Source: a virus. Taken from it: 42,590 nt of DNA. The notes below the pieces were generated by a model. That model was not told the DNA's origin. It searched no databases and worked only from the letters and a program-made list of their open reading frames with translations. Each line of letters begins with the position of its first letter. Position 1 is the stretch's first letter. The stretch lies in IMG/VR virus record IMGVR_UViG_3300047321_000105, positions 1 to 42,590 of that record; one strand, 5' to 3'. Shown one piece after another: positions 1 to 42,590 of the stretch. Both the position numbers and the translations under genes were made by a program.

Positions 1-127
1 GCCTTCGAGTCAGTTTAAGCTGGCGGCAGCGCTTTATGCTGGTCTACCTGACCAACTTCGCTCACTCTATTTCGATGAGAAGGCTGCGGCCCTCTTTGGC
101 TCCTACAGCAAGGACCGCTCGGCTGGC
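1..127. repeat. 127-bp end overlap, left copy (assembly)
   Basis: Bases 1-127 are identical to 42464-42590. The repeat lies inside the gp15-like coding sequence, and 127 is a common assembler k-mer length. I read it as the overlap of a circular contig, not the phage terminal repeat. The non-redundant length is 42,463 bp. Confidence 0.9.
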
Positions 128-1543
128 GTAGATGACAACACGGCTTACGCCACTGCGTACAAGTCGGCAACTCCAGAGGCTCAGAAGTTTGCCAAGGAGC
201 TGACCAGCAATCCTGAGTGGAAGGCCAACGTCACCAAGCAGGTGTCTGGGCTAACCACGGACTGGTATCAGAAGATTCCGGTAGTTGGTCGAATCTTCGG
301 AGGCACTCCGCAGAACGAGCAGGCCACATCTACGTGGGCTCAGCTCCAGCTCCGGGAGTTCTACACGCGGAACCCCACGGCATCCGATAGTCAGGCAAAG
401 GACTGGATTCAGAATCAGGTGAAGACGAACTTCGTCTACGACCCTGTGAACAAGGTGGACCTCCAGGTTCCCCCGAACCAGGCTAGCGACCAGACTGCGG
501 AGGCTATGAAGAGCTACCTGGAGAAGGCGCGTGAGCAGTACGGTGAGGATGCAAACCCTGGCCTCATCTACGGCAAGGATGGCAAGTACACGCTGGCAGC
601 ATTCATCAACGGCGCTCCGGTCCACAAGCTGGCTGACGTGACGTTTGACCAGATCATTCAGCAGAACGCCAGCACGAAGGTCCTGAGCAGCGATGAGCGC
701 ACCGCAATGGCTGGCCTCCAGTCCAAGCTGAACTCCGGCTCAGCAACCACGCAGGACCTGATTGATAACGCCCAGCTCCTGGCCTTGGCCAGGAACCTCC
801 GCCAGCTCAACGATACGACCCAGGGGCAAATCGCTAAGGTCCGCGAGAGTGCCTTCAACGGGGCTATGGACAACGTATTCAACTTCCCCACGGCTCCCGC
901 TAGCTTTGCGGGTCTATCAGGCTCCCGCCTCACGGGGCAGGGCTCGAAGATTCAGGCGAACCAGGCGGGCAACTTCCTGGGCTCCGGGAACTACGCAGCG
1001 GCTCTCACCGCGATGGGCGAGGGGCTGGTCCTCAAGGCAACCCCTGACCCGAACCCGAAGGCTGGCAACAACATCGGCTACGGCTACAACCTGAACGCCA
1101 ACTCAGCAACCATCGGGGAAGACTTCCGGCGAGCTGGGATTCCCGCTACGTCCATTGACGGAATCAAGAACGGCACCGTTCAGATTACCCAGGAGCAGGC
1201 AGCACGGCTCCTTGAGGTTTCCCTTCCGCGCTACACCGACAGGGCCAAGCAGGCTGTGGAAGCTGCGAGCCCTGGCCTCTGGGGAATGATTAACCAGAAC
1301 CAGCGCGCGGCCCTCACAGACGTTGCGTACCAAGTGGGTGACGTTAGCCAGTTCCATAAGGCTATCGGCGCTCTCGCTCGTAAGGACATCCCGGCGTTTA
1401 ACGATGCCCTCAAGGTGACCTATGCGGGTAAGGATGGGAATCGCATTGAGGACTCCCGCCGTAACAATCTCCGCTCTCTCATGATTAACGGTCCTATCGC
1501 ATTCCTTCAAGGCATCAAGGAGGCTGCGCGGACATCTAACTAA
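1..1543 (+). CDS. Internal virion protein, gp15-like, C-terminal part with lysozyme domain
   Basis: This is the C-terminal part of a 977-residue protein whose N-terminal part is at 41073-42590; the frame is open from base 2 and the two parts join in frame across the 127-bp contig overlap. Position between gp14-like and gp16-like genes identifies it as the T7 gp15-type internal core protein, ejected into the host at infection. It is longer than T7 gp15 (747 aa). The extra C-terminal part, about residues 800-965, looks like a GH24-type muramidase: a Glu in GEG (E804), then GYGYN (823-827), then a helical part with QRAALTDVAYQVG. It would cut peptidoglycan during DNA entry. In T7 the equivalent activity, a transglycosylase, sits at the N-terminus of gp16. 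Family assignment of the lysozyme domain is by motif only. Confidence 0.85.
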   Translation, partial: PSSQFKLAAALYAGLPDQLRSLYFDEKAAALFGSYSKDRSAGVDDNTAYATAYKSATPEAQKFAKELTSNPEWKANVTKQVSGLTTDWYQKIPVVGRIFGGTPQNEQATSTWAQLQLREFYTRNPTASDSQAKDWIQNQVKTNFVYDPVNKVDLQVPPNQASDQTAEAMKSYLEKAREQYGEDANPGLIYGKDGKYTLAAFINGAPVHKLADVTFDQIIQQNASTKVLSSDERTAMAGLQSKLNSGSATTQDLIDNAQLLALARNLRQLNDTTQGQIAKVRESAFNGAMDNVFNFPTAPASFAGLSGSRLTGQGSKIQANQAGNFLGSGNYAAALTAMGEGLVLKATPDPNPKAGNNIGYGYNLNANSATIGEDFRRAGIPATSIDGIKNGTVQITQEQAARLLEVSLPRYTDRAKQAVEAASPGLWGMINQNQRAALTDVAYQVGDVSQFHKAIGALARKDIPAFNDALKVTYAGKDGNRIEDSRRNNLRSLMINGPIAFLQGIKEAARTSN

Positions 1544-1552
1544 TTTCCGCAC

Positions 1553-4500
1553 ATGGCCGACACGACCACGATTGACAGCGCAGTAGCAGCAGTACGGGCG
1601 GACCAGCAGGCGAGCCCAAGCCCAGCCCCTGTGGTCCAGCAGACTCCCTATCCCGTTGACCAGTATTCGCAGCTCCAGGCGAAGCAGGCACGGGAAGCAG
1701 GGATGTCCAAGCTGGATTACCTGGGCTCTATGTGGCGACAAGACTCCTGGATTCCGGGGGCCATTGACCACTGGGCAGGAAACCAACTTCAGCCTGACCC
1801 GACATACAACCCGTATGACGAAGCAACAAACAAGGACCTGACTGAAGGTGTATGGCCTGAGTTTCAAGGGCAGTTCGCTCAGGCCACTTCCGCTGGTCAA
1901 GCTGCATGGATGAAGCAGAGCATCCTTCAGAAGCAGAAGGACCTGGAGAACCTCGGAGACCTCGGCACGGCTGGCAACGTTGGCCGCTTCGCTGCGGGCA
2001 TGGCCTTCGGCTTGGTGGACCCAATCAACCTGGCCGCTATGGCAGCCTCAGGTGGCACCTCGCTCATCGCTAAGGGAGTCGCTCAGGCATCACGAGTAGC
2101 CGAAGGAGTCAACGTCGCGGCTCAGGCTGCACAGGAAGCCTCCCGCATGCGTCCCATCGCTACCGGGATGATGACTGCTGGGGGCTTAGGACTGGGCACG
2201 GAGAAGCTCCGACAACAGTACAACTTCGAAGACGACACGATGGGGGTCCTGAAGGCTGGCGTGATGTCGATGGCCTTTGCCGCCCCGTTTGTTGGCCTCC
2301 ACGCGCGTGAGCAGCTCCGCTTGCAGAAGAGCGCTGGCATGGAGAATGCCGCTATCGACTCCCTTGCGAAGCTCCAAGGTGGCCAGGAGCTGACCCCTCA
2401 GGAACATGCGAACCTGCACACGTACCTTGAGAAGCTCCCGGATGCGGCCAAGGTTGACGCTGGGATGGCTGAGCAGTCCCCTGAGGCTACCGGCCCCAAG
2501 TTCGATGACGTACAGCGCAAGAAGTATCAGGATGCGTTCGCGCAGTATGACGCAGAGCAGGCAGCACTGAAGGAGAAGCAGCTACAGGGCATCCAGTCAG
2601 ATAGCCACATCGCTCAGGCCACGGAAGATCAACGCGTATCTGATGTGCTGGCGCGCGTGAATGGCCCTGACGAAGCCCCTACGGCCATGCAGCAGGCCTT
2701 CGCTAAGGCACTCGGCAAGAAGCCTGAGGAAGTCACTGCGAAGCCTGTAGAAGGCTCTGGAGGGGCTGGGAGTCTGGATGCCCCATGGGCTGGTGAGCAT
2801 GCGAACGGTGAAGAGCTTCCGGCCCTGCACCATGAGCATGTCTGGTGGGATGACGGCACGGGCATGAATGAGGGTCGCGTGGTCGATGAGAACCCGAAGA
2901 CCGGGGACCTCACCGTGGAGCATCCGCAAACCGGAGAGACCACGCAAGTCAACCGTGCGGACCTCCACGAGCTTTCCCCTGGACGTACTGAGCCGAAGCC
3001 CGCTGAAGGTTTCCTGGGTGGCTCTATCGGTGCAGCTCAGGTTGCCCCTGTGCAGGGCCTGTGGGAGCAGTCCACGGCGATGGCGAAGTGGAAGAAGATT
3101 CCCACTCGCTGGGACTTCTTCACCCACCTCAACCAATCGGAGAACCCGCACCTCCAGTTCCTGGGGTTCAAGCTGGTCAAGGATGCTATCGGCATCGACC
3201 CGCACGAAGCGCAGGGCTGGTCTGCATCTGAGCTGAAGTCGCAGTATCGACGTGAGCTGGGCGGTCAGTTCCACATGGAGGCTCGCCACGCATATGACGA
3301 AGCCATCAAGACCCGCAAGCTGCCCCTGAACAAGGCCATTCAGTTTCACCGCCAGTTCTACGCGGATGTCTCTCGTGTGGCGCGTGGTGACACTGATGTT
3401 CTCAAGGCCAACCCAGACATCGCCCAGCACCTCCAGAAGGCCGCTAAGGCTCAGACCGAGTTCTACGCAGAGATGCGCAACCGGCTGGAGAAGGCTGGCG
3501 TAGAGGGCGCGGATAACCTGCCTGACAATCCCCAGTACGTGAATCGCCAGTGGAGGCAGGACAACATCCGCCAGGCATTCGCCAAGTATGGCAATGACCT
3601 GTACCAGGCCGTGGCCAACGCTATCCAGGTTCCCGGTCTCACAGGGGACATCGCCAAGGCGAAGAGCTTCATGGATGCGGTGATGAAGCTGGAGTTCAGC
3701 CACGCCATGCAGGACATTCATCTGTACTCCAAGGACCTCGTTACGCTCCGCGATGAGCTGGGCAAGGCGGGCCTCTCGGACCACGAAGTTAATTCCTTGG
3801 TGGACCTGATGTTTGACCGCAAGACTGGCAATGCGGGTGACGCTGGCCAGGCCCCCGCCCTGAAGTACCGCTTCGCTCTGGATGAGAACCACATGGAGCG
3901 CATGCCTGATGGCTCCACGTTCAAGCTCTCAGACCTCTTTGAGAACGACTCGCGGATTCTGGTGGACCGCTATCTGAACTCGATGGGTGGTCACCTGGCG
4001 CTTGCTGAGGTTGGCATTCGGTCCCGTGCGGAGTTCATGCAACACATGCGAGCGGCTGAGAAGTACCACGAAGAGAACGCTTCTATGAGCCAGAGCGCGG
4101 AGAAGTTCAACCGCAACAAGCAGTTCGCTCAGGACCTATACGACCACATCACGGGCCGTCCGATGTCCACCCAGAGCTTCAACCGTGCTGACCGCTTCCT
4201 GACCGCTTCGCGGGCTGTGACGCGTTCCACGATGCTGGGTCAGCTTGGCCTGATGGCTTCGCTGGAGATGAAGAACGCTATCGCGCTGTCATCCATGCGC
4301 GCCATGCGCCTTCACATGCCGACCTTCATGGGCATCCTCCGCAGCTTCCGCAGTGGCCACCAGCCAACGCTAGGGCTCGCTCGTGACATCGAGATGATTA
4401 CCGGCTTTGGCCGTGAGCATGTGTCTTCGTACTCCCGGCAGCACGAGATTACGGACTACACCTATGACCGGGGGCTGACGCGATACGAGAACGCTGGTAA

Positions 4501-5434
4501 CACGCTCTCGCACATCGTTGACCACTTCTCAGGCAACTCTCACGTCACTTCAGCATCCCGCAACCTGACTGGCCGCATGATGGTCCAAAAGCATCTGGAC
4601 TTCGCCACTGAGCGGGTCAAGATGTCGGAGAAGCAGCGGGAGCGCATGGTTCACCAAGGGGTCTCCTATGATGACCAGCCGGATGTCCACGACGCCCTGA
4701 AGAAGTACACAACGATGGACCAGAAGACCGGAGCGGCTCAGACGGTCAACTGGGAGGACTGGAGCAGGAACAACCCGGAGACATACAGCAAGTTCCAACT
4801 GCTGCTGTCCCGTGAGGTTCGTGATGCCATCCAGGACCATGACGTGGGTGAGTCCATCCCGTTCATGCACACCACCGTAGGGAAAATCTTCACGGAGCTG
4901 AAGACCTTCGTGCTGGCTGGACACGCGAAGCAGTTTCTGAAGAGCCTGCACTACCGTGATGCAACCACGTTCGTTCAATGGGCGTACTCGTTCGTAGGCG
5001 CTGCGCTGGAGTACTCGATGCAGCAGTCCATCAACTACGCACATGACCCGCAGAAGCTGAAGGATAAGCTGTCACCCGCAGCAATCGCCTGGGGAGCAAT
5101 CCCCCGGATGCCTGTTCTGGGCCTCATGCCTAACCTGATGGAGACTGTGTACAACCCCATCAGCGGTGGTCAAACGTTGTTCACTAACGGCACCGCTAAC
5201 ACGGACAATCGTAACCTGTTCATCACCCCCACGATGACTCAGGCAATGCGGATGATGTCTGCTGGTCAAGTACTGGGCACGGTGGCGAATCCGTTCAGCA
5301 CCAACACCATCACCCAGAAGGACATGCGTGATGCCCTGTACTCCATCCCAGGTGGAAACATGTTCGGGATGCGTAACGTGAACGACATGATTAGCAGCAA
5401 CTTCCCGAAGTTCAAGCCCCGCCCACAGAACTAA
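1553..5434 (+). CDS. Internal virion protein, gp16-like (1293 aa)
   Basis: By size (T7 gp16 is 1318 aa), position after the gp15-like gene and before the tail spike, and composition (long Ala/Gln/Glu-rich helical stretches with hydrophobic segments at about residues 140-170 and 200-250), this is the gp16-type core protein that forms part of the channel for DNA ejection through the cell envelope. The N-terminus is a Pro/Gln-rich leader. I see no lytic transglycosylase motif there, unlike T7 gp16; the muramidase-like domain is instead on the preceding protein. The ATG is 9 bases after the upstream stop with no clear ribosome binding site, suggesting coupled translation. Function is from synteny and length; no catalytic motif was recognised. 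Confidence 0.85.
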   Translation: MADTTTIDSAVAAVRADQQASPSPAPVVQQTPYPVDQYSQLQAKQAREAGMSKLDYLGSMWRQDSWIPGAIDHWAGNQLQPDPTYNPYDEATNKDLTEGVWPEFQGQFAQATSAGQAAWMKQSILQKQKDLENLGDLGTAGNVGRFAAGMAFGLVDPINLAAMAASGGTSLIAKGVAQASRVAEGVNVAAQAAQEASRMRPIATGMMTAGGLGLGTEKLRQQYNFEDDTMGVLKAGVMSMAFAAPFVGLHAREQLRLQKSAGMENAAIDSLAKLQGGQELTPQEHANLHTYLEKLPDAAKVDAGMAEQSPEATGPKFDDVQRKKYQDAFAQYDAEQAALKEKQLQGIQSDSHIAQATEDQRVSDVLARVNGPDEAPTAMQQAFAKALGKKPEEVTAKPVEGSGGAGSLDAPWAGEHANGEELPALHHEHVWWDDGTGMNEGRVVDENPKTGDLTVEHPQTGETTQVNRADLHELSPGRTEPKPAEGFLGGSIGAAQVAPVQGLWEQSTAMAKWKKIPTRWDFFTHLNQSENPHLQFLGFKLVKDAIGIDPHEAQGWSASELKSQYRRELGGQFHMEARHAYDEAIKTRKLPLNKAIQFHRQFYADVSRVARGDTDVLKANPDIAQHLQKAAKAQTEFYAEMRNRLEKAGVEGADNLPDNPQYVNRQWRQDNIRQAFAKYGNDLYQAVANAIQVPGLTGDIAKAKSFMDAVMKLEFSHAMQDIHLYSKDLVTLRDELGKAGLSDHEVNSLVDLMFDRKTGNAGDAGQAPALKYRFALDENHMERMPDGSTFKLSDLFENDSRILVDRYLNSMGGHLALAEVGIRSRAEFMQHMRAAEKYHEENASMSQSAEKFNRNKQFAQDLYDHITGRPMSTQSFNRADRFLTASRAVTRSTMLGQLGLMASLEMKNAIALSSMRAMRLHMPTFMGILRSFRSGHQPTLGLARDIEMITGFGREHVSSYSRQHEITDYTYDRGLTRYENAGNTLSHIVDHFSGNSHVTSASRNLTGRMMVQKHLDFATERVKMSEKQRERMVHQGVSYDDQPDVHDALKKYTTMDQKTGAAQTVNWEDWSRNNPETYSKFQLLLSREVRDAIQDHDVGESIPFMHTTVGKIFTELKTFVLAGHAKQFLKSLHYRDATTFVQWAYSFVGAALEYSMQQSINYAHDPQKLKDKLSPAAIAWGAIPRMPVLGLMPNLMETVYNPISGGQTLFTNGTANTDNRNLFITPTMTQAMRMMSAGQVLGTVANPFSTNTITQKDMRDALYSIPGGNMFGMRNVNDMISSNFPKFKPRPQN

Positions 5435-5437
5435 AAG

Positions 5438-5767
5438 ATGGCGGAAGGTAAGGCAGTAAGACCCCGGCGCATCCGCGTGCTGGGGAAACGATACGACATC
5501 AAGTATCTCCCGACAGAGCAGCTCCCCGATGTCTACGGCCTTTGCCATAAGGGGGACCAACGCATTGAAGTACGCGATGGTCTTCCGGATGGTGAAGAGG
5601 TAGACACAGTACTTCATGAAGTCCTCCACGCCATCCTGCATGGGATGGGCGTCCAGCTTCCAGAAGCCACCGAAGAGAAGTTCGTTCTGGCCACCGCTTC
5701 AGGGCTCGTTGGAGTCCTCCAAGACAACCCCCAGTTTGCCCGTTGGCTCATTAAGCCGCGCGCCTAG
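5438..5767 (+). CDS. Small HExxH (zincin-like) protein
   Basis: This is a 109-residue protein with a basic N-terminus (VRPRRIRVLGKRY) and a central HEVLHAILHGMG segment, a good match to the HExxH zinc-binding and catalytic motif of metallopeptidases. A short helix follows (about residues 78-108) that could supply further ligands. It starts 3 bases after the gp16-like stop and ends about 50 bases before the tail spike gene, so it is expressed late with the virion genes. Such HExxH proteins do occur in phage genomes, but the role is unknown. Processing of a virion or host protein is possible, and a degenerate non-catalytic fold cannot be excluded. There is no signal peptide. Confidence 0.7.
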   Translation: MAEGKAVRPRRIRVLGKRYDIKYLPTEQLPDVYGLCHKGDQRIEVRDGLPDGEEVDTVLHEVLHAILHGMGVQLPEATEEKFVLATASGLVGVLQDNPQFARWLIKPRA

Positions 5768-5820
5768 TAGACCCTCCCGGCATCCGCTCGTGATGCCCTA
5801 TCATCTCCCCTAGAGGTCCC

Positions 5821-8340
5821 ATGTATTCACGCGCTGTATATAGCGGCACGGGCGCTGCTTCGCCCTATGCTGTCCCGTTCCCGTACCTAGATGCGAGTCA
5901 TGTTGAGGTGCGGGTCAACGATGTACTTCAAGACCCGTCCACATACTCATGGACTAGCTCAGCCAGCCTGAGTATCAATGCGCCTGCTGGCTCGCTCAAC
6001 GTTGACATCCGGCGCAACACCCCTGCTGCCGATGCTGACGTTACGTTTAGCGATGGCTCAACGCTTACTGAAGCTGACCTGAACCTTCAGGTGGCTCAGC
6101 TCCTGTACGTCTACCAGGAGCAACTGGATGCTTCGGACCTCGCCCTGGGCATCATGTCAGGCGGCGTCTTCAACGCGCTGGGGCGAAGGATTGTCAACCT
6201 TGGCTACCCGCAGAATGAAACTGACGCTGCAACGCTAGGGGCCGCGCGGGACATCGTTGAGCAGATCACAGCAGGCGCTACAGGTGCGCTTGGCACGTTC
6301 ATTCAGAACGGTACTGGGGCAGTTTCGCGTACGTTCCAGGACAAGATGCGCGAGCAGGTTAGCGTGCATGACTTCGGCGCTGTGGGCGATGGGGTGGCAG
6401 ACGACACCGCTGCGTTCCAACTCGCCGTCAATTCCCTTTCCAGCGGTGGGGTGGTCAAAGCTCCCCGGCGCTATTACATCTCGTCAACGCTGAACATTCC
6501 CAAGAATGTGACCATCCGGGGCTCGCAGGAAACCCCGGAGGTTGCGCGCGGGACTTCCTCTTATGACTCCGCGAACAGCCAGATTGTCCTGAACAGCGCC
6601 GCCACTCTTTCGTTTGCGGATGCTTCCGGCATGATCGGAATGCAAGTCTTGAACAAGACTCTGGTGGGTCAGCTTCCGTTTGCATCAGCGGGCGCAGCCA
6701 CGGCGGCGGTTGCAGCATTCGCGGGGACTGCTATCACCGTGGCTGGGGACGGTACGTACTTCAGCAATGTGCTAGTCCTGGGGTTTAACACTGCCCTGTA
6801 CAGCACGGGACGCCAGCGCATCACGGTTCAGAACTGCCACGCTGATTGCACGAACGGCTTTGACATTCAGAGCGCTGCTGACGTTTGCCGCGTTCTCAAT
6901 TCGCACTGCTGGCCGTACCTCACGGGCTACCTCCCGTTTGCTGCGGGCACAGCTCTGGTTACCCGTTCGGGCTTCGCATTCCGCTATAAGGGTGTCGCTG
7001 ACTGGTCCGTTCACGAGAATTGCTCGCACTACGGGTTCTTCAACGGCTACCTGTATGACTCTGTTGATAGCGTGCTTAGTGTCGGCTGCGCTTCGGACTA
7101 TCCAGTAGGCCAAGCTGTAAATGGCTCTGGATTTTCTGCGCTGAATAACTGCACAAATCTTCTTCTCATGGCACCCCGCGCTGAGGGACACAGCTACGGC
7201 GTGTTCGTGCAGACCACCAATTCTGGGAGCACGGTGGGCGCACAGGTGTCCGTGGTTGGTGGGAAGTTCTGGTCTCTGGGTCTCGCTGGTGTGCGCGTTC
7301 AAACCGGCAGCGCGGTCGTCTTGGACAATGTTTTCTACAACATCCTAGGCGCAGCTCAGGGTGTCTCGATGGGGGCTGGGGCTATCCAGAACGGCCCGTG
7401 TAAGGTGGCCAACAACATCTTTGATGCGGTTGCTATTCCGCTCGGGGTAGATGCATCTGGGATTGGCTACCACGACATCCACGGCAACACTCTCCGCAAT
7501 TGTGTGGATGCTTCGGTTGGGGATCAGCGCATCTTCAATAACTCTACCTCGCAGATTGCAGAGTATGTGTACAGCAGCTCGTCCACTGGCCCCCTCCGTC
7601 GCACCAGGAAAGCTCGTGGTGCAGTAGGAGCGCCCACGTTGGTAAGCGGTGGGGACATCGTTGGGATGTGGCAGATGGATGCCTACGATGGTTCCGCGTG
7701 GCAGCCCGCAGCAGCCGTTCGTGGTATCGCGGCTGGCACCCCCGCTGCCAGTGCAATGCCCGGTCGTTTGATCTTTTCAGTGAATCGGTCCAGCACTGCG
7801 CTCACTGACACCACCGTAATTGATGAGACCGGCGCTCTGAAGGGCGTGACCGATAACGCCTACCCGCTGGGATCTGCAACCCTCCGCTGGTCCACGGTCT
7901 ACGCAGCCACCGGGACTATCAACACCTCTGACTCCCGAACGAAGACGGATGTCACCAATGCCACCCTCGGCCTTGACTTCGTGAAGTCTCTCCGTCCGGT
8001 CTCCTACAAGTTTGATGTGGGGCGTGTTGAGGTGGTCAAGCAGGTGTACCGAGATTCGGAAGGCAACGAATGTGACTCCAGCCTCCCGGATGCGATTCCT
8101 GCTGAGATTGTGACCGCCGCTATTCCGGGTGAGCGGACCCACTGGGGCCTCATTGCTCAGGAGGTCAAGGCTGCTGCGGATGCTGCTGGGGTGGACTTCG
8201 GGGGCTGGACGCTTGCGGACAAGTCGGACCCGAACAGTCAGCAGGGACTTCGCTACGACCAGTTCATCGCCCCGCTCATCAAGGCGGTGCAGGAGCTTTC
8301 AGCAGAGGTGGCAGCACTTAAGGCAGCAGCACCGCAGTAA
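5821..8340 (+). CDS. Tail spike/fibre with T7-type N-terminus, beta-helix and S74 chaperone
   Basis: An 839-residue receptor-binding protein in three parts. Residues 1 to about 130 match the T7 tail-fibre N-terminal domain that anchors to the tail (YSGTGAASPYAVPFPYLD, then the VYQEQLDASDLAL helix). From about residue 180, HDFGAVGDGVADDTAAF is the classic start of a pectate-lyase-like right-handed beta-helix, typical of spikes that bind or cut surface polysaccharide. The C-terminus is an intramolecular chaperone of the peptidase S74 type, with SDSRTK (S703 to K708) carrying the Ser/Lys dyad, then GLIAQEV and a coiled-coil end. It is expected to trimerise and release the C-terminal part by self-cleavage. 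Host specificity lies in the middle part. Confidence 0.93.
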   Translation: MYSRAVYSGTGAASPYAVPFPYLDASHVEVRVNDVLQDPSTYSWTSSASLSINAPAGSLNVDIRRNTPAADADVTFSDGSTLTEADLNLQVAQLLYVYQEQLDASDLALGIMSGGVFNALGRRIVNLGYPQNETDAATLGAARDIVEQITAGATGALGTFIQNGTGAVSRTFQDKMREQVSVHDFGAVGDGVADDTAAFQLAVNSLSSGGVVKAPRRYYISSTLNIPKNVTIRGSQETPEVARGTSSYDSANSQIVLNSAATLSFADASGMIGMQVLNKTLVGQLPFASAGAATAAVAAFAGTAITVAGDGTYFSNVLVLGFNTALYSTGRQRITVQNCHADCTNGFDIQSAADVCRVLNSHCWPYLTGYLPFAAGTALVTRSGFAFRYKGVADWSVHENCSHYGFFNGYLYDSVDSVLSVGCASDYPVGQAVNGSGFSALNNCTNLLLMAPRAEGHSYGVFVQTTNSGSTVGAQVSVVGGKFWSLGLAGVRVQTGSAVVLDNVFYNILGAAQGVSMGAGAIQNGPCKVANNIFDAVAIPLGVDASGIGYHDIHGNTLRNCVDASVGDQRIFNNSTSQIAEYVYSSSSTGPLRRTRKARGAVGAPTLVSGGDIVGMWQMDAYDGSAWQPAAAVRGIAAGTPAASAMPGRLIFSVNRSSTALTDTTVIDETGALKGVTDNAYPLGSATLRWSTVYAATGTINTSDSRTKTDVTNATLGLDFVKSLRPVSYKFDVGRVEVVKQVYRDSEGNECDSSLPDAIPAEIVTAAIPGERTHWGLIAQEVKAAADAAGVDFGGWTLADKSDPNSQQGLRYDQFIAPLIKAVQELSAEVAALKAAAPQ

Positions 8341-8347
8341 CCCCAGC

Positions 8348-8372
8348 GCCCCGGTAGGTTCTCTACTGGGGC
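8348..8372 (+). other. Hairpin between tail spike and holin genes
   Basis: GCCCCGGTAG and CTACTGGGGC form a 10-bp stem (one G-T pair) around a 5-base loop. No T-run follows, so it is not a standard intrinsic terminator. An RNA processing or stabilising role is possible. Confidence 0.45.
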
Positions 8373-8399
8373 CACTCCCACATCACGCGCGCTACTCCT

Positions 8400-8696
8400 A
8401 TGCAAATCGCAGAACACACGAAGACCCTCCTTACGCTGGCCGGTATCGGCGCAGCCATCACGCTCGGTAAGCTTCTGTCTGAGGGCGAGCCTATGAACCT
8501 CAAGCGGGTAGCCGGCCGTGTCATTGTCGGCTCCGGCTTGAGCATGATTGCCTCCGCTATCGTGGCCATCTACCCGAACCTTCCGATTGAAGGCGTATGC
8601 GGTGTGTCCGCAGCGCTGGCCATCTTCGGGGTCCACTTCCTGGAAGACTTGGTGAAGTCGAAGTTCGGCATCCCGGTAAGCGGTGACTCGAAGTGA
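8400..8696 (+). CDS. Holin, LydA/superfamily III type
   Basis: A 98-residue membrane protein with a hydrophobic segment near residues 10-25 and two more between 35 and 80 (GSGLSMIASAIVAIY, then GVSAALAIFGVHFLEDLV), ending in a charged tail. The pattern fits phage holins of the LydA-like group, which form inner-membrane pores to time lysis. It lies between the tail spike and terminase genes, the same place as the T7 holin (gp17.5). Its stop overlaps the start of the next gene by 4 bases. Its partners would be the GH24 endolysin at 25359, the amidase at 22048 and the spanins at 29523, all far away on this genome. Confidence 0.8.
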   Translation: MQIAEHTKTLLTLAGIGAAITLGKLLSEGEPMNLKRVAGRVIVGSGLSMIASAIVAIYPNLPIEGVCGVSAALAIFGVHFLEDLVKSKFGIPVSGDSK

Positions 8697-8971
8697 GTCA
8701 GGCATCCAAGGAGGCTCTTAACGAGCTTCACGGTCTCATCGCTGAAACCCTCACGGGGGCCATCAAGGCCTTCAAGGGGAAGACCGACCCAGAGGACCTC
8801 AAGGGCCTTGCAGCCCTCGCTAACGTGGCCAAGAGCTTCCTTAAGGACAACGGCATCGAAGCCTTACCGTCCGCTAACAAGCCCCTCCAGGGCCTCGCTG
8901 AAGTTCTCCCATTCCCAGGATTCGTTGGGGGCGAAGGAGAGGACGATGAGCCCCAGGCAGCTTCCGGCTAA
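8693..8971 (+). CDS. terS: Terminase small subunit
   Basis: A 92-residue, mostly helical protein similar in size to T7 gp18 (89 aa). It is placed between holin and large terminase as in T7-like phages. The segment AKSFLKDNGIEALPS is typical of small terminase proteins of phiKMV-like and T7-like podoviruses as I recall them. It should recognise the concatemer junction and load the large subunit during packaging. It overlaps the holin stop (ATGA) and is followed with TAATG coupling by a tiny membrane ORF. The C-terminus is Gly/Glu/Asp-rich and probably disordered. Confidence 0.75.
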   Translation: MSQASKEALNELHGLIAETLTGAIKAFKGKTDPEDLKGLAALANVAKSFLKDNGIEALPSANKPLQGLAEVLPFPGFVGGEGEDDEPQAASG

Positions 8972-9063
8972 TGGCCATCGCGTGTATCGCAGCCTTTGGA
9001 ATCGTTGGACTTATCGTCAGCCTACTCTCGGTTGACGACCGGAAGATTCTAGGGCGCAACTAA
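8971..9063 (+). CDS. 30-aa single-pass membrane protein (putative)
   Basis: Starts on the last base of the terS stop (TAATG). It is almost entirely one hydrophobic segment (IAAFGIVGLIVSLLS) followed by a short charged tail, VDDRKILGRN. T7 encodes its Rz spanin at this position (gene 18.5), but this protein is too short to be a spanin and true spanins are found at 29523. Translational coupling and a clean membrane profile support it. Function is unknown; holin modulation is only a guess. Confidence 0.5.
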   Translation: MAIACIAAFGIVGLIVSLLSVDDRKILGRN

Positions 9064-9074
9064 GACCGCAATAC

Positions 9075-9125
9075 AGCCCCTCCACGGGGCTTCCATCTTT
9101 TACCCACACGCTTCCACTAGGGGAT
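9075..9125 (+). other. Hairpin plus conserved leader upstream of large terminase
   Basis: AGCCCC/GGGGCT (9075-9091) is a 6-bp stem followed by a pyrimidine-rich tail and then the phage's recurring leader: TTTTACCC at 9098, CTTCCACTAG at 9111-9120. Similar hairpin-plus-leader cassettes occur at 14054, 16892 and partly at 15279 and 37072. The hairpin could terminate or attenuate transcription; its tail is poor in T. Confidence 0.45.
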
Positions 9126-9169
9126 GTCTCCCGGAGCCGTGTGCGGCCTCCTGACGCTTCCTGGAGTCA

Positions 9170-10873
9170 ATGACAGAGCAAGCCGTAGACCCACTGAAGC
9201 AAGACTTCAGAAACTTCCTGTATCTGGTGTGGCGACACCTTAACTTGCCAACCCCCACCCCGGTTCAATACGACATCGCGCGGTTCCTCCAGCACGGCCC
9301 TAAGCGGCGCATCGTGGAAGCATTCCGTGGTATCGGCAAGAGCTGGATCACCGCAGCCTATGTGCTGTGGCTGCTGTACTGCAACCCCGAAGAACGCATC
9401 CTGGTGGTGTCCGCGTCCAAGGGCCGCGCTGATGCGTTCTCTGTGTTCGTCAAGCGGCTCATCGCTGAGATGCCACTACTGCACCACCTGAAGCCTAGAG
9501 AGGGCCAGCGGGACTCCATCGTGGCCTTTGACGTTGGACCAAGCTCAGCCCACCAGGCCCCTTCAGTTCGCTCGGTTGGCATCACGGGCCAACTCACTGG
9601 TGGCCGCGCTACGCACATCATTGCGGATGACGTTGAGGTTCCGAACAACGCACTAACCCAGACCATGCGGGACAAGCTGGCTGAGGCGGTCAAGGAGTTC
9701 GATGCTGTGTTGGTCCCTGGCGGTGTCATCACCTACCTGGGCACGCCTCAGACCGAGATGAGCCTGTACAACGTACTCCCTGAGCGTGGGTATGTGGTTC
9801 GCGTGTGGCCCGCTCGATTCCCTAACGCTGCCCTCAGGGCTCGCTATGGTGACCGGCTGGCACCGTTCGTATCGAAGAAGCTGGACAAGGACCCGACTCT
9901 GGCTGACCAGTGCAGTGGCCGTGGGGCTGCTGTGGAGCCTTCGCGGTTCCATGACCTGGACCTGTTGGAGCGCTCTGCATCGTATGGCCGTACCGGCTTC
10001 GCCATGCAGTTCATGTTGGATACGAGCTTCTCAGACCAGGACAAGTACCCGCTGAAGCTCTCAGACCTGATGGTTCTGAACCTCAGCACGGACATCGCTC
10101 CGGTCAAACTGGCGTGGGCATCAGGCCCTGACCAGATGCTCAAGGACCTCCAATCGGTTGGCCTTCAAGGTGACCGCTGGTATCGCCCGCTGTTTGTCTC
10201 CAAGGACTTCGTGGAGTACCAGGGCTGTGTCCTTTCCATCGACCCATCGGGCCGTGGCGGGGATGAGACCAGCTATGCAGTGGTGGCCATGCTCAACGGC
10301 TTCCTGTACCTGCTGGCTGCTGGCGGGTTCAAGGGGGGCTACGAGGATGCAACCCTTCAGTCCCTTGCCGATGTCGCTAAGAAGTTCAGGGTGAAGCATG
10401 TGACCGTGGAGCCTAACTTTGGTGATGGCATGTTCACGAAGCTGCTGACCCCGTTCCTCACCCGCACGTACCCTGTGACCACTGAAGAGGTCCGCAGCAG
10501 TGGCCAGAAGGAGCGCCGCATCATTGACGTGCTGGAGCCGGTCATGAACCAGCACAGGCTTGTGGTCGATGAAGCGCTGGTTGAGCGGGACATGGAGAAC
10601 TACAATGAGTACCCTCATGAGAAGTTCCACCAGTACCAGCTCTTCTATCAGATGTCCCGCATCACCCGTGAGCGTGGGGCGCTGGGCAAGGATGACCGCA
10701 TTGATGCCCTGGCGATGGCCGTGGCCTACTGGGTGGAGCAGATGGACAAGGACACCCAGAAGGTCCTGGATGACCACAAGAACGAGATGCTCAGGCTGGA
10801 GCTGGAGAAGTTCTCTCAGCATGTCTTTGGGTACGCCCCTCCGAGTGACAATTGGGGCGATGACTGGAACTAG
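9170..10873 (+). CDS. terL: Terminase large subunit, T7 gp19-like
   Basis: A 567-residue packaging motor (T7 gp19 is 586 aa). The N-terminal ATPase has a Walker A-like FRGIGKSW (K57) and a Walker B-like IIADDVE. The C-terminal RNase H-fold nuclease begins at SIDPSGRGGDE (D358), with later acidic residues in DDRIDALAMAV. It pumps DNA into the prohead bound to the portal and cuts concatemers. It is the last rightward gene before the junction region, as in T7. The ATG at 9170 follows the hairpin-leader cassette by 45 bases. The preceding GGAG lies about 10 bases upstream. Confidence 0.95.
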   Translation: MTEQAVDPLKQDFRNFLYLVWRHLNLPTPTPVQYDIARFLQHGPKRRIVEAFRGIGKSWITAAYVLWLLYCNPEERILVVSASKGRADAFSVFVKRLIAEMPLLHHLKPREGQRDSIVAFDVGPSSAHQAPSVRSVGITGQLTGGRATHIIADDVEVPNNALTQTMRDKLAEAVKEFDAVLVPGGVITYLGTPQTEMSLYNVLPERGYVVRVWPARFPNAALRARYGDRLAPFVSKKLDKDPTLADQCSGRGAAVEPSRFHDLDLLERSASYGRTGFAMQFMLDTSFSDQDKYPLKLSDLMVLNLSTDIAPVKLAWASGPDQMLKDLQSVGLQGDRWYRPLFVSKDFVEYQGCVLSIDPSGRGGDETSYAVVAMLNGFLYLLAAGGFKGGYEDATLQSLADVAKKFRVKHVTVEPNFGDGMFTKLLTPFLTRTYPVTTEEVRSSGQKERRIIDVLEPVMNQHRLVVDEALVERDMENYNEYPHEKFHQYQLFYQMSRITRERGALGKDDRIDALAMAVAYWVEQMDKDTQKVLDDHKNEMLRLELEKFSQHVFGYAPPSDNWGDDWN

Positions 10874-10892
10874 GCTGTAACCCTTGCTGGGC

Positions 10893-10989
10893 GGGCGAGA
10901 GCGCTGATTCATGGGCATAAAACCCCACTCTCGCCCTATAAGGGCCGGGCGAAGCCCTATAGAGATGCTCTTAGAGATAATCTATAGGG
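10893..10989. repeat. Repeat-rich terminus side of the concatemer junction
   Basis: GGGCGAGAG (10893-10901) is an inverted copy of CTCTCGCCC (10928-10936), which is the core of the phage promoter here. GCCCTATA occurs twice (10933, 10954). CCCTATAGA (10955-10963) pairs with TCTATAGGG (10981-10989). The short unit TAGAGAT recurs between 10960 and 11000. T7 has short-repeat arrays and a promoter (phiOR) just inside its right terminal repeat; this block is in the same place, so a role in terminal processing is inferred. Confidence 0.5.
10917..10940 (+). promoter_or_regulatory. Phage RNA polymerase promoter P1 (phiOR-like)
   Basis: One of five copies of TAAAA(A/C)CCCACTCTCGC. Aligned without gaps to the T7 promoter with G10933 as +1, it matches at -13, -10, -9, -7 to -4, -2 and +1. 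It lies right after the large terminase gene, where T7 has phiOR. This copy ends CGCCCTATA instead of CGCTCTAC. Confidence 0.75.
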
Positions 10990-11004
10990 TATCTAGAGAT
11001 GCCC

Positions 11005-11178
11005 TTAAGATGTACTCTTGGCTGGCTGCCTGTTCTTCCTGGACAAGTACATCCACACAGCCGCCACAATAGCGATACCCACTCCCAGATAGAAGTAGGT
11101 CCCATCGTTGGTGGCGTTACTGACTCTGACACCAGACAGCACTGCGGCTATCATGATGGCGAACTGAAGGGTTTTCAT
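11005..11178 (-). CDS. 57-aa minus-strand membrane protein
   Basis: The only minus-strand gene I can support. The ATG at 11178 has a strong ribosome site (AGGAGA, about 7 bases upstream). The protein has a hydrophobic N-terminus that could be a signal or membrane segment (MKTLQFAIMIAAVLSG), a short polar part with NATNDG, a second hydrophobic helix (YFYLGVGIAIVAAVWMYLS) and a basic tail, KNRQPAKSTS. It lies between the terminase gene and the early genes, outside all rightward operons and opposite to phage transcription. This placement fits a prophage-expressed accessory gene, for example superinfection exclusion; that is inference, and no family was recognised. No convincing leftward promoter was found. 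Confidence 0.6.
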   Translation of the reverse strand: MKTLQFAIMIAAVLSGVRVSNATNDGTYFYLGVGIAIVAAVWMYLSRKNRQPAKSTS

Positions 11179-11491
11179 AAGGGTCTCCTAGCGGGGGCCT
11201 AAATGTTACCCGGAAAAATCTCAGTGGGTATCTGATAAAGTCGGACGGCCAGATCCCCCCCGTGGCCCTCCGCACACTCAGGCACCCACGCACCCTCCTT
11301 GACGCGCATCAGGTAACACGCGCGAATCCAGTACGCGCACATGCGCATCTATCCAGGCGATGGGCTCTCCTGGGCACCTTTGGTCACGCTACTGGTCACG
11401 TTGTGAGCTAACTCCTTGATTCCATTAGGGTGGCGGAGGATTGAGAATCCTATGCCTGGTCACACATGCAGTAGAAGCACAGCACACACAG
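11179..11491. other. Non-coding junction region, probable terminal-repeat location
   Basis: No convincing gene. It holds a C-rich patch near 11255, a tandem pair of GGTCACG (11382 and 11394, 12-bp spacing) that is an inverted version of the repeats around attP, and a small perfect inverted repeat GGATT-GAG-AATCC at 11438-11450. T7-like phages have their direct terminal repeats between terminase and the first early promoter, so in this circularised contig the single collapsed copy should lie within about 10990-11770. Confidence 0.4.
11379..11400. repeat. Tandem TGGTCACG pair, 12-bp period
   Basis: TTTGGTCACG at 11379-11388 and CTGGTCACG at 11392-11400, spaced 12 bp. Read on the other strand this is CGTGACCAAA, the same unit and the same 12-bp period as the pair at 16370-16392. 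It may be a distant binding site for the same protein, perhaps the integrase arm-binding domain. Confidence 0.45.
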
Positions 11492-11522
11492 CCTCACGAC
11501 TAACCTCGTGGGGCTTTTTTTT
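11492..11522 (+). terminator. Intrinsic terminator before the early region
   Basis: CCTCACGA/TCGTGGGG stem (8 bp, one G-T pair), 6-base loop, then a C and eight Ts. It lies upstream of the early promoter candidate and would isolate early genes from transcription coming through the junction in circular or integrated DNA. Confidence 0.85.
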
Positions 11523-11771
11523 GCTCTTATGACTTCCAGTAATGCATCTGATGCTTATCTGCATGTTTGTGCATGTGTGTGAGCACACCTATTTTTTTCC
11601 TGATTCCGCAGGGCTTCAGTACCACGCTAGAACACCTCTAGAACCCATCAGATGCCCTCTAGCTGCCCTGGATGAGTGCCGGACATGCCTACGTATAGGC
11701 CAGCTCAGGGAGCCCGCTAGGCATCCACTAGCTGCGCATCAGTTCTTTTTGAGATTTTTATTGCTGAGGGG
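11523..11771. other. Non-coding stretch upstream of early promoter
   Basis: Contains a short T-rich patch (11590-11597) and several CTAG tetranucleotides (11630-11730). A rightward frame over 11542-11775 has no ribosome site and a composition unlike a protein. I see no gene. Confidence 0.4.
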
Positions 11772-11800
11772 TTGACATGCGCAAGTGGAACTGTTCAAAT
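11772..11800 (+). promoter_or_regulatory. Likely early sigma70 promoter
   Basis: A perfect -35 TTGACA (11772-11777), a 17-bp spacer, then TCAAAT (4 of 6 to TATAAT) at 11795-11800. It is the best host-type promoter in the window and stands just before the first early genes. A GTTAC half-site at 11819-11823, like those upstream of the MarR-like gene, lies shortly downstream. Confidence 0.5.
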
Positions 11801-11848
11801 CCGCTCCATGCAGTAGCCGTTACCGAATGACCAACACAAGGGAACACG

Positions 11849-11899
11849 ATGGGACTGCCCTACAGGAAGCGCACGAAACGGATAATAGCTGGGCTGTAG
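11849..11899 (+). CDS. 16-aa basic peptide (possible leader)
   Basis: AAGGGA lies 8 bases before an ATG opening a 16-codon frame, rich in Arg and Lys (YRKRTKR), ending at TAG. It is the first frame after the early promoter candidate. It may be a leader peptide or chance; no function is assigned. Confidence 0.25.
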   Translation: MGLPYRKRTKRIIAGL

Positions 11900-11941
11900 T
11901 TAGCCCTTTTGTTTGCCCTGAGTAATCCACTAGAGGAACAC

Positions 11942-12175
11942 ATGATGACCCTAACGCAGATAATACGAGCTGGCGCTGACTACGCTGGCGACGCTCACAT
12001 TGAAGTCAACAGCGCCCAGGAATGGGTATCCATCGGTGATGAGGTCTTTTTGCAGGGCGATGAGGCTAGGGCCTTTATTGATGAGGCTGAGCGCCTGTGG
12101 AATGAGGCGGGCGATGTGGGCATTGATGAATGCTGGGCACATCTGGCCGGACCCTATCTTGATAGCCTGGAGTAA
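11942..12175 (+). CDS. Very acidic 77-aa early protein
   Basis: First convincing early gene. The ATG at 11942 (or 11945) follows AGAGGAA. The protein has 17 Asp/Glu against 3 Arg and no Lys, so its net charge is about -14 over 77 residues. No family was recognised. In T7 the first early gene encodes Ocr, an acidic DNA mimic, and here an ArdA DNA mimic lies just downstream. A DNA-mimic or host-inhibitor role is therefore plausible, but this is inference. The recurrent leader motif (TTTGCCCTGAGTAATCCACT, 11911-11930) precedes it. Confidence 0.65.
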   Translation: MMTLTQIIRAGADYAGDAHIEVNSAQEWVSIGDEVFLQGDEARAFIDEAERLWNEAGDVGIDECWAHLAGPYLDSLE

Positions 12176-12178
12176 CTC

Positions 12179-12304
12179 ATGTTCTCACTAGTCCACCGCT
12201 TGACCAACCAGATAATACGGCGCTTCGATTCCCTGGGTGATGCCTTGGGAGCCTTGCAAGATGCCGCAGTGCCTGAGCTGTACTACATCACCAATCAGAT
12301 CTAA
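12179..12304 (+). CDS. 41-aa early protein
   Basis: The ATG at 12179 follows GGAG by 6 bases, 3 bases after the previous stop. The 41-residue protein has a basic N-terminal half with QIIRRF and a neutral to acidic C-terminal half. Its stop is 13 bases before ardA, so it fits the operon. No family was recognised. Confidence 0.45.
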   Translation: MFSLVHRLTNQIIRRFDSLGDALGALQDAAVPELYYITNQI

Positions 12305-12317
12305 GGGGGAATCAATC

Positions 12318-12842
12318 ATGACCAAGCTTTTCGCAAACCCGTATGACATGGCCGCAACTGGGTTCTACTTTGAATCCTTCGATGAGTATGAGCGCCTTAG
12401 CGCGGCTCTCGTGAACTCCTACGGCCAACCCGTGGAAGAATTCATGATTGACTACATCGATGGTCCTGATGCTGAGCTGTTCAAGGCTTGCGGTATCGAC
12501 CAATCCAACCTTGAACTCTGGTTCGATGAGGTGGAAGACCTCAGCGACTCCGAAAAGGCCGCGCTGTTCTACCTGTGCAGCATCCACGGTCAAAGCGTAG
12601 ATGAGGCTCTAGAGATGCGGGGCGGTGGCGTGCGCAATATTGACGATGTGAGCCTGTATCACGGGACACTCGAAAAGGCCGCAGAAGACCTCTTTGATGA
12701 GCTGTACGCCCACGAAATTCCTGAGCACCTGCGCAGCTACATCGACTATGAATCCTTCGCGCGTGATTGCCGCTGCGGTGGTGACATGTACGAATTCGAG
12801 TTTGATGGCGAAACGTGGACATGCACTAGCGCTAACTCTTAA
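12318..12842 (+). CDS. ardA: ArdA antirestriction protein
   Basis: A 174-residue acidic protein whose fold signature is that of ArdA: an N-terminal TGFYFESFDEYERL segment, the middle FMIDYIDGPDAELF region, and the C-terminal LRSYIDYESFARDC block that is the family hallmark. ArdA dimers mimic bent B-form DNA and block type I restriction-modification enzymes, the same job as T7 Ocr but an unrelated protein. The start at 12318 is chosen because GGGGGA lies 7 bases upstream and the family begins there; a longer in-frame extension to 12237 overlaps the previous gene and is not typical. Early placement fits a need to act before host restriction. Confidence 0.9.
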   Translation: MTKLFANPYDMAATGFYFESFDEYERLSAALVNSYGQPVEEFMIDYIDGPDAELFKACGIDQSNLELWFDEVEDLSDSEKAALFYLCSIHGQSVDEALEMRGGGVRNIDDVSLYHGTLEKAAEDLFDELYAHEIPEHLRSYIDYESFARDCRCGGDMYEFEFDGETWTCTSANS

Positions 12843-12846
12843 CTCG

Positions 12847-12875
12847 CCCCTAGCGTTCCACTAGAACATCACATC
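12847..12875 (+). repeat. Recurrent leader element, copy c
   Basis: CCCCTAGCGTTCCACTAGAA followed by CATCACATC. It matches the copy at 14081-14108 over more than 20 bases (TAGCGTTCCACTAG, then R-ACATCACA) and more loosely those at 9098, 16825 and 16931. It lies in the 146-bp gap between ardA and the next gene. Confidence 0.6.
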
Positions 12876-12988
12876 AGCGCGCCTGGAGTCCACCCGCACC
12901 CAGGCCGCTAGATAAACCGGATGAATGCCCTTAGTTGGCCGTCTGGTTTCTCTAGCGAGCTTTGCTAGTCACCTTCTGGAGGTCCCAT

Positions 12989-13339
12989 ATGAACGCCGAA
13001 GTAGTCACGAAGCATTACCTGATAGCTGCCCTTTGGTCATCCACCGATGAGCATGGCGAGCCCCTTGATGCGGTCTATTCGCTTGATGACATCGCACCTG
13101 AAGCCTACGCCCAGGCCTTGGAAGACTGCACTGATTTTATTGCGTCGTGCGGTGAGTCCCTGGCGGCTCTCAACCCTGAGCAAGTGGGCCATGACTTCTG
13201 GCTCACTCGCAATCATCACGGCGCTGGCTTCTGGGATAGGGGCCTAGGCGCGCTGGGTGACTACCTCACAACGATGGCCCATGCGTATGGTGAGTGTGAT
13301 GCCTATGTGGGCGATGACGGTTTTATCTACCTGAGCTGA
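12989..13339 (+). CDS. Conserved phage/plasmid hypothetical with HDFWLTRNHHGAGFWDRG
   Basis: A 116-residue acidic protein. TGGAGGT stands 6 bases before the ATG at 12989. The block HDFWLTRNHHGAGFWDRGLG and the C-terminal DAYVGDDGFIYLS are, from memory, a recurrent signature of small proteins in phages and conjugative elements of unknown function. Its place beside ardA suggests host takeover or defence evasion, but this is only context. Ser/Thr, Asp and Glu are abundant and basic residues few. Confidence 0.7.
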   Translation: MNAEVVTKHYLIAALWSSTDEHGEPLDAVYSLDDIAPEAYAQALEDCTDFIASCGESLAALNPEQVGHDFWLTRNHHGAGFWDRGLGALGDYLTTMAHAYGECDAYVGDDGFIYLS

Positions 13340-13349
13340 GGGTTAAGCC

Positions 13350-13541
13350 ATGCCACTCACCAAGAACGTAAAGAACGCAGGCGAGCTGTGGTACGCAGTC
13401 GTCAACGCCGCTACGGGCTATCTCGTGGCCACATTCGACCTGGCCACCGATGCTGAACGCTTTGTAAAGACCTGTCTCAACCCTGAGCGTTATGAGGTGG
13501 TGCCTACATCCTCACTGCGGTTTGGGGGTAGCGATGACTGA
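13350..13541 (+). CDS. 63-aa early hypothetical
   Basis: The ATG at 13350 lies 10 bases after the previous stop with GAGGG nearby. It shows a beta-rich pattern (ELWYAVVNAATGYLVATF) followed by a helix (DLATDAERFVKTCL), like small alpha/beta early proteins. It overlaps the next gene by 8 bases. No family was recognised. Confidence 0.55.
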   Translation: MPLTKNVKNAGELWYAVVNAATGYLVATFDLATDAERFVKTCLNPERYEVVPTSSLRFGGSDD

Positions 13542-13689
13542 GCGCCTCTACCACCTGGCGGCCATCAACGAACGCCAGGGCCGCAAGGTGTATTTGACAG
13601 ACCATCCCTTGGTCCATCACCTGTGTGTCGTGCTGAAAAGCAAGTTCGTTCCTCACAGGGATGTTCGCATCCAACTGGAGCCCGCCTAA
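13534..13689 (+). CDS. 51-aa early hypothetical
   Basis: The ATG at 13534 is inside the end of the previous gene, preceded by GGGGGTA. The 51-residue protein contains a short beta-hairpin-like core (RKVYLTDHPLVHHLCVVLKS). The stop overlaps the next start (TAATG). Tight packing supports it. Unknown function. Confidence 0.5.
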   Translation: MTERLYHLAAINERQGRKVYLTDHPLVHHLCVVLKSKFVPHRDVRIQLEPA

Positions 13690-13883
13690 TGCGCCCCGCA
13701 GCTCTTCACCTGGTGGAACGTGCGCGAGCCTACGTGGCAGCTCACAAGCCCACTAGCGTCCTCATCCATGCCTTAGCTGATGCCGTAGCGCGTGAGCTGG
13801 CGTGTGCGCTAGGTGGCCCCGTGACAATCTCGCTACCTGGCCGTGTGGTCATCACCCGCAACCCTGGAGACAAACCCCAATGA
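13689..13883 (+). CDS. 64-aa early hypothetical
   Basis: Starts on the last base of the upstream stop (TAATG). It has an Ala-rich amphipathic helix over the first 45 residues, then a short beta part with TISLPGRVVITR. Four-base overlap (ATGA) with the next gene. No family was recognised. Confidence 0.5.
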   Translation: MRPAALHLVERARAYVAAHKPTSVLIHALADAVARELACALGGPVTISLPGRVVITRNPGDKPQ

Positions 13884-14002
13884 GCGACCTCCTGATTCTC
13901 TTTGCTGCCTGCCTGGTGGTCATCGCCCTGGCGTGCTGCCTAGGTGTCATCCTGGGCCGCGTGATTGATGCCGTGATGTGCTGCGTGAGGGATAAACGAT
14001 GA
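13880..14002 (+). CDS. 40-aa single-pass membrane protein
   Basis: Overlaps the previous stop by ATGA. One long hydrophobic helix (LLILFAACLVVIALACCLGV) near the N-terminus, then a Cys-containing basic tail, VMCCVRDKR. A small early membrane protein. The function is unknown. Confidence 0.5.
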   Translation: MSDLLILFAACLVVIALACCLGVILGRVIDAVMCCVRDKR

Positions 14003-14053
14003 TACCCATAGGCCACCGCATCGAATCGCACATGAAGCCCCTAGTCCCCATAT

Positions 14054-14108
14054 AAGCCCCTTAGCGGGCTTCCGTTTGTTTACCCTTAGCGTTCCACTAG
14101 GACATCAC
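14054..14108 (+). terminator. Hairpin and recurrent leader, copy d
   Basis: AAGCCC/GGGCTT (14054-14071) with a 6-base loop, then a broken T-rich tail CCGTTTGTTT, then TACCCTTAGCGTTCCACTAG (14081-14100) and GACATCAC. The hairpin resembles a weak intrinsic terminator. The leader is the clearest copy of the repeated element. Confidence 0.55.
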
Positions 14109-14154
14109 AACCAAGGGCGCTAGGGGCCTGTAAATCAGTCCTGGAGGTATTTCC

Positions 14155-14373
14155 ATGCCTTACTTGATTGAAGCCCAGGCAACACGGGGTTATGTGTGCA
14201 AAGTGAAGTTCAGGGTCAAGCGTGATGCCTTCGCAGTGGCCCAGATGTGCGCCTGTCTGTTGCATTTTTCAGACACTGAGCGGGAGCTGCTGAAAGAATC
14301 CCGCTTAGGCCCAGCGATGCCGGAATTAACGGTAAAGGCTCCGTCTGGAACGGTGACAGTAAGGCGCGTGTAG
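14155..14373 (+). CDS. 72-aa basic hypothetical
   Basis: CTGGAGGT stands 7 bases before the ATG at 14155. The protein is basic (VCKVKFRVKRDAF near the N-terminus), with a helix in the middle and a beta-like C-terminus, PSGTVTVRRV. It is the last gene before the 330-bp control region and is preceded by a hairpin-leader cassette, so it may be its own transcription unit. No family was recognised. Confidence 0.55.
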   Translation: MPYLIEAQATRGYVCKVKFRVKRDAFAVAQMCACLLHFSDTERELLKESRLGPAMPELTVKAPSGTVTVRRV

Positions 14374-14703
14374 GATAGCCCAGCGGTGCCCTGATGGTCT
14401 CTTAGTGAGGCTCTCAGGGCCAGTTCTTTAGGCCACCTTGGATACCGGTCCAGGATGGCCCAGCGAGCTGAAACGGGGATAGTTCATAAGAATCAACGGG
14501 ATGCATCTTTAGTAGGATGAATTCCACTTGTGCAACATATTCCGATTGAGCAGTCAATACTATGTAAGTGTTACCTATCATAGTCTTAATCAATTTGGAA
14601 CCCTGTGCAGGCATACAGTAATGTGCTCGCTCCCCGTTACAACTCGTAACAGTTTGCCGTATCTGATGTCCCTAACAATACCTTCCACTGGGGGAACTGT
14701 TGT
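14374..14703. promoter_or_regulatory. Intergenic control region upstream of the MarR-like operon
   Basis: About 330 bp that is more AT-rich than its surroundings and holds no convincing gene on either strand. It contains two short inverted repeats with the same half-sites, GTAA-GTG-TTAC at 14564-14574 and GTTAC-AACTC-GTAAC at 14636-14650. They are good operator candidates for the downstream MarR-like protein. No strong -35/-10 pair was found. Confidence 0.45.
14636..14650. promoter_or_regulatory. Operator-like palindrome GTTAC-N5-GTAAC
   Basis: A perfect 5-bp inverted repeat with a 5-base spacer, in the size range bound by MarR-type dimers. A related element with a 3-base spacer is at 14564-14574. 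Assignment to the MarR-like gene is from proximity only. Confidence 0.4.
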
Positions 14704-14865
14704 ATGCTGCTTTCTTTTGCTGGATTCGCTGCCCATATCGGTCATGACTACATAGACCGGAATGGGCGCAAGCTCAAGCTGTTCGAGTTTCGACGGGAAG
14801 AAACTGGAGGCTTTGAGGTTTTGATTCTGCGGCGCTGGCTTCTTTCGCTGGGCCGCAGCACTTAA
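14704..14865 (+). CDS. 53-aa basic protein upstream of the regulator (putative)
   Basis: GGGGGAA stands 8 bases before an ATG opening a 53-codon frame that ends 19 bases before the MarR-like gene. The product is basic, with GHDYIDRNGRKLKLFEFRRE then a Trp/Leu/Arg-rich end. It lies beside a regulator and an integrase, so a role as excisionase or transcription co-regulator is possible, but no family motif is seen. A competing minus-strand frame across the same bases has poorer features. Confidence 0.45.
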   Translation: MLLSFAGFAAHIGHDYIDRNGRKLKLFEFRREETGGFEVLILRRWLLSLGRST

Positions 14866-14884
14866 TAAAACAAAGGGGTAGGAA

Positions 14885-15271
14885 ATGAGCATCACCGCAC
14901 TTCACGTAGCAGCAGAAGTCTTGCAATTGTTTCGCCAGCTCAGCACTGACAAACTGGAAAAGCAGGACGTTCCGCCTAACCTGGTAGTGGTGTTTGCGGC
15001 AGTGGCAGCTAATCCGGGACGTTCCCTTAAGGAACTCCAGGATGCAACGGGACTAGGCCAGGCGGTGATGTCCAGGACATGTGCGATGCTTGGTAGAGGG
15101 AAGCCAGCAGCGGGCATCAATGGGCTGGGCCTAGTGAGCACCGAGGAAGACCCAGAGAACTACAGCAGAAAAATCGTGAATCTAACTCCAGAGGGGGAGA
15201 AGCTCCTGGAGCAGATTGACGAGCAGCTAGGCCGGTTTGTTAGGTCAAGGCCTGGTAAGGCCCAGCAGTAA
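14885..15271 (+). CDS. MarR-like winged-helix regulator
   Basis: A 128-residue protein with a MarR-type layout: an N-terminal helix (about 5-20), a winged helix-turn-helix from about residue 35 to 105 (SLKELQDATGLGQAVMSRTC as the recognition region, a wing around ENYSRKIVNLT), then TPEGEKLLEQIDEQLGRFV, the usual C-terminal dimer helix. The strong ribosome site AAAGGGGTAGGAA precedes the ATG. T7 has no such gene. Placed between a palindrome-bearing control region and the integrase, it is the best candidate for a lysogeny repressor or switch protein. That role is inference, and MarR members can also activate. A terminator follows immediately. Confidence 0.75.
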   Translation: MSITALHVAAEVLQLFRQLSTDKLEKQDVPPNLVVVFAAVAANPGRSLKELQDATGLGQAVMSRTCAMLGRGKPAAGINGLGLVSTEEDPENYSRKIVNLTPEGEKLLEQIDEQLGRFVRSRPGKAQQ

Positions 15272-15278
15272 CCCTTCA

Positions 15279-15306
15279 GGCCACCTTCGGGTGGTCTGTT
15301 TCGTTT
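15279..15306 (+). terminator. Intrinsic terminator between regulator and integrase
   Basis: GGCCACC-TTCG-GGTGGTC (7-bp stem with one G-T pair, stable UUCG loop), then TGTTTCGTTT. It separates the MarR-like gene from the integrase. The tail leads into the TTTACCC leader motif used before other genes. Confidence 0.7.
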
Positions 15307-15322
15307 ACCCTTTGGAGGCCGC

Positions 15323-16597
15323 ATGGCGTCACTCTACAAGCGCCCAGACAGTGATGTGTGGTGGATGGATTACCGGGACCCTTCCGGCAAGCGCCACCGG
15401 GAAACCACCCGCACCACTATTAAGAAGGAAGCTGAGCTGGTTATGGCCCAGGTCATGGCTGGCGTTAAGGCCCAGCGTAAGGCTGGCGCTAAGGTTGGCT
15501 ACGGGCCGACTCTCAAGGAAGCCTATAAGGAAGCCATGAGGGAGTACAAGCCGTGGCGGGATTCAACTGACCAGAAGACCATCAACGCCAACCGCAAGGC
15601 CATTGAGGGCCACTTCGGGGAAGACACCCGGCTGTCAGCTATCAGCCGTGAGGCCATCATCGGGTTCGTCAAAGCCCAGCGCGAAGCGGGCAGAGCGGGC
15701 AGCACGATTAACCAGCGGCTCTCCCAGCTCTCCGTTCTGTTCGATGAGGCCACCGACCACTGGGGCTATGGTGAGCTGGTCAAGCCCCGCATGGTCCGTG
15801 AGAAGGTGGCTGAGGGACGCAAGCGTAGATTCAGCCTGGAGGAAGAGAGCCAGGCGCTGGAGCTGCTGGAGCAGGACCGCAGCGATTACGCCCATGACAT
15901 CGCAGACCTCTTCAGGGTCCTGTTTGATACCGGCTGCCGCATCACTGAGGTCCTGACCATCACGGCCAAGACTTACGACCTGGACAAGCAGCTCATCATT
16001 CTGTGGCATACCAAGAACAAGCAGCCCAGAGGTGTCCCGATGACCCCGCGAGTTCACGCTATCCTCACCGCTCGGTCTCACCTTGAGATGCCGTTCGGGA
16101 CCCTCACGTACAACATCGCATACAAGGCTTGGGCTCGTGTGAGGGATGAGATGGGGTTCTCAGCGGGCGAAGAGTTCGTGCCTCATGTGGTGCGCCATAC
16201 GGCTGGCTCCAGGCTCGCTGATGCTGGCGTGAGTGGTCCGCTCATTCAGCAAATGCTCGGCCACAAGTCCATCCAAACGACCCAAAAGTACATCCACGTT
16301 TCAGCGGCTGGGCTCCGTGGAGTGGCTGATATTCTGGCTGCTACAAGCTCCGTTGGCAGTGCCCAGGACCGTGACCAAAAACGTGACCAAAAGGTGGCCA
16401 CAGAGATGGTTGATGCTGATGTGGTGGTCTACCAAGGTGTTGATTCAAAAGGGAATCTAGCGGAATCGGTTGGCAAACGCGGGACTCATAATCCGCCTCC
16501 GAAAGGACATCGTGGGTTCGAATCCCACCCGGCCCACCAAAATAACCAAAAGAATCAGCCAGTTAGCGACTCTTCAGATACCGAAGACAATCACTAG
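15323..16597 (+). CDS. int: Tyrosine recombinase (integrase)
   Basis: A 424-residue phage integrase. The N-terminus has the arm-binding AP2-like beta pattern (SLYKRPDSDVWWMDYRDPSG), then a SAM-like core-binding domain (about 75-170). The catalytic domain has R206 (DTGCRITEV), H288 and R291 (HVVRH), H314 (LGHKS) and the nucleophile Y323 (QKYIHVS). All catalytic residues are present. The ATG follows GGAGGCC. The last roughly 38 codons run through a tRNA-like sequence (attP), so residues from about 387 (GTHNPPPKGHRGFESHPAHQ) are translated tRNA and would change on integration. It should integrate and excise the phage DNA. A few T7-like phages, such as the cyanophage P-SSP7, are known to carry integrases. 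Confidence 0.95.
   Translation: MASLYKRPDSDVWWMDYRDPSGKRHRETTRTTIKKEAELVMAQVMAGVKAQRKAGAKVGYGPTLKEAYKEAMREYKPWRDSTDQKTINANRKAIEGHFGEDTRLSAISREAIIGFVKAQREAGRAGSTINQRLSQLSVLFDEATDHWGYGELVKPRMVREKVAEGRKRRFSLEEESQALELLEQDRSDYAHDIADLFRVLFDTGCRITEVLTITAKTYDLDKQLIILWHTKNKQPRGVPMTPRVHAILTARSHLEMPFGTLTYNIAYKAWARVRDEMGFSAGEEFVPHVVRHTAGSRLADAGVSGPLIQQMLGHKSIQTTQKYIHVSAAGLRGVADILAATSSVGSAQDRDQKRDQKVATEMVDADVVVYQGVDSKGNLAESVGKRGTHNPPPKGHRGFESHPAHQNNQKNQPVSDSSDTEDNH
16370..16392. repeat. Left arm-type repeat pair CGTGACCAAAA
   Basis: Two perfect direct copies of CGTGACCAAAA at 16370-16380 and 16382-16392, a 12-bp period, about 90 bp left of the attP core and inside the integrase gene. Short direct repeats flanking a core are typical of integrase arm sites. 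Confidence 0.6.
16481..16539 (+). other. attP: attP core: 3' part of a class II tRNA (probably tRNA-Leu)
   Basis: The segment reads as an anticodon loop CTCATAA, a long variable arm (CTCCGAAAGGA), a perfect T arm (GTGGG-TTCGAAT-CCCAC), an acceptor 3' strand CCGGCCC, discriminator A and CCA. The bases to the left (16459-16480) resemble a leucine-type D arm (GCGGAA to AACGC), but the 5' acceptor strand does not pair and the anticodon stem is imperfect. This is therefore not a working tRNA. It is a copy of the 3' end of a host tRNA gene, as used by many tyrosine recombinases. The long variable arm plus A73 points to leucine. The exact crossover cannot be set without the host sequence. Confidence 0.85.
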
Positions 16598-16605
16598 AAC
16601 ATCAC

Positions 16606-16628
16606 CGTGGCCTTAAACGTGGCCAAAT
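16606..16628. repeat. Right arm-type repeat pair CGTGGCC
   Basis: CGTGGCCTTAAA and CGTGGCCAAATG at 16606 and 16618, again a 12-bp period, about 70 bp right of the attP core. The unit differs from the left pair by one base in its core (GTGGCC for GTGACC). Confidence 0.5.
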
Positions 16629-16640
16629 GAACACCAAAAG

Positions 16641-16672
16641 AGCCCCGGCTGGGAAACCAGTGCGGGGCTTTT
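16641..16672 (+). terminator. Intrinsic terminator downstream of int/attP
   Basis: GCCCCG and CGGGGC close a hairpin with an inner CTGG/CCAG stem and a GAAA loop, followed by TTTT. In the free phage it ends integrase transcription. In the prophage it would lie between the rebuilt host tRNA gene and the phage RNA polymerase gene. Confidence 0.8.
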
Positions 16673-16695
16673 CGTTTGTCCAAAAGCCTTCCACT

Positions 16696-16740
16696 CGTGA
16701 CATACCGTGACCACCCGCCTGGACACGGCTGTGACCAAAA
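16696..16740. repeat. Further arm-type repeats right of attP
   Basis: CGTGACA at 16696, CGTGACC at 16706 and TGTGACCAAAA at 16730-16740, related to the 16370-16392 pair. They extend the right arm to about 200 bp from the attP core, a normal arm length for phage integrases. Confidence 0.45.
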
Positions 16741-16747
16741 ACCACCG

Positions 16748-16770
16748 ATAAAAACCCACTCTCGCGGTGG
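16748..16770 (+). promoter_or_regulatory. Phage RNA polymerase promoter P2, upstream of the polymerase gene
   Basis: ATAAAAACCCACTCTCGC with G16764 as predicted +1; it continues GGTGGAGA instead of TCTAC. It is about 200 bp upstream of the polymerase start with a hairpin between, so the polymerase can transcribe its own gene. Confidence 0.75.
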
Positions 16771-16801
16771 AGATGAAATCTCCCTTATAGATACATCTAA
16801 T

Positions 16802-16856
16802 GATTACCCTTAAGTCTAACTAAAGTGTTCCACTAGGGAATGCGTTCCGATATACT
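16802..16856 (+). promoter_or_regulatory. Leader element copy e with a weak host-type promoter
   Basis: GATTACCCTTAAG (16802) and GTGTTCCACTAGGGA (16825-16839) form a copy of the recurrent leader. TATACT at 16851-16856 is a good -10 (5 of 6), but the hexamer 17 bases upstream (TTCCAC) is a poor -35. If functional with an activator, it could supply host transcription to the polymerase gene. Confidence 0.3.
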
Positions 16857-16891
16857 CACGTCTGCTGAATAGCTGACTACCACAGCACCCA

Positions 16892-16927
16892 GCCCTCTCT
16901 GCGTCCTCCCGATGCGGAGGGGCTTTT
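16892..16927 (+). terminator. Hairpin with T-run before the RNA polymerase gene
   Basis: AGCCCTCTCTGC pairs with GCGGAGGGGCT with one bulge and two wobbles, followed by TTTTT. The leader copy f (TGCCCTCAGTCTTCCACTAC, 16931-16950) follows, then AGGAACACATC and the ATG. It may attenuate transcription into the polymerase gene. Confidence 0.6.
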
Positions 16928-16961
16928 TATTGCCCTCAGTCTTCCACTACAGGAACACATC

Positions 16962-19385
16962 ATGACCACCACAGACAACCTCCACGCTCTCCAGATTGAA
17001 CTCGAAGAGGAAGCCATCGGCCTTGGCATGAAGCGCTACAACGAGCAGATGGCCAACGGTGAAGACACCCTGCCGCCTGGCCTGAAGCTCATGAAGGCTG
17101 CCATCGAGCCCACCGCAGCAGCCATTGAGCAGTTCATTGAAGAGGGCCTTAAGGGGGCCGCAGCGCGGTCTGTTGGCATCATCAAGTTCCTGGACCAGTT
17201 CGAAGACCGCAAGCTGGTGGCGTTCATCACAGCCAAGATTGTGTTCAACCACATGGGCAAGATGTCCGTGCTGGGGGCTGTGGCCAATGACGTGGCCAAC
17301 CGGCTGGAGGACTGCCTGAACTTCGATGCGCTGAAGGCCGCTGAGCCCAAGCTTTATAAGCAACTGCTGAAGAAGATTGAACACAGCCGCGATGAGCGCC
17401 ACCGCCACATCGTGCTGCGGGTCCAGCAGAAGTTCGCCAAGGTGGCCACCATCACCTGGGGCAAGGCTGAAAAGATTCGCCTGGGCACCACGCTGATTCA
17501 CCTCTTCGCTGACGCTACGGGCCTGGTGGAGATTAAGGAGTACGTGCGTGGGCCGAACGACACCCCTCACATCGTTGCGCCCACTGAAGCCACCGCTAAG
17601 TGGCTCGCTGATGGCCATGCTCGGTGCGCCCTGATGAGCCCCATGTGTATGCCTATGGTGGTCAAGCCGCTTCCCTGGACTGGCCCGTTCGGTGGTGGCT
17701 ACCTGACCAAGCCGATGCGCTTCCCGCTCATCAAGACGGCCAACCGGAACTACCTGGAGGACCTGAAGCAGGTTGATATGCCGATGGTCTACGCCAGCGT
17801 GAACGCTCTCCAGGAAACCCCGTGGGCCATCAATAAGGCTGTCTTCCACGTCATGCGCGAGGTGTGGGATGGGGGTGGCCGCATGGGCAAGCTCCCCAGC
17901 CGTGAGCCGCAAGAACTCCCGCCCAAGCACTTCGACCTGGAGAACCCGGATGCTGAAGAGCTGAAGGCATGGAAGAAGCAGGCCGCTGGTGTCTATGAGA
18001 GCAACATCCGGAACGCCTCCAAGCGGGCTGGGATGTCATCCAAGCTGTGGATGGCTGAGAAGTTCGAAGACATCGAGCGGTTCTACTACGTCCACAATCT
18101 GGACTGGCGGGGCCGTGCGTACCCTGTGGCCACCTTCCTGAACCCGCAAGGCTCAGACTCCGATAAGGCGCTCCTTCAGTTTGCCGATGGCTACCCGCTG
18201 GGCGAGAACGGTGCGCGCTGGCTGGCCATCCACGGGGCCAACACCTTCGGCATTGACAAGGTGACCTTCGAAGAGCGCATTAGCTGGGTGGAAGACCACC
18301 AGGAGCAGATTCTGGAGGCTGCCATGAACCCGCTGGATGGTTCCCGCTGGTGGGCTGAGGCCGATAGCCCGTACATGTTCCTGGCGTTCTGCTATGAGTG
18401 GCTGGCGCTCTCAATGCACACCGACCTGGGCAAGCCGCAGGAAGAGTTCATGAGCTACCTGCCGTGTTCGTGGGATGGCGCTTGCAATGGCCTTCAGAAC
18501 TTCTCAGCGCTGCTGAAGGATGCCGTGGGTGGCGCTGCTGTTGGTCTGGTCCCCAGTGACAAGCCTTCGGACATCTATACAGAGGTCTGCAATGCAGCCA
18601 ATGTGCTGATGGCTCAGGAAGCCCTGGAAGGCCACGAGCTGGCCATGAAGTGGCAAGGCAAGATGACCCGTAAGCTGTCCAAGCAGAACACCATGACGAC
18701 CCCTTACGGGGCCACCAAGCGGGGCATGTGCCAGCAGATTGAGTCTGTCTTCCAGAAGATGAAGGCTGAGGGCGCTGACATCACCGTGGACCTGAAGGAT
18801 TGCCAGTATCTGGCTGATACCAATTACCAGGCCATCGGTAAGGTGGTGGTGGCCGCTCACGCAGCTATGGACTGGCTCAGGGATGCCGCTAAGGTGGCCG
18901 CTTCAGACTCGCTGCCCATCCGCTGGGTTACTCCGAGTGGTCTGCTGGTGTTGCAGGACTACCGCCAGATGGTTGGTCAGCGGCTGGACTTCGACGTGGC
19001 AGGTAAGCGTGTCCGCATGATGCTGAAGGATGAAGGTGACAAGCTGGATGGTCGCAAGCAATCAGCGGGCATCTCTCCGAACTTTATCCATTCCTTGGAT
19101 GCAGCCCACATGATGCGCACGGTGAACTACTGCCTGGAGCGTGGCGTGACCTCCTTCGCAATGATCCATGACAGCTACGGCGCACATGCAGGGCTCGCTG
19201 AGACTCTGCGGTTCTGCCTGAAGCGGGCCTTCGTGGACCAGTACAGCGGTGATGTGCTGGGTGACTTCAGGAACCAGCTCGGTGAGCAACTGACACCTGA
19301 ACTGGCTGCTGAGCTGCCCCCGCTGCCCACCAGCGGCGCCCTGGATTTGGAAGGTGTGATGCACTCGGACTATTTCTTTGCCTGA
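16962..19385 (+). CDS. T7-type single-subunit RNA polymerase
   Basis: An 807-residue DNA-directed RNA polymerase (T7 gp1 is 883 aa). Recognised blocks: DWRGRAYPVATFLNPQGSD, equivalent to the T7 DWRGRVYAV region; D505 in DGACNGLQNFSALLKD; K574 and Y582 in SKQNTMTTPYGA, with the same 8-residue spacing as T7 K631/Y639; and D737 in IHDSYG. All catalytic residues are present, so it should be active. It transcribes middle and late genes from the five promoters listed here. The ATG follows AGGAACACATC. Unlike T7, an integrase and attP lie directly upstream and one phage promoter precedes the gene. Confidence 0.98.
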   Translation: MTTTDNLHALQIELEEEAIGLGMKRYNEQMANGEDTLPPGLKLMKAAIEPTAAAIEQFIEEGLKGAAARSVGIIKFLDQFEDRKLVAFITAKIVFNHMGKMSVLGAVANDVANRLEDCLNFDALKAAEPKLYKQLLKKIEHSRDERHRHIVLRVQQKFAKVATITWGKAEKIRLGTTLIHLFADATGLVEIKEYVRGPNDTPHIVAPTEATAKWLADGHARCALMSPMCMPMVVKPLPWTGPFGGGYLTKPMRFPLIKTANRNYLEDLKQVDMPMVYASVNALQETPWAINKAVFHVMREVWDGGGRMGKLPSREPQELPPKHFDLENPDAEELKAWKKQAAGVYESNIRNASKRAGMSSKLWMAEKFEDIERFYYVHNLDWRGRAYPVATFLNPQGSDSDKALLQFADGYPLGENGARWLAIHGANTFGIDKVTFEERISWVEDHQEQILEAAMNPLDGSRWWAEADSPYMFLAFCYEWLALSMHTDLGKPQEEFMSYLPCSWDGACNGLQNFSALLKDAVGGAAVGLVPSDKPSDIYTEVCNAANVLMAQEALEGHELAMKWQGKMTRKLSKQNTMTTPYGATKRGMCQQIESVFQKMKAEGADITVDLKDCQYLADTNYQAIGKVVVAAHAAMDWLRDAAKVAASDSLPIRWVTPSGLLVLQDYRQMVGQRLDFDVAGKRVRMMLKDEGDKLDGRKQSAGISPNFIHSLDAAHMMRTVNYCLERGVTSFAMIHDSYGAHAGLAETLRFCLKRAFVDQYSGDVLGDFRNQLGEQLTPELAAELPPLPTSGALDLEGVMHSDYFFA

Positions 19386-19426
19386 GGTGTTCCACATGTG
19401 CATGTGTTGCTAAATAGAATGTGGGG

Positions 19427-19450
19427 ATAAAAACCCACTCTCGCTCTACC
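19427..19450 (+). promoter_or_regulatory. Phage RNA polymerase promoter P3
   Basis: ATAAAAACCCACTCTCGCTC with G19443 as predicted +1, 40 bp after the polymerase stop. A terminator begins 13 bases after the predicted start point, so transcripts would begin with its hairpin. Confidence 0.8.
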
Positions 19451-19455
19451 AAACG

Positions 19456-19482
19456 ACCCTCAGCAATTCCGCTGGGGGTTTT
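19456..19482 (+). terminator. Terminator downstream of the RNA polymerase gene
   Basis: ACCCTCAGC/GCTGGGGGT stem of 9 bp (one G-T pair), 6-base loop, then TTTT. By position it probably ends host-polymerase early transcription, like the T7 early terminator, while phage polymerase started at P3 reads past it. Confidence 0.75.
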
Positions 19483-19499
19483 CTCATTCTGGAGGCCGC

Positions 19500-19691
19500 A
19501 TGAAGCGATACACGTTTGTCGCAGATGCCCTGTCGGTACATGGCAGTCAAACGTACTTCGTTGATGCCGCGTCCGAAGAGGATGCGCGGAAGCTCGTTGA
19601 AAAAGGCCAAGGTGAATTCCTTTATGAAGAGCTTGAAGTACAGGACCTAGGTCCGTTCCAGCTCTGCGATGTGGAAGACATCCCCGCCTAA
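19500..19691 (+). CDS. 63-aa hypothetical
   Basis: CTGGAGGCC precedes the ATG at 19500. The small acidic protein has a beta-alpha-beta look: KRYTFVADAL, then EEDARKLVEKG, then a C-terminal acidic end. First gene after promoter P3. No family was recognised. Confidence 0.6.
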   Translation: MKRYTFVADALSVHGSQTYFVDAASEEDARKLVEKGQGEFLYEELEVQDLGPFQLCDVEDIPA

Positions 19692-19710
19692 AACCCCACT
19701 CTCGCTCTAC
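19689..19710 (+). promoter_or_regulatory. Phage RNA polymerase promoter P4
   Basis: TAAAACCCCACTCTCGCTCT with G19704 as predicted +1. Its first bases are the stop codon of the preceding gene. It drives the middle DNA-metabolism genes. Confidence 0.8.
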
Positions 19711-19753
19711 AAACCGCACCCACAACTTTTTACCCACATCTGAAAGGCTTCAC

Positions 19754-19912
19754 ATGATTATCGTCCGCACTCTCAAGACCGTTGGCGGCATCCGCAGCGG
19801 CGCTAAAGGCACCCGCAAGCTGAACCGCTTTGCTCGTGCTCATGGCTTCCACACCTTCGCAGCGATGAAGGCTGACTTTGACCTCCGCATGAAGGGCTAC
19901 CTGGTCGAATGA
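19754..19912 (+). CDS. 52-aa basic hypothetical
   Basis: The ATG at 19754 follows GAAAGGCTTCAC. A basic, Gly-rich protein (KTVGGIRSGAKGTRKLNRFA) ending with an amphipathic helix. Four-base overlap with the next gene. First gene of the P4 unit. Nucleic-acid binding is possible from charge alone. Confidence 0.55.
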   Translation: MIIVRTLKTVGGIRSGAKGTRKLNRFARAHGFHTFAAMKADFDLRMKGYLVE

Positions 19913-20169
19913 ACAAGGACCAACTGAATTCAGTGGTGTCGTTCCATGCAGTAGAGGCAGCTTATGCGGCTGTCTCTGCTGTCCAGGCGATGCCCAAAGC
20001 AAAACAAGTGGCTGGCGTAGCGGTGCTGTTCGCGGTCATCTGCGAAGAGCTGAAGCTGGACCCCAGCGAACTCATCAACAAAGCCCAGCGGATGTCGAAA
20101 GATGCCGATGGGTTCTTCACGAGGGAGATGAAGGCTCTCCGTGATTACGTGCAAGGTGAACTGAAATGA
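19909..20169 (+). CDS. 86-aa helical hypothetical
   Basis: Overlaps both neighbours by ATGA. An all-helical pattern with a hydrophobic helix (QVAGVAVLFAVICEELKL, about 32-50) and a C-terminal charged helix. Looks like a soluble helical bundle; no family recognised. Confidence 0.6.
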   Translation: MNKDQLNSVVSFHAVEAAYAAVSAVQAMPKAKQVAGVAVLFAVICEELKLDPSELINKAQRMSKDADGFFTREMKALRDYVQGELK

Positions 20170-20495
20170 ACGACGACATCAAGCAGCTCCAGGAGGGGGT
20201 GGAAAGCGCAAAAGAGCGCGTGGCTAACTGGATTTCGGTACTGAAGGAGCGTGAGGCTGAGCTGGAAGCTGCCGTGAAGAATGCGTTTCAGCCGTTCGAC
20301 CTGGTCATTAAGGTAACCAACCGTGGCCAAGCGAAGGCTCTCCGCAGACTGGCCGGCGCTGACGTTCGTATGGCTGATGCGCTCTACGGAGTCGCTAGAG
20401 GTGAATACGACAGGCTTGATGCTGGCTCAGCTATTTCCACAGCTCTGGACCCGCTCTTTCGCCACATCGAGCTGAATGGTGACTACCGGCCATGA
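20166..20495 (+). CDS. 109-aa hypothetical with coiled coil
   Basis: The first 40 residues form a charged heptad-like helix (KQLQEGVESAKERVANWISV). The rest includes TNRGQAKALRRLAGADVRMAD. It overlaps the previous and next genes. No family was recognised. Confidence 0.55.
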   Translation: MNDDIKQLQEGVESAKERVANWISVLKEREAELEAAVKNAFQPFDLVIKVTNRGQAKALRRLAGADVRMADALYGVARGEYDRLDAGSAISTALDPLFRHIELNGDYRP

Positions 20496-20644
20496 CCCAC
20501 GCTGACTTCCTCTGTGCCCAGGCAGAAACCCACTGGGCATCCGGCAATCCCCTCCCTGTTGACCTGTTCATGAAGATGCAAGCAGAAGGCATCGACGTGG
20601 ACCAGGCTGAACACTCTTTCCAACTCATCCAGCAATACAACTGA
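20492..20644 (+). CDS. 50-aa hypothetical
   Basis: Starts inside the stop of the previous gene (CATGA). An acidic small helical protein ([20 protein letters not shown], then [18 protein letters not shown]). One base separates it from the ssDNA-binding protein start. It may be translationally coupled to that gene. Unknown function. Confidence 0.5.
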
Positions 20645-20645
20645 C

Positions 20646-21344
20646 ATGGCAGATAAACGACCCAAGCTGTTCAAGGCGAACACCCCGCGCGGCATCTTCA
20701 AGTACCCCGCACTGACCAAGCCGGACTTCGGTAATGAGAAGTTCCCGAAGCCGGATGGTGAGTACAAGGTTCAACTCGTGCTGACTGAAGACGAAGCTGC
20801 ACCGCTCATCAAGAAGCTCCAGCCGGAGTACGAGAAGGCGATGGAAGCCGCTGAAGCGGAGTTCAAGACCCTCAAGGTGGAACAGCGCAAGAAGCTGAAG
20901 GAGGTCACGAAGAACGACCTCTACGCCACTGAGTATGACCAGGAGACTGAAGAGCCGACTGGCAACCTCATCTTCAAGTTCACGATGAAGGCATCGGGCA
21001 AGAACAAGAAGGGCGAGAGCTGGACCCGCAAGCCGTCCATCTTCAACGCCAAGGGCATCTCACTGAAGAACCCTCCGAGCATCTGGGGTGGCTCTGAAGG
21101 CATCGTTGCGTTCGAAGCAAGCCCGTACTTCATTCCAGGCACTGGCGCTGCTGGTCTCTCGCTGCGCTTGCAGGCAGTCCAACTGCTGGAGCTTGTCAGT
21201 GAAGGCTCGCGTTCGGCTTCGAGCTTCGGCTTTGGTCAGGAAGAGGGCTACGAAGAGGCTGATGAGATGCCTTCGGGTGACTCTTCCGATGACGCTGGTG
21301 AATCCACTGGTGCAGCTTCGTCGGAACAAATTGACGAGTTCTGA
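20646..21344 (+). CDS. ssDNA-binding protein, T7 gp2.5-like
   Basis: 232 residues, the same length as T7 gp2.5. An OB-fold core over about residues 1-180 with [23 protein letters not shown] and a conserved [15 protein letters not shown] block, then a strongly acidic C-terminal tail ending in IDEF. The acidic tail with a terminal Phe is the gp2.5 hallmark and binds DNA polymerase and helicase. It coats single-stranded DNA in replication and recombination. The gene directly precedes endonuclease I, as in T7. Confidence 0.95.
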
Positions 21345-21751
21345 TGGCTCGTGCTGGTTACGGTGCGCGGCACGTTGAAGCCGCGTATCGCTCTGGTCTG
21401 GAAGAGGCTGTTGCAGAACAGCTTCGCCAGGCTGGAGTGGTTGCCGCGTATGAGGAAGAAAAGATTCCCTACGTGACCCCAGCGACACCCCATAAGTACA
21501 CGCCTGATTTTCGACTTCCGAACGGTATCTACATCGAGACCAAGGGCCGCTTTGAAACGGCTGACCGGAAGAAACACCTACTCATCAAAGACCAGCATCC
21601 AGGCCTAGACATCCGCTTTGTATTCACCCGCTCGAAGACCACCATCAGCAAGGCCAGTAAGACGACCTATGCGGACTGGTGCCTGAAAAACGGATTTCAA
21701 TACGCGGACAAATGGATTCCTGATGCGTGGCTCAAGGAGAAACTGAAGTGA
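21344..21751 (+). CDS. Endonuclease I (Holliday-junction resolvase), T7 gp3-like
   Basis: 135 residues (T7 gp3 is 149). The catalytic set of the T7 endonuclease I fold is present: Glu in SGLEEAV, Asp in YTPDFRLPNG, and Glu plus Lys in IYIETKG. It resolves branched DNA and helps degrade host DNA. It overlaps the SSB stop by one base (TGATG) and the next small ORF by 4 bases. Confidence 0.95.
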   Translation: MARAGYGARHVEAAYRSGLEEAVAEQLRQAGVVAAYEEEKIPYVTPATPHKYTPDFRLPNGIYIETKGRFETADRKKHLLIKDQHPGLDIRFVFTRSKTTISKASKTTYADWCLKNGFQYADKWIPDAWLKEKLK

Positions 21752-21834
21752 AGACGCATTGGTTTGAAATTGCCGTGCTGACGTTCTTCGTGGCTGACCT
21801 TGTGACCAACGTGCTGGTCCTGTTCAAACACTAA
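21748..21834 (+). CDS. 28-aa membrane peptide (GTG start, putative)
   Basis: A GTGA overlap with the endonuclease stop and AAGGAG upstream support translation. The product is a single hydrophobic helix (EIAVLTFFVADLVTNVLVLF) ending KH. Its role is unknown. Confidence 0.45.
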   Translation: MKTHWFEIAVLTFFVADLVTNVLVLFKH

Positions 21835-21844
21835 GGAGCAACAC

Positions 21845-22048
21845 ATGAAAGTCAAGCATACCCAGAATGGCAACGTGAAGGTCACCCTCACGATGGAGCA
21901 AGCAGCACACCTCCAATGCCTGCTGAACGTTTCGCATTTCATCAGCGAACGCCAACTGGACGAAACCTACACGCACGTCAGCGAGCAGTCGAACGCTGAG
22001 CTGTACTTCGCTCTGGATGAGGCAGGCATCGAACGGCACCACGGTTAA
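21845..22048 (+). CDS. 67-aa hypothetical
   Basis: TAAGGAG lies 7 bases before the ATG. The pattern is a beta-hairpin (VKHTQNGNVKVTLTMEQAAH) then helices with NVSHFISERQLDETY. The stop overlaps the amidase start by one base. No family was recognised. Confidence 0.6.
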   Translation: MKVKHTQNGNVKVTLTMEQAAHLQCLLNVSHFISERQLDETYTHVSEQSNAELYFALDEAGIERHHG

Positions 22049-22506
22049 TGTCCAAGCTGACCGCTGACTCAGTGGTCTACATCGTAGTCCATTGTTCCAA
22101 CACTAAGCCCCGCCAGAAGGTCGATAAGGCATACATGGAGAGAGTCCACCGGCTGAAAGGCAGGCTCTGGATTGGCTACCACTATGTCATCGACCGCAAG
22201 GGCAACATCGAAACTGGGCGAGCCTTAGACCAAATTGGTGGCCACGCTCCGGGCTTCGATAACAAGTCCATCGGCATCTGCATGGCGGGCGGGCTGGACC
22301 AGGCAGGTAATCGCACGGACAACTTCACCGAAGTCCAACGTGAGAACCTCCTTCAGCTCATCGCAGTGCTTCACCAGCAGTTCCCTAAAGCCATCGTAGT
22401 GGGCCACCGTGACCTTCCTAACGCGAAGACCGAGTGCCCTAACTTCGATGTCAAGCAGTTCCTCCAGGAGTCAGGCTATGTACAGCCGATTCATGGCGCG
22501 AGTTGA
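22048..22506 (+). CDS. N-acetylmuramoyl-L-alanine amidase, T7 gp3.5-like
   Basis: 152 residues (T7 lysozyme is 151). Zinc ligands are in VVHCS, GHRDLP and the Cys of KTECPNFDV, with the catalytic Lys and Tyr (IGYHYV) also present. In T7 this protein cuts the peptidoglycan amide bond and also binds and inhibits the phage RNA polymerase late in infection; the second role is likely but not provable here. The phage also encodes a separate GH24 endolysin (25359), so the amidase may serve mainly in regulation. Confidence 0.95.
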   Translation: MSKLTADSVVYIVVHCSNTKPRQKVDKAYMERVHRLKGRLWIGYHYVIDRKGNIETGRALDQIGGHAPGFDNKSIGICMAGGLDQAGNRTDNFTEVQRENLLQLIAVLHQQFPKAIVVGHRDLPNAKTECPNFDVKQFLQESGYVQPIHGAS

Positions 22507-22558
22507 AGAGTGGTTGAAGCGGCTCTTCGAAGCTCCGCTCTCGCTGTCTCTCCGTTAA
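22478..22558 (+). CDS. 26-aa amphipathic peptide (putative)
   Basis: A frame starting inside the amidase end: ARVEEWLKRLFEAPLSLSLR is strongly amphipathic with a Trp. A CAGGAG lies upstream, at some distance. It fills half of an otherwise empty 120-bp gap. Weak evidence. Confidence 0.25.
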   Translation: MYSRFMARVEEWLKRLFEAPLSLSLR

Positions 22559-22629
22559 GTCCTCTTTAGGCGGTCCCTAACGCTGGCCATAGGTCCAGCT
22601 ACGGGATACACACATCCAAAGGAATCCAC

Positions 22630-23271
22630 ATGAGCAACAAACTCAGCAACAACACGTTCAAGAAAAAGACCGGCATCCAGAACATCCAGGAGTACCTGGA
22701 GTCGGGCCGCAGCATCACCGCTCTGGAAGCCCTGAGTAACTTCGGCATCTTCCGCCTGGCTTCGGCCATCGAAGTACTGCGCAAGCGTGGCATGAACATC
22801 GAAACGGACACCAAGCAGGACCCGAACGGCAAGACGTATGCGCGCTATTCGCTGGTCCTTCCGGTTGAGGAATACAAGCTGGTAGTGGAGGCTGAAGAGG
22901 CTCCTAAGGCGGAGCTGAAGGTTGGTGACCGAATCCGTATCAAGGGCTACAGCCCGACCATCGACGGTGTAGAAGGTGTCCTGACCGATACGGCCTATGG
23001 CGAAGAAGGCTGCCCGTGGCCGTTCATGGCTGACCTCGACAACGGCTATAAGAGCTGGGTCCTCAAGGCCGCTGAGTTCGAACTGGTGGAGGCCAAGAAG
23101 GAACTGAAGGTTGGCGCTCGGGTTCGGACGGCCATCTTCGATAACGGTGTTCATGAAGGCATCGTGAACAGCCAGGATGGTGATGCAGGCTGGATTGTGG
23201 ACTTCCCCACGCTCGGCTGTGAACCGGTCTATGAGGTCTATATGTACACGAGCGAACTGGAGGTCATCTAA
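22630..23271 (+). CDS. HTH protein with two SH3-like repeats
   Basis: A 213-residue protein. Residues about 12-75 form a helix-turn-helix of the type common in phage proteins (NIQEYLESGRSITALEALSN, then FRLASAIEVLRKRGMNI). Residues about 98-140 and 158-200 are two related beta repeats beginning KVGDRIRI and KVGARVRT, like KOW/SH3 barrels. A DNA- or RNA-binding regulator is likely; target unknown. It lies between amidase and primase genes. Confidence 0.7.
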   Translation: MSNKLSNNTFKKKTGIQNIQEYLESGRSITALEALSNFGIFRLASAIEVLRKRGMNIETDTKQDPNGKTYARYSLVLPVEEYKLVVEAEEAPKAELKVGDRIRIKGYSPTIDGVEGVLTDTAYGEEGCPWPFMADLDNGYKSWVLKAAEFELVEAKKELKVGARVRTAIFDNGVHEGIVNSQDGDAGWIVDFPTLGCEPVYEVYMYTSELEVI

Positions 23272-23468
23272 TGAACGCCATTCGTCAAGCATTCGCAAAC
23301 GCAAAGGTCAGCGCCGCTCGGTTTGCTGCTGTAGCCCCCTTGGCTGGGGTAATCAGTGACGCCCTGAAGCGCACCCCGCGCCTCACTCGTGACCAACAGC
23401 GCGGCTGGTCCACGAACATCTCCTTCCGCACCTACAACGCTCTGAAGAACCAGGGCGTACTCGCTTAA
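23271..23468 (+). CDS. 65-aa hypothetical
   Basis: TAATG coupling with the upstream gene. Ala-rich N-terminal helix, then RTPRLTRDQQRGWSTNISF. Basic. Six bases separate it from the primase-helicase. No family was recognised. Confidence 0.55.
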   Translation: MNAIRQAFANAKVSAARFAAVAPLAGVISDALKRTPRLTRDQQRGWSTNISFRTYNALKNQGVLA

Positions 23469-23473
23469 GCCGC

Positions 23474-25144
23474 ATGGCCGAAAGCGAATTCATCCACAAG
23501 GAGCCGTGCCCTAAGTGTGGCAGCAAGGACAACCTTGCGCGCTACTCCGATGGGCACGCCCACTGTTTCACCCAGGGGTGTAAGCACTGGGAGCCTCCTA
23601 CAGACGGCCAAGAGTACACACCACGAGCCACGGCAGGGAGAAAGGTGGGAAAGGATTTGATTCTGGACGGTGAGGTCCGCGCGTTACCCAAGCGCAAGCT
23701 CACTGAAGAAACGTGTCAGAAGTTCGGCTACACCGTGGGGACCAGCAGCAAGGGGAACACTGTGCAGCTCGCTCCGTACTTCGATGGGACCACGCTAGTG
23801 GCTCAGAAGATGCGCGATGCGGACAAGAACTTTGTCACGCTCGGAGACTTCAAGAGCGCTGGTCTATTCGGTCAGCAGCTCTGGCGTGATGGCGGGAAGA
23901 AGATTGTCATCACTGAAGGCGAGATTGACTGCATGACGGTCTCTCAGCTCCAAGGTAACAAGTGGCCAGTGGTGTCCGTTCCGAACGGCGCACAGGGGGC
24001 TGCAAAGGCTCTGAAGAAGCATCTGGAGTGGCTTGAGCAGTTCGATGAAGTGGTCCTGATGTTTGACATGGATGACCCCGGCAAGGAAGCGATGGCTGAA
24101 TGCGCCGCTCTCTTCACTCCGGGACGGTGCAAGCTCGCCAGCCTCCCGAATGGGTTCAAAGACCCCAACGAGATGTTGCTGGCGGGCAAGGGCTCCGAAG
24201 TCATTGACGCCATCTGGGGAGCGAAGAGCTACAAGCCTGATGGCATCGTGTCCATCGCGGACCTTCGACCGAAGCTCTCTACGCCCATCGAGCGGGGCCT
24301 ATCGTGGCCTTGGGAGGCACTGACCGAAGCTACGTATGGCATCCGTGAGGATGAGATGTATGCGCTCGGTGCGGGCACTGGCATGGGCAAGTCCGAAATC
24401 TGGAAGGAGGTGATGGTTCACCTGGTCCAGACCCACGGCCAGAAGGTGGGCGGAATCTTCCTGGAAGAGACCCCTGAGCACACCGTTCGATGTCTAGCGG
24501 GCAAGCTTGAATCCAAGCGTTTCCACGTCCCTGATGCCGGTTGGACTCAGGATGAGTTCGATGGGGCGGTGGACAAGCTGGACAGTTCCCAGTCAGTGTT
24601 CCTCTATGACCACTTCGGGCACACCGACTATGACACCGTGAAGGCTCGTATCCGCTTCATGGTGGTCTCTCTGGGTGTCAAGCATGTGTTCCTCGACCAC
24701 GTTACGGCGCTCGCTTCTGGAGCCCGTGAGATGGACGAGCGGAAGGAGCTGGAGTACATCATGACGGACCTCGCTTCGATGCTCCGTGAGCTGCACTTCA
24801 CGCTGTACTTCATCAGCCACCTCAACACGCCTGAAGGGAAACCGCATGAGGAAGGTGGTCGGGTAATGATCCGCCACTTCAAGGGCTCCCGTGCGATTGG
24901 TCAGTGGTCCAGCTTCATGTTCGGTCTCGAAAGAAACCAGCAGGAAGAAGACCCGAACCTTCGCCACGTATCCCTGCTTCGCATTCTGAAGGACCGCTAC
25001 ACGGGCCAAGGCACTGGCACGGTAATTCCGCTCGGCTATGACACGGCAACTGGAAGGCTCAAGGAGCTGGACAGTAACCCGTTCGATGACGAGACCCCAA
25101 GCAGCAGCAAACAACCCCCGTGGGACGAAGACTCCCCATTCTGA
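23474..25144 (+). CDS. DNA primase-helicase, T7 gp4-like
   Basis: 556 residues (T7 gp4 is 566). A zinc-binding N-terminus (CPKCGSKDNLARYSDGHAHC and a fourth Cys), a TOPRIM primase with EGEIDC and MFDMDDPGKEA, and a RecA-type helicase with Walker A GAGTGMGKSE (K306) and a DHVTAL Walker B-like motif. The tail is acidic and ends SPF, as expected for contact with DNA polymerase. It unwinds the fork and makes primers. A full-length bifunctional protein. Confidence 0.97.
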   Translation: MAESEFIHKEPCPKCGSKDNLARYSDGHAHCFTQGCKHWEPPTDGQEYTPRATAGRKVGKDLILDGEVRALPKRKLTEETCQKFGYTVGTSSKGNTVQLAPYFDGTTLVAQKMRDADKNFVTLGDFKSAGLFGQQLWRDGGKKIVITEGEIDCMTVSQLQGNKWPVVSVPNGAQGAAKALKKHLEWLEQFDEVVLMFDMDDPGKEAMAECAALFTPGRCKLASLPNGFKDPNEMLLAGKGSEVIDAIWGAKSYKPDGIVSIADLRPKLSTPIERGLSWPWEALTEATYGIREDEMYALGAGTGMGKSEIWKEVMVHLVQTHGQKVGGIFLEETPEHTVRCLAGKLESKRFHVPDAGWTQDEFDGAVDKLDSSQSVFLYDHFGHTDYDTVKARIRFMVVSLGVKHVFLDHVTALASGAREMDERKELEYIMTDLASMLRELHFTLYFISHLNTPEGKPHEEGGRVMIRHFKGSRAIGQWSSFMFGLERNQQEEDPNLRHVSLLRILKDRYTGQGTGTVIPLGYDTATGRLKELDSNPFDDETPSSSKQPPWDEDSPF

Positions 25145-25155
25145 AAGGACTAACC

Positions 25156-25362
25156 ATGTTCGCAGCAAAAATCGTTACGGCAGTCTCGAAGGGCCTGAAG
25201 GCATCGGTAGCAGCACTGGCGAAGGCTGAAGCTGGTCACCGCGCAGCGGCTCTGTTGCATGAAGCACAGGCAGCAGCTCACAACGCGAAGGCCGCAGTGG
25301 CCCGCTCGGAAGCTGATGCAGCAGCGAAGCTCCGCGCAGCAGTGAGCAAGGTATTCGACTGA
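25156..25362 (+). CDS. 68-aa Ala-rich helical protein
   Basis: GAAAGGAC lies about 7 bases before the ATG. It is nearly one long Ala-rich amphipathic helix with regular Lys/Glu/His (KAEAGHRAAALLHEAQAAAH). No family was recognised. Its end overlaps the CTG start of the endolysin. Confidence 0.6.
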   Translation: MFAAKIVTAVSKGLKASVAALAKAEAGHRAAALLHEAQAAAHNAKAAVARSEADAAAKLRAAVSKVFD

Positions 25363-25847
25363 GCTTTAGCTACTCGAAGACCGGCCTGCAACTCACCCAG
25401 CAGTTCGAAGGTTGCAGGCTGACTGCCTATCAGGACTCTGTAGGCGTCTGGACCATCGGCTATGGCCACACTGGTCCTGATGTCTGCAAGGGCCTGGTAA
25501 TCACCCAGGAGCAAGCCTTAGCGCTTCTCCTTCAGGACATCGCCAAGTTCTCCGCTGGGGTCAACCGGCTGGTCACTCTGGACGATGCAGGAAGCCCCGA
25601 TACGGATGGCTTGCCTGACCTCACTCAGGATGAGTTTGATGCGCTGGTTGACTTCGCGTTCAACCTGGGAAGCGGAGCACTCGCTGGCTCCACGTTGCTC
25701 AAGAAGCTCAACGCTGGGGACATCGAAGGTGCAGCGGATGAGTTCCTGAAGTGGGACCACGCAGGCGGCAAGGTACTCGCAGGGCTCACAAAGCGTAGGC
25801 AAGGTGAACGTGCGCTGTTCCTGCTGGGTGCGCATTACGGTAAGTGA
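25359..25847 (+). CDS. Endolysin, GH24 (T4-type) muramidase, CTG start
   Basis: A 162-residue lysozyme. QQFEG (catalytic Glu), AYQDSVGVWTIGYGHTG (catalytic Asp and Thr, family signature) and the helical lobe with FNLGSGALAGSTLLKKLN define GH24. No ATG, GTG or TTG fits: the frame begins just upstream of the conserved region, and the in-frame codon at the right place is CTG at 25359, with AAGG 7 bases before it and a CTGA overlap with the previous stop. ATT at 25353 is a poorer option. No signal peptide is seen, so it needs the holin at 8400. A terminator follows. Confidence 0.85.
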   Translation: MSFSYSKTGLQLTQQFEGCRLTAYQDSVGVWTIGYGHTGPDVCKGLVITQEQALALLLQDIAKFSAGVNRLVTLDDAGSPDTDGLPDLTQDEFDALVDFAFNLGSGALAGSTLLKKLNAGDIEGAADEFLKWDHAGGKVLAGLTKRRQGERALFLLGAHYGK

Positions 25848-25871
25848 AGTAACACACGTACGACAACACAT

Positions 25872-25897
25872 AGGGTCACCTTCGGGTGGCCCTTTTT
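25872..25897 (+). terminator. Intrinsic terminator after endolysin
   Basis: AGGGTCACC-TTCG-GGTGGCCCT (9-bp stem, one G-T pair, UUCG loop), followed by five Ts. Among the strongest terminators in the window. Confidence 0.9.
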
Positions 25898-25928
25898 CAT
25901 TTGGATTGGCTACTCGAAGGGGAGAGCA

Positions 25929-26315
25929 ATGGATAGACAAGAGAATCCGCTGGAGATGACTCCACGCGAAGCATGGCTGGAAGTTCAGTACTCCCGCCTC
26001 AGGGCTGAGAACGAGTGGCTGCGTCAGAGCGGCCCCCGCAGCTACAGCGTACTGGAACCGGCTGACACCCTCTATGTGAGCCCGAAGGTGGCCACGCTCC
26101 ATCTGGCTGCTGAATGCCACGCCCACAAGGACCGCAAGCATGGCGGTCTGCATGTGCGGGTGCGCAGCGATGTGCGGGAGTACGGAGAGATGTCGCTACG
26201 GTATTTCGTATCGGATGAGTCTGTAATGACCGCGCGCCACAGCGCATCCATCATGGCTGACATGCACAAGAAGGTGGTCTTCGATATTGGCCGACACCTC
26301 TGGGATGACAAGTGA
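25929..26315 (+). CDS. 128-aa hypothetical upstream of DNA polymerase
   Basis: GGGGAGAGCA precedes the ATG. The N-terminal part is a charged helix (EAWLEVQYSRLRAENEWLRQ) and the rest is mixed alpha/beta with many His and Arg. It overlaps the DNA polymerase start by 4 bases (GTGA), so it is coupled. No family was recognised. Confidence 0.6.
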   Translation: MDRQENPLEMTPREAWLEVQYSRLRAENEWLRQSGPRSYSVLEPADTLYVSPKVATLHLAAECHAHKDRKHGGLHVRVRSDVREYGEMSLRYFVSDESVMTARHSASIMADMHKKVVFDIGRHLWDDK

Positions 26316-28204
26316 GGTTAGTTAGCGACATCGAATCCGATGGCCTGCTGGATTCAATCACGAAGATTCACATGATTGTCCACCGGGACATCGACACCGG
26401 CAAGGTTCACATCTTCAGCTCGGTAGACCCCATCCATACCATCGAAGCTGGCCTTGCGATGGCTCAGGTAGCGGACCTCACGGTTTGGCATAACGGAATC
26501 TCATACGACATCCCAGCCATCCAGAAGCTGTACCCGTGGTTCTCTCTCGCACCCAAGAAGGTCATTGACACGCTGGTGTATGCCCGCCTGGTCTACCCAG
26601 ACCTGTGGGACATCGACACCAAGCTGTACGAGAAGGGCAAGCTCCCCGGCAGCCTCCGCAAGCGTCAGTCACTGGAGGCGTGGGGTTACCGCCTGGGCGA
26701 CTACAAGGGTGACTATGAAGGTGACCCGCTGATTGCCGATGAGAAGGAGCGCAAGGCTCGTAAGTGGGAGCGCTGGAACCAGGCAATGCAGGACTACTGC
26801 GTTCAGGACACGGGAGTGACCCTGAAGCTGTTCCTAAAGCTGGAAGGGAAAGAGTACGCACGGGAGTCCATTGACATTGAACACGCGGTGGCCTGGGTGG
26901 TTGCACGCCAGGAGCGCCACGGGTTCATGTTCGATAAGCGCGCTGCTGCGCGGCTGCTGGCCCTGCTGGTCAAGGAGAAGCTGCGTCAGGAGGAAGAGCT
27001 GGCCACGGTGTTCAAGCCGTTGTGGATGCGTGACGGTCCCATCTTCACCCCGAAGCGAGATGACAAGAAGCGTGGCTACGTTGCAGGCGTTCCGTTCCAG
27101 AAGATCAAGCTGACAGAGTTCAATCCGGGAAGCCGTGACCACATCGCACTGTGGCTCAAGCGGCTCTACGGCTGGAAGCCTGAAGAGTTCACCAATGACG
27201 GCAAGCCGAAAGTGGATGAAACCGTCCTGAACGGTCTTCAGTATCCCGAAGCCAAGGCCCTCCAGAAGTACCTGATGGTGGGCAAGCGCTTGGGTCAGCT
27301 CGCAGAAGGCAAAGAGGCGTGGCTGAAGAACGAGAAGAACGGGCGCATGCATGGCTCGGTCAACAGCAATGGCGCGGTGACAGGCCGGATGACCCACAGC
27401 CGTCCGAACATGGCTCAGGTCCCAGCCAGCTACTCGCCCTATGGCCACGAGTGTAGAGCGCTCTTCATGGTCCCCAAGGGTAAGAAGCTCGTTGGCTCCG
27501 ATGCTGCTGCACTGGAGCTGCGGGACCTCGCTGGGTACATGGCTGCCTACGATGGCGGTGACTATGTGAAGGTGGTTCTCGAAGGGGATAAGAGCAAGGG
27601 CACTGACATCCACTCGGTCAACGCTAGGGCTCTTGGGTTGGACCCGAAAGGAACCTACTTCGATGGTGAGAGTGGCCGCGACATTGCCAAGACCTGGTTC
27701 TATGCGTTCATCTACGGAGCTGGCGATGAGAAGCTGGGCTTCATCACCGCGCGGGTGAAGGGTCCAAAGGCTCGCTCCGCTGGCAAGAAGAGCCGTGCCG
27801 ACTTCATGCGCAACCTCCCTGCACTGGGCAAGCTCGTTGAGCGTGTCAAGGCCGCAGTGAAAGAACGCGGATTCCTCAAGGGACTCGATGGCCGCATCCT
27901 GCACATCCGCTCACAGCACGCCGCTCTGAACACCCTGTTGCAATCCGCTGGTGCAGTCCAAATGAAAAAGGCAATTCAACTCGCTGATGCTGAGTACCAG
28001 TCACGCGGCTGGGTTCCGGGAGTGAAGTATGAGTTTGTCGCTCTTGTTCACGATGAAGCTCAGATTGAGGCTGACGAAGACATCGCGGAAGAGGTAGGCC
28101 GCATCTTCGTTGAGTCTATCCGCAAAGCTGGCGAGTACTTCAAGTTCAAGTGTCCGCTGGATGGCGAGTATCAGGTAGGCAGCAACTGGGCTGAGACCCA
28201 CTGA
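26312..28204 (+). CDS. DNA polymerase, T7 gp5-like family A
   Basis: 630 residues (T7 gp5 is 704), GTG start overlapping the upstream stop. The 3'-5' exonuclease is intact: D6 and E8 in VSDIESDG, HNGISYD, and YCVQDTGVT. Polymerase motifs: DAAALELRDLAGY (motif A), the O-helix region with FYAFIYGAGDEKLGF (motif B) and LVHDEAQIE (motif C). The thumb segment that in T7 carries the roughly 76-residue thioredoxin-binding loop is reduced here to about 25 residues between FKPLW and GYVAGVPF, so use of host thioredoxin as clamp is unlikely. It copies the phage genome. Confidence 0.97.
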   Translation: MRLVSDIESDGLLDSITKIHMIVHRDIDTGKVHIFSSVDPIHTIEAGLAMAQVADLTVWHNGISYDIPAIQKLYPWFSLAPKKVIDTLVYARLVYPDLWDIDTKLYEKGKLPGSLRKRQSLEAWGYRLGDYKGDYEGDPLIADEKERKARKWERWNQAMQDYCVQDTGVTLKLFLKLEGKEYARESIDIEHAVAWVVARQERHGFMFDKRAAARLLALLVKEKLRQEEELATVFKPLWMRDGPIFTPKRDDKKRGYVAGVPFQKIKLTEFNPGSRDHIALWLKRLYGWKPEEFTNDGKPKVDETVLNGLQYPEAKALQKYLMVGKRLGQLAEGKEAWLKNEKNGRMHGSVNSNGAVTGRMTHSRPNMAQVPASYSPYGHECRALFMVPKGKKLVGSDAAALELRDLAGYMAAYDGGDYVKVVLEGDKSKGTDIHSVNARALGLDPKGTYFDGESGRDIAKTWFYAFIYGAGDEKLGFITARVKGPKARSAGKKSRADFMRNLPALGKLVERVKAAVKERGFLKGLDGRILHIRSQHAALNTLLQSAGAVQMKKAIQLADAEYQSRGWVPGVKYEFVALVHDEAQIEADEDIAEEVGRIFVESIRKAGEYFKFKCPLDGEYQVGSNWAETH

Positions 28205-28605
28205 TGGCCAACCGCAAGCCGCTCGTTACAGTCACGTTGGACTCTGGCTGTCACATCCCGCTGTCTCATGCGCTTAACCAGGATGGATACTTAAGGAAGA
28301 ACTCTGCTGGAGGTCTGGAGATGTTTCACCGGACCATCTGGCAGCACTTCCACGGCCCCATTCCGGCTGGCCATGAGATTGACCATCTATGTAGCAATCG
28401 AGCTTGCTTCAACGTCAAGCATCTTCAGTGTATCCCTGAGCGGGACCACACGACATTAACCAACAGGACTCGCTATGTCTCTATCAAAGATGCAGCAAGG
28501 GATTACTGGAGCGCTACGCAGTGTAGTGGCTCGGCTCTCGCTGCGCAGTTCGGGCGCAAGCCCTCAACAGGATGTAGATGGGTCCGAGAATTTGCGGCTC
28601 ATTGA
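28204..28605 (+). CDS. HNH homing endonuclease
   Basis: A 133-residue protein. MFHRTIWQHFHGPIPAGHEI, then DHLCSNRACFNVKHLQCIP, is the His-Asn-His core with two Cys typical of phage-borne HNH enzymes. A C-terminal helix-turn-helix (ARDYWSATQCSGSALAAQFG) would bind DNA. It overlaps the polymerase stop (TGATG). Free-standing HNH genes next to DNA polymerase are common mobile genes in T7-like phages, cutting related phage genomes at the intron-less site. Confidence 0.9.
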   Translation: MANRKPLVTVTLDSGCHIPLSHALNQDGYLRKNSAGGLEMFHRTIWQHFHGPIPAGHEIDHLCSNRACFNVKHLQCIPERDHTTLTNRTRYVSIKDAARDYWSATQCSGSALAAQFGRKPSTGCRWVREFAAH

Positions 28606-28786
28606 CGTCATCCATCGCGCACAGAACGGGGGCTTCTCGCTTCAGTGCGATTACGCGAGAGTCAACGCCGGGTACGTGAGCATGGCCGCTTCAATGGGCC
28701 TCATCACGACTGAGCAGGAGCGCGGCAAGTTCGGGCGCAAGTGGTTCGCTACGCGCAAGGGTAAGGCTTTCCTGGAGGTTCACTGA
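28592..28786 (+). CDS. 64-aa winged-helix-like protein (start uncertain)
   Basis: The frame is open from 28475, but the part before 28592 overlaps the HNH gene and looks like a shadow. A TTG at 28592 with GAG upstream gives a compact protein with RLIDVIHRAQNGGFSLQCDY, then SMAASMGLITTEQERGKF and RKWFATRKGKAFLE. This resembles a short winged helix (ITTEQ turn and wing KFGRKWFATRKG). The stop overlaps the methyltransferase ATG. Function unknown. Confidence 0.55.
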   Translation: MRLIDVIHRAQNGGFSLQCDYARVNAGYVSMAASMGLITTEQERGKFGRKWFATRKGKAFLEVH

Positions 28787-29523
28787 TGCGGCTCCGATGC
28801 TTGGACCTCTTCAGTGGCATCGGTGGATTCGCGCTGGGACTGGAGCGGGCAGGCATCGAGACCGCTGCGTTCTGTGAGATGGACGAGAAGGCGCGCGCAG
28901 TGCTGGCAAAGCACTGGCCTGACGTGCCACGCTACACCGATGTCCGCTCCGTAACCAAATCACTTCTGGAGTCAGATGGAATCACAGGCATCAACGCAAT
29001 CTGCGGGGGATTCCCCTGTCAGGACATCTCACTTGCAGGGCGCGGAGCTGGTCTTGCAGGGGAACGAAGCGGACTCTGGTGGGAGTTCCACCGGCTCATC
29101 GCAGAGTTCCAGCCGCAGATTGTCATCGCGGAAAACGTCAGCGTCCTTCGCTCTCGTGGACTGGGAGACATCCTCAGGAGCCTCTTTGCGCTCGGGTATG
29201 ACGCGGAGTGGCATTGCATCCCCGCTTCCCACGTTGGCGCACCTCACCAAAGGGACCGCATCTGGATCATTGCCTACCCCAGCAGCGCGGGACTATCGGG
29301 ACCTATCCTCAGCGGGGATTCCCTACCCATCGCAGCTCGCACGTCACTCGCCCAGCTTGGCGACCTTGGCGTACAAGTCGGGCCTTCGTGGTCAAACCAT
29401 TCCGAGTATCTACGAATGGGCGATGGGGTTTCCCGTGGGATGGACAGACTTAAGCAGTGCGGGAACGCAGTAGTCCCGCTCATTCCTGAACTCATCGGGC
29501 GGGCAATCAAAAGGGTCTTCTAA
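28786..29523 (+). CDS. DNA (cytosine-5) methyltransferase
   Basis: A 245-residue C5 methyltransferase, short for the family. Motif I LDLFSGIGGFALGLE, motif IV GGFPCQDIS with the catalytic C78, motif VI AENV, motif VIII QRDRIWIIAYP and motif X CGNAVVPLIPELIGRAI are present. The target-recognition part between VIII and X is small. With no cognate restriction gene in the window, it probably protects phage DNA from host restriction, adding to ArdA. A second frame across its 3' half has family-like segments (see findings). Confidence 0.95.
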   Translation: MRLRCLDLFSGIGGFALGLERAGIETAAFCEMDEKARAVLAKHWPDVPRYTDVRSVTKSLLESDGITGINAICGGFPCQDISLAGRGAGLAGERSGLWWEFHRLIAEFQPQIVIAENVSVLRSRGLGDILRSLFALGYDAEWHCIPASHVGAPHQRDRIWIIAYPSSAGLSGPILSGDSLPIAARTSLAQLGDLGVQVGPSWSNHSEYLRMGDGVSRGMDRLKQCGNAVVPLIPELIGRAIKRVF

Positions 29524-29996
29524 TGTTCGGACTATCAAGCAGCATCCTCAAGTGGGCCATCGGAATCGCGGTGGCCCTTTTCATTTGTGCCGCAGGTTAC
29601 TTCGCGGTCCACACATTCACATCGACGGTGAAGCAGAACGGGCAGCTCCAGGCAACCAACGTGACCCTGAAGGCCGACGCAGCGAAGGCTACGAGTGCCA
29701 CTGAAGTGGCCGTGAAGAAGCTGGACCAACTGGACACCATCACTCAGGAGAAGCAAGCAAGTGAGCAAGCAATCCACAAAGACAACGCAGCGTTCAAGCG
29801 CCAGCGTGAAGCCCTCGCAGCGAGCAGCCCTGTGGTCCAAGCGTGGGCTTCTGAGCCTGTGCCTGCCAGTGTTGTTCTCAGCCTGTGCGAGCGCACCGCA
29901 GTCCGTAGCCCAGATTGCCACCGAGACCAAGACGGTGCAAATCCCCAAGTCCCTGACAGCGCGAACGCAAGCAGCGGTGTGCAGGCTGGCCACTAA
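29523..29996 (+). CDS. Inner-membrane spanin (Rz-like)
   Basis: A 157-residue protein with an N-terminal membrane helix (ILKWAIGIAVALFICAAGYF) and a long periplasmic helical part rich in Lys, Ala, Thr and Gln, typical of i-spanins. TAATG coupling with the methyltransferase. The outer-membrane partner overlaps it in the +1 frame, the classic Rz/Rz1 arrangement. The two together fuse inner and outer membrane at the last step of lysis in Gram-negative hosts. Placement among DNA-metabolism genes rather than beside the holin is unusual. Confidence 0.85.
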   Translation: MFGLSSSILKWAIGIAVALFICAAGYFAVHTFTSTVKQNGQLQATNVTLKADAAKATSATEVAVKKLDQLDTITQEKQASEQAIHKDNAAFKRQREALAASSPVVQAWASEPVPASVVLSLCERTAVRSPDCHRDQDGANPQVPDSANASSGVQAGH

Positions 29997-30096
29997 CGGG
30001 GACCTGGTGGACTGCATCAAGGCATACGACAACCAACTGAACTCATGCAACGCCGACAAGGGCCGCATTGAGGATTTTCAAAAGGACCCGAAGTGA
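29761..30096 (+). CDS. Outer-membrane lipoprotein spanin (Rz1-like), nested
   Basis: A 111-residue frame starting at GTG 29761 (AGGAGA about 9 bases upstream) that overlaps the i-spanin in the +1 frame and extends 100 bases beyond it. It has a basic N-region, a hydrophobic stretch (LLSLCLPVLFSAC) and a lipobox with C42, as in lipoproteins. The mature part is small with Lys, Gln and Pro. An alternative GTG at 29806 would give a shorter signal peptide and is also plausible. Confidence 0.8.
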   Translation: MSKQSTKTTQRSSASVKPSQRAALWSKRGLLSLCLPVLFSACASAPQSVAQIATETKTVQIPKSLTARTQAAVCRLATNGDLVDCIKAYDNQLNSCNADKGRIEDFQKDPK

Positions 30097-30320
30097 AACT
30101 TAACTGCGGACCATCCAAAGAGGAAAAAGAGCGTAGCAGGTACTGGAAGCAGCGGGAAGAGCGCCATCGCCTGGAGCAGTGGCATCGACACTTCGCATTG
30201 TTTCCGGTTCGCGTAGGAACCGGCGAGTGTCGCTGGCTGGAAGTTGTGGAACGCAGAGGCTCTGACTGGAGCTGGTGGCATGACTGCCACATGACTTGGC
30301 AGTACCGCCCATGCAAATGA
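30093..30320 (+). CDS. 75-aa basic Trp-rich hypothetical
   Basis: GTG start overlapping the Rz1 stop (GTGA). N-terminal charged helix (SKEEKERSRYWKQREERHRL), then a Trp/Cys-rich C-terminal part with GSDWSWWHDCHMTW. Unusual composition with several Cys, His and Trp. Metal binding is possible. No family recognised. Confidence 0.5.
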   Translation: MKLNCGPSKEEKERSRYWKQREERHRLEQWHRHFALFPVRVGTGECRWLEVVERRGSDWSWWHDCHMTWQYRPCK

Positions 30321-30508
30321 CCCACGCCCAACTCATGGAGTTCCACACGGCTGAACTCCTGGAGGCTCACCGTCAGCTCACCCTGGCAGGAGTCGCTACC
30401 CATCTCAACGGCTCTCCCCTAACCATCAGTCAACGCTGCGCCCTCGCAAGGGAAGCGCTGGTTGCCTGGGGGAGTACGCAATCTGTCCTGAAGAAGGCTA
30501 TGCAATGA
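30311..30508 (+). CDS. 65-aa helical hypothetical
   Basis: The ATG at 30311 overlaps the previous gene end. All-helical pattern (QLMEFHTAELLEAHRQLTLA, then ISQRCALAREALVAWG). Overlaps the next gene with ATGA. No family was recognised. Confidence 0.5.
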   Translation: MQMTHAQLMEFHTAELLEAHRQLTLAGVATHLNGSPLTISQRCALAREALVAWGSTQSVLKKAMQ

Positions 30509-31104
30509 ATCTAATTCAACAGTTTGACGATGTACTGAAGAAGCTCCAGGCGGTTGGCGTTAAGGGCCTCATCGCGGGGGGCGCTGTACGTGACCACTTG
30601 CTGGGCCGTGCGGTCAAGGACATTGATGTGTTCGTGCCGTACTCGGAAGACATCGAGAGCAAGCTTCAGACAGCCTTCGGGGTCCTGCATGTGAACCCTA
30701 TCATCGCTGCTGAGTACGCTGGAGCTGGCGGTGAAGTGGAGCATGTGTATGAGATTCACGAGTCCACTGACCCGTTCGGTGAGGACTGGAATGCTCCGGT
30801 AAAGCCTCCCGTTCAGGTCATCGTTCTGGCTCCCGGGCTGGACCCTGAAGAGCGTGCAAGGCATCACGACTTTGGCATCTGCCAGTGCTGGTATCTGGGC
30901 AACGGCCAGTTCCAACAGACGCTGGCATTCACGAACGACATGATGCACCAGCGGTTCACCCTCAGCCACTGTGAAGACCAGCAGCAGTTTGACCGCTCGA
31001 TGCGCCGCTGGTCCCGCTTCTCGGAACGGTTCGCAGGGTTCTACCTGTATGTGCCGATTGAGTTCATGGAGTTCAACCAGGGAGAGCGAGTTGCCCATCT
31101 TTGA
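30505..31104 (+). CDS. Nucleotidyltransferase, polyA-polymerase/CCA-head type
   Basis: A 199-residue protein whose N-terminus, LIAGGAVRDHLLGRAVKDID, is the signature of the class II CCA-adding and poly(A) polymerase head (Gly-rich loop, then the first catalytic Asp-x-Asp in DIDVFV). It lacks the long C-terminal tRNA-binding body of CCA enzymes, so the substrate is unknown. Nucleotide transfer to RNA, protein or small molecules is possible, as is a defence or counter-defence role. ATGA overlap with the previous gene puts it in the middle operon. Confidence 0.75.
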   Translation: MNLIQQFDDVLKKLQAVGVKGLIAGGAVRDHLLGRAVKDIDVFVPYSEDIESKLQTAFGVLHVNPIIAAEYAGAGGEVEHVYEIHESTDPFGEDWNAPVKPPVQVIVLAPGLDPEERARHHDFGICQCWYLGNGQFQQTLAFTNDMMHQRFTLSHCEDQQQFDRSMRRWSRFSERFAGFYLYVPIEFMEFNQGERVAHL

Positions 31105-31240
31105 AGTGGTCCAATGGGGCCGATGCAGCCGCAGGCAGATGGTTGAAGCGGAGACCAAAGAGGAAGCTGAGGATGCCGTTGAGCGTGAGGACTGGTCCTA
31201 CGACTTTGACTGCGAAGATGGCGAGACCTTCGAGCTTTGA
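31091..31240 (+). CDS. 49-aa acidic protein, TTG start
   Basis: TTG at 31091 with GGGAGAG about 6 bases upstream, overlapping the nucleotidyltransferase end. The C-terminal half is strongly acidic (EAETKEEAEDAVEREDWSYD). A helix of this type plus a beta start, PIFEVVQWGRCS, is common in small phage proteins. It overlaps the exonuclease start (TTGA). Confidence 0.55.
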   Translation: MPIFEVVQWGRCSRRQMVEAETKEEAEDAVEREDWSYDFDCEDGETFEL

Positions 31241-32040
31241 CCACAACGCTGCTGATTGACGCGGACATTGTGGCCTTCAAGATTGCCTCCACGGCACAGA
31301 AGGTCTTCAAGTTCGAAAACGAAGAGACAGGCGCAGTCACCGAATGCATTCAGTTAGAAGACTGGGAAGAGACAGCCCCACGTCTTGATGTATTGATGGC
31401 TGAGTACCTGGAAACGACCAAGGCGGATGACCTCATCATCTGTCTGTCATGTCCCACCGAAGAAGGTTGGCGCATTGGTATCTACCCGGAGTACAAGGCG
31501 AACCGCGACTACTCGAAGCGCCCGGTCTACCTCAGTGCCTGTAAGGACTACCTCGCTGAGAAGTACCGCAGCTATCGCAAGCCCACGATGGAAGCAGACG
31601 ACATCATGGGCATCCTCTCCACGCATCCCACACTGGTCCCCGGCAAGCGAATCATCGTGTCCGAAGACAAGGATATGCAGACCATCCCCGGATGGCTCTG
31701 GAACCCTGCTAAGGACCCGAAGCCGCGCCTCATTGATGAACATCACGCCAACTACTTCCACCTCTACCAGGCTCTCATCGGTGACACCACTGATGGATAC
31801 AAGGGATGCCCTGGGATTGGTCCTAAGAAGGCTGAGCCGATTCTGGAGGCGCACTGCCACGAGACCAAGCATGACAGCAGCTTTGACGTGGAGGGCGCAT
31901 GGGAATCCATCGTGGCCACCTACGCGAAGAAGGGGCTGACTGAAGAGGACGCATTGCTTCAGGCGCGGCTGGCGCGCATCTGCCGCGCTAGTGATTATGA
32001 CTTCAAGAAACAGGAAGTGATTCTTTGGAAACCGCAGTAA
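31237..32040 (+). CDS. 5'-3' exonuclease, T7 gp6-like
   Basis: A 267-residue FEN/5'-nuclease-fold enzyme. LLIDADIVAFKIAST opens the fold, acidic metal-binding clusters follow (MEADDIMG, SEDKDMQ), and the helix-hairpin-helix-like GDTTDGYKGCPGIGPKKAE is the DNA-binding signature. It removes RNA primers and degrades host DNA. It starts with TTG overlapping the upstream stop. Position between DNA polymerase and structural genes matches T7 gp6. Confidence 0.93.
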   Translation: MTTTLLIDADIVAFKIASTAQKVFKFENEETGAVTECIQLEDWEETAPRLDVLMAEYLETTKADDLIICLSCPTEEGWRIGIYPEYKANRDYSKRPVYLSACKDYLAEKYRSYRKPTMEADDIMGILSTHPTLVPGKRIIVSEDKDMQTIPGWLWNPAKDPKPRLIDEHHANYFHLYQALIGDTTDGYKGCPGIGPKKAEPILEAHCHETKHDSSFDVEGAWESIVATYAKKGLTEEDALLQARLARICRASDYDFKKQEVILWKPQ

Positions 32041-32183
32041 AGAACAGCAAGACCTGTCTGGACTGCACCCACGGGAAGCTGAACCTCAGCAATGGGGCCG
32101 TGTGGTGCATCAAGCAGGAACGTGAGATTGTCCAGTGGTTCACCACTCCCGGCAAATGTGTTGATTACAAGGACCAAGCTTGA
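32025..32183 (+). CDS. 52-aa Cys-rich (zinc-ribbon-like) protein, TTG start
   Basis: TTG at 32025 inside the exonuclease end, AGGAAG 8 bases upstream. CLDC near residue 11, a WC in the middle and KCVDY near the end give four Cys spaced as in small phage zinc-ribbon proteins. Its stop overlaps the next TTG start. Function unknown. Confidence 0.55.
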   Translation: METAVKNSKTCLDCTHGKLNLSNGAVWCIKQEREIVQWFTTPGKCVDYKDQA

Positions 32184-32647
32184 GCCAAGAACGAGACTGC
32201 AACACCTGTGCGAACCACACACAAGCCCGTTCGCTGGATGACATCCCGAATGTTTGCTGGGGATGTACCAGCTCGGAAACCCGTGGAGGTTCTGTGCTGC
32301 CCAAGTGGAAGCCGATTGAGTTCGTCAATCCAGCGCCGACAGCAACCGAGTATCTCGCGTTCAAGCGGGAGATTCAGGAGCAGGAGGCGGCTCTTCAGCA
32401 GGAAGTCCTTCAGCCGATGGTGGACGCACTCCAGCGGCAAATCGGCGGGGCTCACTACAAGGGCCTGAAGATTCAGCCGATGGAGTACTCAGTGGCCAAT
32501 GGGCTCAACGCCTGTGCCCATACGGCTATCAAGTACATCACCCGCAAGAAGGGCGATAAGGCCAAGCGCCTGGAAGACCTGGACAAGGCCATCCATTCGA
32601 TTGAGCTGTACAAGCAGTTCATTCAGGATGGACTTTTGGAAGACTGA
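32180..32647 (+). CDS. DUF3310 protein (T7 gp1.7-related), with N-terminal Cys motif
   Basis: A 155-residue protein with TTG start. C-terminal block GGAHYKGLKIQPMEYSVANG, then TAIKYITRKKGDKAKRLEDL, matches the DUF3310 domain, a phage family linked to T7 gp1.7 nucleotide kinase. The N-terminus has CNTCANH and CWGC, a likely zinc site not needed in the domain family. A nucleotide-metabolism role is probable but unproven. Last gene before the late promoter. Confidence 0.8.
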   Translation: MSQERDCNTCANHTQARSLDDIPNVCWGCTSSETRGGSVLPKWKPIEFVNPAPTATEYLAFKREIQEQEAALQQEVLQPMVDALQRQIGGAHYKGLKIQPMEYSVANGLNACAHTAIKYITRKKGDKAKRLEDLDKAIHSIELYKQFIQDGLLED

Positions 32648-32697
32648 GGGGAAGCCGGGGAACCAATAGCAGTAAGGTTTTCCGGCTTTCGCAGTTC

Positions 32698-32719
32698 TAA
32701 AAACCCACTCTCGCTCTAC
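32698..32719 (+). promoter_or_regulatory. Phage RNA polymerase promoter P5 (late)
   Basis: TAAAAACCCACTCTCGCTCT with G32713 as predicted +1, between middle and structural genes. It appears to drive the whole late region. I found no further copies to the right, unlike T7 with several late promoters. Confidence 0.85.
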
Positions 32720-32755
32720 GCCAATTTTGCAATGTCTTAATGATACTGAGGCGTA

Positions 32756-32947
32756 ATGTCCGATTCACTCTCCCTCCGCATTGGCAGCCTCATCACGCTT
32801 GACCTCCTGAAGGCGCTTGATGAGCTGTACCCCCTTAGCCTCCCCGACCCTAAAGATTCCCCAGCGGAACTCTGGATAAAGGTCGGAGAGCGCCGCTTAG
32901 TCGAAGTCCTGTATGCGAAGTATGCAGAGGCTAACGACCCCTCCTGA
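32756..32947 (+). CDS. 63-aa hypothetical, first late gene
   Basis: The first frame after promoter P5, with GAGG before the ATG. Helical acidic protein (LITLDLLKALDELYPLSLPD, then AELWIKVGERRLVEVL). No family was recognised. Its position is like that of T7 gene 6.5/6.7 small late proteins. Confidence 0.55.
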   Translation: MSDSLSLRIGSLITLDLLKALDELYPLSLPDPKDSPAELWIKVGERRLVEVLYAKYAEANDPS

Positions 32948-32959
32948 GGTTACCTTCCC

Positions 32960-33172
32960 ATGTGCATGTCCGCTCCTAGTGGTCCGAAGCAACAGACGGT
33001 TGCACCAGCACAGTCCCCCAATCCGATGGCGAACCCTGATAGCACCCCCAACAGTTCAACTGTAGGTGGCGCACGGGCAGCTTCGACTGGGCGTAATGCG
33101 CTTCGTATTGACCTGACCCAGCCCGCTCCAGCAGCATCAGCCGCTAACGGCCTCACCATTCCGCAAGGATGA
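32960..33172 (+). CDS. Small virion protein, gp6.7/gp7.3-like (putative)
   Basis: A 70-residue Pro/Ala/Ser/Asn-rich protein starting MCMSAPSGPK with GRNALRIDL and a C-terminal NGLTIPQG. Proteins with an MC start and a GR-x-x-L-x-I motif directly before the portal gene are common in podoviruses and include T7 gp7.3-like tail-assembly proteins. It overlaps the portal start by 4 bases. Disordered by composition. Confidence 0.6.
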   Translation: MCMSAPSGPKQQTVAPAQSPNPMANPDSTPNSSTVGGARAASTGRNALRIDLTQPAPAASAANGLTIPQG

Positions 33173-34731
33173 GCGAAGCTGACGGCAGTCTCCGGGGACG
33201 CTATGACAAACTGAGCGGTGACCGGTACGCGTTCCTGGAACGTGGACGTGACTGCGCTAGGCTGACCATCCCCACCTTGCTTCCCCCTGAGGGCTCCACG
33301 AGTGCCACGAAGTTCCGCACCCCGTACCAGTCCTTAGGCGCTCGTGGCGTCAACAACCTCGCAGCCAAGCTCCTTCTCGCTCTGCTTCCGCCTAACTCAC
33401 CGTTCTTTCGCCTAGTGGTCGATGACGTGATGCTGGTGAAGCTCACAGGCCAGAAGGGAATGCGGGCTCAGGTTGAAGATGCATTGAGCAGTATGGAACG
33501 CTCAGTGATGAGCACCATCGAAACAAGTACTATCCGCACCTCTGCATTCGAAGGTCTCAAGCTCCTGCTGGTGACCGGCAATGTTCTCTTCTTCCTGGCA
33601 CCTGAGGGTGGCATGAAGGTATTCCGACTGGACCGCTACGTGGTCAAGCGGGACCCGATGGGGAACGTGCTGGAGATTATCACGAAGGAGAATGTATCGC
33701 CTATGGAACTCCCGGAGAATATCCGGGCGGCTGTCCTGGCGAACAAGACCAACGATGACAACGCGGACATCATTGAAGTCTACACGTGCATCAAGCGCAC
33801 TCTCACGAACTGGGAAGTGTGCCAAGAGGCCAACGGTATCGAACTACCTGATTCCCGTGGCTCGTACCCTCTGGGCAAGTCCCCCTGGATTCCTTTGCGG
33901 TTTATCGCAGTGGATGGGGAAGACTATGGCCGTGGCTTTGTCGAAGAGTATCTGGGTGATATTCAGTCCCTGAACGCTCTCCGTAAGGCCATCGTGCAGG
34001 GGTCCGCAGCAGCCGCTAAGGTTCTCTTCCTGGTCAAGCCGAACTCCACCACGAAGCTCCGTGTTCTCACTGAGAGCGAATCAGGATCGGTGAAGGAAGG
34101 TAATGCCGAAGATGTCACGGTCCTTCAGATGCAGAAGCAGGCTGACTTTGCAGTAGCGAAGCAGACTTGCGACACCATCACTCAAGAGCTTTCATTCGCA
34201 TTCTTGCTCAACACTGCTATCCAGCGGGATGGTGAGCGGGTCACTGCGGAAGAGATTCGTTACATGGCCAATGAGCTGGAGAGTTCTCTGGGCGGTGTCT
34301 ACTCGACACTCAGCCAGGAGTTCCAGCTACCACTCGTACAGCGGGTGATGTTCCAGATGGAGCGCCAGGGGAAACTCCCAACGCTGCCAGCAGGGACCAT
34401 TAAGCCAGCCATCACCACAGGCATTGAAGCCATTGGGCGTGGTAACGACCTCACGAAGCTCCAGCAATTCATGACCTCGCTTGAACAGCTTGGTCCTCAA
34501 GTAGCCCCCACATACGTCAACATGGGTGACCTCATCAAGCGTACCGGTGCATCGCTCGGTATCGACATGAATGGCCTCATCAAGACGGATGAACAGATTG
34601 CAGCCGCAGAGCAGCAGGCTCAGATGCAGAACATGCTTCAGACCCTCGGCCCTAACGCAGTCAATCAGATGGGCGGCCTGGCAAAACAACACATGCAGGG
34701 CGCGCAGCAAGCAGCCCCACAAGGACAGTAA
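33169..34731 (+). CDS. Portal (head-tail connector), T7 gp8-like
   Basis: 520 residues (T7 gp8 is 536). Conserved segments: FRTPYQSLGARGVNNLAAKL near the N-terminus, LLVTGNVLFF, SLNALRKAIVQGSAAAAKVL and ERVTAEEIRYMANELESSLGG in the stem/crown. Twelve copies form the ring at one capsid vertex through which DNA is packed by terminase and to which the tail attaches. It follows the small virion gene with ATGA and is followed by TAATG coupling. Confidence 0.95.
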   Translation: MSEADGSLRGRYDKLSGDRYAFLERGRDCARLTIPTLLPPEGSTSATKFRTPYQSLGARGVNNLAAKLLLALLPPNSPFFRLVVDDVMLVKLTGQKGMRAQVEDALSSMERSVMSTIETSTIRTSAFEGLKLLLVTGNVLFFLAPEGGMKVFRLDRYVVKRDPMGNVLEIITKENVSPMELPENIRAAVLANKTNDDNADIIEVYTCIKRTLTNWEVCQEANGIELPDSRGSYPLGKSPWIPLRFIAVDGEDYGRGFVEEYLGDIQSLNALRKAIVQGSAAAAKVLFLVKPNSTTKLRVLTESESGSVKEGNAEDVTVLQMQKQADFAVAKQTCDTITQELSFAFLLNTAIQRDGERVTAEEIRYMANELESSLGGVYSTLSQEFQLPLVQRVMFQMERQGKLPTLPAGTIKPAITTGIEAIGRGNDLTKLQQFMTSLEQLGPQVAPTYVNMGDLIKRTGASLGIDMNGLIKTDEQIAAAEQQAQMQNMLQTLGPNAVNQMGGLAKQHMQGAQQAAPQGQ

Positions 34732-34880
34732 TGGCAGACGCTATCCCGGCAGCAACAGCCGAAACGAAGGCACCTGAAGCAAAGCCGCAGAAGGGCAGTA
34801 AGCCCCAACCGGTTGAACAGGCTGTGGTCAAGAAGGGCCACAAGCTGGATTCCCACGATGCCCACCGGATGGACCACTGA
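34731..34880 (+). CDS. 49-aa basic/Ala-rich protein between portal and scaffold
   Basis: Coupled on both sides (TAATG before, TGATG after). Ala/Pro/Lys-rich, ending KKGHKLDSHDAHRMDH. Low-complexity and likely disordered. It may be a minor head protein. No family was recognised. Confidence 0.55.
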   Translation: MADAIPAATAETKAPEAKPQKGSKPQPVEQAVVKKGHKLDSHDAHRMDH

Positions 34881-35710
34881 TGAGCGATAAGGCAAACGCA
34901 GCAGCCGACCAGGCCGCAGCAACTCCGCAGCCCGGTACGCCTGAACATGATGCAGCGATGGCTGCAAAGTTTGACGCAGCGAACCCAGCAGCGGTAACGC
35001 CTGAGGCTCCGGTTCGTCCTGAGCATGTCCCGGAGAAGTTCTGGAATGCTGAGACTGGTGTTATTGACACGGCAGCATGGGCTCAGTCCTACAAGGAACT
35101 GGAGCAGAAGCAATCTCAAGGTAAGGATGCCGCCGCTGCGAAACCTGCTGATAGCCAGCAGGCTAGTGCAGATGCATCGCAAAATCAAGATGAGGCTGCG
35201 GCTGCCCTCGCTGGTAAGGGCCTGGACATCAACGCATTTAGTCAGGAGTTCCAAAATAGCGGAGCCCTCTCGGAAGACTCGTATCAGAAGCTGGAAGCCG
35301 CTGGCATTCCCAAGCCGATGGTCGATGCGTACATCTCAGGTCAGCAAGCTCTCGCAGCTCAGGTGCAGGCTCAAGGCTTCGAAGCAGCAGGCGGTAAGGA
35401 GCAGTTCGAACAGATGGTGAAGTGGGCTGCTACTGGCCTCACGCCTGGTGAGATTGCTGCCTATGACGCTGCTGTAACTGGTGGCAGTGTGGACCAGATG
35501 AAGCTCGCTGTGGCTGGCCTTCGTGCCCGCTACGAAGCCGCTAATGGCCGCGAACCTGGTCTACTGGGTGGCAAGCCTGGCAGCGGTAACGCACCTGGCT
35601 ATGCATCGCGCGCCGAGATGACCACGGACATGAAGGACCCGCGCTACGGCAAGGACCCTGCATTCCGCGCTAAGGTCGAAGCCAAGCTTGCAGCCACTAC
35701 GGCCTTCTAA
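34880..35710 (+). CDS. Scaffolding protein, T7 gp9-like
   Basis: A 276-residue acidic, Ala/Gln-rich protein placed between portal and capsid. The N-terminal half is low-complexity with PRPEHVPEKFWN-like features (EAPVRPEHVPEKFWNAETG), and the C-terminal half has helix blocks such as GKEQFEQMVKWAATGLTPGE and an end NAPGYASRAEMTTDM. This fits T7-like capsid assembly scaffolds (T7 gp9 is 307 aa). It guides procapsid assembly and leaves before DNA packing. Confidence 0.9.
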   Translation: MSDKANAAADQAAATPQPGTPEHDAAMAAKFDAANPAAVTPEAPVRPEHVPEKFWNAETGVIDTAAWAQSYKELEQKQSQGKDAAAAKPADSQQASADASQNQDEAAAALAGKGLDINAFSQEFQNSGALSEDSYQKLEAAGIPKPMVDAYISGQQALAAQVQAQGFEAAGGKEQFEQMVKWAATGLTPGEIAAYDAAVTGGSVDQMKLAVAGLRARYEAANGREPGLLGGKPGSGNAPGYASRAEMTTDMKDPRYGKDPAFRAKVEAKLAATTAF

Positions 35711-35712
35711 TC

Positions 35713-35961
35713 ATGGGCTTCCTCCACATGAAGGGTGCTACGGTCAACGCTAGTGGCACCCTCATCGCTACCGCACGTCCCATTGGGACCAACAAGATGG
35801 ACCTGACTAACGCCTCACTGGATCACGGCACGTCCATCCTGTACGGTAACGAGACCATCCCTGTAGCAGAAGCAATTCGCATGGGCCTCCTGTGGCGCGA
35901 CGCTACTGGAACCCTGGTTGAGCTGAATCAGGCTCAGCCTGCAACGCGCACCAACGCTTAA
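35713..35961 (+). CDS. 82-aa hypothetical between scaffold and capsid
   Basis: Starts 2 bases after the scaffold stop. GATVNASGTLIATARPIGTN gives a beta-rich pattern, and the rest contains SILYGNETIPVAEAIRMGLL. T7 has no gene at this position. Late expression and location suggest a head protein, perhaps a decoration or capsid-interacting protein. No family was recognised. Confidence 0.6.
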   Translation: MGFLHMKGATVNASGTLIATARPIGTNKMDLTNASLDHGTSILYGNETIPVAEAIRMGLLWRDATGTLVELNQAQPATRTNA

Positions 35962-36113
35962 CCGCATTACCATCTCAAGCACACCTAGCAAGGAACACTT
36001 GGCCTCCCTGAGGGGAGACAACCATGCACACGTCCGAAGCTCTGCTGTAGCTCTGAAGTGAACCCTCCAAGGCCACCCTCTGGCCGCTCTTCACTCAAGT
36101 AAGGATTTACCAA
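35962..36113. other. Capsid gene leader with two hairpins
   Basis: A 150-bp gap before the capsid gene. CTCCC-TGAG-GGGAG (36004-36017) and GGCCA-CCCTC-TGGCC (36071-36085) form short hairpins without T-runs. AAGGA lies upstream of the ATG. The hairpins may be RNA processing sites or stabilise the capsid message. Confidence 0.4.
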
Positions 36114-37055
36114 ATGTCAGACGCAACAGTCATTCGTCCTGGTCAGGCCAACGGCGCTGGCGCTACCGATGCTCTTTTCCTGAAGGTCTATGGCGGTGAA
36201 GTTCTGACCGCCTTCGAGCAGAACAACATCGTGATGCCGCTGCATACGGTTCGTACCATCAGCTCGGGCAAGTCGGCTCAGTTCCCGGCAACGTGGCGCG
36301 TGAACGCTCGCTACCACACTCCGGGTACGGAAATCGTTGGCCAAGCTTCGAACGTGAACGAACGTGTTATCACGATTGACGACCTGCTGATTGCAGATGC
36401 GTTCATCGCGAACATTGACGAAGCGAAGAACCACTACGATTACCGCTCGAGTTACTCGGCTGAAACGGGCCGCGCTCTCGCAGCGAACTGGGACAAGAAC
36501 GTTCTCCAGGTCATGGCTCTCACGGCTCGCCTCTCGGCAACCGTAACGGGCGCTAACGGTGGCACGCAGCTCACCTCGGCTACCACGCTGTACAAGACCT
36601 CGGCCACGGACCTGGCAGCGGGTATCTACTCGGCTGTCCAAACGTTCGATGAGAAGGACATCCCGGAGACCTCGCAGAAGAACGCGTTCGTTCGCCCGGC
36701 TCAGTACTACCTCCTGGCTCAATCGACGGCTCTCCTGAACCGTGACTGGACTTCGGGCAACGGCGACTACAAGGATGGCAAGATTCTCCAGATTGGTGGG
36801 GCTTACATCCAGAAGACGAACCACCTCCCGAACACCAACGTCACCACGGGTCCGACTGCCTACCAAGGTGACTTCTCGAAGACCGCTTGCGTGGTCACGA
36901 CGAAGGAAGCTGTGGGCACGGTGAAGCTCCTGGACCTCGCTCAGGAAATGCAATACGACATCCGCCGTCAAGGCACGTTGATCGTGAGCAAGTACGCAGT
37001 GGGCCACGGCTCGCTTCGTCCGGAATGCGCGGTTGAGCTGCTGACGACCACGTAA
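36114..37055 (+). CDS. Major capsid protein, T7 gp10-like
   Basis: A 313-residue HK97-fold capsid protein. Conserved blocks: LFLKVYGGEVLTAFEQNNIV, RTISSGKSAQFPATW, TIDDLLIADAFIANIDEAKN and AVGTVKLLDLAQEMQYDIRR. Codon use is the most biased of the window (mostly GGC, CTC, TTC, AAC), as expected for the most abundant protein. AAGGAT stands 10 bases before the ATG. No frameshift extension is obvious. A strong terminator follows. Confidence 0.96.
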   Translation: MSDATVIRPGQANGAGATDALFLKVYGGEVLTAFEQNNIVMPLHTVRTISSGKSAQFPATWRVNARYHTPGTEIVGQASNVNERVITIDDLLIADAFIANIDEAKNHYDYRSSYSAETGRALAANWDKNVLQVMALTARLSATVTGANGGTQLTSATTLYKTSATDLAAGIYSAVQTFDEKDIPETSQKNAFVRPAQYYLLAQSTALLNRDWTSGNGDYKDGKILQIGGAYIQKTNHLPNTNVTTGPTAYQGDFSKTACVVTTKEAVGTVKLLDLAQEMQYDIRRQGTLIVSKYAVGHGSLRPECAVELLTTT

Positions 37056-37071
37056 TTCACGTAGTAACCCT

Positions 37072-37109
37072 AGGGGAGTTCTCTTTAACCGGAGGGCTCC
37101 CCTTTTTTG
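37072..37109 (+). terminator. Late terminator after capsid (T-phi-like)
   Basis: AGGGGAG/CTCCCCT 7-bp stem with an 18-base loop, then six Ts. It is in the same place as the T7 main phage terminator and would lower expression of tail genes relative to capsid. The tail runs into TTTACCCATAG, part of the recurring leader. Confidence 0.85.
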
Positions 37110-37131
37110 TTTACCCATAGAGGATTCCCCA

Positions 37132-37731
37132 ATGGCCTCCGCATTTATGACGGAACTCGAAGCAGTCAATATGTGCCTGGCTGCTATCGGAGAGTCTCCT
37201 GTCAACACCATCACGAACTCTGGGCTGGCTGACGTTGCAGCAGCACGAGCCAAGCTCACGGAACTAAGCCGTACCGTTCAGTCCACGGGCTGGGCCTTCA
37301 ACACGGAACACAAGTTCCCCCTGATGCGCGCCTCCGATGGCACCATCACGCTCCCCACGAATGCTCTGAAGGCATCTATTGACCGCCGCGTGAGTGATGC
37401 TCAGGCGGCTCAGCGTGGTCAGAGCCTGTATGACAAGAAGAACCACACCTACATCTGGGACCGGGACCTGTGTGCTGATTTGGTCTTCTTCCTTGACTGG
37501 GATGAGCTTCCGCAAACGGCTCGCCAGTACATCGCTATCTGCGCAGCTCGGTCCTTCCAGGCCACTGCATTCACCTCAGACACCATCGACAAGCTCACTG
37601 AGGCTGACGAGATGAAGGCCCTCACGGCCCTCAAGGATGCTGAGGGCGACAACGGGGACTACAACATGTTCTACGACAGCTACAGCGTAGTCAGCGCGTG
37701 GGAACGCCCCGATACGGCCCTCCTGTATTAA
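37132..37731 (+). CDS. Tail tubular protein A, T7 gp11-like
   Basis: 199 residues (T7 gp11 is 196). Conserved FMTELEAVNMCLAAIGESPV N-terminus, VQSTGWAFNTE and IWDRDLCADLVFFLDWDELP. Forms the adaptor ring under the portal. TAATG coupling with the next gene. Confidence 0.95.
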   Translation: MASAFMTELEAVNMCLAAIGESPVNTITNSGLADVAAARAKLTELSRTVQSTGWAFNTEHKFPLMRASDGTITLPTNALKASIDRRVSDAQAAQRGQSLYDKKNHTYIWDRDLCADLVFFLDWDELPQTARQYIAICAARSFQATAFTSDTIDKLTEADEMKALTALKDAEGDNGDYNMFYDSYSVVSAWERPDTALLY

Positions 37732-40049
37732 TGCTCATCAACAAGAGTATCCCCAGCCTGTTCAACGGTGTCAGCCAGCAGCCCCCTACGCTTCGCCACG
37801 ACACCCAGGCTGAACTCAGTGAGAACGCCTATCCGTCCATCGCTACTGGACTCCGCAAGCGGCCCCCGCTGTCTTACTTGGCGCTTCTCACTCGCTCCAC
37901 TATCAGCAACGCAGCGGTCCACATCATCAACCGCTCCACGACTGAGCGCTATGTGGTCTTTGGGACCAATGGCGGTATCCAGGTGTACAGCCTTCTGGAT
38001 GGCTCACCGCGCACCGTGAGTTTCCCTAACGGGGCTGGTTACCTTGCATCAGCATCTCCCAGTACTGAACATCGGATGGTCACGGTGGCGGACTATACGT
38101 TCGTGCTGAACACGTCCATCCCCGTGCAGCCCACAGCAGCCACCGCTGCGAACCCCGCTAATGTGGCGTGGTTCTACGTCAACAGCTTCCAGGCGAACAC
38201 CTTCATCACCATCACGGTGGATGGGACGAGCGCGCAGTACGGTATCCGTGGGGACACCTCTAACGATACCGGCACGGTAGCTACAGGCATCGCTACGGCC
38301 CTCCAGACCGCTCTGGGTGGTGGCTACACGGTGACCGCTAACAGCCCCATTGCAGGGCTTGTTCAGGTGGTCAAGAGCGCTGGTGCAATCAGCTCTGCCT
38401 CCAGCTCAGATACCTACGGCAACACGCTCATTGTTGACCTGTATAACCCGGTTCAGACCTTCTCCAGGCTGCCCCCTTCGTTCGTCACTGGTTACACGCT
38501 GGAGATTGTTGGGACCCCCACAGATGGCACCAGCAGCTACTACGTGGAGTTCAAGGGCAGCTCATGGGTGGAAGCAGTCAAGCCTGGGCTGTCTAACGGC
38601 TTCAATGCTGCAACCATGCCGCATCAACTCATCCGGCAGGCTGATGGGACCTTCGTGTTTCAAGAGGTGTCGTGGGAGTCCCGCAAGGTTGGGGATAGCA
38701 CCACCAACCCTGCACCTTCGTTCCTGAACCGGAACATCGCAGACATCTTCTACTACCGTGGTCGGCTGGGTTTCCTGGCTGACGAGAACGTGTGCATGTC
38801 GCGCGCTGGTGAGTATTACAACTTCTGGGGCAAGTCAGCCACAGCGGTAATCGACACGGACCCTATTGACACCAACGTTGGGACCAACAAGGTTTCCATC
38901 CTGAAGTACGCGGTCCCGTTCGATAAGAGCCTCCTGCTGTTCTCCGATCAGACCCAGTTCCAGCTCACGGGCGGTCAGGAGCTGATGAGCCCCAAGACGG
39001 TCAAGGCTGATGTGGCCACGGAGTTTGATAGCGGGACCGCAGCGCGTCCTGTAGGGCTGGGCCAGGCGGTGTACTTCGGTGTAACGGTGGGCTCCCATAC
39101 GGGGGTTCGTGAGTACTACGTGGACGCCACCACGCTCACCAACGATGCAACGGATGTGACCGCTCATGTACCCACGTACATCCCTGCGAACCTCTACAGC
39201 CTGGCTGCAAGTTCATCTGAGGATGTCATCTTTGCGCTATGCAGGGATGAGCCTAATGCGGTCTACGTGTACAAGTTCTTCTGGTCTGGGAATCAGAAGC
39301 AGCAGAGCGCGTGGTTCAAATTCGTGTTCGACTCTGGCACCTCAGTGCTGGGCGCGGAGTTCATCAATAACAAGTGCTACTTCATCCTGAACAGGGCTGA
39401 TGGGACGTACCTGGAAACGATGGACCTCCAGACAGACCTCTCTGATGCGGGCATTGGCTTCATCGTTCATCTGGACCATCGGGTGTATGTGAGTGGGTCC
39501 TACGACTCCACTAGTAACCTGACGACCTTCACGCTTCCCTTCGCGGTTGCAGCTTCAGGGTATTCAATGGTAGCTGGCCCTGCCTTCACTGGAAAGGTTG
39601 GGAAGAAGATTGCGTTCACTGCTAACGGCGGATACACGGTGACAGCTCCGGGTAACTGGACCGCTGGGCCTGTGTTCTTCGGTCAGGACTACTCGATGCG
39701 TTATGTGTTTTCGGAGCAGTACGCGAAGGACCAGAACCAGGTGGCGATGACGAACGGCAAGCTCAAGCTGCGCCGCTTCTATCTCGACTACACAAAGACT
39801 GGCTACTTCCGCACGGAGGTGCAGCCGAAGGCCCGCGACACGTACACGTATGTATTCAGTGGCCACACGCTAGGGACCAGCTCAGCAACTCTCGGTGTCC
39901 CCTCAATCGAGTCAGGGACCTTCAAGTTCCCCGTTATGACCGCGAATGAGGGCGCTCGGATTGAGGTCATCAATGACTCGTATCTTCCGTCCATCTTCCA
40001 GTCCGCGGGCTGGGATGCTGAGTTCGTCACCTTCGGGAGGCGCGTGTGA
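37731..40049 (+). CDS. Tail tubular protein B (nozzle), T7 gp12-like
   Basis: 772 residues (T7 gp12 is 794). The start at 37731 (TAATG) is preferred to an upstream in-frame start because NKSIPSLFNGVSQQPPTLRH is the family N-terminus. Other blocks: VSWESRKVGD, FYYRGRLGFLADENVCMSRA and LKYAVPFDKSLLLFSDQTQF. Forms the tail nozzle to which the spike attaches. The end overlaps the next gene by GTGA. Confidence 0.95.
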   Translation: MLINKSIPSLFNGVSQQPPTLRHDTQAELSENAYPSIATGLRKRPPLSYLALLTRSTISNAAVHIINRSTTERYVVFGTNGGIQVYSLLDGSPRTVSFPNGAGYLASASPSTEHRMVTVADYTFVLNTSIPVQPTAATAANPANVAWFYVNSFQANTFITITVDGTSAQYGIRGDTSNDTGTVATGIATALQTALGGGYTVTANSPIAGLVQVVKSAGAISSASSSDTYGNTLIVDLYNPVQTFSRLPPSFVTGYTLEIVGTPTDGTSSYYVEFKGSSWVEAVKPGLSNGFNAATMPHQLIRQADGTFVFQEVSWESRKVGDSTTNPAPSFLNRNIADIFYYRGRLGFLADENVCMSRAGEYYNFWGKSATAVIDTDPIDTNVGTNKVSILKYAVPFDKSLLLFSDQTQFQLTGGQELMSPKTVKADVATEFDSGTAARPVGLGQAVYFGVTVGSHTGVREYYVDATTLTNDATDVTAHVPTYIPANLYSLAASSSEDVIFALCRDEPNAVYVYKFFWSGNQKQQSAWFKFVFDSGTSVLGAEFINNKCYFILNRADGTYLETMDLQTDLSDAGIGFIVHLDHRVYVSGSYDSTSNLTTFTLPFAVAASGYSMVAGPAFTGKVGKKIAFTANGGYTVTAPGNWTAGPVFFGQDYSMRYVFSEQYAKDQNQVAMTNGKLKLRRFYLDYTKTGYFRTEVQPKARDTYTYVFSGHTLGTSSATLGVPSIESGTFKFPVMTANEGARIEVINDSYLPSIFQSAGWDAEFVTFGRRV

Positions 40050-40501
40050 TTATCCGCCAGGCAACTGAAGCGGACTGTCACGTTCTCTTTCCGAAGCTCC
40101 GCAAGCAGGACCGTGTGGAGATTGAGCTGTCCTCAGGTGACCCTACGGTGGGCGTGATGCTGCGCTCACTTGAGATGTCCGATGAGGCGTGGGTGGCCGT
40201 GGGTGACTCTGGAGAACCCTTCGGCATCTACGGGGTGACCACGGTGGATGGCATGGGGAGCCCCTGGATGGTGGCCACCCCTGAGGTCTACCAGCACACC
40301 AAGGCTCTCGTTAAGGATGGCCGGAAGTGGGTCGCTGAGATTCTCCCGCGTTACCCGATGCTGTTCAACTTCGTCCACGCGGAGAACACCCGTTCCATCG
40401 CTTGGCTCCGCGCTTTGGGCTTCACTCTTGGTGAGATGGTTCCTCAGTACGGAGCCCACAAAGCTCCATTCATTTTCTTTCACAGGGAACGCCATGTGTG
40501 A
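40046..40501 (+). CDS. gp13-like protein with GNAT-type fold
   Basis: A 151-residue protein, GTG start. Placed exactly where T7 has gp13 (138 aa) and with the acetyltransferase-like look of that family: IIRQATEADCHVLFPKL, then EPFGIYGV and FVHAENTRSIAWLRALGFTL. In T7 it is needed for virion morphogenesis; catalytic acetyl transfer is not shown. Confidence 0.85.
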   Translation: MIIRQATEADCHVLFPKLRKQDRVEIELSSGDPTVGVMLRSLEMSDEAWVAVGDSGEPFGIYGVTTVDGMGSPWMVATPEVYQHTKALVKDGRKWVAEILPRYPMLFNFVHAENTRSIAWLRALGFTLGEMVPQYGAHKAPFIFFHRERHV

Positions 40502-41054
40502 ACCAGCAACAATCAGCACACTTACCGCGCTGACTGTAGCCAGTATGGCAGCGAGCGCTGCTGGCGCAGTGGCTACGTATGTGCAGGGCAGCGAAGCAGC
40601 GCGTAGGCAGACTAACGCCACGCAGCAGGCCTATGACGCTTCAGTGGGTCAAATTCGCAACCAGCAAACTCAGGAGTCCCAGCAGGCAGCCGAACAGATG
40701 TCTGAGCGGGCTCGCCAGGCGATGATCGAAACGGGACACCTCCAGTCCCTTGCGAATGACTCAGGGACCAACGGCGGTGGCAGCAATGACCGCGTGACCA
40801 ACGAAGCGAACTTCAATGCTGGCCAGGACATCGCAGCAATGCAGCAGAACGCATCCTCAGCTCAACGTCAGCTAGCAGAGCAGGCAACCGGAAGCTACGC
40901 ACAGGCGGCTACAAGGGATGCGAGCATCCAGCAGCCAAGCCTGATTGGTACTGGCCTCCAGATTGTGGGCTCTTCGCTGTCATCGTACAGCTCTCTTCAG
41001 GGTGCGAAGCTTCGTGCTTCTGGAAGCATCCCGCAGTACAACTCCACCACGTAA
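40494..41054 (+). CDS. Internal virion protein, gp14-like
   Basis: 186 residues (T7 gp14 is 196). A hydrophobic Ala-rich N-terminus (STLTALTVASMAASAAGAVA) then Gln/Ser/Asn-rich helical repeats such as QQAAEQMSERARQAM. Start at 40494 inside the previous gene. In T7, gp14 is ejected and sits in the outer membrane to form the DNA channel. Placement and composition fit. Confidence 0.9.
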   Translation: MCEPATISTLTALTVASMAASAAGAVATYVQGSEAARRQTNATQQAYDASVGQIRNQQTQESQQAAEQMSERARQAMIETGHLQSLANDSGTNGGGSNDRVTNEANFNAGQDIAAMQQNASSAQRQLAEQATGSYAQAATRDASIQQPSLIGTGLQIVGSSLSSYSSLQGAKLRASGSIPQYNSTT

Positions 41055-41072
41055 CTCTATCTGAGGATAGGA

Positions 41073-42590
41073 ATGCCACCTAATAACCCGCAGTCCATCA
41101 CAGCACGACCGGCAGGAGGCCCTGGCCAACGTCAGGTTCTCTTCCAACCCCAGGAGCGGGTGGTGGACACCTACGCAGCGCCCAGCCAGGACACAGCACT
41201 TAACGGGTTCATTGAGGGTCTCAAGAGCTTCAACCCAGCGCTGAATCAGTACGTCAACCTTCAGAACCAGAAGGATGCCACTGCGGCATTCAAGGAGGGC
41301 ACCGCTCAGGGACAACTGGCTGACGCTGGTCTAACTGACGCACAGACTGGTGGGATCAAGGTTCCGCCACCTCCTGACAACCTGAAGATTGACCCAGCGT
41401 TTAGCGATACGTTTGCCGCTGGTTACCGCAACTCGGTGGGCGCGAAGATTGGCAATCAGGTCCAGACGGACATCCTGAGCGCCTATGCGCAGCATAAGAA
41501 CACCGATGGCTTCGACCCTGAGCAGTTCCTGCATGAGCAGGTAGCGAGCCACACGGCAGGCATCACGGACCCGGCTATCGTAGATCAAGTGTCCAAGAGC
41601 GTGGCCACTACGGCTGACCATGTTCGCCAGGACTACGCTCAGGTCCAGCTCCAGCGCCTGAAGGAGACCGCAGTAGGGAATCTCTCTGCTGTGGCTGATG
41701 GCGTGCTGGACCCCAGCAAGCCGCTCTCCCAGATGTGGGATGGTGTCCAGAAGGTCCTGGAACCGATGCGTGGTCAGATGGGCATGATGACCCGCCCTGA
41801 GATGGCTGACATGCTACTGGACAAGATCAACAACTTGTCTACCCAGGCGGGAGGCCGTCCCGAACTCTTCGACCTCTTCAGCCAATTCAAAGACCCCACC
41901 ACGGGCCTGACGTTGCAGCAGATGAACCCGAAGATTCAGACGGAGGCCACACGCCTCCAGCATCGGGCTACCGAAGAGCAGAACCAGCGCATTGAGCAGG
42001 GGCAGCAGACGGACTTCTTCAAGAAGACTGTTGCCGATGAGGATGCAGCTAGTAACGGGAAGGAGCCTGACATCCAGGACTTCGTGAACCGCATTGGTCC
42101 GCTGAATCAGTTCAAGACTGCCAGCGCTGCCTTGGGCGAGTACCGGCGCTTGCAGGGCATCGCTGACAAGGCTCAAGGGGATGCGCAGGCGGTCCAGGCG
42201 GTTGGCAATGGTACGGCATGGGCGCTCGATAAGAAGACCGCTCAGGGGGCTCTGGACACGGCACAGCAGCCTGACGTGAACACCCTCATGCAGGTAGCCA
42301 GCAGCGCATCGGCAGGGGACCCTTCACAGCTCCCTCAGGTGCAGCAGGCCATCAAGTCCATCACGGACATCACGGGGCGCTCTGGCCGCAGTGACCTCGC
42401 TAACACCAACCTCAAGGCTCTCATTGATGGAACCGTAAATGCAGTCCCTCCGAAAGATGGTCAGCCTTCGAGTCAGTTTAAGCTGGCGGCAGCGCTTTAT
42501 GCTGGTCTACCTGACCAACTTCGCTCACTCTATTTCGATGAGAAGGCTGCGGCCCTCTTTGGCTCCTACAGCAAGGACCGCTCGGCTGGC
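41073..42590 (+). CDS. Internal virion protein, gp15-like, N-terminal part
   Basis: GAGGATAGG stands just before the ATG at 41073. The frame runs to the right edge and continues in frame at base 1 (42465 corresponds to base 2). About 506 residues are in this part; the complete protein has 977. The start PPNNPQSITARPAGGPGQRQ is a disordered leader. The rest is helical, Gln/Ala/Lys-rich, without membrane segments. The lysozyme-like domain is on the other part (1-1543). Confidence 0.9.
   Translation, partial: MPPNNPQSITARPAGGPGQRQVLFQPQERVVDTYAAPSQDTALNGFIEGLKSFNPALNQYVNLQNQKDATAAFKEGTAQGQLADAGLTDAQTGGIKVPPPPDNLKIDPAFSDTFAAGYRNSVGAKIGNQVQTDILSAYAQHKNTDGFDPEQFLHEQVASHTAGITDPAIVDQVSKSVATTADHVRQDYAQVQLQRLKETAVGNLSAVADGVLDPSKPLSQMWDGVQKVLEPMRGQMGMMTRPEMADMLLDKINNLSTQAGGRPELFDLFSQFKDPTTGLTLQQMNPKIQTEATRLQHRATEEQNQRIEQGQQTDFFKKTVADEDAASNGKEPDIQDFVNRIGPLNQFKTASAALGEYRRLQGIADKAQGDAQAVQAVGNGTAWALDKKTAQGALDTAQQPDVNTLMQVASSASAGDPSQLPQVQQAIKSITDITGRSGRSDLANTNLKALIDGTVNAVPPKDGQPSSQFKLAAALYAGLPDQLRSLYFDEKAAALFGSYSKDRSAG
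42464..42590. repeat. 127-bp end overlap, right copy (assembly)
   Basis: Identical to bases 1-127; see the left copy. It marks the join of the circular contig. Confidence 0.9.

Follow-up and report, generated by a model that had tools for sequence, protein, structure and literature searches.

A promoter-like element stays with the RNA polymerase gene of a temperate T7-like phage and of an integrated relative, making position alone an unlikely lysogeny switch

Results

Main finding

The DNA analyzed here (the window, a 42,590-bp IMG/VR virus record) is a temperate T7-like phage whose RNA polymerase (RNAP) gene is preceded by a host-type promoter-like element, located between the attachment site and the gene. 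A preliminary description had proposed that integration at attP, by moving the RNAP gene away from the early promoter, would turn the lytic cascade off by geometry alone and that no dedicated repressor of the RNAP gene would be needed. On balance, the analysis upholds neither part of this proposal. A switch of that kind calls for an RNAP gene that lacks its own promoter toward attL, where we found a candidate element (16826-16856) in 13 of 13 loci; in addition, the integrase cassette encodes a MarR-fold regulator, and the early and RNAP promoters have a half-site in common. We consider position alone unlikely as the lysogeny switch; geometry and terminators probably insulate the RNAP gene, and repression probably does the switching.

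The phage genome and its integration module

The record carries an exact 127-bp terminal repeat and can therefore be treated as a circle of 42,463 bp. Its T7-like gene set comprises a single-subunit RNA polymerase, a gp2.5-like protein, an amidase, a primase/helicase, a DNA polymerase and an exonuclease, along with connector, scaffold, capsid, tail and internal virion proteins and a terminase; the matches to replication, head and tail genes are arranged in T7-like order. The T7-type RNAP, the T7 gene order and an integrase gene that adjoins RNAP with a tRNA-derived attP place the phage in the integrase-bearing group of the Autographiviridae. The genes and the attachment site that concern us are as follows.

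14885-15271, + strand: MarR-like regulator of 128 aa (phrog_9665, E 1e-18)
15323-16597, + strand: tyrosine integrase, the ORF continuing through attP (phrog_1, E 9e-54; PF00589, E 2e-22)
16482-16539, + strand: attP core, the 3' 58 bp of tRNA-Met(CAT), from its 97-98% match to host tRNA-Met genes
16962-19385, + strand: T7-like single-subunit RNAP (phrog_414, E 8e-246; PF00940, E 8e-113)

The PHROG and Pfam matches confirmed the regulator, integrase and RNAP genes of the preliminary description, the last by a phrog_414 match spanning residues 6-807 of 807. The tRNA-like attP proved to be the 3' end of tRNA-Met(CAT), with 95-98% identity to this gene in nine Burkholderiaceae genomes, a resemblance far beyond chance; in Paraburkholderia susongensis, one of the nine, the tRNA-Met(CAT) gene is intact. 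ARAGORN called no tRNA in the window because only the 3' part of a tRNA is present there. The attP had been placed between integrase and RNAP; it does lie upstream of RNAP, but within the 3'-terminal part of the integrase ORF and not beyond it, so the C-terminus of the integrase would change upon integration.

Gene order in integrated relatives

We searched 84,980 species genomes with the RNAP query and recovered one close relative, a prophage of P. susongensis LMG 29540 (loci L021 and L034; RNAP 88% identical); the window phage was not itself found in integrated form. One end of this prophage carries a complete tRNA-Lys(TTT) gene, the conserved terminator and RNAP, and the far end carries the early region with the early promoter, the MarR-like regulator, the integrase and a 50-bp sequence that exactly repeats the end of tRNA-Lys (3' part), so that both att sites are present around the integrated phage. 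The regulator is 90% identical to that of the window, whereas the integrase is only 46-47% identical and the target differs, being tRNA-Lys in P. susongensis, tRNA-Leu in the relative L006 and tRNA-Met in the window. The break in the phage map falls between the integrase and RNAP genes. RNAP adjoins the tRNA gene, from which a terminator separates it, and the gene order at attL and attR is the one that had been predicted. The early promoter had been expected about 40 kb from the integrated RNAP gene; the two are indeed far apart, but the distance expected for the window phage is ~37 kb. In the P. susongensis prophage it is ~36 kb, and the integrase end lies ~41 kb from the RNAP end.

This order is exactly what is forecast if integration, by separating the RNAP gene and the early promoter, is enough to shut the cascade off without an RNAP repressor, a reading to which we nevertheless give very little credence. 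Conservation of the terminator that divides tRNA and RNAP fits this reading as well. The distant T7-like contig G385 C5 (40.3 kb) also speaks for it: the contig starts with tRNA-Leu, a terminator and RNAP and ends with the phrog_9665 regulator and integrase, and only ~165 bp with no clear promoter lie between the tRNA and RNAP. Judged from its sequence, G385 is likely integrated, with the second att copy falling beyond the contig end.

Published phages weigh against position as a sufficient cause. In the lysogenic Autographiviridae phage vB_PaeM-G11, integrase is ORF 1 and RNAP is ORF 8 on one strand, apparently at one end of the prophage (PMC10142737). The T7-like cyanophages P-SSP7 and S-TIP37, in both of which attP follows the integrase gene, integrate without stable lysogeny (PMC8776855). 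In P-SSP7 RNAP is next, although this phage carries the phrog_9665 regulator too. Our search of the literature outside Boeckman et al. 2022 found no statement of the idea that geometry acts as the switch.

The separate IMG/VR provirus record L003, which may be of the same strain as the P. susongensis prophage, likewise places RNAP and the regulator at opposite ends, and the relatives L006-L017 (RNAP 70-78% identical) share the regulator, integrase, RNAP order. Weaker RNAP matches in other Burkholderiaceae (L025-L036, 28-36%) were set aside, having no tRNA just upstream; L030 shows a doubtful tRNA upstream of the RNAP match, on the opposite strand. The distant regulator match G770 was dropped since chromosomal genes surround it and the stretches read hold no T7-like RNAP. 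A class-wide phrog_414 search gave one further partial match (G946), with no tRNA nearby.

Early promoter and terminator-like hairpins

The regulatory elements are listed below; all promoter, terminator and operator calls are computational.

11772-11800, + strand: early host-type promoter, TTGACA-N17-TCAAAT, with the half-site AGTGGAAC in its spacer (11784-11791), conserved
11891-11912, + strand: intrinsic-terminator-like hairpin in the early leader, from a hairpin scan of the window
15277-15305, + strand: terminator-like hairpin between the regulator and integrase genes, at the same position in L006 and L034
16641-16682 (or ~16641-16675), + strand: terminator, which follows the tRNA in a prophage, kept at 9681-9720 of L021 beside tRNA-Lys
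16749-16776, + strand: phage-RNAP promoter-like repeat P2, with diverged equivalents in the integrase-RNAP gap of several relatives
16826-16856, + strand: host-type promoter-like element upstream of RNAP, made up of a TGTTCCACT box, a spacer and a TATACT -10
16894-16931, + strand: conserved terminator-like hairpin and possible attenuator between the promoter-like element and RNAP, with a 12-pair stem (16894-16922) and a T run
16940-16957, + strand: second box, TCTTCCACTACAGGAACA, located at the ribosome-binding site of RNAP and differing at 3 positions from an 18-bp palindrome; relatives have a similar sequence

The early promoter candidate at 11772 is well borne out by conservation: TTGACA and the spacer sequence GTGGA are kept in each of the 11 loci that include the early region, ten of them relatives, and nine of the 11 have GTGGAAC. 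A simple promoter scan misses the site because its -10 is poor, and the -10 of the relatives is mostly better (TACAGT or TAAAGT, compared to TCAAAT in the window). This promoter is intact in the prophage and would fire there unless repressed, so silencing needs something besides geometry. Furthermore, terminator-like hairpins at 11891, 14054, 15277, 16641 and 16894 already separate the early promoter from RNAP in the free phage, which makes read-through from 11772 no obvious source of RNAP. Both observations count against silencing by position alone. The terminator at 16641 was judged by eye and by conservation and is upheld by its counterpart at the matching place in the P. susongensis prophage.

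The promoter-like element upstream of RNAP

Alignment of the gap before RNAP found little that could be aligned beyond the last ~140 bp, and the integrase modules and attP differ between loci. An HNH-endonuclease-like insertion is among the differences in the gaps of the relatives. The kept order is TGTTCC(A/T)CT, TATAGT or TATACT, a terminator-like hairpin, the second box and the start codon. The pattern GTTCC(A/T)CT-N12-20-TATANT occurs once per locus, always just before RNAP, in all 13 loci, which represent ~7 lineages and not 13 independent ones. It was found 0 times in 200 shuffles of the window, a count that speaks to specificity and not to independent discovery, since the pattern was defined from the same sequences. 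In the P. susongensis prophage the element lies at 9861-9890 of L021, between tRNA-Lys and RNAP.

The preliminary description had named a host promoter within 16540-16962 that is active in the lysogen as a finding that would speak against its proposal, with the TATACT at 16851 as a weak candidate. The TATACT belongs to the best-conserved noncoding element of the gap, and such a promoter-like element is present in that interval in every locus and in the prophage; its promoter activity is predicted. The -10 is near-consensus (TATAGT/TATACT) and of the extended TGn type in the L006-L010/L016 group. A poor -35 and a variable spacing between box and -10 (17, 18 or 21 nt) suggest that the RNAP promoter may be weak or need activation.

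Between the TATACT and the RNAP start sits the hairpin at 16894, absent from the preliminary description, stronger than that at 16641 and present in relatives with some compensatory changes. Upstream of the element, the phage promoter P2 held up as one of five copies of a repeated phage-promoter-like sequence in the window (10918, 16749, 19428, 19689 and 32698).

Boxes of the form TTCCACTA are also found close to ribosome-binding sites, in every case on the sense strand; together with the occurrence of the related LUZ100 box before middle and late genes, this suggests that the motif may work partly at the RNA level. One could go further and propose that the box, the conserved hairpin and the ribosome-binding-site box act on upstream transcripts and that the element is not a promoter at all. 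We find this improbable, given that the element ends in a near-consensus -10, extended in one group, and that the same half-site is found inside the early promoters. A cross-phylum ATCCACT motif showed no clear enrichment over shuffles in P-SSP7, Rhizobium phage Pasto and HTVC019P.

The regulator and the shared half-site

The regulator is 72-90% identical in the relatives and 39% identical in LUZ100. Foldseek comparison of its AlphaFold model (pLDDT 69) with the PDB returned MarR-family structures (best E 8e-6, TM ~0.5), and its match to Pfam MarR_2 was below the cut-off. The phrog_9665 gene adjoins the integrase gene in the window, LUZ100, P-SSP7, HTVC019P and G385. In all 11 loci, the GTGGA(AC) of the early promoter spacer is the reverse complement of the half-site in the RNAP element. 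The natural reading of these sequences is that one trans-acting regulator would serve both promoters, and the phrog_9665 protein is the conserved candidate for this role. MarR-family proteins can be activators as well as repressors. Other conserved palindromes lie upstream of the regulator gene (14560-14640) and may be its true operator.

Comparison with LUZ100 and other phages

Among the closest described parallels is Pseudomonas phage LUZ100 (OP329100), which shares with the window the order of host promoters, MarR-like phrog_9665 regulator, tyrosine integrase, terminator, phage promoter and T7-like RNAP. It differs in that its RNAP is similar over short DNA stretches only (~67%) and in having a tRNA-Leu upstream of the integrase gene. 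A related box, CTATCCAC, is found in the spacers of both experimentally mapped host promoters of LUZ100 (P1 and P2), and two further copies lie in the interval from integrase to RNAP. The box also precedes middle and late LUZ100 genes, which makes an operator role restricted to early regions less likely. P-SSP7 (Prochlorococcus) and HTVC019P (Pelagibacter) have the regulator, integrase, RNAP order but are distant from the window in sequence. Pasto (MT708545) resembles the window in its HTH regulator, integrase, tRNA-Leu and RNAP and differs by several genes that separate integrase from RNAP; it is reported to lysogenize, as cited in PMC10134795.

Repression of RNAP by the MarR-like protein is the published hypothesis for this group of phages, and transcript mapping in LUZ100 gave no host promoter directly before RNAP (PMC10134795). 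From long-read transcripts of LUZ100 it was proposed that no functional host promoter precedes RNAP, that read-through of the terminator from the regulator-integrase operon starts RNAP in the circular phage and the phage promoter amplifies it, that integration cuts the read-through, and that MarR also represses the phage promoter (PMC10134795). The window has the matching order of parts, and the phage promoter recurs in the gap of several relatives. Transcripts would, however, have to pass the terminators at 16641 and 16894, and the conservation of TGTTCCACT-N-TATAGT before RNAP would be left unexplained. We therefore regard this scheme as unlikely for the window phage, if less so than silencing by position alone.

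Proposed mechanism

We favor, with moderate confidence, integration into a tRNA gene combined with MarR-type repression of RNAP in trans. In this Burkholderiaceae T7-like phage, the tyrosine integrase would use attP, inside the 3' end of its own gene, to insert the phage at the 3' end of a host tRNA gene, here tRNA-Met. Integration would then place RNAP, its local promoter, the phage promoter and the terminator beside the tRNA, and leave the integrase, the MarR-like regulator and the early promoter at the opposite end of the prophage, the order seen in one relative. In the lysogen, RNAP would be kept off mainly by the phrog_9665 regulator, still transcribed with the integrase, which may bind the half-sites TGTTCCACT / AGTGGAACA at the RNAP promoter and the early promoter. 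Geometry and the terminators at 16641 and 16894 would shield RNAP from transcripts that run on out of the tRNA gene or the early operon. Once repression is lost, host polymerase would start RNAP at its own promoter, and RNAP would amplify itself from P2.

This mechanism is consistent with the fixed place of the promoter-like element despite the divergence of the gap, integrase and attP, with the half-site in the early promoter spacers, with the LUZ100 boxes in mapped promoters and in the integrase-RNAP stretch, with the recurrence of phrog_9665 beside the integrase gene and with the P. susongensis prophage order. The poor -35 and variable spacing, the sense-strand boxes at ribosome-binding sites, the LUZ100 box before middle and late genes, the capacity of MarR-family proteins to activate, the alternative palindromes and the LUZ100 transcript map tell against it. 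We also put forward, tentatively, a double lock, in which integration uncouples RNAP from all upstream transcription behind terminators flanking P2 and one MarR-type repressor encoded at the far end silences both the early promoter and the small promoter of RNAP. In some lineages, such as G385, geometry may carry the larger share.

Published proposals for how a prophage built around a self-amplifying polymerase stays silent are based on LUZ100 and a few others. The loci described here display a fixed cassette position with swapped integrase and tRNA modules, and they supply testable parts, namely an RNAP promoter candidate that stays with its gene in the prophage and a half-site in common with the early promoter. 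They also give reason to doubt that position by itself explains the silence; if the double lock is true, full lytic expression would need both excision and derepression.

Early-region elements and record ends

Terminator-like hairpins numbered 15 over both strands, compared to 4.6 expected. On the coding strand such hairpins precede several early genes, a hint that the early region may be controlled by attenuation or antitermination. A sense-strand repeat also recurred in gene leaders of both the window and Pseudomonas phage LUZ100; in LUZ100 these include leaders of middle and late genes. This repeat is possibly an RNA or translation element.

Window 11891, 14054, 15277, 16641, 16894; coding strand; terminator-like hairpins
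Window 9112, 11923, 12856, 14092, 16942; sense strand; leader repeat TTCCACTA..GGAA
LUZ100 11568, 22149; sense strand; leader repeat, LUZ100 form ACTATCCACTAGCGCATAGG

Upstream of the MarR-like regulator, two palindromes, CTATGTA-N10-TACATAG and TGTTACAAGTTTTAACA, are strongly conserved (window 14560-14640; relatives L006-L016; prophage locus L034), and a conserved 53-aa ORF (window 14704-14865) lies directly 5' of the gene. At the record ends, positions 1-127 recur without mismatch at 42464-42590; this 127-bp terminal repeat probably reflects an overlap of k-mer length in a circular assembly, not the physical terminal repeat of the phage.

Integrase-attP module

As judged by eye, L011, L013, L014, L015 and L017 carry an insertion upstream of RNAP, an HNH-endonuclease-like ORF that separates the integrase end from the putative RNAP promoter. 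The tRNA targeted by the integrase-attP module differs by locus, being tRNA-Met at window 15323-16597, tRNA-Lys in the Paraburkholderia susongensis prophage (L021/L034) and tRNA-Leu in L006. The regulator and RNAP, in contrast, are conserved. Integrase-attP modules have been exchanged at a single fixed site, with the regulator on one side and the RNAP on the other.

Follow-up and report, generated by a model that had tools for sequence, protein, structure and literature searches.

Repeats flanking a predicted lambda-type attP, and a second site of similar architecture after the terminase gene, in a T7-like phage genome

The DNA studied here, referred to below as the window, comprises all 42,590 bases of a virus record, and its RNA polymerase and terminase genes are of the T7-like type. 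The genes and features of the integrase (int) region and its surroundings are listed below.

9170..10873, + strand: terminase large subunit gene (tblastn to 2616 phage records)
14885..15271, + strand: transcriptional regulator gene upstream of int, MarR-like by position and PHROG (phrog_9665, E 1e-18)
15323..16597, + strand: tyrosine integrase gene, an ORF of 424 aa (PF00589, E 2e-22; phrog_1, E 9e-54)
16370..16392, + strand: left arm pair (putative binding sites), two copies of CGTGACCAAAA 12 bp apart, inside int
16433..16445, - strand: perfect IHF consensus site, WATCAANNNNTTR, left of the core
16482..16539, + strand: attP core, from GGACTCATAATCC (GGA-N7-TCC, tRNA anticodon stem-loop) through the tRNA 3' end
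16553..16565, + strand: IHF-like site with one mismatch, between the core and the right arm
16606..16628, + strand: right arm pair, two copies of CGTGGCC 12 bp apart, 3' of the int stop
16638..16672, + strand: hairpin followed by T-rich DNA (inverted repeat I11), a likely terminator after int
16696..16740, + strand: third motif cluster, with copies at 16696, 16706 and 16730, directly before a phage promoter
16962..19385, + strand: T7-like RNA polymerase gene (PF00940, phrog_414)

The attachment region is thus located between int and the RNA polymerase gene. No Pfam family was found for the regulator at 14885..15271. Sequences resembling TAAAAACCCACTCTCGCGG, with 0-3 mismatches, occur at 16749, 19428, 19689, 32698 and 10918 (+) and are probably promoters of the phage RNA polymerase.

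In the integrase, residues R206, K231, H288, R291, H314 and Y323, which we take to have the catalytic roles, are invariant in nine aligned integrases. The residues beyond ~340 form a variable tail of ~80 residues, whose coding sequence includes the left arm pair and continues across the attP core. For the N-terminal part, three strands and a helix are predicted (pLDDT 83-91 for residues 1-40). The best PDB match of the full-length model is lambda Int (1z1b, E 1e-7; TM 0.37-0.43), with a mean pLDDT of 62 and low values from residue 282 onward. A Foldseek search with the N-terminal domain alone gave a best E of 0.6, which is not significant, and no Pfam arm-binding family was matched by the window integrase. 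The integrases of its relatives gave weak matches to Arm-DNA-bind_2 (7 of 10, best E 0.025) and Arm-DNA-bind_4 (2 of 10, best E 0.011), and 8 of 10 matched DUF6538 (best E 2e-6).

The motif copies are present on the + strand as CGTGACCAAAA at 16370 and 16382, CGTGGCC at 16606 and 16618, CGTGACA at 16696, CGTGACC at 16706 and TGTGACCAAAA at 16730; all seven strings listed in the initial annotation, which had interpreted them as integrase arm sites, were recovered at their coordinates. Between 16340 and 16760, the + strand contains six copies of YGTGRCC in 421 bp, versus 0.28 expected from its density in the remainder of the window (Poisson P 5e-7). All three copies of YGTGACCAAAA in the window are within the attP region, and CGTGACCAAAA occurs twice. 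Pairs of YGTGRCCAAA separated by 12 bp, with at most one mismatch per copy, are found at two places in the window, 16370 and 17279; at most two mismatches per copy add the pair at 16606 and a minus-strand pair near 11391, and no such pair appeared in 20 dinucleotide shuffles. The additional pair at 17279-17300 (TGTGGCCAA/CGTGGCCAA, 12 bp) is situated within the RNA polymerase gene and is probably a matter of chance or a codon repeat; coding sequence can therefore yield 12-bp pairs of this kind.

Relative to the centre of the core (16488), the two sides are almost mirror-symmetrical in their distances: the arm pairs are at -118/-106 and +118/+130, so that the repeats do bracket the core, with an IHF site at -55 to -43 and an IHF-like site at +65. 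The left pair is, as had been noted, inside the integrase coding sequence. The 12-bp period, which had been described as constant, holds for the two pairs flanking the core; it does not extend to the third cluster, where the steps are 10 and 24 bp, and in relatives the spacing is 11, 12, 13 and once 22 bp. Binding on one DNA face, suggested from that period, finds no support, since 12 bp is ~1.14 helical turns and the spacing varies in relatives. The third cluster at 16696-16740 may be an integrase site or may instead serve the adjacent polymerase promoter.

Taking WATCAANNNNTTR as the IHF consensus, we found only two perfect matches in the 42.6-kb window, at 16433-16445 and 11409-11421, both on the - strand. 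A right IHF-type site with at most one mismatch was detected in 10 of the 10 phages tested and a left one in 5 of 10, being absent from L002, L005, L006, L010 and L011; both the consensus and the arm motif are short. These IHF-type sites, together with a second site at 11377-11450, go beyond the initial annotation.

The identity of the core was assessed by comparison with bacterial genomes. The previously proposed core, 16481-16539, does match the end of a host tRNA, but the identical stretch runs from 16482 to 16539-16541, its last position varying between genomes. Positions 16482-16539 correspond to the tRNA 3' end from the anticodon stem in all 13 exact matches, every one of them titled Paraburkholderia or Burkholderia, and this identity points to the host group and to attB. 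The matched tRNA is 88 nt long and was called tRNA-Met with anticodon cat by ARAGORN. Less similar copies of the core (84-97%) are carried by 10 plasmid records of Cupriavidus and Paraburkholderia. In 12 host genomes with the matching tRNA, only distant integrases (best 57.5 bits) and no close prophage were found. The attB tRNA (L038-L050) has a long variable arm yet the anticodon CAU, which is unusual for tRNA-Met, and is perhaps an odd tRNA species.

Scans with the integrase revealed 13 records with integrases 54-64% identical to that of the window (L001-L012 and L028), to which L132 (56%) was added later; L013-L015 (28-30% identity) and L031 (25%) were left out of the family counts. A first scan of genome contigs with an integrase alignment had returned no relative. 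The core is tRNA-Leu-like in L001 and L132 and corresponds to tRNA-Lys in L135, whose integrase is 47% identical. No tRNA is apparent at the core of the L002 group, L003, L008 and L028; Rfam found no RNA in L002, L003 and L008, and ARAGORN called no tRNA in nine loci, including those of L001 and the window. The cores of the L002 group, L003, L008 and L028 contain the GGA-N7-TCC inverted repeat, in L028 with eight bases between the halves.

These data raise the question of whether the repeats are conserved as DNA or simply as codons. In the window, L001, L002, L003, L008 and L028, repeats are present at the 3' end of int and again 229-242 bp further on, and arm-type repeats on both sides of the core were found in the window and nine relatives, the left side being weaker in L132. 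The pairs are spaced by 12 bp on the left and right in the window, the L002 group, L003 and L008, by 12 and 13 bp in L001 and by 11 and 12 bp in L028; in L132 a single left copy is clear and the right copies are ~13 bp apart, and the left copies of L135 are 22 bp apart. The general motif is roughly YGTGNCYNAA, although the left copies of L003 read GCG. Thus, the repeats recur at int in relatives, as the initial annotation had proposed to check. The left pair could in principle be a repeated RDQK codon motif in the integrase tail, a chance tandem duplication with no function as DNA, given that the 12-bp unit is exactly four codons and that a similar pair exists in the RNA polymerase gene at 17279. 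However, the left copies share one reading frame in the window, the L002 group and L028 and use the other in L001, L003 and L008, and therefore it is the DNA that is conserved, not the protein; the protein sequence of the tail is not conserved, and the right pair is 3' of the int stop in the phages compared for repeats. The two frames and the position of the right pair speak against conservation as codons only, so that this explanation is already largely refuted and can hardly be credited. A possible co-evolution of left and right arms, with GTGACC, GTGCCC and GTGGCT variants matched within a phage, was considered and rejected, as L001 mixes variants between attP and the second site.

How does this layout compare with a known attachment site? 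In lambda attP, the IHF orientations match those of the window (-55 inverted, +65 direct): read in the same way, the lambda IHF sites are inverted at -47 and -125 and direct at +33 from the core, and arm-type sites are found on both sides. The lambda overlap region is seven bases long. In the lambda GenBank record, the binding feature 'int 4' (27814-27854) overlaps the end of the int gene; because an integrase-binding feature in lambda also overlaps the end of int, the position of the left pair inside int is not strange. In contrast to lambda, the arms of the window are symmetrical pairs ~118 bp from the core, all on one strand, and the core is inside the int ORF and equals a tRNA anticodon arm. 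The N-terminal domain of lambda Int holds the arm sites and the remainder of the protein the core sites, IHF bends joining them (PMC4880445); the DNA parts required by this mechanism are present, nearly symmetrically, at the attP of the window.

The reading of the repeats as integrase arm sites is thus supported by their non-random clustering, by their recurrence with int, by the two reading frames, by the host-tRNA core and by the IHF-type sites between. We conclude that they are very probably arm-type sites for the N-terminal domain of the tyrosine integrase in a lambda-type attP, as predicted from the DNA and its relatives. Binding, bending, the crossover position, directionality and the role of the tail are inferred. 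The GGA-N7-TCC core would contain a 7-base crossover region; IHF would bend the DNA on each side, so that one integrase could contact the core and an arm simultaneously, and attP would be joined to the 3' end of the host tRNA gene, which would be restored in the process. As an ordinary lambda-type site, this attP would help to place the phage in Paraburkholderia-like hosts and to build an integration tool.

In the integrase-bearing T7-like phages LUZ100, BB8, Pasto, HTVC019P, S-TIP37 and P-SSP7, int is upstream of the T7-like RNA polymerase gene, as in the window, and in several such phages a regulator gene precedes int, again as in the window. The attP of cyanophages consists of a tRNA-Leu segment 3' of int, and integration requires both int and attP (PMC8776855). 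The window differs from these integrase-bearing T7-like phages in that its core is the end of a tRNA-CAU inside int. Another explanation is that the MarR-like regulator encoded at 14885-15271 uses the repeats as operators, shutting off the phage RNA polymerase promoter and the early genes during lysogeny. Its gene precedes int, motif copies adjoin the promoter at 16749, the second site is situated before the early region, and the attP-region repeats of LUZ100 and BB8 include inverted copies. MarR dimers bind palindromes, but the attP copies of the window are direct and on one strand, with no minus-strand match at up to one mismatch in 16340-16760; the palindromic site expected of a MarR operator was thus not found at these copies. 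Moreover, the left pair is inside int, ~380 bp before the promoter, and the repeats at both places are accompanied by IHF-type sites and GGA-N7-TCC cores. A hypothesis of this kind, in which MarR sites flank the promoter upstream of the RNA polymerase gene, is put forward in the LUZ100 paper, which credits it to Boeckman 2022 (PMC10134795). For the window we consider regulator operators improbable and retain the arm-site reading.

Integration between int and the RNA polymerase gene predicts that these two genes should be at opposite ends of a provirus, and in G411, G413 and G407 the RNA polymerase gene is indeed at one record end and int at the other. Judging by their ends, these records look like trimmed proviruses split at this attP (identities for G411: RNA polymerase 89%, terminase 98%, integrase 47%). 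In L135 (15083-16573), which is the int end of G411, the int frame continues across the tRNA core and into DNA that appears to come from the host; therefore, integration seems to alter the integrase tail. A T7-like RNA polymerase was also found in 9 of 398 bacterial genomes of the family of G001, at 32-36% identity; four of these prophages have integrase matches 25-31% identical, on the strand opposite to the RNA polymerase in three of the four.

The minus-strand pair near 11391 belongs to a second site, located 504-577 bp 3' of the terminase stop in the window, with the following parts.

11377..11400, - strand: arm pair, CGTGACCAGTAG and CGTGACCAAAGG, 12 bp apart
11409..11421, - strand: perfect IHF consensus site, AATCAAGGAGTTA
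11438..11450, - strand: core, GGATTCTCAATCC (GGA-N7-TCC)

When the phages were tested for an IHF site plus arm pair, 9 of 10 matched, and each of the nine has its core exactly 29 bp ahead of the IHF site; the second site of L002 has one IHF mismatch. The second site is present in all 12 records, including the window, L028 and L132, that have an integrase at least 54% identical and reach that place, L003/L004 and L006/L007 among the records being near-identical and the sequences of L009, L010 and L012 stopping short of it. The gap from the IHF site to the first arm is nine bases in the 11 sites shown (the family and L135) and eight in L109 and L110. No IHF site plus arm pair was found in 13 bacterial loci together with 11 isolate phages (559,874 bases in total) or in 300 two-base-block shuffles of the window.

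To describe the architecture as a pattern, we used the core, 16 bases, the IHF consensus, nine bases and two GTGNC 12 bp apart. A scan of the viral contig collection returned 31 stretches, with 17 contigs already known and 14 new; the reversed pattern returned none in the same collection. Among the 14 new contigs, 12 contain a T7-like terminase gene 48-99% identical to that of the window, always on the strand opposite to the site and ending ~0.4-2.0 kb before it; L229 matched by its integrase only, and L219 (2 kb) gave no match. An integrase 26-40% identical to that of the window follows the site in all six new contigs that extend 3.5 kb or more past it (L217, L218, L222, L227, L229 and L230), the other eight being too short. 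A variant with an 8-base gap added two T7-like contigs, L109 and L110, with integrases 29-32% identical; the attP region of L109 contains no direct pair of its second-site motif. In bacterial genomes of the family of G001, the architecture was absent from 398 (8-base gap) and from 150 (9-base gap).

Among the best 80 of 595 TerL relatives, 63 have at least 700 bp after TerL; the core with a perfect IHF site is present in 6 of these 63 and the full composite in 3. An integrase was detected in 19, with core plus IHF in 4 and not in 15, and three loci that span 9 kb and in which no integrase was found are devoid of core plus IHF. L134 (TerL 85%) has no IHF site but has a core, GGATTACTAATCC, and a 12-bp GTGNCY pair near the family distance.

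Could the second site be a second attP for a host tRNA? We rejected this possibility: its core pattern had no match with fewer than two mismatches, and one with two, in 120 genomes of the G001 family, and the three provirus-like records appear to be split at the first attP, not at the second site. The overlap sequences differ between the two sites of each phage (CTCATAA versus TTCTCAA in the window). The second site has the same parts as lambda attL, i.e., a core, an IHF site and two arm sites, the parts described for synapsis-competent attL in PMC4880445. However, attL arises by integration, whereas the second site belongs permanently to the phage genome and has a separate overlap sequence; it is also more compact, with IHF at +23 and arms at +44/+56 from the centre.

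Another important question is where this site is situated relative to the genome ends. In LUZ100, the annotated terminal repeat is 396-639 bp after the terminase stop, and a phage promoter is found ~45 bp after the terminase in both LUZ100 and the window. CGACACAA occurs eight times in LUZ100: two copies, 12 bp apart, in each 244-bp repeat, three around attP and one elsewhere. The exact 127-bp terminal repeat of BB8 holds a 12-bp pair of GCCACAA, of whose 10 copies four are in the repeats, one adjoins the int stop and five are elsewhere; TGCCACAA has three copies in BB8, limited to the terminal repeats and the int-stop site. No core plus IHF, even in relaxed form, was found in the terminal repeats of LUZ100 and BB8. 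At the corresponding place and on the corresponding strand, YIMV22061 has a perfect IHF site and a GTGCCCA/GTGACACA pair 11 bp apart, without a GGA-N7-TCC core. The pair of HTVC019P is outside its 162-bp repeat, and RHEph01, with a 512-bp repeat, has no pair. Pairs of attP-region words 11 or 12 bp apart within 1.1 kb after the terminase were counted as follows (observed/expected).

Window: 4/0.32
LUZ100: 5/0.46
BB8: 3/0.19
YIMV22061: 2/1.07
Pasto: 5/1.38
ProddE: 2/0.44
HTVC019P: 3/0.49
RHEph21: 1/0.28
RHEph01: 0/0.34
Lo5R7ANS: 13/1.31
HTVC119P: 0/0.77
CRP-118: 1/0.17

These counts include other words, the arm pair being only one of the four in the window, and the pair named above, counted once per repeat copy, accounts for two of the five in LUZ100 and two of the three in BB8.

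The place after the terminase, the separate overlap sequence and the lack of a matching host site together suggest a partner identical to the second site itself. In a terminally repeated genome, such a partner would be the copy at the other end, and on this basis we tentatively propose that, in many integrase-bearing T7-like phages, Int might circularize the linear genome via second sites in or next to the terminal repeats. The entering DNA would bear two identical direct copies, one per end, and Int and IHF would recombine them to yield the circle required for attP x attB integration; since the overlap differs from that of attP, the two reactions would be kept apart. The reaction would take place on the lysogenic pathway, with the phage polymerase, and hence the phage's own recombination genes, remaining off. 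In phage P1, the linear genome is circularized by Cre-loxP, whose recombination site is located within the terminal redundancy. The likeness to P1 is a proposal, as the terminal position of the window site is deduced by synteny; a site of the Cre-lox type should be the same at both ends and in direct orientation, and a paired motif, although without core plus IHF, is inside both terminal repeats of LUZ100 and BB8.

The location of the second site is also compatible with a signal for packaging or concatemer processing, bound by terminase with IHF in the manner of lambda cosB rather than by integrase. Indeed, cosB works through IHF together with repeated sites, T7 carries short repeats close to its termini, the site follows the terminase in the 12 new contigs where a terminase was found, and in the window it is 0.5 kb after the terminase, where LUZ100 has its terminal repeat. 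Nevertheless, the second site combines the attP motif, the 12-bp spacing and an attP-like GGA-N7-TCC core; an integrase gene follows it in 6 of 6 sufficiently long new contigs as well as in L109 and L110, and the terminal pairs of LUZ100 and BB8 repeat the motif found beside attP. A packaging signal is therefore rather unlikely in our opinion. Further alternatives to circularization by Int are a regulatory Int-IHF complex and an old att remnant, the latter being disfavored because the spacing is fixed across diverse phages.

No report of a second integrase site in T7-like phages was found in the open-access literature, as searched at the level of listings, and neither PMC8776855 nor PMC10134795 uses the words IHF or circular in its main text. 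The second site is a new and unexpected element that may help to close the linear genome into a circle. It recurs in diverse T7-like phages and offers a concrete answer to how a linear, terminally repeated genome could circularize before integration; if this is true, the genome end, the integrase and lysogeny would be coupled in phages long thought to be strictly lytic.

One additional observation concerns the DNA to the right of the non-tRNA cores. A AGGAGCAT stretch is present there in L006 (4840-4890) and similarly in L002, L005, L008 and L011, and 3' of it otherwise similar phages have different tiny ORFs (MTDLNPL or a 28-aa variant).
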